Shown here in pieces: positions 1 to 64,000 of a stretch of 64,000 nucleotides of DNA. Numbering within the stretch: position 1 is the stretch's first letter; each line of letters opens with the position of its first letter. The DNA lies in assembly GCA_961205875.1 (NCBI GenBank), contig OY540809.1:12226267-12290266 (forward strand), read 5' to 3'. The DNA comes from Sialis fuliginosa (Eukaryota; Arthropoda; Insecta; Megaloptera; Sialidae). A model generated the notes under the pieces. It did not search any database, was not told the origin of the DNA, and saw nothing but the letters and a program-made list of their open reading frames with translations. The translations under genes were made by a program, and so were the position numbers.

Positions 1-60
1 CGCGGCTTCGCTCGCGTGGACTACAGAATTATTGTTTAGGACTTAAAAAATATATAGTTG
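1..60. repeat. Edge of a dispersed repeat
   Basis: The first 25 bases read GC-rich (CGCGGCTTCGCTCGCGTGG). They resemble the end of the common insect dispersed repeat seen more completely at 15515-15705 and 26119-26290. Only the end lies in the window. It probably sits in a pasha intron. Confidence 0.35.
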
Positions 61-563
61 AATTAAGTACAAACACGATTAGTTATTATTGCAATAAAAA
101 CCAAACAACACTTAAATTACCTACCTAACAAAAGCGAATCAGAACAAAAAGTAAAAATAATTTTTCTTCTATTTAAATTTAAAAGTTAATTATTGAAAAC
201 GAAATAAACAATTGACAATCAAAAGAATACCGGCCTGGTTCCTCTGCCCTGCGTACGCCGCGACATGAGTCGCCATCGCACGAATAATATGTTCCCGTAT
301 ATACATATATTTCGATATTTTCTAAACTATACGACCAAAGTGGATGCTGTAAAAGGCAAATTATATCTACATTAAGTACTTATGACGATGAAATCATTTA
401 TTTCGATAAGAATTAATGTTTTGCAGGTCATAAGTCCTCGTAAACAGAACCCAAATATTTTTAATTTTCATTGTAACATAAAAGCAGTCATTGTGGCTTA
501 AATATAAAAGTTAGATATATGGTGTCGGTGACTTTATTGTAGATCTTTTTATTCTACACAACG

Positions 564-697
564 TTAACGTTACTGGTACTATACTGTATTTCATTTAAGA
601 ATCCAGCGGTTGCCATGGTTATTGATGGTAAAATGCACGAAACCCCGGTAACCACTGCATTCTTAAATGAAATAGAGTATAGTACCAGTAACGTTAA
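564..697. mobile_element. Palindromic MITE in the pasha intron
   Basis: The left arm (TTAACGTTACTGGTACTATA and on to CATTTAAGAAT) is repeated inverted at the right end (ATTCTTAAATG to CCAGTAACGTTAA). Arms are about 45 bp with few mismatches around a short centre. No coding content and no clear target duplication. It lies upstream of the first visible pasha exon. Confidence 0.7.
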
Positions 698-1063
698 ACA
701 TAAAAATAAATTATGTTACTGTATATAAAATTACGTAGAAAATTGTAATTTCGTTACCGGTATAAATAATGATATCGTAATGGAAAAATAAAGTTATTTC
801 ATTACAGTAGAGTAACATTACGCAACACTGGTTTTCAAGTATTTTCAACAATTGTAAAACAATTTCATAATTATACATGATTTATCAGGTTATTGTAAAA
901 TTTTTTTGTTAAATAATTTTTTAATATGCAATGCATATGTATCAAAGTAACTGGTTTCAATGTAATTTGAAACTAATTTCTTTGGTGTGTAAGACTATAA
1001 ATTTATGTTAAATTAATATTCATTTGAATACTGCATAACACCTGAAAATGTATAATTTCACAG

Positions 1064-2534
1064 AAACATAAAGTACCATTAAGTGCAGTTCCATGTCTGA
1101 ATTATCGGCGTGCCCTTGAAGAAGAACAAATTGGTGAAATCAAAAAAGAACCAGGTATAAATGAATTCGGAGAAATTAAACAAGAACCAGATACAAATGA
1201 ATTAGGAGAAATTAAACAAGAACCAGATATACCCAAGCGGCTTGAACTATTATTACCTAACGCACGAATAGAAACTGTACAAGAAAATATTGAGGCACAG
1301 TCACTAAATGCTGACGAATTTCGTAATTACTGTGAAAAAATATTCAAATTTAAAAATATTAGGGTTATGAGATTCAAGTCATGGTCTGCTAGAAGAAAAT
1401 TTGCTAAGAAGAAAAAGTATGAAAAACAAGTGAATCGACCTGCACTACCTGATGGAACAAAATTAATAACATTTCCTATACAAAATTCTGGAACAGATTC
1501 ATCTGGAAATCAATATCCACAAAAAGAATGGATCATGAATCCAAACGGAAAAAGCTATGTTTGTATTTTACATGAGTATGTCCAACACGCACTGAAAAAA
1601 CAACCAAGTTATCAATTTAAAGAGCTAGAAAACGCGGCTACACCGTACGCAGCTACAGTCACTATAAATGATATGAAGTATGGCGTTGGATATGGAACAA
1701 GTAAAAAACAAGCAAAATCTGAAGCAGCTAAAGCAACACTGGAAATATTGATACCACAAATGAGAACTAAGATTTCAGGGGATTCCAGTGAAGGTACTAC
1801 AAATGTAGGAAAAACCGCTGATCATGATTTATCAGTAAGTACCTAAATTAAATATTTACTGCTGTAATATTGTTTATTGTTATTGATACGATATTGTTAT
1901 TTTTTCAGTTTTTCGATGATATCAAAATAGAAGATCCACGAGTGGCAGAATTCTGTGCAAAAACAACAGAGCCTTCTCCTCATGCTATTCTGTTAACATG
2001 TTTACAAAGAAATTTTGGATTAGGAGATATGCATATTCAGTATCAAGGAAATACACTTAAACACCAAAAAAATGAATTCACCATGACAGTGGGAAAACAT
2101 AAAGCAACGGTCGTTTGTAAAAATAAAAAAGACGGAAAACAACGAGCTTCTCAAGCTATATTGCAGGTAAAATTAAAAAAACAAGTACTGAAATATTTTG
2201 TCAGATAAATGTAATATCTGGTCTTAATAAAAATAAATTTCAGGCTCTTCATCCTCATATATCATCTTGGGGTTCTTTGCTTCGTCTTTATGGTAACCAA
2301 TCTGTAAAGAGTTTTCGTGAGAAAAAACAAGAAGAACAAGAAATTACACAACTGCAGAGTAAAGCAGCGGTCAATTCTCCAAATTACGCTATACTTAATA
2401 AATTACGTACAGAAATGTTAAAATTACGGGATCAAAAAGAAGCTATCCAACCTGTAGGAAGATTTATACCAGATCCTGATGAATTGCCAGATGTTAACAT
2501 GTCTAGTTCATTATTAAATAATGTGGATCTATAA
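1064..2534 (+). CDS. pasha: Pasha/DGCR8, Microprocessor RNA-binding subunit (3' three exons only)
   Basis: Three coding exons are visible: 1064-1834, 1909-2166 and 2244-2534 (stop TAA 2532-2534). All junctions are phase 0 with GT donors (GTAAGT after 1834, GTAAAA after 2166) and AG acceptors. Together they give 439 residues. The first exon opens with KHKVPLSAVPCLNYRRALEE, the end of the DGCR8 central heme-binding region. An acidic linker with repeated EIKQEPD units follows. Then come a first dsRBD (about residues 165-229 of this fragment, with YGTSKKQAKSEAAKATLEIL), a second dsRBD (exon 2, with GKQRASQAILQ), and the C-terminal Drosha-binding tail (LHPHISSWGSLLRLYG, then a charged helix). In the family this protein recognises pri-miRNA hairpins with Drosha in the nucleus. 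The WW-domain exons are absent and should lie left of position 1; 1-1063 has no convincing coding exon. The visible frame is intact. Confidence 0.93.
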
Positions 2535-3968
2535 TACAAGTACATAACTTATTTAATTGAATTTATTTATTGCTAAAAGTTATGTGGCAGTTGCTAGTCA
2601 TACGCTTTTTATATTAATTTTTGATAGCTCTTTTTTCGGCAGCTATCAATTACTTAATAGTGTTACTTTCATTCAACTGTCATGTTATTTCTAACAATAA
2701 TTAAACAGTTTTAGAAAATTTATTTATAAGTATTTGGCCGTTATTACTCTATCAAAGAAATAGAATCAAATTTCTTTGATCAAAGATATAATATATATAA
2801 GTGTAATCAGTCAACTTTTGAATATTTTTGTTTATATTTTGTGCGAAGTAGGTGGTAGGAAAAACGAAATCGACCGTAGTGCATATATATGATTATTTGT
2901 TTAATTACTTACTTCTCATTTTGAGAGCTATGTCAAAGCCTGCCTTAGTTGTGATCTTTGACATATTTATATGATAGTGTAATAGTGGCCTTTAGTAAAT
3001 ATTCAATCGTATATTATAGTAATTTTTTGTAGCAATCATGAACGAAAACATCTTACTACTGTGGCTTTTAACTCTTAGTACAAATTTTATTAAACTACTA
3101 GATGGGTATACACATGACCACGAATGTGCACGAAACAAACTGAATTGCTTAGCTGCATCTCAGAAATAAAATCATAGATGCTAATGTGACAGATGAACCA
3201 TATTCATTGAATTAAATGTGTGCATTGTTTCAAATATCTCCATGCCAAGTGCCAAACTGATCAAAAAGTCTGTAGTGTGCATGGGCTCTAAGTCTTATTT
3301 ATTCAATTTAAAAAGTTGAAAATAAAAAAAATTCTAGATTTTAACTCTCCGTCCAAATTATCCACGCTCCCCGCCCTGTCTAGTTACACCACTGATATCA
3401 ATAATAGTAGAACAAACTTGAATGGTTTGGTTTACCTCAGTTATTAAAAGCAACACAGAATTTCCTATAATGTATCAACACTATAGATCATGTTTTCCTC
3501 CCTTCGACTATATTCAATGCAATTCACTTTTCCGCATATATGAGCATTCGTATGTTCTCAATCCATTCGTGTTTATGTGTATACCCTCCTTTATATTTAT
3601 CAAATGAATCGAAAAATGGTACTCAATTTAAATTGTTCATATACATTTCGCTTACAAAATAAAAAATGTTTTTTGAAGTTATATTTCTTTAGGCGCGTTT
3701 AGTAATACAACGGAACGCGGTAGACATGGTACATATTGAAAAATTTAACACATTACACTTTCTTGTAATTGAAATTTTCTCACATGTTTAACCAAAATAT
3801 TCAACGCATGCTCTTTCTTTCTTTTGGTCATTTTTGAATACAATACGTTTATGACTCTTTGTGTTTTATACCAGTAAATTCAAATTAATATTGTAAATAT
3901 TTGAAGTTATAAGTATTTATTTTTACCATATATTTAATTACTGTATGATTTTGGTAAATACGGACAGT
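2535..3968. other. Intergenic, pasha downstream region
   Basis: No gene seen. No canonical AATAAA directly follows the pasha stop. A weak inverted-repeat element may span 3104-3586: GGGTATACACATGACCACGAA is matched inverted by a CATTCGTGTTTATGTGTATACCC-like end, with unclear boundaries. Confidence 0.4.
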
Positions 3969-4283
3969 CTGGAAGTCCCCTGTCAAAAATTCTGAAAATC
4001 ACGTGTTGATGTGCTAGAATAGAGTAGATTATGCTGTATCTATGTTAATATATTATTTAGTGCATAGACAGAAATTCAAAAACCTAACCTAACCTATCTG
4101 AAACTAACCTAACCTAACCTCACCTGGACTACTCTAACTTAAACTAAATTATTAAATATAACACAGCTAAACGTGATGATTTATAAAAGTTGGTAACCCT
4201 GATCTAGTCATGCATGCGCGTCAACTCTATTCTGAATAACTATATACGTGATTTTTCACAAATCTGATAAGAGGACTCCCCTT
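3969..4283. mobile_element. Palindromic MITE carrying CCTAA repeats
   Basis: The left end AGTCCCCTGTCAAAAATTCTG through AAAATCACGT and AGAATAGAGT is matched inverted at the right (ACTCTATTCTGAATA to GAGGACTCCCCT). The interior contains short CCTAACCTAACC runs at about 4083-4125, the complement of the insect TTAGG telomere unit. No ORF. Confidence 0.6.
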
Positions 4284-4500
4284 AGCTATGATTTTTATTG
4301 TGTATTATTTTATATTAAATCCGATAGTTCTACATCAAATTTTATAATTAAATTAAATTTTTAATTATAAAACAATTACAAACAGCAGAATATTGTTTAT
4401 TTTTATATACTTATTTGAGGTTATTCGTAGTTGCAATCACGTCAAAGAAGTATAACTTCTAACGCATATACATTAGTACACACTCAATTTTTTTAAAGAC

Positions 4501-4602
4501 GGCTGTACACAGGCAGCACCACATGTTTTGTGTGAAAAGTGTTGATTGTTGGCTCATATTGTTTGAATGGAAGTCTTTCTAAATGTTTGTCTGTGTACAG
4601 CC
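4501..4602. mobile_element. Short inverted-repeat MITE
   Basis: The ends GGCTGTACACAG (4501-4512) and CTGTGTACAGCC (4591-4602) are perfect inverted repeats, with partial pairing further in. 102 bp, non-coding. Confidence 0.6.
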
Positions 4603-4952
4603 TCATAGGTAAAAATTAAATTTAAATGACTCGGAAACTGTAACAAGGGTGGCAATATTGAAAAAGAAAACATCAACTTTTCTAATATATACATATATAT
4701 AGGCTAGTGTTTACAAAGGGTGATTTCCAATTACAAACACAATGTGACACTGACACTCAAATAAACAGCATTCCAACAATCGGTATGTGTCTAGATCGTA
4801 CTCTATGGTGTGCTGAAAAAAGGAAGTATTCTTATCGGGTCAGCTGTCAGTTGTTAGTTTGAAAAATGTGTTTATTTAAAATAGGAAATTATTTTCTTTA
4901 TAAAATAAACTAAATACTCTATCGGTTAAGTTAGGTTAGATGACAATTGACC

Positions 4953-5500
4953 CAATAGGCATGATGCCAGTAACAAAGTATCACTGAAATTATGATTTTA
5001 AATAATGAAATAAATTAAAAAGATTCTAAAAAATGTATTTATTTTTATATTAATAGCGAGATTAATATGATTTTTGTTAAAATAAAAACACAAAATACAG
5101 CAATCCGCCATGTTTGATAAAACACCAGTTAGAGTAGGTGACATCACTGCTACGTAAACGTCATTTTTGTTTCATTAATATCTGCACTGTTTATAAATTA
5201 TTTTGTGGTTTTAAATTATCAATTTGCTCAGTTTTGTGTTACTAAAAGTAAAATCGAGAAAAATTAGCGATGGAACAAGGATTTATTATAGTTGACAAGG
5301 AGTGTTTACATAGGCGTAACGTCAAAAATGCACCATGACACCTGCGAGCGTTTTGGCATCAAATTCAAAATTAGTTTTAAAAGGGTCAATTTTTGTGATT
5401 AAACCTTTATTTTCTGCAGAAATAAGCATTTTTTTGAAAATAAAAGACACGTAAGATCATCATAAAATAGTTTTTTTTAAATTAGGCATCATGCCTATTG
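4953..5500. mobile_element. MITE family 'AATAGGCATGATGCC', copy 1
   Basis: Sixteen-base terminal inverted repeats CAATAGGCATGATGCC / GGCATCATGCCTATTG bound 548 bp. The internal sequence is shared with an inverted copy at 41056-41567 and a half-length copy at 43257-43599. This copy contains about 40 bases, ending ATTATAGTTGAC, that are absent from copy 2 and sit at the end of copy 3. No ORF. Confidence 0.8.
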
Positions 5501-5821
5501 TGTTAGTTTCGATTTTCACCACTGAAGGTGTCACTACCGTCGACGACACATACCAATACTATAGTTTGAGAGCTACAAACTATAGAAATTTTATGTTCTG
5601 TGTGTGGTACTTACTCAAATTAATATATTTTCATTTCTAAAATATATAGGGCGAATTTCTTGTTTGGTGGTATAATATTCTAAAACTATAAAACCCAGAC
5701 ATGCTTCAGATTATTCTGATGTTTCTATGATTTATAGTTCTAAAGCATTGGTATTAATTTATATTAAAAAATAAAAAATGTCAATAATTTAAAAATTATC
5801 ACTTTTTGAAGAAATTGTCAG

Positions 5822-6158
5822 TAATGTCCGGTATCATAAAGGACCTAACAAATTTGTTAGCTAACAAACACTTTCAACTGAGATATCAAACATATATGAC
5901 AGTTCTTCTGGAGTTTGTTGATGACTTTGACAAGTTTCGCGCACGCGTTGAAGGTAAATACAAACGGCATTAAAACAGTGGTGATGTTATGAAAATTATT
6001 TTGTACGGTCAAAGATGCCAACTGTGTTACAATTAATTGAAGTGTCACTGCTCTAAATTCCATAACTAATCCATAGATACTAGTACAGTAATAATACCCC
6101 ATATGAATGTAATTGCTAGCTAACAAATTTTGTTAGGTCCTTTATAATACCGGGCATA
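5822..6158. mobile_element. MITE family 'GCCCGGTATTATAAAGG', full copy
   Basis: Left end CCGGTATCATAAAGGACC, then TAACAAATTTGTTAGCTA; right end is the inverted equivalent finishing TTTATAATACCGGGCATAA. About 337 bp. Relatives with shared internal sequence (ACTGTCATATAGGTTTGATAC and similar) lie at 26866-26968 plus 27650-27745, 28310-28580 and 39245-39525. The 89-codon frame on the minus strand here is incidental. Confidence 0.75.
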
Positions 6159-6826
6159 AGACTGTATTATATTTTATATTTGACATACTCTGGTGAGTCG
6201 TTAAGGAAATAAAATATTTTCCAATAAACACACAATTATATATTGTGTGACAGTGTCAAATTGTGTTAGCTAACTGAAAAACACCCAAATAATTTTAAGA
6301 ATTTTACGCTTTTGGAGCTGCATACCTATATAGTCTCCTATAAACTATAATCTAAATTAGTTTATAATGAAAATTAAAAATTAGAGTTACATATTTATTA
6401 AAATAAGGAACAATCATGCTTATATTAATATACACTAAAAGAAATTTAAAACATGTTGAAAAAATGTATGGATTTCTTTATATAAATACTTAACATTTGT
6501 TCACTGCCTTTTATATAATATTAGCTTTTATTCGCAGCTTATATAGACAATGTGTATTTCACATTGTGACTGTTCAGTAGTAATTCACTAATTCTCTACT
6601 TTTTTTAAATTACTGCTGACATCTAAATAAAAAAATTCTAACAGTGAAAGTCTGATCAAAATCGGTGTAGTATTTTTCAAGTTTACTTGGTACAGACAAA
6701 AATTCTAAAAACTATCAAAATTGATTATATTTCCTGTAAAATATTAATGGTTTCATTTTGTCAAGTAACAAAATAAACCATATATCGATAATATGAAGTA
6801 TGAAACTTATTTTACAAAATAAGAAT

Positions 6827-6979
6827 CAGCAGCGGTGCGTGAGCTGTATTCAGGTGAGGCCATGCGAGTTGCTATCATAGATCGAACACGTTCGGGTTTT
6901 GTCGTGTCTTCCGAATGTGTCTGATCTAAATATAAACTGTCACTGGACTCACATGAATATAGCTTGTGCACCGCCACTG
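6827..6979. mobile_element. hAT-like MITE with 8-bp TSD
   Basis: Begins CAGCAGCGGTGCGTGAGCTG and ends with the inverted form (AGCTTGTGCACCGCCACTG). It is flanked on both sides by ATAAGAAT, a perfect 8-bp target duplication (6819-6826 and 6980-6987). The CA...TG ends and 8-bp duplication are hAT features. 153 bp, non-coding. Confidence 0.85.
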
Positions 6980-7076
6980 ATAAGAATATAGCATACTCTA
7001 CTAGTATTCACCATTACACAAATATATAGCTCCCTTCCCCCCCACCTCTTTTGTTTAGATTCAACACTGACCTCAA

Positions 7077-7533
7077 GTTGCATAAAGCAAAATTAACCAC
7101 AATTAATTAATCAGTAATTTTCAAACCATGATTAATGTTAATTCTAAACTTAATCTCAATTTGTAAATGAACAATTCACTAAATATGCTGATTTTTTGGA
7201 TCTTGGCTTCTGGATGTAAGCCGCGTCGGTTTGGTCGTCTCTTCTAAAAGTGCACTTTTAGACGACCCCTGAAAATGTCCACTGCAATGTGTGATGAAAC
7301 ATTGGCCGATAACACGATCAAACCGATGCGGCTTACACCCAGAAACCACGATTCATATCAAGATCACCGCGGAAGCCTCAAGACTTGTATGCTGATTTTT
7401 TATTTATAAAATATATCATAACCGTGACTGTTTTTTAAAATTTATCATAACCGTGATTGTTTTTTAAAATTGACGTTATAATGGTTTTAAAACAACTGAT
7501 TAACTAATTGTGGTTAATTTTGCTTTATGCAAC
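7077..7533. mobile_element. Inverted-repeat MITE interrupted by a fold-back insertion
   Basis: Ends GTTGCATAAAGCAAAATTAA (7077 on) and the inverted form TTAATTTTGCTTTATGCAAC (ending 7533). Pairing continues inward through ACCACAATTA. Flanks read TCAA on both sides. A second element (7198-7387) has inserted into it. Confidence 0.8.
7198..7387 (+). mobile_element. Fold-back element, copy 1, with 14-bp TSD
   Basis: A 190-bp insertion is bounded by a perfect 14-bp direct repeat TATGCTGATTTTTT (7184-7197 and 7388-7401). It starts GGATCTTGGCTTCTGG and ends GCGGAAGCCTCAAGACTTG. The left GGATGTAAGCCGCGTCGGTTTGG is inverted at CCGATGCGGCTTACACCC. An inner hairpin GGTCGTCTCTTCTAAAAG/CTTTTAGACGACC follows. 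No poly-A tail and no ORF. The same family is at 62227-62356, with a relic at about 26290-26395. Confidence 0.8.
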
Positions 7534-8150
7534 TCAAGTATTTGCCTGCTAGAAGTGTCGTTACTAGGAAGAAAAAGTTAGAGAATACTGGTTTATATAT
7601 TTAAAGCATTAAAGGTTAAATACTGATCATACATTATCATGTCAATAAAATAGCAATAACAAATAAACATGAGTTAACAATTTGCATTGTTCTGATTTTT
7701 AATTAATTGGTGTTACATAAATTTTATGAATAAATATGTTTTTTAAGAAAGGCTCTTTTTTATACCTTTTGTAAAAAATATACATACAAATTAATGTTAT
7801 TTCCGTCCTGTTTTTAAATTTTCTCATCTCCCGTTACCCACTTCATTTGCCAAATGTCCCATAATTTTTAAAGATAGGTAATGTCTTCACTTTTATTTTT
7901 ATTATCTTTAATGCATTATCAATAGTGAGAATCAATTATAAAATTCATTTTCATATATATTTTATCTTTTATTACAAAATCTCTTTGACTCAATTATTTT
8001 TTGTAGGGGGAGGTAAATTTGTAAACGTTCCCTTTTTGTAATTTATAAATTTATATAACTTAATATAGTAAACCTGTTATAAAATTCAATATAAATATTG
8101 AACTATTTAAATCAAAGAAAATTAAATAAAGATACAATAATAATATAATA
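7534..8150. other. Intergenic, AT-rich
   Basis: No gene or clear element seen between the MITE and the 3' end of PNO1. Confidence 0.5.
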
Positions 8151-8153
8151 CAA

Positions 8154-8164
8154 TTTATTTTATT
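8154..8164 (-). terminator. Overlapping AATAAA polyadenylation signals after PNO1
   Basis: TTTATT on the + strand at 8154-8159 and 8159-8164 reads AATAAA in the direction of PNO1, 9-14 bases past its stop. The position is close to the stop but possible for a compact 3' UTR. Confidence 0.4.
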
Positions 8165-8172
8165 TTTATAAA

Positions 8173-8895
8173 TTACACACGATCAGACACTCGACTTGCT
8201 ACATTTCTTAGTTGTCCGTAAACTTTGGAAGGAGGTGATCCAAGAATTAAATTACAAACAGCACGTCTGGCTAGTTGAATATTTTGGAAACTACCAAGAA
8301 TGTGTATTTTACTGTCTGCTAATACTATCCTCGTTTTTGTTACGTTTTCTATAGTGAATTTTGTTCTGCCGCTTTTTCCTGCTAATCTACCAATTGCTCG
8401 AGACATGTGATCTCCTTTCAACGTTTTTACATCTTTTATTTCAAAACTTTCTACAAATAAATCATCTAATCGTAACAATGCAAGTGCATCATCGACATCA
8501 AATCCGTAAACAAAAGCTCTAACAAAGTCGGCTGCTTTTTGTAAATTTGCTATGTCTGTTGTTTCGTTGCACGTCCTAATTTCTACGTTCCTTGTCTTCA
8601 AGTTAAATCTTATTTGAAGTTGTAAGTATTCTACGACAGGAGTAAATATTTTCAGCCAATTTTCTTTCAACGGTGAATATCTGTGTGACGGAACTGGAAT
8701 TTTTCTTATTTCCTTCTTTTCTTTTTCAGATAGTGGTTTAGATTTTACTTTCTTCAAACGTTTTTGTCTTATATTTTTATTTTTACTTGGCTCATCCACA
8801 TCCATAGATTCTGATTTTGTTCGTTTTGACTTTGCTGGTACAAAATTGTCAGTGTCTATATTGACTGGTTGTTTATTAGTATCTGATGTATCCAT
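8173..8895 (-). CDS. Pno1: PNO1 (Dim2), 40S ribosomal subunit assembly factor
   Basis: A single uninterrupted frame of 240 residues, near the usual size for the family. A Lys/Ser-rich low-complexity N-terminus (residues 1-65) precedes the diagnostic block [20 protein letters not shown] and then [18 protein letters not shown]. The C-terminal half holds the KH-like RNA-binding region ([20 protein letters not shown], then [20 protein letters not shown]). In the family this nucleolar/cytoplasmic protein binds near the 3' end of 18S rRNA and positions the endonuclease NOB1. The start chosen is the first methionine of the frame (8893-8895) and leaves a typical length. AATAAA-type signals in the minus sense occur at 8154-8164, immediately after the stop. 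No intron and no damage. Neighbouring genes are unrelated. Confidence 0.96.
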
Positions 8896-9235
8896 TTTAA
8901 TAATTTACAAGTAATTTTCTGTTTCGTTTGTAAAATAATATCACCACGTGATTTTTAAAATTTGAGGTTATATTGGTAATGACAAATGACAACTGCTATT
9001 CAAAAACTTGTATACGTCAATTGATATTTACTAAAATGATTAAATCACTGATCTCAAACTAGTTACTATATTAGAGTTCAGTGATTGATATCGCCATCAG
9101 TGACGCCGAAAGTTTTTTTTTTAATGTGCTTATTAATTAAATTATCGATATTTATAATAGAAACACTATATTGTTTAAATTTCAAGTTCTTTAATTTTTA
9201 TAATAAAAAAATATGGATAGTATTTTTTTATAAGA

Positions 9236-9533
9236 TTAACACGTTCGCGGACACATATTTCTTATAGGATCCACTAGTATAGACATATACTATAAATTCT
9301 TCTTTTTTGGTTTTTTGGAATCTTTCGTTTTCGATTGAATCGTTATTGACGACATTTGAGACATTTTTTTATAGAGACACAATACTTACTACTATCATAT
9401 AATTACTTTAGTTTCAATACGGCTATAACAGTCTTTTTACTACAAATTTTTCTTTGACCTACGGTTATAGCCGTCATTTTCTGAATAAAAGATTTGATTT
9501 TGACGGATATAGTCATAACCGTGAACGTGTTAA
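9236..9533. mobile_element. TTAA-flanked piggyBac-like MITE
   Basis: Ends TTAACACGTTCGCGGACA and CCGTGAACGTGTTAA form imperfect inverted repeats, with TTAA at both outer edges, the piggyBac target. Internal sub-repeats such as ACGGTTATAGCCGTCA are present. No transposase frame. Confidence 0.6.
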
Positions 9534-10191
9534 TATTTTTGTTTTAATAACAACCTCCGACTCGAATCGAACGAAATTGATTCTATATAAATAAAAGTAA
9601 ATAAGTACTGTAAGGTGAGCATAATTTTCATTTTGTTCTTATATAGCTATTTAAACATTGGCAAATTATACAGCGCTGTAACGAATCCAAATCGTCGCAT
9701 TTCGACAGTGGATAAAGTGCCGAGCTCATTCATTTACATGATTTGGAATCTCGAGTCGAAGTGATGCCGCTAAAGTGCTGTCTTAGTGATCTTTAAAATT
9801 TGAATAATTAAAATTTGATAATTAAAAAATATAAGAACGAGGGTCAAAACAATTTCGTTGTAAATTTTAGTTTGTAAACAGCTCATTAATGTTAATTAAT
9901 AAACACCTAAATTAGTTGTATCCTATAGGGTTTTCATTTTAAACAAAAATAAAATAAATAAACAATCTGCAAACAATATAAAAATATATATTTTTTAGTA
10001 AAAAAATATTCATATGTACAATGATTTTAGAAGATAAAAAAATCTATGAAAATTGCATAATATAAAATATTTACAATCAGACTAGCCATTGTGAACATAT
10101 TCAACAATATGCGTACAAAAGCTAGTTTTTTAAATATTTATGAAACGGATGTCGCTATGATGATTTCTTTATAAATTATGCGAATAATCTA
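9534..10191. other. Intergenic, 3' flank of the Tweedle gene
   Basis: AT-rich. Nothing supported apart from the expected 3' UTR of the Tweedle gene at the right end. Confidence 0.4.
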
Positions 10192-12512
10192 TTAATATGG
10201 TCCTGATTTTCCTGGGGGTCCATAGCTAGATGTAAGACCTCCTCCGGAGATTATGCCACCACCAATTGAACCACCGCTAATATGTCCCCCACTGATGGAA
10301 CCTCCGCTAATGTGTCCTCCACTGATAGAACCTCCACTAATGAGCCCCCCGCTGATTCCACTTCCGGTGATTCCACCTCCGCTAATTCCACCTCCACTGA
10401 TGATGTCACTAGCAATGCCACCTCCTCCGACTATTGTGCTTCCTCCATGAACTGCAGCTTGTTTCTATAATAAAGTGTTATTTTTTATTATATTATCTTA
10501 TCATAATCAAAACTCAACATTTCCTCTGATTTTTTGTTATAAAAAATGATAAAGTTTACCAGGGAAAAAATAACGATCCAATTTTTGATCTAATTAGATC
10601 AAATTTCTCTGTTTAGATCTACTTAGCTCTCATACGTAATTTTATATCAAATCGGATCTAATCATAACTGCTTAGATCTATATCCAGTCAGATTAAGTTA
10701 ACTCTCGCTAACAGCGTAATTTTAATTTCTAACAATATAGGTATTTACATTTTTAGTTACTTTTAAAGTATATATATTTAATTAAATTGGATCTGATATA
10801 TTTTAATCAAAACAGGTCTGATTGGATCAAATTAGGCCTAATTGGATCTGATCATTTTTTCCGGGTAACGAATTTTTTCTTTTATAATAACTGTAAACGA
10901 AATCATTCGAATAATTTGATTAGACTATTATTTGTTATTACTTACCGTTTTGTAACGGATGAAGTATACTTCCGGTTTGGATGGTGCTGTAGGAGCAGCT
11001 GTTGGAATAGTGATATCTGCAACATCATCAGGACGTTTGGCCAAAACGTAAATAATGGTCTTTTCTTGGTTCTGTTGAGCAGCTAAGATCTGAGCTGGAG
11101 TTGGGGCTGGTGCACTTGGAGCCTATAAAAACGTAATTTAATCAATATCGATTTTTGTATCTAAAATATTGACGACTTAGTTACAAATATTACCTTGATG
11201 AAGATGATCTTGTAGTGTTTGACAGCTTGTCCTTGGGAGATAACTTGTTGTTGTCTGTGTTCTTCAGGTTCTGGTGGTGGAACATGGACGTAGATGTGTT
11301 TCTGAACGAGGGTAGAACCTCCTCCAATATGGCCACCTCCAATATGGCCACCTCCAATATGTCCTCCACCAATATGGCCACCTCCAATTCCACTTACAAT
11401 ACCTCCTCCAATATGTCCTCCACTGATTTGTCCACCACTGATGAAACCTCCGCCAATTTGACCTCCACTAATGTGTCCACCACTAATTTGTCCTCCACCA
11501 ATGTGACCTCCGCTTATTTGACCTCCACTAATAAAACCTAACAATAAAATACGATTTGAAATATTTCTCTTAAATCTATTAAAAATATTATAATGTTACA
11601 TACCTCCTCCAATCGAAGAGGTTCCGATGCCGGTATCTATAAAAAAAATCAATAATTAGAACTTAATGTTTTGTAAATATTTGAAATAATAATTACTTAT
11701 AATTAGATATACATAAAAATATTTAATGGTAGCAAAATATCATACAAATGGCAAAAATTTTTTTTTTTTTAGTTAGACATATTGTTTAATGGTATGTACA
11801 TCTACTTACTTATGAATCCTCCGCCGCCACCGGAAGGCCTGTTGTATGAGTAGCCGGCTTCCGGTCGGGCTAATGCCACCGCCAGCAAAGAGCTCACTAA
11901 CTAAAATATAATAATATTATTTATTATTTAGTTAAATAAAATTGTTTATGCGAACTTTTATTGCGTTCGATTTTAATTTATTTTTATTTGTCTTGTTTAT
12001 TTATTTAATCGGTATTTTTTTAAATGGAAAGGGATCGATATAAAAAAATACAAACTTTAAGTTATTCATAATCATTTTTAGAATATATAACATTTTTTTC
12101 TTTAAATTAATATCTCACAATTATTCTAAATATTCTGTGAAATGTTTTATTACAAAAAAGTAATTTTAAAATATATTTTAACTCTCAAATTTTAATTATG
12201 AAAAATAAAAAAAGTTTAATTTATTTTTATTTTTAAATAAATTATTCAAAAACTCAGAACAAAATTCACGTAGATAATTAAAGCTTGGTGCAAGAAAATC
12301 AATTAACTAAAAAAATATTTTTTTATAAAATAAATATTTATAAAAAAAAAAACATCACTCAACATTTTAACTGTCCAAAATAAATTCACAAAATTGATTA
12401 ACACTTTCTTACACCAAACCGTTTCGAATGAAATATGGTCCGTAACACAAATTCACGATAAGACCAAATCTTCGTAAAGATCCACACAAATACTTACAAT
12501 AAATGTCCTCAT
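10192..12512 (-). CDS. Tweedle-family (DUF243) glycine-rich cuticular protein
   Basis: Six exons on the minus strand: 12498-12512, 11810-11900, 11604-11636, 11194-11537, 10946-11122 and 10192-10464 (stop TAA 10192-10194). All have GT-AG junctions and the phases agree, giving 310 residues. The N-terminus MRTFILVSSLLAVALARPEA is a secretion signal split across exons 1 and 2. Residues 48-120 are repeats of the type GGHI, GGQI and SGGHI. Residues about 121-220 are the DUF243 core: VQKHIYVHVPPPEPEE, KHYKIIFIKAPSAPAPTPAQ, EKTIIYVLAKRP, then KPEVYFIRYKT. Residues 227-300 are a second array (SGGSI, SGGHI, GGGI). The tail is SSYGPPGKSGPY, as expected for Tweedle proteins. These are secreted, chitin-associated structural proteins of the exoskeleton. 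The tiny first coding exon is typical of cuticle genes. Confidence 0.95.
10559..10867. mobile_element. Palindromic MITE in Tweedle intron 5
   Basis: Left end ACCAGGGAAAAAATAACGATC and right end GATCATTTTTTCCGGGTAAC are imperfect inverted repeats. The inner arms carry GATCTAATTAGATC-like motifs. It lies wholly inside the intron 10465-10945 and is non-coding. Confidence 0.6.
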
Positions 12513-12540
12513 GTTTATATCACAAAACACCCAACTTTAC

Positions 12541-12577
12541 AACTGAACGTGACATTTTAATATCATTGCCTTTTATA
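12541..12577 (-). promoter_or_regulatory. Core promoter of the Tweedle gene (TATA box and initiator)
   Basis: Read on the minus strand, TATAAAAG lies at 12577-12570. An arthropod initiator TCAGTT lies at 12546-12541, about 30 bases downstream, the standard spacing. This places transcription start roughly 32 bases before the ATG at 12512. Strong TATA-Inr promoters suit abundantly expressed cuticle genes. Confidence 0.75.
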
Positions 12578-12955
12578 CATTTCTCCCAATTAGTATCCCC
12601 TTTCTCGATGAGCTCCTCCCACTTTTTGACAAATTTAAATATTAAACAATACCTTCTTACTTTCTATGGTGTAACGGATATTTCTTCTGAGATGAGTTGC
12701 GTCTATAGAAATTGATTGTTTGTTTTTCTGCTTTGATATCTATTGTGTATTGTTGATAGCTCTAGACGTATTAATTAACTAAATTAAATTGTCACCCCAA
12801 TATTTCTGTAAATATTTGCTTAACTTTTTATTTATATTGAAGACGAAAGTATTTCTTAATATTTTAAATTCTATAGACATTTTTAAATATCAATTATAAT
12901 TATAAATTCAGAGTGTGACATGTACAGGCTCACCTTAACTTAATGGGCTAATAGG

Positions 12956-13095
12956 GCGCGGATCTAGATTTATAAAATTGCAGGAGGGGGGGGGGGTCTG
13001 TGAAATGGACAAAAAAAGTTACTTTAGTATATTAATTTAGTATTTTTCTATTTAATTTGTTCCCCTATGATGACCCCTCCCTAGATCCGTTCGAG
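12956..13095. mobile_element. MITE ending in GCGCGGATCTAG, degraded
   Basis: GCGCGGATCTAG at the left and CCCTAGATCCGTTC at the right are inverted, with poly-G and CCCCTCC stretches inside. The interior (TCTGTGAAATGGA...GTTACTTTAGTATATT) recurs at 51326-51420, so both belong to one family. No clean TSD. Confidence 0.5.
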
Positions 13096-13845
13096 GTCGT
13101 AGACACGACGCAAAAATTCCAAAAGTGATAGAATTTTAATTTGTTTTAATAAAAATATTTTTAACAAAATAAGTTTATTTTTCACAAAAGCACTAAATTT
13201 TAGTAGCCCAGTATGCTAAAAAATATCTTAAGACGGCCCTGAACATATAAAATACAAGGCAGGTTTATTAATTTCTATATACAGGGTGGTCCAGTTTGGG
13301 ATACAGATATTTTAAGAGCTGATTCCTTGGCTCATTGTGAGTAAAAAATTGTACGGGTAGGTGGAGTCTATCTTCAACACTCTCTGAGCTACAGGTTGTT
13401 TAAAAAGTTCCTTCACAGTAGTACTTACAAACTATTACATTTTTTTTTTAATTCTAAGAGTAAAACAAAGATTATCTCATAACTTCCAAAGTAACGTCAC
13501 TAGAGCAACCACAATGAGTCAGTCTCATAGGTAATTAACTAACGTATTTTTCAGTATTAGCGTTATTGTATGTAGAGTTATTGTTCATCAAAGTAAAAAA
13601 ATATTTTTTATTTTTTTGAAAATTGTTATGAAAATAACATTTTTCCCTAAAAGTACATATAAAATGTGATATTTTTTTATCATTATTTTGGTGTTCTCTT
13701 ATTTTTACACTACTAGCGGATTTCTGATTTTGTCGGCTGTAGACTAGAGCTCTTTGCTATCTTTTTTTTTTTTCGAAAAAAGGAGAACTTTTAACCTCTT
13801 AAGATCCCAATTTTTCACACTATAGTTGATCTGGTTGTTCAACGT
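13096..13845. other. Gene-free AT-rich stretch with one repeat end
   Basis: A TA-linked ACAGGGTGGTCCAGTTTGGG motif at about 13282 looks like one terminus of a 'CAGGGTG' MITE, but no matching right end was found. Otherwise featureless. Confidence 0.35.
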
Positions 13846-13846
13846 A

Positions 13847-13986
13847 ATGCCGTGTTTAGACCGAAAAAACAAGACAGCAACATCGTGTCTTTTTGACAAA
13901 AGTGCAATAAACCCTATGCATTTTTAAATACGATGTGTTTTCAAACACCGTGTTGCTGTTTTGTTTTCTTTGGTCTAAACACGGCA
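13847..13986. mobile_element. Palindromic MITE 'ATGCCGTGTTTAGACC'
   Basis: The left arm ATGCCGTGTTTAGACCGAAA through GACAGCAACA is matched by the inverted right arm TGTTGCTGT through GGTCTAAACACGGCAT. Arms are about 40 bp, total 140 bp, near-complete hairpin. Non-coding. Confidence 0.75.
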
Positions 13987-14944
13987 TAATATTACGTACC
14001 TGGACGTTAAGGCATTAATTAAACCGAAAATAGCACCTCCTGGTGTTCACCAACCCCTGGCTATGCCACTTATAACTTCAAAAATATATGTATATGAGTT
14101 AAATAAATTTTCTTTACGAAAGATAATAAACATAAAAAATCAATGAAATATTTTTTATAATTTCAACTGAAACTATCCACTCCATAAAATTTGTGCCCTA
14201 ATGCTACTAACTACACTCACATTTAATTTTTTGTACATTTAGTTACTTCTAAAGGTAATTAAATACTTGATTTTAGTTAGTTTTTATTTGAATTTATTAT
14301 TGATAGAAAGTTGACAATAAAAAAAAATACAAAAGAAACAAAACAAACGTTTTTTTATTTATTTATAATATTTATGACTACATCAATTTTCTATAATTCG
14401 TGAATATTAATATTATGCAATTTTAGAATGTGTGAATTAATTTTCTAAGGATCGAGTGTTGTATAACTAAACAATAAAATATCCAAAATTATTTAAATTT
14501 AAAAAAGAATGCTAACGAAACCGTGTCATTCGATTGAAATGTTTTTGGCAATCTACACAATCTATCACATCAGTTTATAAAAATTATCGCCTCGAAAATT
14601 AAATTACATATGTTAGGTACTTAAAATTGCAAGAAAATTTTGTAAACATTAGCATAGTATTATCTTGTAAAATATAAAAAAAAGTAAATTTCAAAAATGA
14701 TTTCGTCTTGTAAATCAAGAATGTACAAGAAAAATAAGCAATAGATACAGGATATTTTGTAATATATGTATATAAGTAAAGGAACTGTCTAGAAAGGTAA
14801 ATTCGACAATAATGCTGCGCTATTCTACTGTTTTCCTTTTTGTTGGGGTGGATTGACCTATTAAACTGTCGTAATAGAAATACACTTATTTTTAAACTAT
14901 CGCATTGAACCCGGTGTTTATTGGAGATATAAATATAATCTGTA

Positions 14945-15200
14945 ACAAACCTATTAAACATTGTTTTCACTTATCACTAACTATTTACGCAGCACATGCG
15001 AATATACCTGTCTGATGATTTTTTCCCGACATCATGAAATTTACACAAAATATCCACAAATTATACACATAAACCTTCCTCGTGAAACACTTTATCCATT
15101 AGTGAAAACCGGAATAAAATCCGTTCAATAGTTACTGAGAAAATCTGCACACACAGACAGACAAACGCGGCGAGGGACTTTGTTTTATAGTATGTATAGA
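14945..15200. repeat. Dispersed repeat 'ATTGTTTTCACTTATC', copy 1
   Basis: Starts CCTATTAAACATTGTTTTCAC and ends ACAGACAGACAAACGCGG then GGGACTTTGTTTTATAGTAT. A shorter copy is at 24655-24780 and an inverted part is at 17040-17185. The conserved tail and variable 5' extent suggest a retroposed (SINE or LINE 3' end) family. This assignment is inference. Confidence 0.55.
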
Positions 15201-15514
15201 TTACAGTTTGTAAATATTTTGATAACAAATGAAAACTACCCCAGCGATTCTAGGCTAACGTAATATTAATTATCATTATAATAATTTATTTGCACTTCGT
15301 CCAATTATGGTATGCAATACAATAAATAAATACAGTGCAGTACCATTCAGTAGTGAATTATATTCAATAGCATTAAAGGTAGGTAATAGAAATAGAATTC
15401 ATAATTTCAAATCAGATCTAATAGTAAACTGGTTACTATGTAAGATAAAAAAATAATAGACCGTTAGTATACTGCATTTACCCCACTTTAACCTATTTAA
15501 AATATAAATATCAT

Positions 15515-15705
15515 CCATACTAATATTATAAATACAAAAGTAACTCTCTCTGTTTGTTTGTTACCTTTTCACGGCTAAATCGCTGATGAAATTTAGTAGA
15601 GAGATAGCTTACATCCTGAAGAAGGACATAGGCTACTTTATATCCGAAAAATTGATTAGATAAAAAAAAATCCTCGCGGACGAAGTTGCGTGTAACAACT
15701 AGTAA
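15515..15705 (-). repeat. Insect SINE/LINE-tail-like dispersed repeat, copy A
   Basis: On the minus strand it reads CAACTTCGTCCGCGAGGAT, AAAGTAGCCTATGTCCTTC, AAATTTCATCAGCG and GCCGTGAAAAGGTAAC, ending TTTATAATATTAGTATGGA. The same blocks occur at 26119-26290 and in part at 34195-34260. The overlapping frame on that strand is repeat, not a gene. Confidence 0.65.
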
Positions 15706-17189
15706 AAAATAAAAGGCAACGCCCCAAGTCTGGCCCTGTATACATGGTTTTCTATTGTGCATCCAATCTACTCATGCATAACAATATTATGTATACGCAT
15801 TAGATTTCTAAACACACCTACAAAATCTCTAAAGGCGTTTTATAATGCATTTTATGGATGACTCAAAGAAAAAAATTTTTGCTGTTTTTTTCTGCAGATA
15901 GATTAATGTCTTCCTATATATTCAGGTATTACTTTATAGTACTTAATGGCTCGATTGATTCAAATGTCACTAGTTTCACGAACCCGGTTTCTAAATATTA
16001 TCTGCATCTTCACATACGGGTTCATATGCTAATATTTTTATATATCTTTATTATTATAACTACAAAGTTACACAAACGGACGACATTGTTACAAATGACA
16101 GTTATTTATCGTTTATGTTAGATATTTAGTTTCATTTTATAGTCGATCTTCTAATGGTTGAACGTATATTACATTTTCATATTTAGTTTATTTGCTAATA
16201 AAAACTGTAATTGTAAAATACTGTACACTGCATCTGAGAGGGTTTCACTTGAACGAAATTTAATAATTTTCATATTTATTTTTATGGGTAAAATAAAATA
16301 AAATAAAATAACCATATTGATATTATGTATCATTTAATGTCAAAATATAGAAAATACAGTTTTAAAAGTAGGTGTTTTGTTTTTCTTATATAAATACTAT
16401 ATAGATAATAGAGTATCATGCTGGGACAAAACCTGCTTAAACTTTGAGGAACAAAATCGAGACGCATAGAAAGTATCGCCTTTTAAAAGTCTTTCAGCAT
16501 AAATCATAGGTTCAATAATGGTTCTAACAATTCAACGTTAACATTTTTATTTTCTTTAAAGTTCGAATGTTTTTTTGTAATTTATCAAAATATCTTTCAT
16601 TACAATACATAATCCGAAATACATTAATTTAAGCTTTTTTTCTGTATCCCCAAAATTACTCCGGTATGTTCATATGAAATATTTTTTCCTGATTTTCACT
16701 AAAACTTTGACACCTTTGCGTCAATTTTATTCCTAAATAGTGATTTTAAGGCACCTATTGAAATTTTCTACAAAATTGTCATTTTATTTTTATTTTTTAT
16801 TTTTTAAATTAAATAAAAAAGTAAAACAATGAAAAGATGTTAAGGAAAGAATTGCAGCATCATAATAATATTATGTATTATGCAGAGTAAATTTTCTTCA
16901 TTTAAAAAAAGGTTTGGGAAAGTTCATTTTTGACCAGGTTACAAGCATTTGAAAACATAGATGTCCCCTTAATTAATGTGCAGAGTTTATATTATCATCT
17001 ATTATATTCCAAATTACAGACAAAGATAGAGATAGATTACAGTCGAGTATTTCACGATTCAGGTTTAGGTTAGTATATAATTTGTGGATATTTTGTGTTT
17101 TCATCAAGTCAGAAAAAACAATCATCAGAGAGGTACATATATTCGCGTGCGCTGCTTAAATAGTTAGCGATAAGTGAAAACAATGGTAG
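15706..17189. other. Gene-free AT-rich stretch
   Basis: No gene recognised. It includes an AAATA tandem run near 16288-16310 and, at 17040-17185, an inverted part of the repeat described at 14945. Confidence 0.45.
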
Positions 17190-17516
17190 CGTTCACGTCT
17201 GACCAAAAAACGGAACGAGCTTTGATTGATTGATTCATGGAATTTCTGGTGAAATGTACCAGAAATTTAAAGAATGCCATTTTTTAAGCGTGTAAGGAAG
17301 TGAGAAAGAAGTAACTATGTAGAAAACTTTTATGTTTAATTCATGTTGAGCGTTTCTGCCAGAACACTAGTTTCTATCTCTTTCGGGTTACTTCTTTCTC
17401 ACTTCCTTACACGCTTAAAAAATGACATTCTTTAAATTTCTGGTACATTCCACCAGAAATTCCATAAATCAACCAATCAAAGATCGTTGTTCACTGTTTT
17501 TGGTCAGTCGTGAACG
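17190..17516. mobile_element. Palindromic MITE with about 130-bp arms
   Basis: The left arm starts CGTTCACGTCTGACCAAAAA and runs through TTTCTGGTGAAATGTACCAG to AAGTGAGAAAGAAGTAAC. The right arm repeats it inverted and ends TTTTTGGTCAGTCGTGAACG. It has inserted at or next to an inverted copy of the 14945-type repeat. Confidence 0.8.
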
Positions 17517-18006
17517 TGACCAATGTTTAATAGGTTTATTACAGATTATATTTATATCCCCTGGCAACACCGAGTCCAATGCATTAGTATATGATATGAT
17601 TAACAAGCACTGTGTAAACGTACTCAATGAATATAAAATCTATAAGTATGTGTTATAAACTTGGATTAAAAACAGTAGTTTTTTGTTTGTAGAGATAACA
17701 CAATGTTTAACGCTTTTCAGATGTCTTCCAAGAAGAAAACATTATATCTAAAAGTTATAATATATTGTTTCTCACCTTTTTACAACACATAAAAACTACT
17801 TTATGGAATCGTTAGAACATTCTGTATGCGGACTTTGCTTTGATAATTTGCATATTATTTTTTTACGTTGATTTTTCTTTTTTGACAGGAACAACGCAAT
17901 AACCTACTGAATTTTTCTACTATTAACAGCTATAGCATCTGGTATATATACGCATGATATACTTTTGTTGCTCTAAGATTTGATTCAACCTAATATTAGT
18001 ACAATA

Positions 18007-18419
18007 CAGTGGCGTAGATAGGTTTTTGCGATGGGGGGGGATATGACTAGGGCCGTAACTAGAAGGTTGGGGGCCCTGGGGCAAGAGGTGGCTGATAAGC
18101 CCCCAAAATATGTATATAAAAAAAAATTGTAATTATAATTTAGAAATGAATGACCTTTTTTTTTTTTGATTGCATAGTTATATAAATTATAGTTAGTCTA
18201 GTCCTTGATCTTAAAAAAAAAGTCAATTAACAACTAAGCAAAACCTGAAGATCATTTTTTTTTACTCTTAAATTACCCACTTTTTCCTATTTTTCTATTT
18301 GCTTTTACTATTTTCTTCATACTAAAAAAGTTTAAAAAAATATCTTGGACTTTTTTTCAAGTAGGCTCATGGGGGGTGATTGATCACCTTAACCCCCCCC
18401 CCCCCTATCTACGCCACTG
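18007..18419. mobile_element. hAT-like MITE 'CAGTGGCGTAGATAGG' with 8-bp TSD
   Basis: Ends CAGTGGCGTAGATAGG and CCTATCTACGCCACTG are perfect 16-bp inverted repeats. Flanks GTACAATA at 17999-18006 and 18420-18427 are a perfect 8-bp duplication. The interior holds poly-G/poly-C runs and GGGCCCTGGGGCAAG-type sequence, perhaps from a nested relic. No ORF. Confidence 0.88.
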
Positions 18420-18589
18420 GTACAATATATTTATTTTCCTGGTTTCTTAACACTATAGAACTACCTACAGTTAAGACGGTTATAAAAGTCAAAATGACTG
18501 GTCTTTAAAAAATACGTTATAATAGAATAAATAAATAATTAAATATTAGTTTATTTTCTAAATTCTATCAGTCATGGCCCCCACAAGGA

Positions 18590-18616
18590 GAAGAGGAGGG
18601 GGGGGGGGGGGGGCGA
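18590..18616. repeat. Poly-G tract
   Basis: An uninterrupted run of about 15 G within GAGGAGGGGGG-type sequence. Simple repeat; the length may be unreliable. Confidence 0.7.
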
Positions 18617-19206
18617 TGAGTAGACTAGCTTTTTTTTGGTCGTCGTTAAAATAAATGTCATACATTTCTTAGCAAACGTACCTAATAGTTACAAAATATT
18701 TCTAACAAAATTTAAAAAAAAAATAAAAAAAAGTATGAAGGTTTTTTTTATTTTATAGGTATTATGAAATAATAATTCTATGCTTGTAATATTTCTGAAA
18801 ATTATATCTAATTAAATAAAATAATATTAAAAATGGCAATGAATTATGTAAATTAAAGAAATCATTTATATTTAAGTTATATTATGCATTTAAGATACTA
18901 ATTGCCTAAAATAACCATAAAATCACCAAACTGAAAAACACTGAAAAAATTAGAAGTAGAATTTTTTTTTAATTAATTTACCGTTATTACATAAATATTA
19001 ATTTTATGAATGAAAAATCTCTTAATATTTTTTTATTCAATCAAAAATACCGCCTGCAGGGGGCTTAAAGCAAATCCAAAAAAAATTGTATACCAAGACG
19101 TATGGGGTATCATAATGTAGATATATAATAATTAGTAGAATATTACCTTTTTTTCTAACTCAAAAAGGGCGTCATCAGGGGGCTAAAAGTATTATTTTAT
19201 TTTGTC

Positions 19207-20963
19207 CACCTCTCTAACTACTGGCTCAAAAAATCTAGAAAAAAATTGGTAACCAGGCTTTGGTGGGACTACCAACGACAAATACTAAACTCAACAACAT
19301 CATTTTAAATTATGGAGAAATATAGAGGGGCGTCATATAATTTTTTTAAATTTTCATATCTAGGCATATGGGGTGTCAAAATGTAGTTCTTAATTAGTAC
19401 AATATGACCCTATTTTTATATTATTTTCTAACTCAAAAATGCACTCGTGACTCCAAACAGTCCACATAGCACGTACTTCAGAACCCTTATGGCATTCACC
19501 CGTGTATGTCTTAACCAAATTATTTTACCTTGAAATATACTTACCTACGAACTTGTTACATTTGTTTCATGTAGATTTTTCAATTGTACTTATACTTCAG
19601 TCAGTAAGTAAAAAATTCACTTCGAAAACCTGAATTCAATTCATTCATAAACATATACGATTGAAAAGTTTGCCAAATATAAAACCACTAAGGCAATAAA
19701 CTTGTTAAAAAATTCAAGGTCAAAAATCTCTATAACCTAATATCACCAGAGATTACGATTACTATAGTAAACATTGATAATATATTATTATTTTATGCAA
19801 GAATCTCATTTTGATAAAGAGGTGAACAGCCGCTGTTAGAATTGACGAAATATTTAGCACGGATCTATTGTCTGCAGTTCATTTGAATTATGTTATGCAG
19901 TATTTTTCGCACTAGTTCATATTTAACAATGAGTTGAAAGGCTTCAATAAAAAACAATAGATATGGCATTTAATACACTTGTTTTTACATATGTAATGTA
20001 TCGAATATGTGTTCTGTAAAACAAATAAAAGAGTTCACACGATAATTTTTTTTGAGAAAGGTCCAGTATTATCAACCAATTAACATGTTTCTCATATATC
20101 AATCACAGTCTAATAATTTATCCAAATATACACACCACGCTTATTAAAGTTAGGATGTGAAAATACATAAATGTATTTTTCAGTTATTACAAGTACTTTA
20201 ATAATTTAATAAGACAATCACATTCTATACAAATATGCATATGTTTCGTCAATGTAGACGATTGCTTAGATTGTGTCTTCTTCGAGATAGGCGAATAATT
20301 TTGCTTCGGGCAAAATGATGATTCTACGCGTATGTATAAAAAAACTTTCTTTTTTTATACGATGGTATCTTTTATTCCAAAAATTTATGTCACCTTTTAA
20401 ACAGTGCCTTATTTTGTGGTTACACACTATGATGAGAAAGTAAATTTCATATTCGTGACCACGGTAGATGATTATCTCATTGCAGCATCATAATATGGAT
20501 TTAAATGATAGAGCAATTGGTTAAAATAATAGTTCTATGGCGCAACGGTGGTTTACGCGTACTATTGTACAATCTTGAACTTTAAATAATTCAATTATCC
20601 CCAATAAATATACATTGTTTACATATTATTATTTTTTTGCTTATATAATGGAAAATAATTCGGTCAAGACATACACGAGTGTATGCCATAAGGGTTCCGA
20701 AATATGTACTACGTGGATTGTTTGGAGCCACTTACAACTGCATTTTTTAGTTAGAAAAAAATATAAAAAAGTGTTATGTTCTACTAATTGAGATCTACAT
20801 TTTGACACCCCACTTGCTTTGATATAAAAATTAAAAATTCTATGACGCCCCTCCCTATTTCTCCAAAATTTGAATTGGTATTGTTGACTTGAGTATTTGT
20901 CGTTGGTAGTCCCATCAAAGCCTCGTTCCCAATTTTTTTCAGATTTTTTGAGCCAGTAGTGAA
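19207..20963. repeat. Large inverted repeat with about 310-bp arms
   Basis: The arm 19207-19517 (ACTACTGGCTCAAAAAATCT ... ACTACCAACGACAAATACT ... CGTGTATGTCTTAACC) recurs inverted at 20662-20963, separated by about 1.1 kb of AT-rich sequence. Part of the left arm has a diverged tandem relative at 19040-19206 (GGGGTATCATAATGTAG). No coding potential seen. It could be a large non-autonomous DNA element or a pair of insertions. Confidence 0.7.
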
Positions 20964-21327
20964 AAGGAAAATTACGCCTATATTGATTGTTTAATCAATT
21001 CATACATTGCAATATATAAACTATCGAAATGTCAACATACAACAGCTTTTATATTAATAAATAAAAATTAATATTATAAGAACGTGGTTTAGTTAACTTA
21101 AATTGGTATACTATTAAATGTTACATTCTATATACATAATTTTTAAAATTTACCTATAAATATTTCGACAATATACATATTTAATATATCATGGTGTAAT
21201 TTTTAAGATAAATGTGATTTAAGAAACATATTTAATTAACACAATAATCAAATTTATTTGATTTTTAGAACAAATTATCATTAATTAAATGTTCTATTTC
21301 ACAATTATTAATAATGTAGCAGATAAT

Positions 21328-21605
21328 TATTTCTTTTTACTTCCATGTTCTGAAATAAATGAAAGTATTACAATACCGTCGAAAAATCATGTCCGAGATA
21401 AAAGCAGATTCTAATTGTACTACCTACAAAACTTAAAGAAAAGTTAATTTCCGCATAGCGGCTGTGTGTGTGTCTGGATGTAGAATTTTCTTTCGTTCAC
21501 GAAAACTACTGTAAAAATGCACCGATCAGAATTGTTTTTGGGAAAATTGTTTGTCTCAGTGAGTACTCCAGATTTTGGTGCTAATCGGATTAGAGATTAT
21601 ATCGT
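21328..21605 (+). repeat. Dispersed repeat pair, copy 1
   Basis: Blocks TACTTCCATGTTCTGAA, AAATCATGTCCGAGATAA, AGAATTTTCTTTCG, GTAAAAATGCA and TTGTCTCAGTGAGTACT recur inverted and in reverse order at 51640-51910 inside the SPCS1 intron. Function unknown. Confidence 0.6.
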
Positions 21606-23515
21606 TATTTAACGATAGTCTGGATCGACCCTTACAGTATTTAATAATTTGAAATCACAGAAATTTTTATTTATTAATATTATTTAACTTTTCAAAAGAT
21701 CGGATTATTTTTCAATTATAATATATTTATTTTCTCAAAAACGATTATTTTTGTATTAAGGTCATTTATTTTGTTGAATGGAAAAATAAAACAAACGAAA
21801 TAATTATATGTATTGAATTGGGAATAAAACACACAAATCAAAAATATTCCACTCTAGCCCAGGGCCTGGATAGACCTTGTAAGTAATCCGCCTCTGCAAT
21901 GAAAAAATTTTGCACATGTATTATGAATTTATTTTTTCGTTTATTATAAGAAATATAAAAATTAGGATAAATATACTATATAATTAATTTATCAATAAAC
22001 CTTTTGTTTATTTTAATAGCATAAACATTGTGTAATAAAATATATACATTACATACAAAACTTAAATGTACATATGTATTATATATACAAGATATGAATA
22101 AAATGTATGTTAGATTTATATATTGATAAAAATATACCAGACAAATAATATTTAAATTTTACGCAATTCTTGTATCATAACACAATCTTAAACATTATTT
22201 GAACTTAATATTTGTATTAACATCTTCTTTAAACTGTGTCATACATACAATATGCTTTATTGAAGTGTCAATTTCTGTTATTTAATTAACTATTTTTTAA
22301 ATTTAATTTATTGTAATACATAATTAGAACTGGAATTTATTTATGGTTCAGGTTCGGTTCGGGTTCAAATATAAATTTTGGTTCGGGTTCAGCATGGTGC
22401 AAACTTTTTAGGTTCAAAAACCGTTATTTTTTAATGGTTCGGGTTCCAGTTTGTAATTGAAAGAAAATTATTTTGTTTTTAAAAAAATTGTAATTAACAA
22501 ATAAAACTTTTCTGAAAAAAAAACATTAATTTTTTGGAATTTTTTATAAACTATAAGAACTTCAAAAATATGTAAATTTTAGTAATTTGAATAAGTCACT
22601 TCATACCATAAAATTCAAACAAATTTCTTGTTAGTACATTTATAATCTCTTTTAAAATCATTGGAGAAAAATATAAAAATATTATTAAATAATTTATATT
22701 GAACCTTTTAAAAATATATTGTTACCGGTTATCCATGAAAAGGTTTGGATTCAGATTCAGGTTCGGGTTCAGGTTATTGAAAAATATGTTTTTTTCTGGT
22801 TTCGGTTTCGGGTACGGGTTTAGATTCATGTTCAGATATCTGATATCTTCCTTATATCGAGTGTCCAAAACAAATCTATAGAGAATATCACAAAATTAAT
22901 ACCCCGCGTTTAAAATGCTTCTTAACTAACAAATCGCCAATTTCTTTACAATACCTGACATTTAACATCTAAGAACTGGAACCAAAAATAAAGTATACCT
23001 ACCTATATCAAATTTATTTAAATTGAAAAACTGAAAAGCAGATAACGAATATTTTAAGAAAATTCCCAAGTTCACTGATTTATAGTTCCGGAGTAATCCA
23101 GAGTATAGTGTCGCCAAACAGGATACGTTTTTTTAACAGATATGTGATTTATCTCTGCGATCAGTGACCCGTTATTGTTTTTGCAAATCTTATGTAATTC
23201 TACAAAAACTGTAAACTGTCGGAAACTAGTCTACACGAATGACAAACGTCGCACGAAACCTACATAGTTTGAATATTCATTTATATTGCAAATATACTAT
23301 TAACGTGTCCTAACCTATCATTAAGTTATTAGTATTTTTGCACTCGTGTGAAAAATTAGCATTTATGATGAGACTGTTCGAATCAGTTTATAAGAATGCA
23401 TATTTTGTTAATAACTATGTTGTAATAATGATGCAAATTTAATTTAAAGAAAATATGTCACGGTTTCTATTAATCACACTTTTTTTAAATATCGTCTATA
23501 TATTATAATAATATA
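21606..23515. other. Gene-free AT-rich stretch with GGTTCGGGTTC minisatellite
   Basis: Imperfect GGTTCGGGTTC/AGGTTCAG repeats occur at 22345-22450 and 22740-22835. They encode only low-complexity Phe/Gly/Arg strings, so I reject coding. Nothing else supported. Confidence 0.5.
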
Positions 23516-23519
23516 TGCT

Positions 23520-23640
23520 GGTGAAAAATTCCGGGTACCTCCGCGTTCTGCGTTGTCTTCTTGACGACGCGGACGTTTCGATCGAATCCTATCGGCCATC
23601 TTCAGGTCTGGTCTGAGCTTAGTTCTTTAAACTTCATTTG
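23520..23640 (-). repeat. Possible Penelope-like element terminus (relic)
   Basis: Minus-strand sequence contains CTGAAGATGGCC, then GATCGAAACGTCCGCGTCGT and CGGAGGTACCCGGAATTTTT, a layout typical of Penelope-like element ends. A ribozyme core (CTGAAGA ... GAAA) is present, but the second stem does not pair well. Confidence 0.35.
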
Positions 23641-23773
23641 ACATCGAACGTAGAACTGTTAGAGTACTTGTTACTTTTTTTATAGCAATGTTATATGCAA
23701 ACTGTAAAAACGATTAAAACTTAATTGTTAATAAAGATTATATTACCTAATAAATAGTGTTAATCTTCTAATC

Positions 23774-24251
23774 CAGCGGTACTTAAACTAGGGTCCGCAG
23801 AACTATTGCCGGGGGTCCGTGAAACATGTTTGGCATAAATTAAAATACTTTTTTACATTTCTATTTACCAATGATTAATTACTATCTAACGACCGTCTTT
23901 GTTTTTCTGTCAGGAAGGCAGGGGATATATTTTAATGTGTAGTTGTAGCTTATTTCCGCAGTTGTAAAAGCTAATTTGTGTAGTGCAAAAAATTGAAAAA
24001 ATCTGTAATAAATAAATAAAATAATAAAATGTGTGAAAAAAAGGTCATTGCAGTTGTAAAAACAAAAAATGTAAGAAATGTAGAGCAAAAAAATAGGTCA
24101 TTGCAGTTGTAAAATCAAAAAATGTAAGAAATGTAGAACAAAAAAAGTCATTGCAGTTGAAAGGCAAAAATTGTAAGTATGGAGCAAAAAAATAAGGTTG
24201 TAAAATTGTTCAAAAGGGGGTCCCTAGACAACTTAAGTTTAAGAACCGCTG
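23774..24251. mobile_element. hAT MITE family A, copy 1, with a nested insertion
   Basis: Ends CAGCGGTACTTAAAC and GTTTAAGAACCGCTG; flanks TTCTAATC at 23766-23773 and 24252-24259 form a perfect 8-bp duplication. Compared with the uninterrupted copy at 52715-52914, about 280 bp (roughly 23915-24205) are inserted. The inserted part (GTGTAGTTGTAGCTTATTTC, repeated GGTCATTGCAGTTGTAAAA units) matches the ends of the element at 49998-51140. Confidence 0.88.
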
Positions 24252-24654
24252 TTCTAATCTATTGCTCATATCAACCCAGAACATTTAATAACGATTTAAG
24301 CGTTCAAAGCCACTCATATGAGGTTTATCTTTAGAAATACGTTCGAAAAACATGTTTGTCCAAAGTCACACGGATTTTCTGGTGACTTTGGGCAGACATG
24401 TTTTTTTTAAAAAAAAGGTGAAAAAATAAAATAACTTTCTTCTTTTCGTTTGGAAACTTATTATTTGGGTCAAGACTAAACTTTTGAGACCATTTCCAGC
24501 CCTCTAGTAACAGTCCTTCATTGTCAAATTTGAATTCAAAATTGTCCAAAGTCACCCGAAATTACGGTACCTCCTTTTCTGAATTTGACATTTTGACTAT
24601 CTGGTTTGTCGATAAAAAGGCAATCAAAAATATAAATTTAATCTGTATATAATA

Positions 24655-24780
24655 AACCTATTAAACATTGTTTTCACTTATCGCTAACTATACCGACTTC
24701 TCCATCGGTTGTTTTTTTCCGTGGACAGACAGACAGACGCAACGGGGGACTTTGTTTTATACTATAATACTACTATTAGA
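24655..24780. repeat. Dispersed repeat 'ATTGTTTTCACTTATC', short copy
   Basis: Shares CCTATTAAACATTGTTTTCAC and the tail GGGACTTTGTTTTATACTAT with 14945-15200; the middle is shortened. Confidence 0.55.
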
Positions 24781-25297
24781 TTTAAAGATATATGAAATTA
24801 AAGTACAAACATTATAAACAAAAAATACCCCTTGTTTATTGTGCCGCTCAGCTATAAATTATATACTTACATGTATATGTAGTTTGTTTATTGAAATTGT
24901 AAAAGTGAAAACAATATTAATCAATTAAATCTCTCATTTCTGGATCCGCCACTGAGAGTTGGTTCAGTGTCAGAATCTCTTATTTGAACCACTTCGGTGT
25001 GCTTGACCTACTCACCTTGTGATAAATCCTTTTCATGTTTACCATTCTTGAATGTAAGAAAATTTAATGTCATAATATATCGTGTATGTACAATTGTACA
25101 ATACACATACATATTACATGCACTGAAAAAATAAAGCAGTAATATTTTTGTCAACAATTTTTAGTGGTTGACATATTTCGCTAACCTTTATTAGAATAAT
25201 TACTAATCAAATCAAAACTTATGTATTGAAGATTTGTTAAAAAACTTACGTGCTCTGATCATCGTAAGAATGTATTATTTCTGAATGAAAAAAATAG

Positions 25298-26067
25298 CTA
25301 TAGTTCATAGACATAGAAAATGGACCAGGCATCTGACCCGAGAGCATAGCCGTGTCAAAAGAAAGAGATAGAAACAGGTTTGGAATATACTTGTCCTTTT
25401 TTTAAACAGGAGTGTAACTATTTCATTCTTAGTCCCGAACATTAAAAATATTCATAGATATTAACATAATATGTTAATCTCTTGTTGATTAATATAAGAT
25501 ATTATTATACTATATGTATATAAAGAGGTTAAAATAATTAACGTTATAAAAAAATTTATTTAAAAAAAGAAACAATTATTGATTTCTAAATAATATAAGT
25601 TTCGAATTTTTTTAACCAATTTTAATATCTTTTTCTAATATCAAAAAAAATATTTAAAATTTTGTTAAGTAAATCTTGTATGTGCTGTTTGTAAGTGCAA
25701 TCCATCTCATAATTTTGTAGCAACCACATGGGAATTGATTTAAAACTATTTTTTTATTAATATATACATATTTATACAATATATACAATATCCGTTCATA
25801 ATTTTGCAAATTTCTATCAGATCAATTGATTTTTTTTCTCGATGAAATATGAACCATTACAGTATGTTTATTGTTTATATTATTTACTTTTCTAATAAAA
25901 AACTTTTTGCACAAAAATCACAAGATAGATATACAAAAAAATATATCTGACAGAAATACTACCCTGAACTATAGTAAGCTACCAATCTCTCTCTCCTTTT
26001 TTAAACAGATGTTACACCATTGAGTTAATACAGAATGCACTGTCCATTCTCTATGTCTATGCTATAG
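25298..26067. mobile_element. Inverted-repeat element 'CTATAGTTCATAGACATAG'
   Basis: Left end CTATAGTTCATAGACATAGA then AAATGGACCAGGCA; right end the inverted form TGCACTGTCCATTCTC then TATGTCTATGCTATAG. About 770 bp, AT-rich, no ORF. Confidence 0.6.
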
Positions 26068-26118
26068 TTAATAAAATAGTAGGTAGTATCTAAAATATAT
26101 TTGACAATATAAATAAAA

Positions 26119-26395
26119 TCCATATTAATACTATAAATGCGCAAGTAACTTTGTCTGTCTGTTTCGTTGTTATCTTTTCACGGCCAAACTGCTGAACCGA
26201 TCTTGATGAAATTTGGCAGGAAGATAGCTTGTATCCTGAGGAAGGACATAGGCTACTTTGTAATTGTAAATTCCACGCGGACGAAATAAACCGTTATTAT
26301 TACGTATCTTTGAGACTTCCGTGGTGATCATGATTTCTGCGATGTGTAATAAAACGTTGGCCAAAATCGACACCTAGAAGCCAAAAATCACATCA
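26119..26395 (-). repeat. SINE/LINE-tail-like repeat copy B joined to a fold-back relic
   Basis: On the minus strand, a relic of the fold-back family (TTTTTGGCTTCTAGGTGT ... GATCACCACGGAAGTCTC) comes first. It is followed directly by the dispersed repeat (CGTCCGCGTGGAATTTAC ... GTAGCCTATGTCCTTCCTC ... GGCCGTGAAAAGATAAC, ending GCGCATTTATAGTATT). The junction might mean the two form one larger retroposon family; this is inference. Confidence 0.5.
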
Positions 26396-26865
26396 GTCAA
26401 TAACGAGATCGTCTAAAATGTCTCGTCTTGTTTGCAGTTCTAAACATATTAAACAAAATCATTGCCACGAGTCTATGATCAATTTTATATAATCATGACA
26501 CATGACATTAAATATTTCAACATAACGAATACATCTATTCGAATTAATAATTGGCTAAAATATTAAGATTTTTAAGTAAACATTGCATATTCATTTTTAA
26601 TAATTTTTTTCGGCAAGTACTTTTAAATGATTTATCTATTCATAAAAAAATTCCAATGCAATAATACATATATAAAAAATATCCTTGACATAATTATGTA
26701 TTTATTTTTAATTTTATATATTAGTATTTTCTTCTTTACAAAAAAACATTTGATTTCAATAATTTCATTCGACCGAATAGCTCTTATTTTATATTTAAGC
26801 CTTATTCTTAAAATAAACTTCAAAACATTGTGTTATTAATTTGTTCATTTACTTGTGTTTATGCC

Positions 26866-27745
26866 CAGTATTATAAAGACACTGAATCAATTTGCTAGAT
26901 TGCAAGCTCATGGGGCATATATTATATGAATTTGTTTTAGAACAGTTGGTAAGTCTGACAAAGTTGTGCAAAAGCACAAAAAATGCACTAAACTAGAAGT
27001 CCAATTACTTTTGCCAAAAAAAATTATTGCAAGTACAATTACTTTACAAAAATATATACTTAAGTACAAGTATACAAGTAAAAGTACTCTACTCTACTTA
27101 AGAATATGCACTTATAAAAAATTAGGTACTCATTTACTTTTAAAAAGGTATACATAAGCAGACATGGACAAAAGGCCTAATCCCAAAAGACTGACATGGA
27201 TAAAAGGCAGACAAAAAATGTATATCAATAATTAATATATTTGAGGAAGGGGGTTATGCTTTAATGTTATATTTGCACTAATTTTTTGAGGGGGAGGGGG
27301 TTATGTGGATCATTTTTTTTGTAAATTTTAATTTGATTTTATTTGTTAAGTTTTTTGGGGGGAGGGGGGGGATCATGATTCATATAATCCCAAAAAAATA
27401 ATTATTGTATTAGTTATAACGTTAAAACAAATTAACTAATCATACTACCTCCAACCCAAAAAAAATATATCGTTAAAGCAAATTAAATGATACAATATTT
27501 TTAGAGGAGGGCATAAGCCACCCTCCTCTAAGATATTATTAATTTATATAAATTTTTTGTCTGCCTTTTGTCTTTGTCTGCCTTTTTCATGTCTGCATTT
27601 GTCCCGATCCCATTTTTAAGTACAAATACAATTACTTCGTTGTATTTTTCACTTACCGCGCATACGCTAAACATTAATAAACGTCATGGAACTGTCATAT
27701 AAGTTTGATACCCCGTTCAATTTCATTATAATATCGGGAATTAGT
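26866..27745. mobile_element. MITE family 'GCCCGGTATTATAAAGG', interrupted copy
   Basis: The left part (GCCCAGTATTATAAAGACAC ... GTTGGTAAGTCTGAC) is at 26866-26968. The right part (ACTTACCGCGCATACGC ... GTCATATAAGTTTGATACC) is at 27650-27745. The two are separated by about 680 bp of inserted repeats, including AAGTACAAGTA-type simple sequence and the palindrome at 27158-27600. Confidence 0.55.
27158..27600. mobile_element. Palindromic MITE 'GCAGACATGGACAAAAGGC' with poly-G centre
   Basis: The left arm GCAGACATGGACAAAAGGC and AAAAGGCAGACAAAAAAT is matched inverted by ATTTTTTGTCTGCCTTTTG ... TTTCATGTCTGC. The centre has GGAGGGGG tracts. Nested in the copy described at 26866-27745. Confidence 0.65.
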
Positions 27746-28309
27746 GTTATTGATCTTGCATAACGGAGGAACTCACTTTTAATGTATAAAAATGAAAACA
27801 ATTTCTTTTAAGTCGCCGAAGATGTTTTCTTAAATTAATCACCTCTATGTGATTTATGGGCATGGTCATGCTGATAAATGTTCAGAGAAATCTTTTGTGT
27901 GAAACAAAATACCAAATGTTTTATTTTAATTTTTGTTGTGAGATTTTTTCACGCACAAACGCATAAACTTTCTTATTTTAAATTTAACCTATTCATATGT
28001 ATATTATATTTTGATAGAAAAACAATAAGATTTTCATTTATGTGTTAAAATCATTATTTATGCTAGTTTCAATTTTTACTATTTTCTAAATATTATTTAT
28101 TGATTTAGAAAAACAATCGTATTCGATAAAATCAGAGACCTGAACCTGAATTTATTTATTTAGGTTCAGAGTTCGAATACGGAATTTTTTTAGAACATAT
28201 TTTTATTAATTCTTACTTAATAATAGTTCTGGAAACTTTGTGAAACGTTTTTTATACATAAATAATAATAAAAATCATTACATGTAGATAATATCAAAGC
28301 ACTTTCAAT

Positions 28310-28610
28310 GAGGTATTAATTCAATGATATGATCCATGGATTTGTTTTAGAATTTAGATCAGTGATATTTCAACTTGTTGGTAAATCTGACCGTATCAAA
28401 TAATTTTCATAATATCACCACTGTTTTAATACCGTTGGTATTAACTTACTGTGCGTGCGATAAACTTGTCAAATACTTCATTATAATTCAAGATAACTGT
28501 CATATAGGTTTGATACACAATTTGAAAGTGCTTGTTAGCTAACAAATTGTATTAGCTCTTTGATAATACCGGGCATAACAATTATTTATGTCTGGTATTA
28601 TAAAGATTTT
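28310..28610. mobile_element. Relics of MITE family 'GCCCGGTATTATAAAGG'
   Basis: A right end (TTGTTAGCTAACAAATTG ... TTTGATAATACCGGGCATAA) closes at about 28580. A second end-like sequence (ATGTCTGGTATTATAAAG) starts at about 28589. The interior shares AACTGTCATATAGGTTTGAT with the copy at 5822-6158. Confidence 0.55.
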
Positions 28611-28788
28611 GATCTAGAGAAAACGCTAAGTTAAGACTATCTGCAGGGTAATAAATTTTATAATTCGTTATATTTACCAGTGGCGGGTTTAACGATAACC
28701 ACCCGAATATCGCAGTAAGTGTTTTTGGATGAAAACAAAGAAGTCGGACATGAATTCACAATTAGAGAAGATTTTAAAGTCAATTCAT

Positions 28789-29012
28789 ATAACAAACAAC
28801 AGACAAAAACTATGGTTATGACTTATCAAATACAAATCCCCTAACCATAAAAATTGTAAGAGTTCAGACTTACACGTGTTTCAATAGCAATGCTATCATC
28901 ATCAGTGGTCTTTAAGACTCTGATGATGATAGCATTGCTATTGAAACACGTGTAAGTCTGAACTCTTACAATTTTTATGGTTAGGGGATTTGTATTTGAT
29001 AAGTCAATTCAT
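28789..29012 (+). mobile_element. Penelope-like fold-back insertion inside the hAT element
   Basis: The direct repeat AAGTCAATTCAT (28777-28788 and 29001-29012) flanks the insert. Most of it is a perfect 86-bp inverted repeat (28820-28905 and 28920-29005) around a 14-nt loop (28906-28919). The repeated unit carries CTGATGATGATAGC ... GAAACACGTG, the layout of Penelope-like element termini with hammerhead motifs. No reverse transcriptase is present. Confidence 0.65.
28911..28964 (+). ncRNA. Candidate type I hammerhead ribozyme
   Basis: The conserved core CTGATGA lies at 28920-28926 and GAAA at 28943-28946. Stem I: AGACT (28915-28919) pairs with AGTCT (28955-28959). Stem II: GATAGC/GCTATT with loop ATT lies between the two cores. 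Stem III: ACAC/GTGT (28946-28953) has no loop, as in the very short or palindromic stem III of many Penelope-associated hammerheads that act as dimers. The expected cleavage site would be after A28954 (GTA, an allowed NUH triplet). Activity is inferred, not shown. Confidence 0.55.
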
Positions 29013-29766
29013 TTTATGTCATATGTGGTAACACTAATTGTAAGGCATAACTGTCTCAAAGAGCTCAGAAGTATGAAGTTGTTCTAGAGTATCTAGAGCC
29101 TTTTCGTATATTTTTTGATTGGAAATTGTCAACAGAAGAAAGAAAGAAAGAAAACGTTAAAAAAGTTGAAGGATATGTCCAAAAATGACATTGATGTTTG
29201 TACTTTGGAAGATGAATTAGACCATTTCTTAATATTTCTAAAAGAAAACGAGGATACTATAAAAACCACACCAGACAGTCCAGACATCTGAGATTTCTCA
29301 TGTGATAGTGGTGTCGATAGATATTATGTTACATCTATCGAACCGTCAAAGAAATGTCTTACACATTTCCGATTATTTTAATATTGAAGATTTTTCTAAC
29401 AATTCCCTTATCTAATGCGTTCGGAGAAAGATCATTTTCTGTTTTAAAGAGAGTAAAAATTATTTAAGGAAAACAGTGGGGGAAGAAAGACTAAATAACT
29501 TGGCCATTTTGTACAGAGCAGGAAATTTTAAACCGCATTGACACTATCAAAATAATTGATGATTTTGCAAGAAATAATATATTTAAAAAAAAAATATTTT
29601 TTAACTAAATTCATTTAATGTGTAACGAAATGAAATTGTTTATTACTTTTCTTTTTTGTTAATAAATATATGATATGATAGTAACTATTTCTAACTTGAG
29701 TTTGAGGGCCCTAAAATTTTTACCACTTGGGGCCTCTACTTGACTTGAGCCGCCGCTGATATTTAC

Positions 29767-30470
29767 CTATTTTCGTAACAACTATTCCAATTTATAATAT
29801 TGACATTACAATTAATAATCCTTTTTCATGTGACCGAAATTCGAAAATAATTAATAGATATTATGCATTAATGTAACAATTAACATACATATTATAATAA
29901 ATATTTAGCTAGCGAAAGTATATAATTCGTTTACACTTGTCTAATGTCACTTGTTTCTTATTGTTCACAACTGCATAATTGTTATGTAAATTATCATTTA
30001 TAGTACCTGTTGTATCATAATATATGTATGCACTTAAATGCAAGTACATATTATTGTGTATATATGTAGGTACATACAGTTATTAATTGCAATTGAATAC
30101 ACAAATGTACATATAAGTAAGTACAAAAAACGTATGTAGATGCAATCATATTTATGTGTAGATAAATGCATGGCTCCATATCTTATCCCGAGCCCCCATG
30201 AGAGTGATTTCGGATAACATCGGTTTCGCACAACACGAGATTCTATAGAAACTTAACTACTGTGTTATATAGGAGTTACTTATTTTAACAAATTTGTGTA
30301 AATTGCTAGGCAATTCTATAGAAAAATCTGGTCTATTTCGGTTTCAATGACAGAAGAGGTGTATTATATCCGATTCGTTTTAAAAGGTGAAATAATATTA
30401 GAAACATGCGTTTTGATGTTATTTGCAAAAAAAAACACTTTTTCACCCCTTTCACTCTCTTCCAAAGTAA
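29767..30470. other. Gene-free AT-rich stretch
   Basis: No gene or element boundary recognised. Short frames here lack any family resemblance. Confidence 0.4.
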
Positions 30471-30475
30471 CTAGG

Positions 30476-31069
30476 TATATGGGCAAATCCACAGAACGTG
30501 GCCGCTTTGGGGGAACGGCAATAGTGCGCGTGTGGGAATGTACATATATTACCCACCCATAAGTACACGAACTCAAAGTATACTTTATTGTGGATGTAAA
30601 CATAGAGTTACAAGTCGATTGCTTGATTCATATAAAAACTGCAGCACAATTTGCATTGAAAAATCGATTATTTTCACGTTTTCAGAATGGAACTTTTAAA
30701 AAAATAAAAATTCATACCACCGCAATTTTTTCAGATTCAAACCAATGAATCTGAAATTTTTACTGGACATGTTTTTTGGTACAATGAACCTTTTCCCGAA
30801 GTTTCAAAGGCGCACACATCTTACATTTCATATGCGCGATTGTTTTATCCAGCGAACGGCAATTTCAGCGTTTTTTATTTGGTTTATTTGCTGTAACTTT
30901 TGGAACATCCGAAGCACACTCCTGAAATTGAGACCAATTATTCTTCTCTTTGTTACGAAGATTTTGAGACGACATAGAAGAGTGTGCGTTCAATGCTCCA
31001 TTTTGAAGAAGCATTTGAGTATTTTAATTTAAAGCTAATGCGGCCACGTTCTGTGGATTTGCCCATATA
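30476..31069. mobile_element. MITE with perfect 30-bp terminal inverted repeats
   Basis: The 30 bases starting TATATGGGCAAATCCACAGA at 30476 are exactly repeated inverted at 31040-31069. Total 594 bp. The outer TA could be target duplication. Three short frames inside show no recognisable domain. Perfect ends suggest recent mobility. Confidence 0.82.
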
Positions 31070-31629
31070 CATTAGTAATATCTTCAGAAAATATTAGTAA
31101 GAAATAGTGTGAATAAGTAAGTTTTCAATTTAATTAATGTATAAAATAACTGTGAACGCCACTGCATATTGATACAAACCAAAATTTACTTTATTAATTA
31201 TATTTATTTTTATGGAAGAATTAATAAGTATGTTTACTACTAATTTTTGGCAACTGTACAATATTAAATAAAATTTAATGGTTACTTTCAACAAAAATTA
31301 ATTTGAATATGTTATTTCGTAAAAAATAATTATTAACTTAACATTTTAAACAATTATATTTTCTTTGTACGAAACATCGCTGGAGAAATTTGTTCACACG
31401 AATTTTCAATTTTATTCTTACAAAAGAATTTTAATCATTACATATGTGATATTTATTTATATGTATACATTAAAAGAAAACACTTTCCATACTTAAACAG
31501 CGTTCCATAGGTCAAGTAATTTCCATATCGAATCTGAACAAATTGAATAATTGTGATAAACTCATTTATAAAAAAAAAGTTTGTACTAGTATTTAGTGTA
31601 ATATATTTGTAATTATATTAATATTCTTC

Positions 31630-31735
31630 TGCAGGCTTTCGTGGTCGTTGCCCATATGAACTAATTCGCGTTGTCGTATCCCTTTACTTAACGTTTCGAT
31701 TTTTCTATCAGAATCTTCTTCAGAATTTTTTTTTT
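31630..31735 (-). repeat. Possible Penelope-like terminus with a hammerhead-like core
   Basis: The minus strand has CTGAAGA (31723-31717), a hairpin GATTCT...AGAAAAATC, GAAA (31697-31694), then ACGTTAAGTA, in which AC/GT could form a two-pair stem III. Stem I is weak (two A-T pairs). The downstream text GGGATACGACAACGCG and GGCAACGACCACGAAAGCC looks like a retroelement end. Confidence 0.4.
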
Positions 31736-32220
31736 AATTAGTTTTTTTTGTGTTTTAGAAACACTTTTGATTGTTTAACTTTAATTCACTATCACGCACA
31801 CTCACGATCTAAGATTTTTAAAAAATCACGGCCCGCGTCCAACTTTAAACTGCTTCCCGTCTCATTTTTAACAATATGATATGTTTATACATTAAAATCT
31901 AGAACGATGTCACAATTGAAATTTAACATTGTGATTTACTTGTTTGGAAAATATTTCGTTATGTAACTAAGCATGATTATATTTGACCAATGTTGAAATA
32001 TAATTTTCAACATCATTTTTCTCAATTTTTTTACGTGGATGTAAAAAGAATAAATAGTTTTTATTTATGGTATAATAAAAAATACAGAAATATATTTAAA
32101 AACAAAGAAACCGGTCGATGACGTCATATATAACATAAGATGTCACATAAAAAAGATATCGATGGACTGTTTTTATAAGGTTTAAATATTAGGTCATATT
32201 ATGGTCAAAAATAAAAAATG

Positions 32221-32240
32221 CCCCCCCCCCCCCCCCCCCC
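32221..32240. repeat. Poly-C tract of 20
   Basis: Twenty uninterrupted C. Simple repeat next to the palindromic element that starts at 32278. Confidence 0.8.
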
Positions 32241-32277
32241 GATACCAATTTAAAAATATGTAAATATCATTATATCA

Positions 32278-33241
32278 CAGGGTATCAAGATAAGCGTGAA
32301 ATACATGGAGATTTTCTAAACGGTAAGAGATACAGATTCGGATAAATGAGATAAATTATTTGTAAGAAATGGGTGAGTATATACATCAAAAAATATTAAT
32401 AATTGTATGTCGTTTAAGCGGTATACCCAAAAATCTGAAAATTCGGAAATTATTTAAATGGCTATAACTTTTTTGTCAAAGTAGATAGGTCCTTTTTGCT
32501 TGCGGTTTCTTAAAGCACTCTTTGTGTAGAATTGATTGGTTTATCACTTTTAGTTTCTGAGTTACAAGTCATATCTTTAGTTTTTCTTATAGGCCACTAA
32601 GTTAGTTATAGCATATTTGAACGTGTATTTGCTCTACTTTACAACAATGTGTCACTTGTCATTATTTATTTTCGAAAATAAGTCGAAGTACTAAACACTA
32701 GTGATATTTACAAAGTATTTTATGACTAACTAACATTTAAGTAGGCTATGAAAAACAAAAAATGTTAAACAAAAATCACAATAATAACTATCAAAAAATA
32801 ACAAATGAATATTTGAAAACAATAAACTAAAAAATGTTTACTTTTTTTCGAAAAAAAATTTAACAAGTTACATATCGTTGTAAAGTAGACTAAAAAACAC
32901 GTTCAAATATGCTATAGCCAATTTGTGGCCCATAAGAAAAACTAAAGTTAAGGCTTGTAATTCGGAAAATAAAACCAATCAATTCTACACAAAAATTGCT
33001 TTAAGAAACCACAAACAAAAAGTACCTATCTACTTTGACAAAAAAAGTTATAGCCATTTAAATAATTTCCGAATTTTTAGATTTTTTGGTACACTGCCTA
33101 AACCACATGCAATTATTAATATTTTTTGATGTAGTTATACCCACCCACTCCTTACAAATAATTCATCTCATTTAACCGAATCTGTATCTCTTACCGTTTA
33201 GGAAATCCCCATGCATTTCACGCTTATTTTGGGCACCCTAT
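32278..33241. mobile_element. Long palindromic MITE 'CAGGGTGTCCAAGATAAGC', copy 1
   Basis: The left arm (CAGGGTATCAAGATAAGCGT, GTAAGAGATACAGATTCGG, GTCAAAGTAGATAGGTCC, GCATATTTGAACGTG) is repeated inverted over the right half to TTTCACGCTTATTTTGGGCA then CCCTATA. Arms are over 400 bp, so almost the whole 960 bp can fold back. A second copy lies at 61003-62144. The short frame inside the right arm is repeat-derived. Confidence 0.8.
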
Positions 33242-33339
33242 ATATTGTATATATATTTTGTACTTGTGCACAGCTCTACTTATAACAATTCCAAAAATAG
33301 AGGAGTTCCATGCATATTGGATATGAGGTCGCTGGTACG

Positions 33340-33665
33340 TATATAATTATATTAAAAAATTGCAACAACGGATTCGAAGTTCGCGAATTCAAATAAGCAA
33401 ATGCAGCAACGGACATGGCCTTGATTCACCACACCTGTAAATCGGGTATAGCACGACCACACCGTGGAAGGTGGGTGTGTGTCGTGCGCGGGTATGTGTG
33501 TGTGTGTTTGAAAGAAAGTCCGAGACGACGCCCCAAGCCTGTTCTTCGGTGACATACGATTGTTTCTTTATTTACTCTTCGGCGTAGACAAACACATTCT
33601 GGCACATCCGTTTAGAGAAATTCATCCAACAAAATCATCTCTTGTAATTAGGTATGTCTGGAACA
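33340..33665. other. GC-elevated island, possible unassigned promoter or 5' exon
   Basis: Against an AT-rich background, 33400-33560 is GC-rich with a TGTG run and CGAGACGACGCCCC. At 33595-33652 an AG-ending segment is followed by GTATGT, a good donor. No coding frame is convincing on either strand. It could be the first non-coding exon of an unseen gene. Confidence 0.25.
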
Positions 33666-33769
33666 GGTGCGGACCTAATGAGGATGTTATTTGTATAAAA
33701 AAATACTCTAATCATTAAATGTTATGTAATGTTGTATATTATATGAAAATGTAAAATCAATTCATAGAT

Positions 33770-34140
33770 GATTCCCACAAAATTAAAAGTCAGTCAAGGC
33801 ATGGCCCCCATAAAGGAAGTGCTGACATGGCTTTAGCTTAGTGCCCTGGAGGCAAATGGGGGCCCGAAGCAGCGAGTTCACAATTGGTCGTAAATATTTT
33901 TTTTTAATTTCTTAGCCGGATAAGGCCCATTTGGATATGGGAGCCATGTTCGTAAGTTCCTACTGAGTACGTGGTTATCATATATTCTGCTATTTTACTC
34001 ATTTTTTATGTTTTTTTCTCGATCTAACCATTTGAAATGATACTGATTTTTCGTTAATAGTATCATCAAAGCTTTGTTACCATTAATTTTTCAGATTTTC
34101 TGAGATAAATCTTACTAACAATAAAACATAGATAGGGGGG
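33770..34140. other. Relic of a GGGGGCCC-type repeat, no gene
   Basis: CATGGCCCCCATAAAGGAAG and GGGGGCCCGAAGCAGCG resemble interior pieces of hAT-like MITEs seen elsewhere (for example 18040-18110). No boundaries found. Confidence 0.35.
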
Positions 34141-34194
34141 AGGGGGCAAAAAAATCTCCAATTGAACTCGTAAATAATATTAATGGTTTATTTT

Positions 34195-34545
34195 GTAGAC
34201 TGGTATTACACAGTATTATAAAGGAAAATAGCTTGTTTCCTAACGAAGGACATAGGCTACTTTGTTCCCCAAAAATTATTAGATAAAAAATGGGTGTGTG
34301 TACTTTTGTACGCACGATAGGATATACTTGTTGGCTTAGACATCTAGCGTGCAAATGCGAAACTAAAAACCTGTTTCATTGACTATTATCATAACATAAA
34401 TTGGAATTTTTTATCTCAATAAGAACATTGATAAAACATATTGTATGCAGATTTCACTAAAATCGGTCCAGTAGTTTTCGAGATTATTTCGGTCAAACAC
34501 ACACACATACTAACTTTCTCTCTTTATATATTAGTATAGATAATA
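34195..34545. repeat. Dispersed repeat related to 15515-15705
   Basis: Contains ACGAAGGACATAGGCTACTTT near the left. Near the right it has AAAATCGGTCCAGTAGTTTT and a tail ending TTTATATATTAGTATAGATA. A comparable right half lies inverted at 57060-57190. Confidence 0.5.
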
Positions 34546-34954
34546 CCTACGCTACTGATTAAAAAGAAATTACCGTCAGCTTAACTCATTTCAAACGTCT
34601 ATAATACATATCGATATTTTAGTCATCCCACACTAGTAAGATTAAGTACTTTTCTAAAATAGAACGTCTCACAAATGACAATGCTCGTGATATATTATGT
34701 GTACTGTAACTAATATAGGTATATCCATTATTGTTTGAGTACACCCGCAAGTCTGAGGTAATTGTTCTCTCAAACATCCAAATGTCCGCCCACGCCACGC
34801 AAGCATTTCCATCTTGATTTAGAAATTTCAAGAGCGATTTTTGTTATCTGTGATCGATCACTAACTCAGAAGTAATTTTTGGTTATATCGAATATCAGTA
34901 GATTAGAGCAGAGCTTCCCAACAGCGACTGGAAAGTGTGCCAGGAGATATAAAA

Positions 34955-35790
34955 TTATAAATTGGTAGTTTTGCTTCCTCGCAATATCGAAAGTACGAAA
35001 AGCTTTGTGATCGTTTTAGAATGAGTAAAAAAAAATGTTCTTCGATTTCAAAATTTTAAATTGATCTTTCTGTTTCAGGTCAAGACAAACACTTTTCGTT
35101 CCATATCTGTCTGCCTGTCTGTCCGTCTGTCTGTATATGTGTCCGTCTGTCCCCTGAATCCGTGTGACACGCATAACTCATGAACCACTAAATCGATATT
35201 AATGAAACTTGATTGGATGGTTGGGTCTGGCTTGATGACGGTCTCATTTCAAAATAATCAAAATCGTATGTAAGGGGGAGAATTGACATCCCAAAATATT
35301 TATTTTTTTCAAGAAAATTCTAAATTGGTAGTTTTGCTTCCTCGCAATATCGAAATTCTAAAACGATCACAAAGATCCTTTTAGAATAAGACAAAAAAAT
35401 TGTTCTCCGATTTCAAAATTTTAAATTGATCTTTCCGTTTCAGGTCAAGACAAACACTTTTCGTTCCGTGTCTGTCTGTCTGTATGTGTGTGTCTGTTCC
35501 CTGAATCCTTGTCACACGCATAACTCATGAACCACTAAACCGATATTAATGAAACTTGGTTGGATGGTTGGGTCTCTCATTAAAATCGTGTGTAAAGAGA
35601 AGGGATTTATTTTTTCAAGATATCTCAAGAACGATACATGTTACGTAAAAATATTATAGGATGTTTTTTGTAGAGCATTCAATTGCCTATAATATAGGTC
35701 TACAACGTTTGTTGTAAAATATTCCCTTACAAAGATTTATCTCAATTTACTTTCAAAAATCGTGTTTTGATTTTTTTAAATTGATATTTA
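34955..35790 (+). repeat. Tandem pair of a dispersed repeat (TTTTGCTTCCTCGCAATATCG units)
   Basis: Unit 1 starts at about 34960 and unit 2 at about 35325. Both contain TTTTGCTTCCTCGCAATATCG, GTTTCAGGTCAAGACAAAC, a CTGTCTGT simple run, and GCATAACTCATGAACCACTAA. Unit 2 extends to 35790. The same extended sequence occurs inverted at about 39785-40205. Confidence 0.7.
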
Positions 35791-37515
35791 CTTTGACATA
35801 TTAAATGTCATTTTGACATTTGCATAAATTTAGATTTAGATTGAAAAAATAAACAGGTAAAGTTGGTAGTAAAATTGGACAAAAATTAAATGGTTAACCA
35901 ATGATAAGCAATTTATCTGAACACTGTATCGGTTTTTATTTAAATTGTTCAATAATTAACTACATTTGGTGAATTTAGCACGAGGAAGTACTGTGTATTT
36001 ACTTGGCTGATGTTTTTTAGTTGATAATAAACAAAAAACTCATATTAAATTAATTTATTCTTGTTGAGTGGCGAAAGTATATACCTAATAATAAATTAAT
36101 TTATTTCGTAGACTGCATTATATAATAGTATACTATTGAGTCCGTTAATTTGTGGGGTTCACGTATATCAATTGTATTTCTAGATTAAAAGTGTAAAAGA
36201 ACAGATAAAAACGATAGCTAACTAGTATTTTCTGTCAAGAAATTTGGGTTATTTATGTTTCATCTTCACTGCAAAGAAATATTATTTTGACTGCAATCGT
36301 TCACAAGCATTTATTCAAATGTTTATTTGTAAATACTAATTTCTTCTATAAATCAAGCACCTTTTTTTACTTTCCATCAATTATTAAAAGAATAAAAAGA
36401 AAGCGTGTACCGATCGAAATGTTAAATAATTCTCAGAAAATAATTTGTTTAAAGATAGACGGATATTTCATAACATTTACTCATTAAGAGTCTAATAACA
36501 TAAAATGATCAGTAGGTAATATTACAAAACATGAGTCGAAAGAGGAATAAATCAAGTGTATAATGTAAAACGCAAAGCTACATTATCAACAATAATCAAG
36601 TAAATTAACATTACCTAGTCGTAAAGTTTCTATGACTACTTTCAATACATTTGTATAATTTTGTAAAGACATAAGAATATACCAAGGTATATGTATATAA
36701 GGTAGTCTTAATAGCTCCCTCACCAAACAGTGTTTGCGTGGGAATTATGTACGTCACCCAGTAATGTAATGTAATGTAATAATATGAAGTATATTTAATG
36801 ATATTGATTGGTAAAATTAGAAAATACAACTTGGCTACTACAATCAATCAGAAATCGATTCGGGCCGTTAAAACTCTTACTTATGAGTATCATATGAAAG
36901 ATACCACTGTGAGAAAAGGAGGTGGGGGGGAAATAATTTTCCTAATGGGGGAAGAAAAATTTTAGATGAAATAATTGAACATTTTAATTATCTACATTAG
37001 TAAATTGTGAAAATCCAAATTGATAACTGAATGTAAAAAATAAAACACTAATAATTTTGATTTTCCATTTTGTTAGAAGTTTATATGCCTTAATATATAT
37101 TTTTTAAATCGGTTCACTACACGTAGGTACTATTAAAAAATAATATCGAAATTGAATAAAAGATAATAATGTTCTTATAGCTTAAAGTTCATAAAGCCAC
37201 GTATATCCATTTGAACTGCAAATTATTGTTAGTGCATCGCGATTCTTAAAGTCTAATGTTATACCTATAATTATTATTATGTGTTTATAAAATATACATA
37301 ATAATATATAAATAAACACGTACTTACACACAATATAACTCCAAAGTAAATAATTAATAATATCTTCTAATGATCCGAGTCATTAGGTCAAATTGTCAAT
37401 TGTCATTAACATTCAGTGAATTGTTTTGTTACAAACATGTGAAGAATATTCCAATGATTACACAGCCACACAAGGTTTCCGTAGTCATTACGATTTATAA
37501 ACAAGAATTATTTCA
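35791..37515. other. Gene-free AT-rich stretch
   Basis: No gene recognised. A short TAATG tandem run lies at about 36760-36780. Confidence 0.4.
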
Positions 37516-37516
37516 A

Positions 37517-37858
37517 CGGACGCTCTGATAACGACATTTAAATGCAAATATATCGTGACTGAAGGGTTAAAATCAAAAGGTTATATAACATTTTTTGTTG
37601 CATTTTAGGAGACCTACCTAAAAACTCCCCACTTAATGGATTAAGTGAAAATTTTTTTTTGAAAATACTTTTCAGTCTATGGAAAGGGGGTCCAAAAAAA
37701 TGTTTTTTCAAAAATATTATCATTTCTGTTTTTGGGTTATCAGTCTTCGTCTGTATACCAAATTTCATCTTAATCGGCTTAAAATTTTTGAGGACGGACG
37801 GACGGACGGACATGGCGAAACTTAAAGGTTTCCTAGTTTTCTAAGGAAACCTAAAAAT
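37517..37858 (+). repeat. Dispersed repeat 'ACGCTCTGATAACGACATTT', copy 1
   Basis: Runs from ACGCTCTGATAACGACATTT to CTAAGGAAACCTAAAAATG and includes a GGACGGACGGAC microsatellite. A full inverted copy is at 46468-46800 and a partial inverted one at 46908-47090. The open frames it creates (Val-Arg-Pro-Ser repeats) are repeat translations. Confidence 0.7.
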
Positions 37859-37879
37859 GTGGTAAGCATAAAATTCCAA

Positions 37880-38275
37880 AAATTTGTATTTCGACTATGC
37901 TCAACCAATATCTACTGTAATACAATGCTATATAGGTCGCTTTTCGATATCTCACATTCTTTTTGGAAAAATTCAACCATAACCCAAAATTCAAGCTCAA
38001 ATTTTAAAAAAACTGTTAAAAGCAGAAAATTCCAAAAATTTGAATTTTGACTATGCTCGACCAATACTATTACAATGCTATATTGGTCGCTTTTTTGGTA
38101 TCACACACTCTTTTTGGACAATTTCAACCTAAACCCAAAATTCAAGCTCAAATAAAAAAAAGTGGTAAGTACAAAAATTTAAATTTCGACTATGCTTGAC
38201 CAATACTACAATGCTATATAGGTCGCTTTTTATGGTATCGCACACTTTTTTTGTGTGACAGTGTTATTTAGCTTA
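37880..38275 (+). repeat. Three tandem units of a TIR-like module
   Basis: Three units of about 150 bp start near 37888, 38047 and 38191. Each carries CGACTATGCTCGACCAATA, CAATGCTATATAGGTCGCTT and GGTATCGCACACTTTTT, followed in the first two by AACCTAAACCCAAAATTCAA. The same module forms the ends of the element at 39591-40308. Confidence 0.7.
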
Positions 38276-39240
38276 AATGTACATTTGAATTTTGTATCGT
38301 ATTATGAATAGAACCAAACATAATTAAATTTTCTACACCATGTTTTTACAATACATATTATGTACATTATTTTATGAGAGCCTAGAATTCACTTAATACA
38401 ATTTTAAATATAATAAATCATATGACATTTAAATTACGTTGATAATACACCAAATCTACTTAGCATTAAATTGGTTGATAAAACCGAGCATAGATCTTTT
38501 GGAGATGCAATCAGTATTTATTTATCCAATTATATTATCTATACTAGTAGAATAATAATATAATAAATGTAAGAGACTAGATTTGTTTTCATATTTGTAT
38601 AAATGTTTTTCTTAAAATGTACAATAATAAATTATGACCGAAGAGGTATATATTTTATTTCGATGGGGAGAAAGTCCCCCCCCCCCCTCTTTAATTCAAT
38701 ACTGGTTATAAGTGCTTTTTTATAAGTATGAAAATTATGTTTATTAAATGCAGATAAATATACTCGTATGTCTTATTAACATCCGCTGCATAAAAAATAT
38801 CAAAAATCTTTATATTTGTGTGCTGTCAAAGAACAAATATTCTTATTTTCTCAATTCATATTTAATACAGAAAAGTGTAAATTTTATGAATACATATATA
38901 TAAATATGTATGTTCTATTTATAAATAAAATTTCTCTGCTAATAATGTCATCTCTAACGAATATTCGAAATCTTCAACTTGTTCTTATTCAACTAAATAT
39001 AAACTTGATTATTCAAATTTATTTAAATTTAATAGATATTTTATTGTTTGGAGTTAATGACCTTGTAAATGATAACAATACTGAATAAGTTAATATATTT
39101 TGTATTCAGATTCTTTGTTCCTATATGGATTTCAGTCTATTTTTAGATATAAATAACCCCGCCCAAAATCAATGCAAATAAAAATGCAATCAAACTGGCT
39201 AAAACATAAGTAGTTCATAAACTGATAATCAAAAGTTTAT
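38276..39240. other. Gene-free AT-rich stretch
   Basis: No gene recognised; one poly-C run at about 38678. Confidence 0.4.
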
Positions 39241-39244
39241 AATT

Positions 39245-39525
39245 ATGTCCAGTATTACAGACTATCTAACAAAAGTTAGCTTGCAAACAAATGAGGTATT
39301 CATTGTATGATATTACCTATTTGTTTTCGAATTTATTATAACACAGTTGGCGACTCTGATCATACAAGATAACTTCCATAACATCATCACTGTTTTATTA
39401 CCGTTGGTGTTTACTTACCACGCGTACGCGAAACATATCAAACACTTCATGAAACTTCAAAAGAACTGACATATAAGTTTGATACCCTATTTGAAAGTAC
39501 TTGCAAGCTAATAAACAGACAATTA
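39245..39525. mobile_element. MITE family 'GCCCGGTATTATAAAGG', diverged copy
   Basis: Starts GTCCAGTATTACAGAC and contains CTTACCACGCGTACGCG and CTGACATATAAGTTTGATACC, shared with other copies. The right end is degraded. Confidence 0.55.
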
Positions 39526-39590
39526 ACAAACTAATCGTTTCTTTACGTTATGCAACCCCCAATTTATTCTTTTGTTTCATCTATAATACA

Positions 39591-40308
39591 GCTACACAAA
39601 AAAAAGTGCGAAACCAAAAAAGCGACAGTATTGGTCGAGCATAGTCAAAATCCAAAGTTTTAGAATTTTCTGTTTATCAATTTTTTTTTTAATTTGAACT
39701 TGAATTTTGGATTTAGGTTGAAAATATTAGTTCGAAATTTTCCTTAAAACGCACCTGATTATTTTTTCGTATATATTTTTTTGACAATTTCAATCTAAAT
39801 CTAAAAAAAAAAAAACTATTTTTAAAAGCAAATTGAGATAAATCTTTGTAAGGGAAAATTTTACAACATTGTAGATCTAAATTATAGAAAATTAAATGCT
39901 GTATAAAATTTTCACGTAACATGTGTCGTTCTTGAGATATCTCGAAACAATAAATATTTTGGGACACACGCCAAAACCATCCAATCAAGTTTCATTAATA
40001 TCGGTTCAGTGGTTCATGAGTTACGTATGTGACAAGGATTCAGGGGACAGACACACACACAGACACGGAGCGAAAAATATTTGTCTTGACCTGAAACGGG
40101 AAGATCAATTTAAAATTTTGAAATCGGAGAACAATTTTTTTGTCTCATTTTAAAACGATCACAAAGCTTCTCATATCTTCGATATTGCGAGGAAGCAAAA
40201 CACTGGTAAGCAGAAAATTTCAAAAATTTTGATTTCGACTATGCTCAGCCAATACTACAATGTTATATAGGATGCTTTTTTAGCTCCGCACTTTTTTTAT
40301 TGTGTAGC
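39591..40308. mobile_element. Composite inverted-repeat element GCTACACAA...TTGTGTAGC
   Basis: Ends GCTACACAA/TTGTGTAGC continue as AAAAAGTGCG and, inward, the module GTATTGGTCGAGCATAGTC in inverted orientation on both sides. The centre (about 39785-40205) is an inverted copy of the repeat at 35325-35790. No transposase frame. Confidence 0.7.
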
Positions 40309-40981
40309 TATGTAATAGTATAATTAATTAATCCATTATAATATAATGAAGAGTCAACTGTAGGTAATCGATATACCACCGTGATTAAATAAATCAAATA
40401 ATTCACTTAAAAATACGTAATAGGTATACACATGTTCAATATTTCCCAATTAAATTAATATAATTCTCATGGATAAAGTGAAATTGTCGACAGATCGAGA
40501 AATCTATGCCATTATTTATACACTAAATACAGCGTACACAAATATTAAAATAAAAATCTTCAAACGGTGTTATTTAAAATACAAATAATCCGTTGTCTAG
40601 TACAAATATTTATATTCCATAAGTACAAGAAATGTGCTTTCCCTGTACGTGTGTATGTGCGTGCGTGTGTGTGTGTTTATTAGAAATTAACATCAGCACC
40701 GACAGATCGCGCATCTGTTGCGGCGGCAGTGAACGTGTTACGTAATGTAACAATAAAAGCCATCTTCTGTCATGTGAATAGATCTTGATTTTAAACTTTC
40801 ACGTTTTGAGAAAATTTGATTTGGTAATCATTAATAGTGCCGTTTGTAATTGTTGATTTGTATAGTAATATCTTCATCAACCTTAAAGGTTATAATCAAT
40901 TATTTTTATTTTTATTTTATAATGATCCTCTTATACTGGGTGTCCCAGATAACATGGGGATCTCAGTAACTATAAAAACCC
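40309..40981. other. Gene-free, with a TG microsatellite and a small GC-richer patch
   Basis: A GTGTGTATGTGCGTGCGTGTG run lies at about 40649-40678. GCACCGACAGATCGCGCATCTG and GCGGCGGCAGTGAACG follow at 40696-40740. No coding frame. Confidence 0.4.
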
Positions 40982-41653
40982 CTTACACACTAGCGACTTT
41001 TAGCAGCACAATAGTCGCGTTGCTAAATCCCATGGCATGCTATTTGCTATTGAAACAATAGGCATGATGCCTAATTTTTAAAAACTATTTTATGATGATC
41101 TTACGTGTCTCTTATTTCCAAAAAAATGCTTATTTCTGCAGAAAATAAAGGTTTAATCACAAAAATTGACCCTTTTAAAACTAATTTTGAATTGGACGCC
41201 AAAACGCTCGCAGGTGTCATGACGCATTTTTGACGTCACGCCTATGTAAACACTCCTTGTTTCTCGGTTTTACTTTTGGTAACACAAAACTGAGCAAATT
41301 GATAATTTGAAACCACAAAATAATTTATAAACAGTGCAGATATTAATGAAACAAAAATTACGTTTACGTAGCCGTGACATCACCCACTCTGACTGGTGTT
41401 TTATCAAACATGGCGGATTGCTGTATTTTACGTTTTTATTTTAACAAAAATCATATTAATCTCTCTTTTAATATAAAATTAAATACATTTTTTAGAATCT
41501 TTTTAACTTATTTCATTATTTAAAATCATAATTTCAGGGATACTTTGTTACTGGCATCATGCCTATTCTGAACGAAAATAATTGACGTCGGGTAGCATGC
41601 CATGAGATTTAGCAGCACGACTATCGCGCTACTAAAAGTCGCTAGTGTGTAAG
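40982..41653. mobile_element. Outer MITE 'CTTACACACTAGCGAC' split by another MITE
   Basis: The left arm (CTTACACACTAGCGACTTTT ... CCCATGGCATGCTAT) and the inverted right arm (GTAGCATGCCATGAGAT ... AAAAGTCGCTAGTGTGTAAG) are each about 62 bp and about 90% alike. Almost all of the interior is the inserted element at 41056-41567. Confidence 0.75.
41056..41567. mobile_element. MITE family 'AATAGGCATGATGCC', copy 2 (nested, inverted)
   Basis: The same terminal repeats as the copy at 4953-5500 (CAATAGGCATGATGCC / GGCATCATGCCTATT), in opposite internal orientation. It lacks the roughly 40-base segment present in copy 1. Confidence 0.8.
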
Positions 41654-42845
41654 TCGTCTAAGAGATTTAGATTTGGTTAAATTAGATCTACTTATTTTGG
41701 AAATTAAAAAGTTTTACACCCTCCTTCAAAAGATGTCACCGTGTTCTATACATCAAAATCTACTAATTTCTCGAAAAAAATGTAATTTTTTCTAACACCA
41801 CTCTTTACAAATTGGACTGTAATTATATGTATATGATAATGATAAATATATAATAAAACAGTATTTTGTTTTATTTTTATAGTGGGTATAAGAGAGTACC
41901 ATATCATACGACAGCTTTTTTAAGTTCTGAAAATGCCCATGTAACTAAGCTAAAGAAATACATAACTTCCTTCTTCTAAAGCTGTCAGATACACGCCATC
42001 AATCGTATCTAACTAATTGTAAATACAAGTAATTTGTTTTATTTTAATGTGAAATACCACTTAGCGAAATTACACGCTCGATTAGGTACACAGTACATTC
42101 ATAAAGCATTTGCATTGTTTTATTTTTTACATTTCTTTTTATCTTTACTAATGTAAAAAACAGTGAAACTAAGTTTTAAATATCAAATGCATTGTTGAAT
42201 TCAGAGAGTTTACTTCGGAACAAAAGGGGAATACAAATTCTCGGTAAAGAGTGGGGGGTATAAAAAAAGAACGTGTCAATAAAAAAATAGAAGGGCGTGC
42301 AAAATTGAGGTAACAACGAAAAAAAAAGCTCTTCAATTACATCAGCGACGCCCTATTTACAGTTTTTATCGGGGGCGCGATTTTTATTAAAATATAAATC
42401 GTATTTTTCTTAACACGGACCTGTCGTAAATCAGTTATCATTAAGCCTCAACTAATTCTAGTCTTTCGATCTGTGAAAGTTCCATCAAAATCGGTTCAGT
42501 AGTTAACGACATTTTAGAAACTTTCAAAATTGAATATATTGCCTGTAAAACGTCTTACAGACTTAAAAATTGATAAATTATAATTAAAATTGTTTATGCA
42601 CGCCAAAATTAATATAATTAAAGATCGCCACAGGTCTTTAGCATTTATTTATTTTGGTGTGGTACTTATACAATAAAAAAAATTATTGTCACTCAAAGAA
42701 AAATCATCAATAATGAAAAGAAAAAAAAATCTACTGCAAAAAATCATACAAGAACATAATTACAAGTTTCCTAAACACACAAAAACGTAACTTTTTTTAA
42801 TCATTACGCACGTGCATTAATATGAAAAAAAAACTCGCGAAAATT
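41654..42845. other. Gene-free AT-rich stretch
   Basis: No gene recognised. Phrases such as AAAATCGGTTCAGTAGTTAA at about 42490 are pieces of the dispersed repeat seen at 34195. Confidence 0.4.
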
Positions 42846-42869
42846 AATCAAAAAGCAAACATGTTGACA

Positions 42870-43095
42870 TTATGTCGCCCGGGGGGGGTTCGCGTACAGC
42901 CTCTCGACCCGCCATCGGAGTGAGGTCAACCGACCTCGCCGCAGATGTGCAGAGAAAGTATATGAAAATGTCAACAACGGGCGTGCAGACGGGAGGGGGG
43001 ATATGCACGAGTCATCATGTGTGAAATGACATCTTTAAATACAAATAAACGCGTGTGCAGTGCGGTATTTGTAATTTTTGAATAAGGAGGATCAT
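42870..43095. other. GC-rich island, possible unassigned promoter
   Basis: Includes GTCGCCCGGGGGGGGTTCGC, CTCGACCCGCCATCGGAG and CCGACCTCGCCGCAG, then ACGCGTGTGCAGTGCGG. It is the most GC-rich part of the central gene desert. No open frame of note and no element ends. It might be a promoter of a gene lying outside the window. Confidence 0.25.
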
Positions 43096-43256
43096 CGAAA
43101 AAGGTGTCTAGGAATTCATAATTTTATAATAAAGTATTTAAGGTAGTTCTCGTGCACACATCATTTCGATAGAAGAAAAAAATAGGGGATAAAAAGAACA
43201 ACGATATCTATCCCAGCGTGAAATTTTAAAGAGATCGACAGTTTTAAACTAGAGAT

Positions 43257-43599
43257 AATCGGCATGATGCCAGTAATAAAGTATCACTGAAATTATGATT
43301 TTAAATAATGAAATAAGTTAAAAAGATTCTAAAAAATGTATTTATTTTTATATTAAAAACGAGATTAATATGATTTTTGTTAAAATAAAAACGCAAAATA
43401 CAGCAATCCGCCATGTTTGATAAAACACCAGTCAGAGTGGATGACGTCACGGCTACGTAAACGTAATTTTTGTTTCATTAATATCTGCACTGTTTATAAA
43501 TTATTTTGTGGTTTAAAATTATCAATTTGATCAGTTTTGTATTACCAAAAGTAAAACCGAAAAACATTAGCGATGGAACAAGGATTTATTATAGTTGAC
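43257..43599. mobile_element. MITE family 'AATAGGCATGATGCC', half copy 3
   Basis: Begins AATCGGCATGATGCC and follows copy 1 closely up to GGATTTATTATAGTTGAC, then stops abruptly. One terminus only. Confidence 0.75.
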
Positions 43600-44258
43600 T
43601 TCATGTATTACGTACGACAGATAAAATTAAAATATTTTATACATCGGATAAAAATGATATAAAACGGCATTTATATAGAAACGTGTAGATATATATCTAA
43701 TACGGACCTGGTTATACAACACATGTCTATTATCTAATTAGCATTTTCTTATTTCTAACACTTAATGTCAATTTACTCAAATAAACAAAAAAGTACATCA
43801 TTAAAATAATGCAATAAATAATTTCCACAAATTTAAAAATAAATCAGTATTATTTATTGTTAAAATGAGTTAATAAAAATTTTAAATTGGAAACTTTTTA
43901 ATTAGACTTATTACTAATACCAAATTCGAAACTCTTTTTTTTATTGATCAGAGAATTTAATTTTCATTGGTTCTAGCTTCGCACACTGACGGTCAATCAA
44001 TTTAAGATTTTGAATAGAGCTTCTAATAACCTTTTTTTAATTTTTTACGCTATCATAACTCTTACTGGAGTATCTCTAGGACAGGCACTGTACGAATTTA
44101 CGGGGGCACCACGAAATGCGTAAAATTTTCGTATAATAAGTCAAAAATTGTAATTTTAAATACCTATTAATTTTTTTAACGGCTACTAAATAATTATGGG
44201 CATAAAGAATAATTTAAAGAAATAATTGCTAAATCGGGAAAGTTTAAGAACTGCTAAT
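43600..44258. other. Gene-free AT-rich stretch
   Basis: No gene recognised. GTTTAAGAACTGCT at 44242-44255 looks like a leftover right end of hAT MITE family A. Confidence 0.4.
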
Positions 44259-44536
44259 CAGTGATTCTCAAAGTGTGCGCCACGGCACCCTTAACAGGGG
44301 CGCCGCGGAATATTCCAAATCTTTCATAATTATTTTTTTCGTTTGAAATAAATGAATTCGTGCAATATTGCAGATGTTTGACTTGTTCTATTACAATTTT
44401 TTCTGGTGTTATACGTGTTATATTTATTTGTATCTCTTACTTAAGATTAGTCAAACTTTGACTTAAGATTAGGCACTATGGGGAAACCTTAGTTCAAAAA
44501 GGACAACCGCGAGTCGAAAATGTTTGGAAACCACTG
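44259..44536. mobile_element. Probable hAT-like MITE 'CAGTGATTCTCAAAGTG'
   Basis: Left end CAGTGATTCTCAAAGTG and right end TTTGGAAACCACTG resemble hAT termini (CAGTGGTTCTCAAA type). GC-rich GGCGCCGCGG lies near the left. No matching 8-bp duplication, so it is older or the edges are off. Confidence 0.55.
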
Positions 44537-44539
44537 CTA

Positions 44540-45588
44540 TATATATTTAAATTTATAAACAATTACATACTTTTCACATTTTATCATAATCACAAAAAAA
44601 TACATGGATATCAACAAACCATAAATCATATTAAAAACCATAAAAAGTCATTAATACAAAAGACCCACCCTCCCTGTCATTATACAACTTTCACTGTTCA
44701 TTGAGAATTCTGAGATCAGTGGCGGCCAGTCATTGGAAATACCCAGAAAGCTTAACAAATACCTATGCAGAGCTCTTATTTTCTTTTACATTCGACACAT
44801 AAATTTCGAAATCAGAATATTGTTTGTTATATTAGCATAATCCAACTATATTATTGTTTCTCTTTAAAACAACATGAAAACAATAAATTATTTATTTTAA
44901 ACAATGTTTCGAAGACAATTTTCACTTGTTTTAAGTAAACTTTTTTATGCGTGTATAGGTAATTGAATTACCAAATTGGATTTTATGTATAAAAAAGGAT
45001 AAACATATGCACTTAATGTTTATTTGTTATCTACTATATATGCAATCAATCTTACATCAAAGTAGCCTGCACTCAATGCTCAAGAAAAACTGGGGACCAA
45101 GAAGGGTGATAAAGATTAGGGAAAGTCTATGTCCAAAATTGGAATATGGAAGGCTTGAATAAGGGCACATTTTTAGGTAGCTGCATTGTAAAATAGGCAT
45201 TGTTTATTAACAAAATAAATGTTGCGGTTAATAAATTGTAAAACAAATTACATATTTATGTAGAAAAGTCGTAAAAAGTACTTACTAATTGCGGTGTACA
45301 ATTTTGAAAAATGTTTATTTAAAATTCTGCAATTAGCATCTGTGTTTTCGATTTTGTAACCTGCATTAATTAATAACTAATTAGGATTGAAAATTATGTA
45401 ATAACAAAATCATCTTAAAATTGGTCAAAAAAAAAATTCCGAATCGAAATATGTATTAGTTTTTTGTCGTATACATTTGTTTATAACTTTAACAACTTTA
45501 ATAACTCAATTCTCCTTCAAATAACATGAGTTTTTCATAAAAAAATATTAATAAATTCAATTACAGATGATCTAAAAAACTTTTTATA
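44540..45588. other. Gene-free AT-rich stretch
   Basis: No gene recognised. CAGTGGCGGCCAGTC at about 44716 looks like one more isolated hAT-type end. Confidence 0.4.
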
Positions 45589-45596
45589 CTTAGGTA

Positions 45597-45921
45597 CATG
45601 GGCGCCGGGAGGGGGGTGCAAGGAGGTGCGCTTGCACCCCCCTGGCAAATGAAATAATTAAGAAATTGTTATTTTAAAATTTAATACATTTGCACCCCCC
45701 TGGCAAAATGAAAAAAATTCACTTTGTGAATAATAAGTTATAAATGTGAAAATATAAAACTGAGGACCTTTTTTTTTTTTAGTCGTCAATTTCGAATTTT
45801 ATATATATATGTATGTATATAAAAACTGAAGACCTTTTTTTTTTACTCATGTTAACTTCCATCAAAAAAATATTTATAATCTAAATGCACCCCCCTAAAA
45901 GAAATTCTGCCGGCGCCCATG
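45597..45921. mobile_element. hAT-like MITE 'CATGGGCGCCGG', copy 1, 8-bp TSD
   Basis: Ends CATGGGCGCCGG and CCGGCGCCCATG; flanks CTTAGGTA at 45589-45596 and 45922-45929 match perfectly. The interior has repeated TTGCACCCCCCTGGCAAA blocks and two CTGAGGACC/CTGAAGACC plus poly-T motifs. 325 bp. The second copy is at 63280-63623. Confidence 0.9.
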
Positions 45922-46467
45922 CTTAGGTATCATATTTTTATTTTAGAAATAATAATTTTTGTAAGAAAAAATTAATTTAGCTTCTACATGAAACGCCTCT
46001 GTATAAAAAAATTTCTAAGCAAAGCCCCGGAGCATTAACTCATCTTTGACTGAATCTCAACACTATACTATAGACAATCGCACCTCTGATTTATACTAAA
46101 CAGTCGTTTGAGTGGGCAGACCTAAAAACCTAAAAACATTTCTTAATTGTATGTGAATATCGAATTTAATAGATACTTGACCTTTCAGAGTTGATATTTG
46201 AAAAAAACGATGTTAGGACCAACATACTATGTAATTATTGTCTATGTTCAGTAATTAATTTATTTTATAATTAACACATGAAAATATAATTTTTTGAGTT
46301 ATGGATAGAGGCGAAACCAGGGCCGAATACCCGCTTCAACCTATGCGCGGGTAAAAAATAATGGACCAATCCGTATGAAGTTTAGTCGGAATTAATTGTT
46401 ATGTTCATAGCCACCGTCTTCGAAAGGGGGGCGGGGGGTATCGCCCACTCCAGTGTTATTTCACGGA

Positions 46468-46800
46468 TGATTTTTAAGTTTCCATAGAAAACTAGGAAAC
46501 CTTATAGTTTCGCCATGTCCGTCCTCAAAAATTTTAAGCCGATTATGATGAAATTTGGTATACGGACGAAGACTGATAACACAAAAACAGAAATGATAAG
46601 ATTTTTGAAAAAAACAATTTTTTGGACCCCCTTTCCATAGACTGAAAAGTGAACTCACATTATTTTTTTCACTTACCCCATTGAGTGGGATGTCATTAGA
46701 TAGGTCTCCTAAAATGCAACAAAAAATGTTAAATGATCTTTTGATTTTAACCCTTCAGTCACGATATATTTGCATTTAAATGTCGTTATCAGAGCGTCCC
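46468..46800 (-). repeat. Dispersed repeat 'ACGCTCTGATAACGACATTT', inverted full copy
   Basis: Inverse of 37517-37858, with GGTTTCCTAGTTTTC at one end and ACGCTCTGATAACGACATTT at the other. A poly-C run follows. The minus-strand frame here is a repeat translation. Confidence 0.7.
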
Positions 46801-46907
46801 CCCCCCCCTTAATTTTTAAACTATCTTTTCAAAAAATCTGAAAAAAATTTAGAATGTAGCTTTTAATTAGTACTTTCACTGAAAATTATAACGAACACTG
46901 TCAAAAT

Positions 46908-47090
46908 TATTTTGGACCCCCCTCCCATAGACTGAAAAGTGAACTCACATTTTTTTTCACATATCCCATTGAGTGGGATGTCATTGGATAGGTCTCCTAA
47001 AATACAACAAAAAATGTTAAATGATCTTTTGATTTTAACCCTTTAGTCATGATATATTTGCATTTAAATGTCGTTATCAGAGCGTCGCCT
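46908..47090 (-). repeat. Dispersed repeat 'ACGCTCTGATAACGACATTT', partial copy
   Basis: Repeats the distal half of the neighbouring copy, GGACCCCCCTCCCATAGACTG onward to ACGCTCTGATAACG. This gives a local tandem arrangement. Confidence 0.65.
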
Positions 47091-48057
47091 CCACCCTTCT
47101 ACTTTCTAAACTATCGATGCAAAAAAACTACAAAATAATGAATATTTTAAAAATTATATCCGTTATTTAAAATTAATAAAATTACTTTTTTGTCTAAATT
47201 AAAGATTAATGATCCTTTTATTCAATTATTTAAAACATAGTTCGTTAAACTTAAAAATAATTTATATTTATTTTAATTTTGATGTCTAATAAAAATATTT
47301 AAAAAAAACTTTTTACGCCCCCTCATACCGATTAGGTAACTTTTCATAGAAACTCATAAAATGTTTTAAAATTTTCTATGAAAACCTAATAATAATCAAG
47401 AATTTATTTTATACTTTTTCATCAATTTTCGTATTTTTCATGAAATTTTTTCCATCAGAGAATCAATTGAACAATTACTATTTTTCAAATAACAGAAACG
47501 TCGATAATTTTGTTATGTGGCATCAGACTGTTTTCAACTATTTTGTATAAATATTACAGAGTTGAGCAGGTACCTATGTGTAGAAAGGTATGGTATACAA
47601 TACCTACATACAGGTAGTTTCTTGTAAGGTAGATATGTATTTGGTTATCTGTCTGAAATTTTACCAGCTGACTAACGAATTTTGGTCAGGGATGTATCGA
47701 TTTATTTTTCATCAGGATAAAACCAGAATTTCATTAATTATATTAATGTATATATTTTTATTTTCTATAATAATAGATCCTAGCTTCGATAAACCTAAAA
47801 GATCTTAAATAATTGCAATTTTGCATGGTTTTGTATAATATAATATATAATATATTTTATAAATATAAATATATCATCCAAAAAAAACATGAGAAATGGC
47901 CAGGTTGGTTAAGGGTTACCTCTATTTTGTAAAAAATATAAAAACAAAAAACTTTATTTGATTTTAATAAATATTTATTTGGAACACAAAGACATAAATG
48001 AAAGTAAAAATTCTGTTGAGGAATGACTTTACAGAAATATCAAAATGAACATTAAAC
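47091..48057. other. Intergenic, 3' flank of SPCS1
   Basis: AT-rich. A short inverted pair TTAGGTAACTTTTCATAGAA / TTTTCTATGAAAACCTAA lies at 47331-47390. Otherwise nothing supported. Confidence 0.4.
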
Positions 48058-51000
48058 TTATTTTCTTTTTCCTTTCTTCGTAGAAGTAGTCGCTGCCGAT
48101 GATGGCTCCTCAATAATTTCTCTTGCTTTTTGCCAATTCAATGGTTTACGACGATACATTGGCCATGGTGGAACAGTTATCTATAAAAAATATTACATAT
48201 TTCAGAGCTGTGAACAACTACAAGAAATATGTACTGAAGTACTTTTTACAAAAATGTTCTTAAGTACTTTTAAAATTTCATATTATATTATATATATTTA
48301 TAAAGCTATTTATAATCAAGCGCGGATTCAGGGGGGTCATGGAGGACATGACTTCCCCCTCCCTCGAAACTTCAAAAATCAAAGCATATTTAATATAAAA
48401 TTGCTTCAATTTCACAGACCATGCCCGCCCCCTCAATTGTAAACCTAAATCCGCGTCTGTTTATAATAAAATAAAAAATATCTTTGATCGGAGCCCCAAA
48501 ATCAGTTTGCATCTAGTGCCTCCAATTTAGTTAAACGCACAGAGTAGCAATGAAATCCAAAAAATCCTTAATACGATACTGAACATTCGAAAATAACCGA
48601 GATGAGCCGAATCCGAATTATTGTTTTGTTATCTGTCAAACATGCGTTTATTTTGTTCCTCTTTCTTCCTGTTTTTAATATTATGATGAAAAATATTTAG
48701 CTGAACTTAAATATTTTTTACTAAAATATTATAATTGTGACACAGATATAGACAGTAAGTACATAGTTTTAATTATTGTAAGTAGGGTTAGTTTTTATTT
48801 TATTTTAACAATTGTTAATATTCCTATTTTAGAATAAACGTTGTTTGACTGTTTTCCGTAAATGAAAAATATGGAGTATAATTATTTACCAAAGAAATTA
48901 AAGTGTAAGCGGGGTCAAGAATTATATCTAGAATTGATCGAAGGTGATAGATACGAAGGAAAATTCCATTCACAAAACGAAGATTCTGGTCGGCTCACAT
49001 TGTTTGATGTGAAATATATTGATGCGGATACTAAATATACATCTTTATTTTACTTCTCAACAAATGAAGTGCGAGTTTTAAAAATTATAAACAATTCTGT
49101 TGAACAGGAAATCAAAAAAACATCTCCACAAAAATTAAAGATCGAAATCAAAGAAAATGATATTGAAAATAAAAAAGACGAAAACAATTCAAAAATACCT
49201 GCATGTGAACTATTTCGTTTATCTGAAATGGCACGAAATTATATAGTGTTGATTAAATTAAATAATAGATATTTTGAAGCAATCGATCATTTAAGCGGTA
49301 GTGAAATTATTGGAGTCGACGGCAAAAGTGCAGATTTTGGACGGAAAATGGAACTTTCTATTTTAGTTCTCTCTACGTGGGATCAAGCATACGTCTTTGA
49401 TATTAAAAAAATGGGTAAAATTTGTTTTGACAAAGGATTAAAAGATATACTCGAATCCAAGAGAATTTTCAAAGTTGTTCACAATGGTGACAAATTATCA
49501 GATTGCTTAATGCACCAACATAATACATATTTGCGAAATGTTTTTGATACATTTGTAGCGGATAAACATTTAATGAAACGCAAAGAAATAGACCTGCTTC
49601 CAAAATCCCGGACGTTAGCTGATATTGTCCAGGAATATTTTGGAGTACCAAATTTGATCGATTCCGTTAATGCTAGTGTTGCTAAATGGAATCACAGACC
49701 ACTATGTGACGTTCTTAAAAGTAAAGTCACAGATAATTGTATTTATTTAATAAGTCTATCAAATTTAATGAGAAAAGAACTGAATAACACTTTTTATAAA
49801 GCTGTTGATATTTATCTTGATTCGATAAGAGAAGTAGACTCTGGAGAAGCACATTATATAATAACAAGATTAAACAAGTTACCGAATGGTTTTAAAGAAT
49901 TATCTTTAAGTAATACCAACAATGGAGTTGATAAGTAACAAGAAAATTATATATGTATGTTTGTAAAACTGTATGATACATAACTTCTATGTATAATTCA
50001 GGGGTTATTTTAGTGTGTAGTTGTAGCTTGCTTCTGCAGTTCTAAAAATGAAAACTGCAGTTGTAAAAGCTAATTTGTGTAGTTGAAAAATTGCAAGTAG
50101 AATGAAACATATAAACCATGACAATTATATTCTGATACAACGCTTTATCGACAATATACCATTATTTTAACAACCCATTCTTTATCAAAAAACAATTCAA
50201 AGTACCGTTATGTTATCTAGTATATCAATAATCATGTAAAATAATTATATAATTTAAATTAGTCTTTTCGAGTATGAAAGTATATCGAGAAATAATATTT
50301 AAAAAAATTCAAGAAGGTATGTCTCAAGGAGACATTTTTATTTCATAATTGATCTAAAACTAAAGCTAGAGCAATCCCACAACTCCCAGAATGACAGAGT
50401 TTGGTCTGCTAGAATTGAGGACATCCCGGAAGACAAAGGCACATTTCAAGATTCTAGAATGCTGCATCGGTCATGGTTTGGGGCCCCATCACTCCAAGAA
50501 GCAAATTACTCTTAATTTTTATCGAAAAAGGCATAAAAATCAATGCAAAATACTATTTGGAAGAATAATTGACGAGAAATGTCATGCTAAATGCAAAAAA
50601 ATTATTTGGAGATGATTATTATTGCTTTCAACAAGATGAAGCTAACCTCCCACACAGCAAACATTACTGAAGCATGGTGTAAAGATAATTTGGTTGATTT
50701 TTTGTTGAAGAATGAATGGCCGTCAAGTTCTCACGACTGCAATCCTCTGATTATTTTGTATGGTCATATATGTTGTCTAAGCTCTCAGATTACAAATTCT
50801 CAAATTTTCAGCAGTTTAAGAATATTATTCTCAAAATTTGGGACAAAATGCCAATGAAAACAGTGCGTGCCGCTTGCAATGACTTTGAAAGAAGACTGAA
50901 GCTAGTTATCAAAGTTAAAGGAGGAGTTATTCCCAAACACTTTAAATTTTCAATACATAATATGTCTACTTTAAGAATTGAATATTTAAGCATTTTCATT

Positions 51001-52344
51001 TGTATCAGAATATAATTGTCACGATGTAAAAAAAGTATAAGTGTAGAGCAAAAAAAGGTCACTATAATTTATAAGAAAAAAATATACAAAGTGTAGAGCA
51101 AAAAATCAAAAAAAGGTATTATTCTTAAAATAACCCCTGATGTATTTCTTTGTAATAACTTTTTATATAAATAATTTCAATGGAAATTGCTCTTATTATT
51201 TAAAATTTAAGAAATATATCTATTGATTAAAAAAATTGCATTTTGTAAAATTTAATGGAATAAAACTCTGTATTATAACCTAACCTAACCACACCTTTTA
51301 ATTTTCTAATGTTCTAATGACAATAACGTCTGTGAAATGGAAAAAATAGTTACTTTAGTATATTTAATAAATATTTTTTATTTAATTTGCTTTAACTTTG
51401 GAGGTTTGGGATGGATGTCCCCCATGACCCCTTCCCACACCCATGGATCCACGCTTGGCCTATTCTAACAATTTTAATTTTGTTGTATTTATTTCAGACT
51501 TTCACCCCTTTAATGGCTGTTTTAGCAAGTATAAAATAAGTGTTCCTTAGATTTGATTGTACTACAAATGTACCAAGTTTTATCAAAAGTGAAATACACC
51601 ATGCAACGTTCCCTTTTTAGATGATAATAGGTACAAAATTTCTAATATTTCTAAAACTCTTAATCTGATTATCACAAAAATCAATAGATCTGCAGTACTC
51701 ACTGAGACAAACATTTAAAATAATTTAAATCACTGCATTTTTACAGAAGTTATCATATACAAAAGAAAATTCTACATCGAAACATACGCGTAACTGCCGT
51801 ACAATAGACAAATTTTCTTTACTTTTTGAAGGAAGTACAACCAGAATTAGTCATTATCTCGGACATGATTTTTCAAGAGTATTCATTTTCTTCGGAACAT
51901 GGAAGTAAAAACACATTTGCTTTCGTTACGAAATTTTTATAAAAAGTACTTGTATTAATACTTAAATGCATTTTTTTGATAATGTATTTGCATTTAAAAA
52001 CATTTATATTTATGAATATCAACTACAAACAATAATAAAAAAGAATAACATGAATTTGACTATTGCGAAGCCAATACTTACCAATATTGCAAGAACAAAT
52101 CCAGCTCCTAAGATATAAACCGTTTGTGAAAATTGCTGGATTATATAGCCCCATATTAAACCTACAGCTCCAAATAATGTTATTATAATTCGTGATAGTT
52201 TCTCAGCTTTGGCTTGTCCATCATAATCCTAATTTAAAAAACAATAATTATGAGTAAAATATATATGACATAAATTTTAACATAGTATTAAACGTTATAA
52301 CTTTTAATTACCATATGGGTTGGAATTGACTTAATAAAATCCAT
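48058..52344 (-). CDS. Spcs1: SPCS1, signal peptidase complex subunit 1 (12-kDa)
   Basis: Three exons on the minus strand: 52312-52344, 52082-52228 and 48058-48180 (stop TAA 48058-48060). All junctions are phase 0 GT-AG and give exactly 100 residues, the family's usual size. Exon 1 encodes MDFIKSIPTHM. Exon 2 has DYDGQAKAEKLSRII followed by two hydrophobic membrane segments (ITLFGAVGLIWGYII, then QTVYILGAGFVLAIL). Exon 3 opens with ITVPPWPMYRRKPLNWQKA and ends in a Lys-rich cytosolic tail. SPCS1 is the small ER-membrane subunit that shapes substrate selection by the signal peptidase complex. Intron 1 is 83 bp. Intron 2 is 3,901 bp and contains an intact gene on the other strand (48862-49938) plus several mobile elements. 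No damage seen. Confidence 0.95.
48317..48459. mobile_element. hAT-like MITE 'CAAGCGCGGATTCAGG', 8-bp TSD
   Basis: Ends CAAGCGCGGATTCAGG and CCTAAATCCGCGTCTG; flanks TTTATAAT at 48309-48316 and 48460-48467 are identical. 143 bp, inside SPCS1 intron 2, upstream of the nested gene. Confidence 0.85.
48862..49938 (+). CDS. Exd1: EXD1-like protein: Lsm-like domain plus degenerate RNase D-like 3'-5' exonuclease domain
   Basis: An uninterrupted frame of 358 residues. Residues 11-77 look like an Lsm/Sm fold (LKCKRGQELYLELIEGDRYE, then GRLTLFDVKYID). A charged linker (80-112) follows. Residues about 128-305 are RNase D-like: EIIGVDGKSADFGRKMELSI, KVVHNGDKLSDCL and NVFDTFVADKHLM, then a helical part (TLADIVQEYFGVP). 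In active DEDD enzymes the first motif is D-x-E; here D153 is kept but the partner position is K155, so catalysis is doubtful. EXD1 of mouse and silkworm is described as an inactive exonuclease acting as an RNA adaptor with Tdrd12 in the piRNA pathway. An AG just before 48833 and donors at 48751 or 48780 suggest a 5' UTR intron. It lies entirely within SPCS1 intron 2, antisense. The EXD1 name rests on domain order; other Egl/EXD-type proteins are possible. Confidence 0.85.
   Translation: MKNMEYNYLPKKLKCKRGQELYLELIEGDRYEGKFHSQNEDSGRLTLFDVKYIDADTKYTSLFYFSTNEVRVLKIINNSVEQEIKKTSPQKLKIEIKENDIENKKDENNSKIPACELFRLSEMARNYIVLIKLNNRYFEAIDHLSGSEIIGVDGKSADFGRKMELSILVLSTWDQAYVFDIKKMGKICFDKGLKDILESKRIFKVVHNGDKLSDCLMHQHNTYLRNVFDTFVADKHLMKRKEIDLLPKSRTLADIVQEYFGVPNLIDSVNASVAKWNHRPLCDVLKSKVTDNCIYLISLSNLMRKELNNTFYKAVDIYLDSIREVDSGEAHYIITRLNKLPNGFKELSLSNTNNGVDK
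49998..51140. mobile_element. Inverted-repeat element TCAGGGGTTATTTTA with a nested Tc1/mariner
   Basis: Ends TCAGGGGTTATTTTA (49998-50012) and TAAAATAACCCCTGA (51126-51140) are perfect 15-bp inverted repeats. Interior flanks (GTGTAGTTGTAGCTTGC; GTGTAGAGCAAAAAA) match the insert in hAT copy 23774-24251. A Tc1/mariner relic (50114-51026) has landed inside. It begins about 60 bp past the nested gene's stop codon and may supply its 3' end. Confidence 0.8.
50114..51026 (+). mobile_element. Tc1/mariner relic, copy 1
   Basis: TIR core GTGACAATTATATTCTGATACAA (right, read inverted) matches TGACAATTATATTCTGATAC at the left; TA lies outside both ends. The body encodes a decayed DDE transposase: an N-terminal HTH trace (KVYREIIFKKIQEGMSQG), MVWG-region fragments, FQQDEANLPHS in place of the usual QDGAPxH, a WPSSS..CNP catalytic block, then DYFVWSYMLSKLSDYKFSNF and WDKMP. 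Several frameshifts and stops are present and the middle N-terminal part is deleted, so it is not functional. Confidence 0.85.
51326..51465. repeat. Degraded MITE related to 12956-13095
   Basis: Shares CTGTGAAATGG, then GTTACTTTAGTATATT and a CCCCATGACCCC/CCATGGATCCACGC right part. Within SPCS1 intron 2. Confidence 0.5.
51640..51910 (-). repeat. Dispersed repeat pair, copy 2 (inverted)
   Basis: Inverse of 21328-21605: AGTACTCACTGAGACAAAC, AAAGAAAATTCTACATCGAA, TTATCTCGGACATGATTTTT, GAACATGGAAGTAAAA. In SPCS1 intron 2. Confidence 0.6.
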
Positions 52345-52714
52345 GTTTATCAATTTACTATTATATTTAAATTCAGGTGGATTAGGTTATGTTTTGGCCA
52401 CGTAATGACAAACGTCAGTTCAATATACCAATAATTCTAGTAGCGAATATTATTTCACACTAGAACGTTTTTATTATATTTTTATTCTATGAGTATACAG
52501 GTCCTGAATTAGGATTAAAATTACACCACCTCTAACGTAACCGGTTAAGGGGCATTATAGCCAAATATTTTTTTTTAACTTTCAAGATTACGTTCAAAAT
52601 AAAAAAATTACTGTAATAAAAAAATCAATTACTGGTTGATTGATTTCTATACCGAACTACCGGTTATTTGAAAAAAAACTTTCAATTAAAATCCTTAGTT
52701 ACTATCCGCTAGAT

Positions 52715-52914
52715 CAGCGATTCTTAAACTAGAGTCCACGGACCCCCAGGGGTCCGTGAAACATATTTGGCATACATTAAAGTACTTTTACATTTCTATT
52801 TACCAATGATTAATTAGTATTTAACGACTTTCTTTGTTTTTCTGTCAGGAGGGGTCCCTGAAAAATAATTGTTCAAAAGAGGGTCCCTAGATCTTATATG
52901 TTTAAGAACCGCTG
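52715..52914. mobile_element. hAT MITE family A, copy 2 (uninterrupted)
   Basis: Ends CAGCGATTCTTAAAC and GTTTAAGAACCGCTG; flanks CGCTAGAT at 52707-52714 and 52915-52922 match perfectly. 200 bp. It gives the empty-site version of the copy at 23774-24251. Confidence 0.9.
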
Positions 52915-52922
52915 CGCTAGAT

Positions 52923-53698
52923 TACTAGAATATTTGATTACATCTATTGATACTTGAATAATTCCAATAAACCGGTATTGCAACTAAAATTAAATATATA
53001 CAATACATACCTACATACCTGTTGTATAATGTTATGTACTGTGTACTTACTAATTATATGCCCACAAATGTGTCTTGTGTGTAGTAAGTAGGTTACATCG
53101 ATTCAGAAATACCTATGTACTAAATTATTTTTATTATTTAGGTATCTAACTAGCGGTTTCCCCCGCGTTGTTTCTATTTACTATTCTTTTTTTTGGACAT
53201 ATAAATGTCATCAAATCTAATACCATCAATTTGTACTTGTCTGGAATTTTGTGATATACGTTGATAATTCAGTTATATAGTTGTCATAGTTGAATATAAA
53301 CAAATACTTTTCGGAAAATTTGTAGGTGCTTATATCATAAAATGAATACCGTCTTTTTCGCGTTTCTAGGTCCAGTTTAAGATGGGCGTTAATGATTAAA
53401 TCACTAGGACTTCTGTCTTTATATGTAGATATATTTATTTTTATTATTTTATTTTAAAATAAGAAAAGAAAATTGTTAAATATGTATTCCTACAGGTAAT
53501 TCATACAATATTTTATTTATAAACATTCTAAAATTTATTCAAATTAGACTAAGGTACATTTTATATCACATTTAGTAATTAAAGTATAAAAACATTTGAT
53601 TTAGGCAGGTACTTATAAAAAATATATTTATTTATTTTTGGATTTATATATTTCATGCTTGAACGCTTTCTAGTCTTTTTTGAATTTTATACATATAA
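52923..53698. other. Intergenic AT-rich stretch
   Basis: No gene seen. CTAGCGGTTTCCCCCGCGTTG at 53150-53170 is a fragment of the dispersed insect repeat found at 15515. Confidence 0.4.
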
Positions 53699-54416
53699 AA
53701 GAGCCCGTTCACACGGCGCTGTGTAGGTTTTTTCCCGTGCATCCAGTAGTGGCAATGCATTTCATATGAGAGTGTGTTCACACAGTCAATCGTGGGTCGT
53801 GTGAACACAAGGTATATAAAGACAAGGTAGTCTCATAACTTTTTGACCAATCAGCGGCTGCGTGGGATGACGTCAGCCTGAGGAACCTTTCAAACGTTGT
53901 TTCATATATTAAAGTTGTTTTCAAATTATTTCGAATTTTTGGATATTTGTATTTAAAAAAAGTAAATATTATTGTTTATTACAGAAGCACACATTATTAC
54001 ATATAATATTTCTTCATAAAAATTTAAAAATGATGTAAGAAACCAATGCTTAAAGAAAATACATTTGTTGGTTACACATAAAAAAACACTTGTTTAAAAC
54101 TATAATTTATAATAATAAAATAATAAAAATTTAGATTTAAAACTCAGTACACTATCAATATCAAATGAAAATATTTAAAAACAACTTACAATAAATCAGC
54201 TTAACGAAAATAAAGAGTAAATATAGTTTGACAGCCATTTATAATGTCAAAGAGTTCCTCACGATGACGCAATCTCCCGTCTCATGCCACTCCCCGCACA
54301 GAGTTATGAGGCAACCTTGTACTTTACTAACCTTGGTGTGAACACTCTCATATGAAATGCATTGCCACTGCTAGGCACGGGGAAAAAACGTTACGGCGCC
54401 GTGTGAACGGGCTCTT
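53699..54416. mobile_element. Outer MITE 'AAGAGCCCGTTCACACGGCGC' with nested element
   Basis: Left AAGAGCCCGTTCACACGGCG and right CGCCGTGTGAACGGGCTCTT are inverted. Pairing continues through GGCAATGCATTTCATATGAG to GTGTTCACAC, arms about 85 bp. The middle is occupied by a second inverted-repeat element (53822-54320). Confidence 0.85.
53822..54320. mobile_element. Inner MITE 'ACAAGGTAGTCTCATAACT'
   Basis: Ends ACAAGGTAGTCTCATAACT and AGTTATGAGGCAACCTTGT are inverted. Inward arms include GATGACGTCAGCCTGAGGAA versus TTCCTCACGATGACGC. About 499 bp, nested in 53699-54416. Confidence 0.75.
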
Positions 54417-54548
54417 ACACGACATAAATTATTTATTTAATAAAGTATAGTGTTGTAAATGATCAACGAGATTCACACTTATATCTAATCATAAATAATT
54501 AGAAAATTATTATTTTAATTATTTATAAAAATAAACATGTATTTTTTA

Positions 54549-57500
54549 TTATTTTGGTGCTCTTTGGCAAATTTGCACAACAGTTTTTTTATTTTGTTCT
54601 AACATTGGATTTCTTTCATATAATTCTGTATTAATTGGCTCGTTATCATCTAAATCATATATACTTTTCTTATCAAACAATTTTTCTATTTCTATTAAAG
54701 TTTTCCCCTTAGTTTCTGGTAAAAATGCCAAAACAAATAAAGTACCTATAAATGAAACAGATCCATAAAACATAAACAACCCAATTTTACCCATTGTGCA
54801 CAACATTTGGGGATAAATTTTAATAATTATAAAACTAAATGTATACCCAGCACACGTTGTTATTCCCCCAAATAACCCCCTTACACGTGTTGGATAAATT
54901 TCCCCAACCATTGCAAACGGGATTGCTAAAAACCCTACCGTTGATGTAAGAAAATATAATAATAATGTAACAACTGGTATCCATTTGTAAGAATTAATTG
55001 ATACATTGTCAACACTATCAGCTACAGTCGTTGTACTCAATGTAGTGGACTGATAAAATTCAGTTGTAGTCGCATTACTAAATTGATCATCTATAACTTT
55101 ACATGCATCGTTATTTTGTGATGTATTTAGGAAATACAAATAAGCGACAAGAACTGCCATACAAATCGTCATTCCTATACCAGAACCAATACTAGGTATC
55201 CTACGTCCGTACCTTTTAGAAATATTCCCAACTGACATAGCAGCCAATACTCTAATAACTCCTATAAGTACAATCATTATATATGGATCTATCATAATTC
55301 CAGCTTCTAAAACGATATCAACTGAATAGTAAATCATGATCATTATTCCTGATAGTTGTTGGAATAAAAAAAACATTGACATAATTAACAATGGCTTGAT
55401 ATAATGTGGTTCAGTAAAGTATGAAAGTTTTTCTGAAATGTTTCTGGTGATTCTTCGAATGCAGAATGTACTATTCGAGTTAGAAGTTCTTCTAATGTCT
55501 TGGGATCCAGTATTTCTATTTCTTATTCCGGAAGAGAAAGATATTGAACTATACCCTTTCTGTTCTGTATTTAATAAACTATCAGTTTCGCGTTTTGCCT
55601 TTTCGTCTCTTTTTTCCAACCATATCGGTGATTCAGGAAGGAAAACTGCAATTCCAATTATTGTTAGAAAAGCAACCAACGCTGATATAATTGCCAGTAG
55701 TTTCCAATCGCTCTAAAAATGTACATTTTGTATTATTTTGGTTTCTGTTTGTTGTGAAATACGAACCGGGAAAAACAATCCAAGAGTATAAATGATAAGA
55801 ACTCCCAATGCGAAAGTGACGCTTGTCCATGTTGTTAACATTGATCGCATTGTTGGTGTAGATATTTCACTTACGTACACTGTAGTTGGTACACTTGATA
55901 AACCCATTCCCAAACCTTTAACAAATATATTTTAGTTATGATTCGTTTTACCGAAAAAGTGCAGACTAGAATATAATATTAAAAATTAATTTTAAAAAAC
56001 ACTGAAAAGTATATACTTAATAATTAAATTTAACAGTTTTTGAAATCGGTTTGTTTTTTTCTTTCTGAAAAAGTTTTTTATTGGCTTGGCACCGATTTCA
56101 AAAATTATTAAATTTAATTATTATATACTTTTCAGTATTTTTAGTGGTTTTATTTTTTTTCTTAAAAACGTTAAAATTTATATGGGACAACCTTGTGAGT
56201 ATGCTCCTTCAAACAAACAAAAATTGTCTAAATCGGTGCATATTTGTCGGAGTTACGAATTGAGAACATCCTTAGTTTTTTGAAGTCGGTTAAAAATTGA
56301 TTATGCCTTTAAAAAATGTTTTCAGGAAAAATGAATAATACATAAAATAAAGAAAAGATAATAATTTTGTCTGGACATTCTAGAGAATATTATTATTTCG
56401 GAAAAACAGTATAATGTAATAGAAAAATGTTTTTTTTCTACACGTACCGTTTCAAAAATATAATTGCATTAATTGGCAAGAGTTTTGGTTGTAGAGTGTT
56501 CACAAATAGACAGACACACATACGTTATTGAGATAATGGTCGTACTCGAATTGAATTGAATTTTATTCTCCTCTAAATTCGACCACGGCTATTCAAATAT
56601 AACAAGAAATTTTAATAATTAGAAGAAATGTATAGACACTTACCTGTAATAAATCTACCAATCAAAAGTAAGGCGTAACTATCAAATATATTTATTTGAT
56701 CTGCTAAAGCAATAATAATCCAACCAATTATCATAACAACATTTGTAAAATACAAGCTGAATTTTCTTCCTTTTTTATCTATTATTGGCCCACATAATAA
56801 ACATCCTATAGGTGTTGCTATAGATGCTATACTAGCTGAAAATACAAATTTATCATTAATAAAACATTTTTTATTTTAATCCACAATTAATATAAATAAA
56901 ACAAATTAAAAGATTTTATCATTTTAATCTATGTAATAATTGTTACAAATAATGTAGTTAAAAATAATGTTGCATCTAAATGAGGTCAAAGGGGTAATTA
57001 TATCTGTTTGATGGCGAAATTAGGTAATGTGGCGCATTTTAATCGATGCATTTATTACAATTTATTAACATAATAAAGAAATAAAGTTTGTGTGTGTGTT
57101 TGACCGAAGTAATCTCGATAACTACTGAACCGATTTTGACGAAACCTACACCAACATGTTCCTTAAAATCTCAGAAGTGCTATAGGCTACATATAATCAC
57201 GGTATCGCTCAAAATAACTCATCAGTGAGTATTTATAATTTTTTAATTCCCAGGTAACACTAGAGTCACTCCAGTAAGAGTCTGGACTGCGCGGATCAAT
57301 TTTTGATTGTTTGTAATAGTCAAGTGTTGCTCACAGCTGTATTTTCTGATATTATCAGTCAATATCATTAAATATACTTTATATTATTACATTATGTTCA
57401 ATTTTAATGGTATTTTTTTTATACTTGCTAAAAATAACAAACAAATGATCTTATTAAAACGCCGATTTGGCTAAAAATGGCGACACTGTCGAGACTGGAG

Positions 57501-60500
57501 TGACTCTAGGTAACACTAGGCCTAGGCCCTATCAGCTAGTAAATTTATATAAATATGTTCTATACTGTAAATCCGTTTAGTTTGGGTACGGTACTTTTCG
57601 TAGATTGAATCCCCACTCCTCAAAGCATCTACATATATATTTGTACAGCTGTCATTTATAATAGAATTGATTGCGCCGCCGCTGTTCACAGTATAGAATA
57701 TTTAATTATTTTTATCACATGTAAAGAATTATAATATAAAAAATCTTAAATAAACGCTGACAAAATATTTGCAAACAATTTAAAGTAGCTTTTAATACAG
57801 GAGTATTAGATTTATGTAATATTGTTATATAGTAGCACTTCGCAATAACGGCTACTTGCTTAACGGCGTTTCGCAATAATTGCGCCCGTAAATATCCTAA
57901 TTTCTATTTCTTTTTCAGTTGTAAATCATTTACTTTACGTACTAAATATATATTTATCATTTCTATCATTGTTTTACACCATGACAATTATGTATAATCT
58001 GATACAACTCTTTATCGACGATATACCGTTATTGGCGTTATTTTAGCAACCCATTCTTCACCAAAAAAAACAATTAAAACAATTATGTAATTTAAATTAT
58101 CCTTAATAAAAATTTCGAGCATGAAAGTATATCGAGAAATAATATTTAAAAATGGTTTGGCCCGCTGGTGATGAATTTATATTTTCTGAAGTAATCCCAG
58201 AACTCCCAGAATGACAGAGTTTGGTCTGCTAGGATTGAGGACATCCCGGAAGACAAAAGACACGTTCCAAGATTCTAGAATCCTGCTTCGTCATGGTTTG
58301 GGGCGCCATCAGCCCAAGAGGCAAATTTTCTTAATTTTTATTGAAAAAGGCGTAAAAATTAATGCAATATTATTTGGAGGAAGTATTGAAAAAAAATATC
58401 ATGCTAAATGCCAAATATTTATTTGGAGATGATTATTATTAGTTTCAACAAGATGGAGCCCCCTACCACACAGCAAACAGTCTAAGCTACCAGATATTAC
58501 AAATTCTCAAATTTGCAGCAATTTAAGAATGTTATTCTCAAAATTTGGGACAAAATATGTACCAATGGAAATAGTACGTGCCGCTTAAAATAACTTTGAA
58601 AGAAGATTGAAGCTAGTTATCAAAGTTATAAGAGGAATTATTCCCAAACACTTATTCTAAATTTTCAATACATATGTCTACTTTAAGAATTAATAAAAAC
58701 CTAACTGAAACTTTATTATAAATTTAATATTTTAGCGTTTTCATCTGTATCAAAATATAATTGTCATGCGGTGTATATTTAGTGTTATTGCAATCTTAAT
58801 AATATATACAGTGTATTCCAAGTTGATTAAGACATAGGAAATTTAACATGGGGACAATTAGAAATGTTGTAGTAACCTTTCTTCAAATTTAACAATGTGT
58901 CATTGGTGCAATTTGAAATGCCGCCTTGAAACTAACTGATAAATTTTAAATTAATCAACAGTATTTTGTTTTCAATTTTAATAAAGAATAAAATACATTA
59001 ATGAAATTAAAGTAAGCATCCTAGATAAAATTATAATAATATTTTTTGGCAGATATAAATTTGAAAACAAAATACTAATTACTATTTTATTAAATTTTCT
59101 GGCGGCATTTCAAAATGCACTAATCATCATCGTTAAATTTGACCAAAGGTTACTACAACACTTCTAATTGCCCCCATGTTAAATTTCCTATGTCTTAATC
59201 AACTTGGAATACACTGTATAAGCCTTAATTCGCTTATTGGTGGTTTTAACTTAACGGCGAGGATCCAGTCTTAATTACACCGTTATTGTGTGGTGATACT
59301 GTGTAAACAAAGTATGAATTTAATAATTCATTTTATAAAAGATGCACGTGCATCCTTGGAAATTGTTTGTGTCGTACAAATATACGAGTACATATCTACA
59401 ATCTACATATTATATAGGTATATTTATTCACCGTCTTGTCAATATAATGAAATGTATGCTACGTTTTACAATTTTAATATTAAAGTTTTCTAGTAAAAGA
59501 ATATACTCTTATATTAAGCAGACCGGTTGTCTGTTCAGACAATCTTACAATGTAATTCAATACATTTATGAAATATTGGACCTTTCAGCAATTAAAAACG
59601 AGTTTTATATTTAGGTACATAAAACACACCTGCCATAAATTTAAAGTTAATTAGACATTAAAAACTTTTTAAGAATAACAATAAAACCGATTTGAAAAAA
59701 ACCTAAAAATACTGAAAAGTATACAATAATTAAATTTAACAGTTTTTAAAGTCGGTTTTATTTAATTGTCTTAGCACTGATTTCAAAAACTGTTAAATTT
59801 AATTATAATATCCGAACGTACATACAAAATATATGCAGCCGAATTGAAAACCTCATTTTTTAAAAGTTAATGAACTTAAGTAGGTATATATTTAGTAATT
59901 AGCCATGACCATGACTTATTAACATTCAACCGACTGGCCTCACAGTAATGTGTATTTCATTATCAGTATAAATCAATAAAATTACGCGCTTAAACTGACG
60001 TAAAATAATGCCTTTTGTGGAAGTAATTTTTCGAGAAAAGTGAAATTGTTAAAATACGGCTATTTTTGCTGGCCCCGCAATAAAATTCTGCACTGATAAG
60101 GTCGGCTCATTAAGTAAGTGTTAACTTGCAAAAGTATTACGCTTTGTACATACCGAACCAAGATGCCTGATCTGTATTTAAATAAAGTGAATTGTTTATA
60201 TCTGATAACGCCGGTATTGCAACTGCGGAATATCCTAAATTCATTCCTGGAGATACGATTGTAAAATTAGCTATCAAAGCGTAAAACATCTAAAACAAAA
60301 ATAAATCACATTTTTAAAATAAGTTATTTTTACTATAGTCAGAAATATTCATCAGATAAAAACAAAAACGAGACGAGAACTAAATCACGTCTCGTCTACC
60401 TACAACTGACATATTATATTCACATTTTTACAGTTTGTCATATTTTATCCGATACAGTGGCGCACTCATGGGGGGTAGAGATCAGACTCTCTCTCCAATA

Positions 60501-60725
60501 TAGGTACATTATGTAACTTAATAATCAAAATAGATAAATAAAAGAAAATTATATGTACTTTCGAACACTTTTTTAAATCCCCCCAAAAAAAATTCAGGGT
60601 GCACTGATTCGTTAAACCAAAAAAAATCTAAATTAAAAAAGCTATGTTTTCTAGTCACATACCTGCCGTAAATTCGATAGTTCATTTTGTTCAATTCCTT
60701 CTCTTGATTTTCCTTTACTCGCCAT
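54549..60725 (-). CDS. Tret1-like facilitated trehalose/sugar transporter (MFS)
   Basis: Five exons on the minus strand: 60663-60725, 60154-60289, 56644-56835, 55767-55915 and 54549-55712 (stop TAA 54549-54551). Phases agree and give 567 residues. The start MASKGKSREG is the first ATG of exon 1; a short cytosolic N-terminus precedes TM1 (FYALIANFTIVSPGMNLGYS). Sugar-porter signatures follow: ASWFG/SIASIATPIGCLLCGP, DKKGRKFS after TM2, RFITGLGMGLSSVPTTVYVS, PESPIWL, a long cytosolic loop, FQQLSGIMIMIYYSVDIV, KRYGRRIPS, a Thr-rich extracellular loop with N-glycosylation sequons, VGEIYPTRVRG and PETKGKTL. The family moves trehalose or glucose across the plasma membrane down its gradient; substrate here is not determinable. 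Intron 4 is only 54 bp with a weak donor (GTTCGT). The 3.3-kb intron 2 holds several mobile elements. Confidence 0.94.
55995..56295. repeat. Palindromic repeat in transporter intron 3
   Basis: ACTGAAAAGTATATACTTAA ... AACAGTTTTTGAAATCGGT is matched inverted by ACCGATTTCAAAAATTATT ... TATATACTTTTCAGTA. A related copy is at 59680-59815. The tail GAAGTCGGTTAAAAATTG resembles the 'ACCGACTTC' ends common in insect repeats. Confidence 0.65.
57060..57190 (-). repeat. Dispersed repeat fragment in transporter intron 2
   Basis: TTTGTGTGTGTGTTTGACCG, CTACTGAACCGATTTTGACGA and GCTATAGGCTACAT belong to the same repeat type as 34195-34545, in inverse orientation. Confidence 0.5.
57977..58773 (+). mobile_element. 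Tc1/mariner relic, copy 2
   Basis: Begins CACCATGACAATTATG after TA and ends ATAATTGTCATGCGGTG before TA. It encodes the same decayed transposase as copy 1 and keeps FQQDGAPYHTAN. A large part of the catalytic segment after it (the WPSSSPD..NPLDYFVWSYM region) is deleted, and stops interrupt the rest. In transporter intron 2. Confidence 0.85.
58807..59218. mobile_element. TA-flanked palindromic MITE 'CAGTGTATTCCAAGTTG'
   Basis: TA-CAGTGTATTCCAAGTTG, then ATTAAGACATAGGAAATTTA at the left is matched inverted by TAAATTTCCTATGTCTTAAT, then CAACTTGGAATACACTG-TA at the right. Arms exceed 100 bp with GGCGGCATTTCAAA pairing inside. The TA target and CAGT start suggest a Tc1/mariner-mobilised MITE. 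Confidence 0.85.
59680..59815. repeat. Palindromic repeat, second copy in transporter intron 2
   Basis: Shares ACTGAAAAGTATACAATAAT ... AACAGTTTTTAAAGTCGG and the inverted CTGATTTCAAAAACTGTTAA with 55995-56145. Confidence 0.6.
60455..60606. mobile_element. hAT-like MITE in transporter intron 1
   Basis: Ends CAGTGGCGCACTCATGGGGG and AAAAAATTCAGGGTGCACTG, with CCCCCC internally. Flanks ATCCGATA and ATTCGTTA agree at 6 of 8 positions, consistent with an old 8-bp duplication. Confidence 0.6.
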
Positions 60726-61002
60726 GATTTTTCCAATCAACAACCAGAAGGATAATGGCTATATATGCGTGATTTTCATGGTACTTATAGATTTATATTT
60801 AAACTGGACAATAACTAAAATAATATATTCAAGATCAACATTCCAAATTGAAGTAATCCTTTATTCCTAATTAAAATTGGTCATTTTTTTATAAACTTGT
60901 TATTATTTAGCCGCAGGAAATATGAAACGTAAATAATAAATTAGAAGCCCTTTATTTTGCCAGCTATGGCAATGGTTAATTATTCCATTTATTATAGATA
61001 TA

Positions 61003-62144
61003 CAGAGTGTCCAAGATAAGCATGAAATGCATATGGTGATTTCCTAAACGGTAAGAGATACAGAGTCGGTTAAATTAGATGAATTATTTGTAAGGAAGGG
61101 ATGAAGTACTACTACATCAAAAAATATTAATAACCCAAAAATCTGAAAATTCAGAATTTTTTTAAATGGCTATAACTTTTTTGTCAAAGTAGATAGGTAC
61201 TTTTTGTTTATGGTTTCTTAAATCGTTTTTTGTGTAGAATTGATTGGTGTATTTATAATTTTTATATTATCACAGCAATAAATTTAGTTTTTCTTATGGA
61301 CTACTAAGTAAGCTATAGCATATTTGAACGTGTTTTTTAATCAACTTTACAACGATATGTAACTCGTCATATTTATTTTCGAAAAAAAACATTTTTTTTG
61401 TTAAATTTATTATTTTCAAATATTCATTTGTTATTTTTATTGTTGTTATTTTGATTTTTGTTTAACAATTTTTGTTTTTCGTGGCCTACTTAAATGTTTG
61501 TAATAAATACTTTATGAATATCACTAGTATTTGGTACTTCGACTTATTTTCGAAAATAAATATGAAGTTGAGTAAGAAACACGTTCAAATATGCTATAGC
61601 CAACTTAGTGGCTCATAATAAAAACTAAAGTTAGGGCTTGTAACTCGGAAATTAAAAGTTATATAAAAATTCTAAATACACCAATCAATTCTACACAAAA
61701 AGTTATTTAAGAAACCGCAAACAAAAAGTACCTATCTACTTTGACAAAAAAGTTATAGCTATTTAAAAAAATTCCAAATTTTCAAATTTTTGGGTATACT
61801 AATACTGCCTAAACCACATAGATTTTAATATTTTTTTCTTTACAAACAATCTATCTCATTTAATCTTCGAGCATATACCTACTAGAGGCAGCCTTGCCGC
61901 TCGGCCGTGCAAAACAAGCGTACGAGAGAGAAAGCGCGAATAAGTTACATTCTTTCTCTCTCGCTCCGCGTGCTGAATTCGGCGAGCGAAAGAGAAAGGT
62001 TGTAGACTTATTCGCGCTTTCTCTCTCGCACGGCGGACGGAAAGGCTGCCTCTAGGAGGTATATGCTCGAAGCATTTAACCGAATCTGTATCTCTAACCG
62101 GTTAAGAAATCCCTATGCATTTCATACTTATCTTGGACAACCTG
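61003..62144. mobile_element. Long palindromic MITE 'CAGGGTGTCCAAGATAAGC', copy 2
   Basis: TA-CAGAGTGTCCAAGATAAGC at the left and GCATTTCATACTTATCTTGG, then ACAACCTG-TA at the right. Arms match those of 32278-33241. It carries a 208-bp insertion at 61865-62072 that the other copy lacks. Confidence 0.85.
61865..62072. mobile_element. GC-rich palindromic MITE nested in 61003-62144
   Basis: Ends CTTCGAGCATATACCTACTA and TAGGAGGTATATGCTCGAAG. Arms run through GAGGCAGCC and a CGAGAGAGAAAGCGCGAATA block. Flanks CATTTAAT and CATTTAAC, against the uninterrupted CATTTAACCGAATCTG in copy 1 of the host element, define a target duplication of 7-8 bp. Confidence 0.85.
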
Positions 62145-62226
62145 TATATTTTAAAATACCTACCATGAGTTTTCTGATTTATATATTTTTTTTTTAGAAA
62201 ATTAAACATATTATTATGTTGATATA

Positions 62227-62356
62227 GATCTTGGCTTCTAGGTGTAAGCCGCGTCAGTTTGGTCGTGTTATCGGCCGATAACACGACCAAACTGACGCGG
62301 CTTACACCCAGAAGCCAAGATCTATATCAAGACCACCGCGGAAGCCTCAAGACTTG
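62227..62356 (+). mobile_element. Fold-back element, copy 2, with 15-bp TSD
   Basis: 130 bp starting GATCTTGGCTTCTAGGTG and ending GCGGAAGCCTCAAGACTTG, flanked by the perfect 15-bp repeat TATTATGTTGATATA (62212-62226 and 62357-62371). Its first 100 bp are a palindrome with no loop (centre ATCGGCCGAT) and one mismatch. The palindrome extends 6 bases into the left flank (GATATA against TATATC). No poly-A, no ORF. Confidence 0.82.
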
Positions 62357-62371
62357 TATTATGTTGATATA

Positions 62372-63279
62372 TTTATAATTTATAATGTTGTTAATAAAAC
62401 ATTCCAAATTTAACTAATCCTTCATTGCTAATTAAAATGAGTAATTTTTTTTATAATCATGTTAATATTGAGCCACAGGAAATATGAAACGTGAAAAGCC
62501 CTTTATTTTACCGGCTATGGCAATTGTGTTAGTTATTATATTTATTTTAGATATATTAAAATACTTACCATGATTTATATTATTATTTTTAGAAAATAAA
62601 ACATCTTTTTTGCACTGACAGTTGATGTATTTATAATGTTTTTAATTTTTTGTTAATTTATAAGCAATATTCTTAATTTTAATCAAGATAATAGCGAGAA
62701 TATTAGTAAATACGAGTGCATTCAAGTGCAAACGATTTGATGTAAAAGAAAAGTCAACTCTAATATACTTGCAGAAAACACAATTACAAAGAACCGGTTT
62801 CTTAACATAATTCATAAAAAAACCAAGGGCTTATTTTTTGCACGTTAATCATGTGCTATTTAAGTACGTTGACATCATAAGCTACTAATGTTAAATCAAA
62901 TTATTTGAACTAAATTAGAGTATTTATTTTAGGTAAGTACTTTAAATATAAAGTTACTTTTCTTAATTGTCACAACAGCGAAAAAGTGGTACATATATGT
63001 GATATAAAGTTGATATGTTTTTTTTCTCCCATAGATGGCAGCAATGCAATTTAAAATATTAAGATTGGCACTTTATTAAAATTCGGTTGCAAAATTGGGG
63101 AATATCGGAAAAATTTGTCTCTAGAAAAAAAATGATTATTAACTTCCCAACAGGAAGTTATTGTAATCGATCCGAAAATCAAAATAAAAAATTTCAATAT
63201 ATTTTTATGTTTCAAGGTCACTATAATATATTTACAATATTTTCAGAAAGATCTACATATGTGTGTGTATGTATGTACG
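62372..63279. other. Intergenic AT-rich stretch
   Basis: No gene recognised. The segment CATTCCAAATTTAACTAATC ... ATGAAACGTGAAAAGCCC at 62400-62550 is a duplicate of 60840-60985 (CATTCCAAATTGAAGTAATC ... TTAGAAGCCCTTTATTTTGC), a local direct duplication flanking the element at 61003-62144. Confidence 0.5.
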
Positions 63280-63623
63280 CATGGGCGCCGGGAGGGGGGT
63301 GCAAGGAGGTGAACTTGCACCCCCCTGGCAAATGAAATAATTAAGAAATACAATTGTAATTTTAAAATTTTATACATTTGCACCCCCCTGGCAAAATGGA
63401 AAGAAATTTACTTCGTGTATAAAAAGATATAAATGTAAAAATATTAAACTGAGGACCTTTTTTTTTTTTAGTCGTCTCAATCTTGAATTATATATTTTTA
63501 AATACTGAAGACCTTTTTTTTTTTACTCATGTTAACTTTCATAAAAAAAAATTTTTTTCGTAAATATTTTCATCTTATATATCTAAATGCACCCCCCTAG
63601 CAGAAATCCTGCCGGCGCCCATG
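63280..63623. mobile_element. hAT-like MITE 'CATGGGCGCCGG', copy 2, 8-bp TSD
   Basis: Same ends and interior as 45597-45921, flanked by TATGTACG at 63272-63279 and 63624-63631 (perfect). 344 bp. Confidence 0.9.
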
Positions 63624-64000
63624 TATGTACGTACATGCACGAAATCTCACAAATAAAAAATGCCATTGACTTCGTTGGGGTGCCAATCGAAGCGCCTTGA
63701 CGTGAATATGATCTGGAAGAAAGGACATTTCGAAATTCAACCCCTACGGGAAAAAAAGAGGTGTAAAATTTAGTGTGGGTAAAAAAAATTTTTTTGGTCG
63801 GCTTTACTTGAAACTTAGCATGAATAAATATTCTACAATACAAATAATAAAAAATGTATTTCAGTATTTTTTTGAAGGGGTGAAAACCACCCTCAAAATT
63901 TGAATTTTAAATACTAATAAATACGTTTACTAATTGATGTTGCCTTGGAAACAAACGCAATTAAATTCAAATTGTCAAATTATATCTAAAAATGTGTATT

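Follow-up and report, generated by a model that had tools for sequence, protein, structure and literature searches.

What leaves two perfect inverted arms in a genome, with a motif resembling a hammerhead ribozyme in only one of them? This question is raised by a palindrome in the window, by which we mean the whole stretch of 64,000 nucleotides that was analysed, on contig C1 of assembly G000 (392 Mb in 20 contigs). An earlier note made from the letters alone had described two identical arms 14 nt apart, of which the right one fits a hammerhead, and had brought in the Penelope-like retroelements (PLEs). The feature is a terminal repeat (pLTR) insertion of an EN+ PLE that encodes reverse transcriptase (RT) and GIY-YIG domains, and the locus is one ordinary member of a set of hundreds of such insertions, not a stand-alone ribozyme locus. 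We hold it very probable that it is a non-coding, two-sided insertion of the PLE terminus, in which both target strands were primed and the two cDNAs, begun at different sites, were joined at the 5′ region of the RNA. Its parts are as follows.

28777-28788, no strand: left target-site duplication AAGTCAATTCAT, with an identical 12-mer at 29001-29012
28789-28822, - strand: 34-nt PLE tail, present at the left end only, matching the 3′ end of the PLE copies L080 and L081
28823-28905, - strand (PLE sense): left cDNA, pLTR, with the hammerhead core but without the 5′ strand of stem I
28906-28919, no strand: junction of the two cDNA 5′ ends, as L080 shows by comparison (26 copies have 18 inner-junction types)
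28915-28959, + strand: PLE-type hammerhead motif, predicted cut 28954/28955
28920-29002, + strand (PLE sense): right cDNA, pLTR, starting at RT site B (TTTGATAA)
29001-29012, no strand: right target-site duplication AAGTCAATTCAT, which shares the AA of site B through microhomology

The arms at 28820-28905 and 28920-29005 are exact reverse complements around a 14-nt loop (28906-28919), and the full run is 87 bp (28819-28905 / 28920-29006) rather than the 86 bp first reported. Only 28823-28905 / 28920-29002 is the element-derived part of this match. The outermost 3-4 bp of the right arm (29003-29006) lie inside the target-site duplication, where the match to the tail is coincidental; the apparent perfect arm is lengthened because the duplication continues like the tail for a few letters. 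The span 28820-29005 given in the earlier note thus holds for the palindrome and fails for the element, whose tail, target-site duplication and family structure it missed. The 12-mer AAGTCAATTCAT has two matches in the window against 0.03 expected. These duplications enclose two head-to-head copies, 3′ ends outward, of the stretch that leads from near the inferred transcription start to the 3′ tail. The left half has RT start site A (28789) at its outer end and the right half has site B (29002), and the 34-nt tail is what lies between site A and site B (28822/28823) on the left, where the PLE sense is the - strand. By origin, the ‘loop’ is the meeting place of the two cDNAs and belongs mostly to the right-hand one: TCTTTAAGACT (28909-28919) is the 5′ part of the PLE RNA, and TGG (28906-28908) is junction sequence. 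The left cDNA misses the inferred RNA start by 15 nt and the right one comes to within about 4 nt of it, which is why a good stem I exists on the + strand only, as had been remarked (5 bp for the right arm, 0 bp for the left). The recent formation read from arm identity also fits, both arms coming from a single insertion event. The PLE protein (L078 frame) had no match in the window, and a tRNA search of the window found none. The window also carries inverted repeats of about 310 bp of a different repeat family, 95-96% alike (41258-41567 / 43257-43566, also 4954-5261), and host-like frames (8173-8895, 1367-1846, 48862-49938 and 54549-55679) of the kinds PNO1-type KH protein, dsRNA-binding motif, 3′-5′ exonuclease and sugar transporter.

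Searched against the genome, the left arm with the loop yielded at least 70 matches (40 of 1113 candidates scored) with 92-100% identity. We read 21 copies, then 19 more, then 16 of 31 further loci; the remaining 15, without an exact match on the strand shown, entered later computations only. The repeated unit is about 130 nt (up to about 132) and consists of the tail, then the arm, often finishing near AAAGACACT; copies carry one unit, or two head to head, complete or shortened. Exact matches genome-wide number 751 for the pLTR end and 380 for the tail, and reversed patterns gave none. In L078 and in L057 (the latter by eye), the unit runs on into protein-like sequence. The 524-aa frame of L078 scores 51.1 bits with RVT_1 (PF00078) and 20.8 bits (E 0.00048) with GIY-YIG (PF01541), just under the cut-off of 22.6. 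At C9:1293221-1297379, two PLE frames stand in tandem with a pLTR unit (L081) between them. Since the unit continues into an RT and GIY-YIG frame and also sits between tandem frames, it is the pLTR of an EN+ PLE, which answers the genome-wide search that the earlier note had proposed for the ends of such elements. The characters of this class are present: RT with a C-terminal GIY-YIG in one frame (L078), tandem and inverted pLTRs and, for a tail of 30-40 bp at one end, the 34-nt tail and 12-bp duplication of the window locus. A sister family, B, has 56% amino acid identity to the window's PLE family. Two loci are worth recording. At C9:1293221-1298730, two tandem coding PLE units lie on one side and a shorter head-to-head unit on the other, with A and B ends and matching flanks; L036 (C3:32444000-32445700) is a two-sided copy with direct partial pLTR repeats in one arm, as if by template jumping. 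Elsewhere on C1, the matches listed include TTAGG arrays near the contig end (from 47090730) and in several interior places; this repeat points to an arthropod host.

Where does reverse transcription start, and where does the RNA? In PLE sense, the pLTR reads ...TATGGTTAGGGGATTTGTATTTGATAA (site B) GTCATAACCATAGTTTTTGTCTGTTGTTTGTTATA (site A). TATGGTTA can pair with TAACCATA, leaving site B in the loop, and this stem is present in the predicted L080 fold; the whole L080 segment folds no better than shuffles (z -0.60). At the other end, a TATA box, TATATAAATA, begins 33 nt upstream of AGTGTC in L079-L081 (counted by eye), and in family B TATATATA precedes an ATCAGTC start-like site (by eye). 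Among 100 measured cDNAs, taken from copies chosen by similarity to the query with whole arms or tails, 60 end within 5 nt of AGTGTC (40/58 starting at A, 20/42 at B). From these sequences we infer that the PLE RNA would start near AGTGTC.

How are the two start sites combined? Exact-match places were taken from the first 100 each of pLTR end and tail, with contig C1 fully covered. On C1, 18 pairs lie less than 600 bp apart, and in all 18 the 3′ ends point outward. Seventeen are A/B and none is A/A: 15 of the 18 have the exact tail on one side only, two (L092 and L093, counted as A/B after reading) have a mutated tail on one side, and L091 is kept as the exception, its start lying 7 nt into the tail. 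Among the tail matches listed, none lie less than 1 kb from each other (by eye). A pair on C2 at 4948275/4948812 (537 bases apart), without exact tail, was left out of this reading. Across contigs, 58 distinct A-end copies were compiled, and in 43 of them a B end stands at the other side; the copies used for end, arm-variant and cDNA counts were picked by similarity, some with a tail-holding query, so that the share of A ends and the arm lengths are no census. Flanks share at least 9 nt in 37 of the 43 two-sided copies, as against 2.8% in randomly re-paired controls, and the commonest shared length is 12. The coding copies were surveyed by a protein search that scored 82 of 1003 candidates. 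Its 83 listed rows include 9 head-to-head pairs and 1 tail-to-tail pair of neighbours on opposite strands less than 8 kb apart, and the pairs span query identities from 98% down to about 31%. All three head-to-head coding pairs of family A with both ends read are A/B; their flanks are reverse-complementary on C14 and C9, with a simple-repeat target on C11, and the arms of two-sided coding copies are unequal in length. For L079, a coding copy with a B end, no second pLTR was found in 1 kb upstream (L130). Taken together, these copies indicate that the two start sites are probably used as a pair, one per target strand.

Mechanistically, the endonuclease would nick the two target strands about 12 bp apart, and the two 3′ ends would then prime the copying of short PLE RNA, each from its own site in the tail hairpin. 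The two cDNAs would extend toward the RNA 5′ end and be joined by small deletions or microhomology, giving the palindrome, with the hammerhead carried along as part of the RNA 5′ region. Such a scheme has biochemical precedent: in vitro, a PLE enzyme cuts and extends both target strands, beginning at two adjacent internal sites with the tail between them, and a dimeric form is predicted for it (excerpts of PMC11167929).

Do the two cDNAs of one insertion come from one RNA or from two? An independent RNA could serve each target strand, with the start sites chosen independently; in vitro, both strands are extended with no apparent difference in start site between them in the excerpts of that study (PMC11167929). 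Independence would predict roughly half of the pairs to be A/B, and 17 of 18 are. That expectation is itself rough, since some one-sided B groups are really two-sided: C1 has 33 one-sided B groups and 26 with A or tail only, and among the 17 of the 33 B groups read, at least four (L100, L102, L103 and L108) proved two-sided, with the tail mutated or shortened on one side. The variants of the arms bear on the same point. Twenty-six two-sided copies could be compared at 50 positions or more. Their two arms have six variants in common, where permutation gives a mean of 0.47 and a maximum of 3 in 1000 rounds; one of them, a C, is found in both arms of four copies and in a single arm in none of the 26. 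Fifteen variants are private to one arm, nine of these in four copies. Sharing of rare variants above permutation speaks against independent RNAs, although a preferred source locus could give the same result. We consider two independently primed RNAs unlikely.

The pairing of A with B and the variants shared by the arms suggest one RNA and two enzyme subunits, so that both cDNAs of an insertion were perhaps copied from a single RNA. In its general form, which we put forward tentatively as something that may well prove too broad, every PLE insertion would be made by paired RTs reading one RNA twice, one subunit from site B and the other from site A, 34 nt downstream, each for one target strand. 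A-with-B pairing together with arm-shared variants would be the signature of such paired reading. If it is true, palindromes that have been attributed to self-priming are its normal outcome, and single-ended copies are those in which one strand failed.

Self-priming has been proposed in print for Adineta vaga, whose head-to-head PLE palindromes were explained by self-priming on antisense RNA, a sense template being left possible (excerpts of PMC3846280). Here, a PLE antisense RNA or the first cDNA would fold back at its AGTCTTTAAGACT end and copy itself, yielding the palindrome in one molecule. In its favour, the cDNA end is self-complementary, some junctions (L023) are perfect palindromes, and arms share variants. 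Fold-back copying should, on the other hand, reach site A and the target and so leave A/A ends, of which the C1 pairs offer no example in 18. There are also one-sided insertions, flanked by target duplications, that start at site B (L094, L096), and two-sided coding copies have unequal arms. On these three grounds the copies favour two-ended target priming over self-priming, which we judge improbable. The inner junctions, being of 18 types, further argue that palindromes arise repeatedly and were not all copied from one; the commonest types recur 5, 3 and 3 times in the 26 copies, which leaves room for some copying of ready-made palindromes.

Two-ended priming explains the palindrome, and the ribozyme motif can be treated in its own right. 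Every block was found at the position reported for it on the + strand: AGACT at 28915-28919, CTGATGA at 28920-28926, GAAA at 28943-28946, then ACACGTGT, A28954, and AGTCT at 28955-28959. In the predicted pairing, AGACT and AGTCT form stem I, CUGAUGA is followed by one extra nucleotide, GAUAGC and GCUAUU form stem II around AUU, and the 3′ side consists of GAA, the palindromic stem III ACACGUGU and A17. Written in PLE sense, the motif is TTTAAGACT-CTGATGA-T-GATAGC-ATT-GCTATT-GAA-ACACGTGT-A-AGTCTAAA; it is sense in the PLE RNA and lies 15 nt past the inferred start.

Could this resemblance be a chance by-product of the palindrome? Two results point that way. The Rfam check suggested earlier was negative, RF00163 giving no match to the window motif at gathering or at E<=10, an outcome that the earlier note had listed among its refuting conditions, and the 61-nt hammerhead segment folds no better than shuffles (z +0.60). 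Nor does the same model call PLE-type motifs next to other RT frames of this genome: it gives 17.7 bits for family B against a cut-off of 34 and nothing for groups C and D, so that it is no fair test of this subtype. Its genome search found no match, and since 14 control genomes likewise gave none, that search is uninformative. Some microRNA models also matched the palindrome (mir-458, 35.3 bits against 59); these were rejected, as any long hairpin may give such matches. The motif itself stands in sense beside PLE frames that lack a palindrome (L079-L081). A descriptor, made after the motif was seen (CTGANGA, at most 1 nt, stem II of at least 4 bp, GAA, a palindromic A..T stem III, H, and stem I of at least 3 bp), matches one site in the 64 kb on both strands and none in 300 dinucleotide shuffles.

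The stems also show compensatory change. The motif of family B, AGGCTC-CTGATGA-G-GACTTC-TTGT-GAAGTC-GAA-ACACGTGT-C-GAGTGA, keeps the core and stem III of the window family and replaces stems I and II with pairing retained. Together with the RT and GIY-YIG frame into which the arm runs, it bears out both the tie between a hammerhead with tiny stem III and a PLE and the compensatory pairing sought in other genomic copies. Groups C and D, which neighbour RT frames of more distant kinds, and E and F have CTGAAGA or CTGACGA and a 4-nt palindromic stem III. Across seven motif groups paired with their own partners, stem I pairs at 23/28 positions and stem II at 30/35, values reached by 2 of 5040 permutations; for this comparison the stem positions were set by hand, because the MAFFT alignment was good for A and B but put C and D in the wrong place, F1 and F2 were defined by motif only, and L123 was left out. 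In all seven groups, A9 and stem II are separated by one nucleotide in the best register. Of 26 loci (12 + 14) next to RT frames or between them, 19 have the whole motif as judged by eye; L115 and L119 have a deletion in it, L123 has the core without palindromic stem III, and L088, L089, L114 and L122 have no CTGANGA in the sense of the frame. In group E (L087), stem I has only 2 bp next to the core. Further hammerhead-like sequences were seen in passing: CTGACGATGATTCTGTGAATCGAAAGCTTG, with stem III AGCT, in L087, L086 and L049, in L087 beside a distant RT frame, and motifs of other PLE groups, such as CTGAAGA-T-GTTAACTGCAATGTGTAAC-GAA-ACGT-T, in L078 (C1:16747700-16757600, both strands) and L071. 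By its core and compensating stems, the motif is a putative minimal hammerhead of PLE type, and we give very little credence to a chance resemblance.

What such a ribozyme would do is another matter. In the parent PLE, the predicted cut falls after about nt 50 of the RNA, and cleavage would probably be dimeric, through the self-complementary stem III and/or with PLE protein. By analogy, an 8-nt self-complementary stem III suits the dimeric cutting proposed for PLE hammerheads, which may act as dimers (excerpts of PMC7761336). At the window locus itself, the full palindrome is predicted to form a single hairpin of -152.8 kcal/mol, so no cleavage is expected from a full transcript; the 86-bp hairpin would mask the putative ribozyme. 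As for the copies, 87 of the 100 measured cDNAs (A-start 52/58, B-start 35/42) pass the predicted cut, so most of those templates were uncut there. Ends within 3 nt of it number 4/58 for A starts and 0/42 for B starts, and ribozyme use is therefore hardly visible in the measured copies. The four A-start ends at the predicted cut perhaps reflect a few cleaved templates. The many cDNAs that run past the cut suggest that the hammerhead had left most retrotransposed RNAs uncut, in agreement with in vitro work in which it needs protein and is dispensable for insertion (excerpts of PMC11167929).

A foldback element or MITE, moving like a DNA transposon as a ready-made palindrome, would account for the high copy number, the inverted repeats and the nearly fixed length of target duplication, and can practically be set aside given the tail at one end, the one-sided copies with duplications, the 18 junction types in 26 copies and the arms that enter a PLE frame; symmetric terminal inverted repeats moved as a unit, as in that class, were not found.

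The preferred reading, two-ended target priming from paired start sites, matters beyond this locus. In the publications as excerpted, PLE palindromes have so far been read as self-priming, while in vitro work gives two start sites and extension of two strands. With its hundreds of similar insertions, of which many are short and two-sided, this one genome offers a natural record of single events, each legible at both ends, and paired use of the start sites is directly testable with purified PLE enzyme. A literature search, with subscription journals mostly outside it, found no paper on A-with-B pairing as judged by title or abstract opening, and none joining Penelope, target-primed reverse transcription and head-to-head arrangement.

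Among known systems, taken here from excerpts of the papers cited, the closest are Pen2a and Pen3a of Adineta vaga (PMC3846280). As here, they have inverted head-to-head pLTRs with a tail at one and target-site duplications, TATA/Inr elements in the pLTR, a palindrome at the pLTR 5′ end and sometimes unrelated DNA between the pLTRs. One of their pLTRs is 37 bp shorter, the tail is 31 bp and the duplications are 8-10 bp in the examples given. The present family differs in its hundreds of copies, mostly non-coding among those read, in a duplication of usually about 12 bp, and in lengths set by the inferred RNA start.

Poseidon PAc of Anolis carolinensis (PMC11167929) resembles it in the cutting and extension of both strands, in two internal RT starts that bound the tail, and in a hammerhead nearby with one extra nucleotide after A9, judging from the printed template. 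In PAc, an AC-rich stem-loop within the ORF holds the start sites, and the start codon falls within the hammerhead, whereas here a plausible ATG in L081 comes after both start sites (by eye), and the tail is rich in U and G on its sense strand. The excerpts do not describe coupling of the two PAc start sites within one insertion.

The putative hammerhead shares its core order, tiny helix III and pLTR location with the minimal type I hammerheads of PLEs, which lack helix III or most of it (PMC7761336, PMC6155905). It is distinguished from them by a stem III that is an 8-nt palindrome, ACACGUGU, and by A at position 17; stem III of groups C and D is ACGU. Metazoan non-LTR retrozymes (PMC7229834) are likewise short non-coding retroelements with type I hammerheads. 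The copies do not belong to that class: retrozymes are direct tandem repeats with canonical hammerheads, whereas those read here are head-to-head pairs or single units, with short direct repeats in L036 only.
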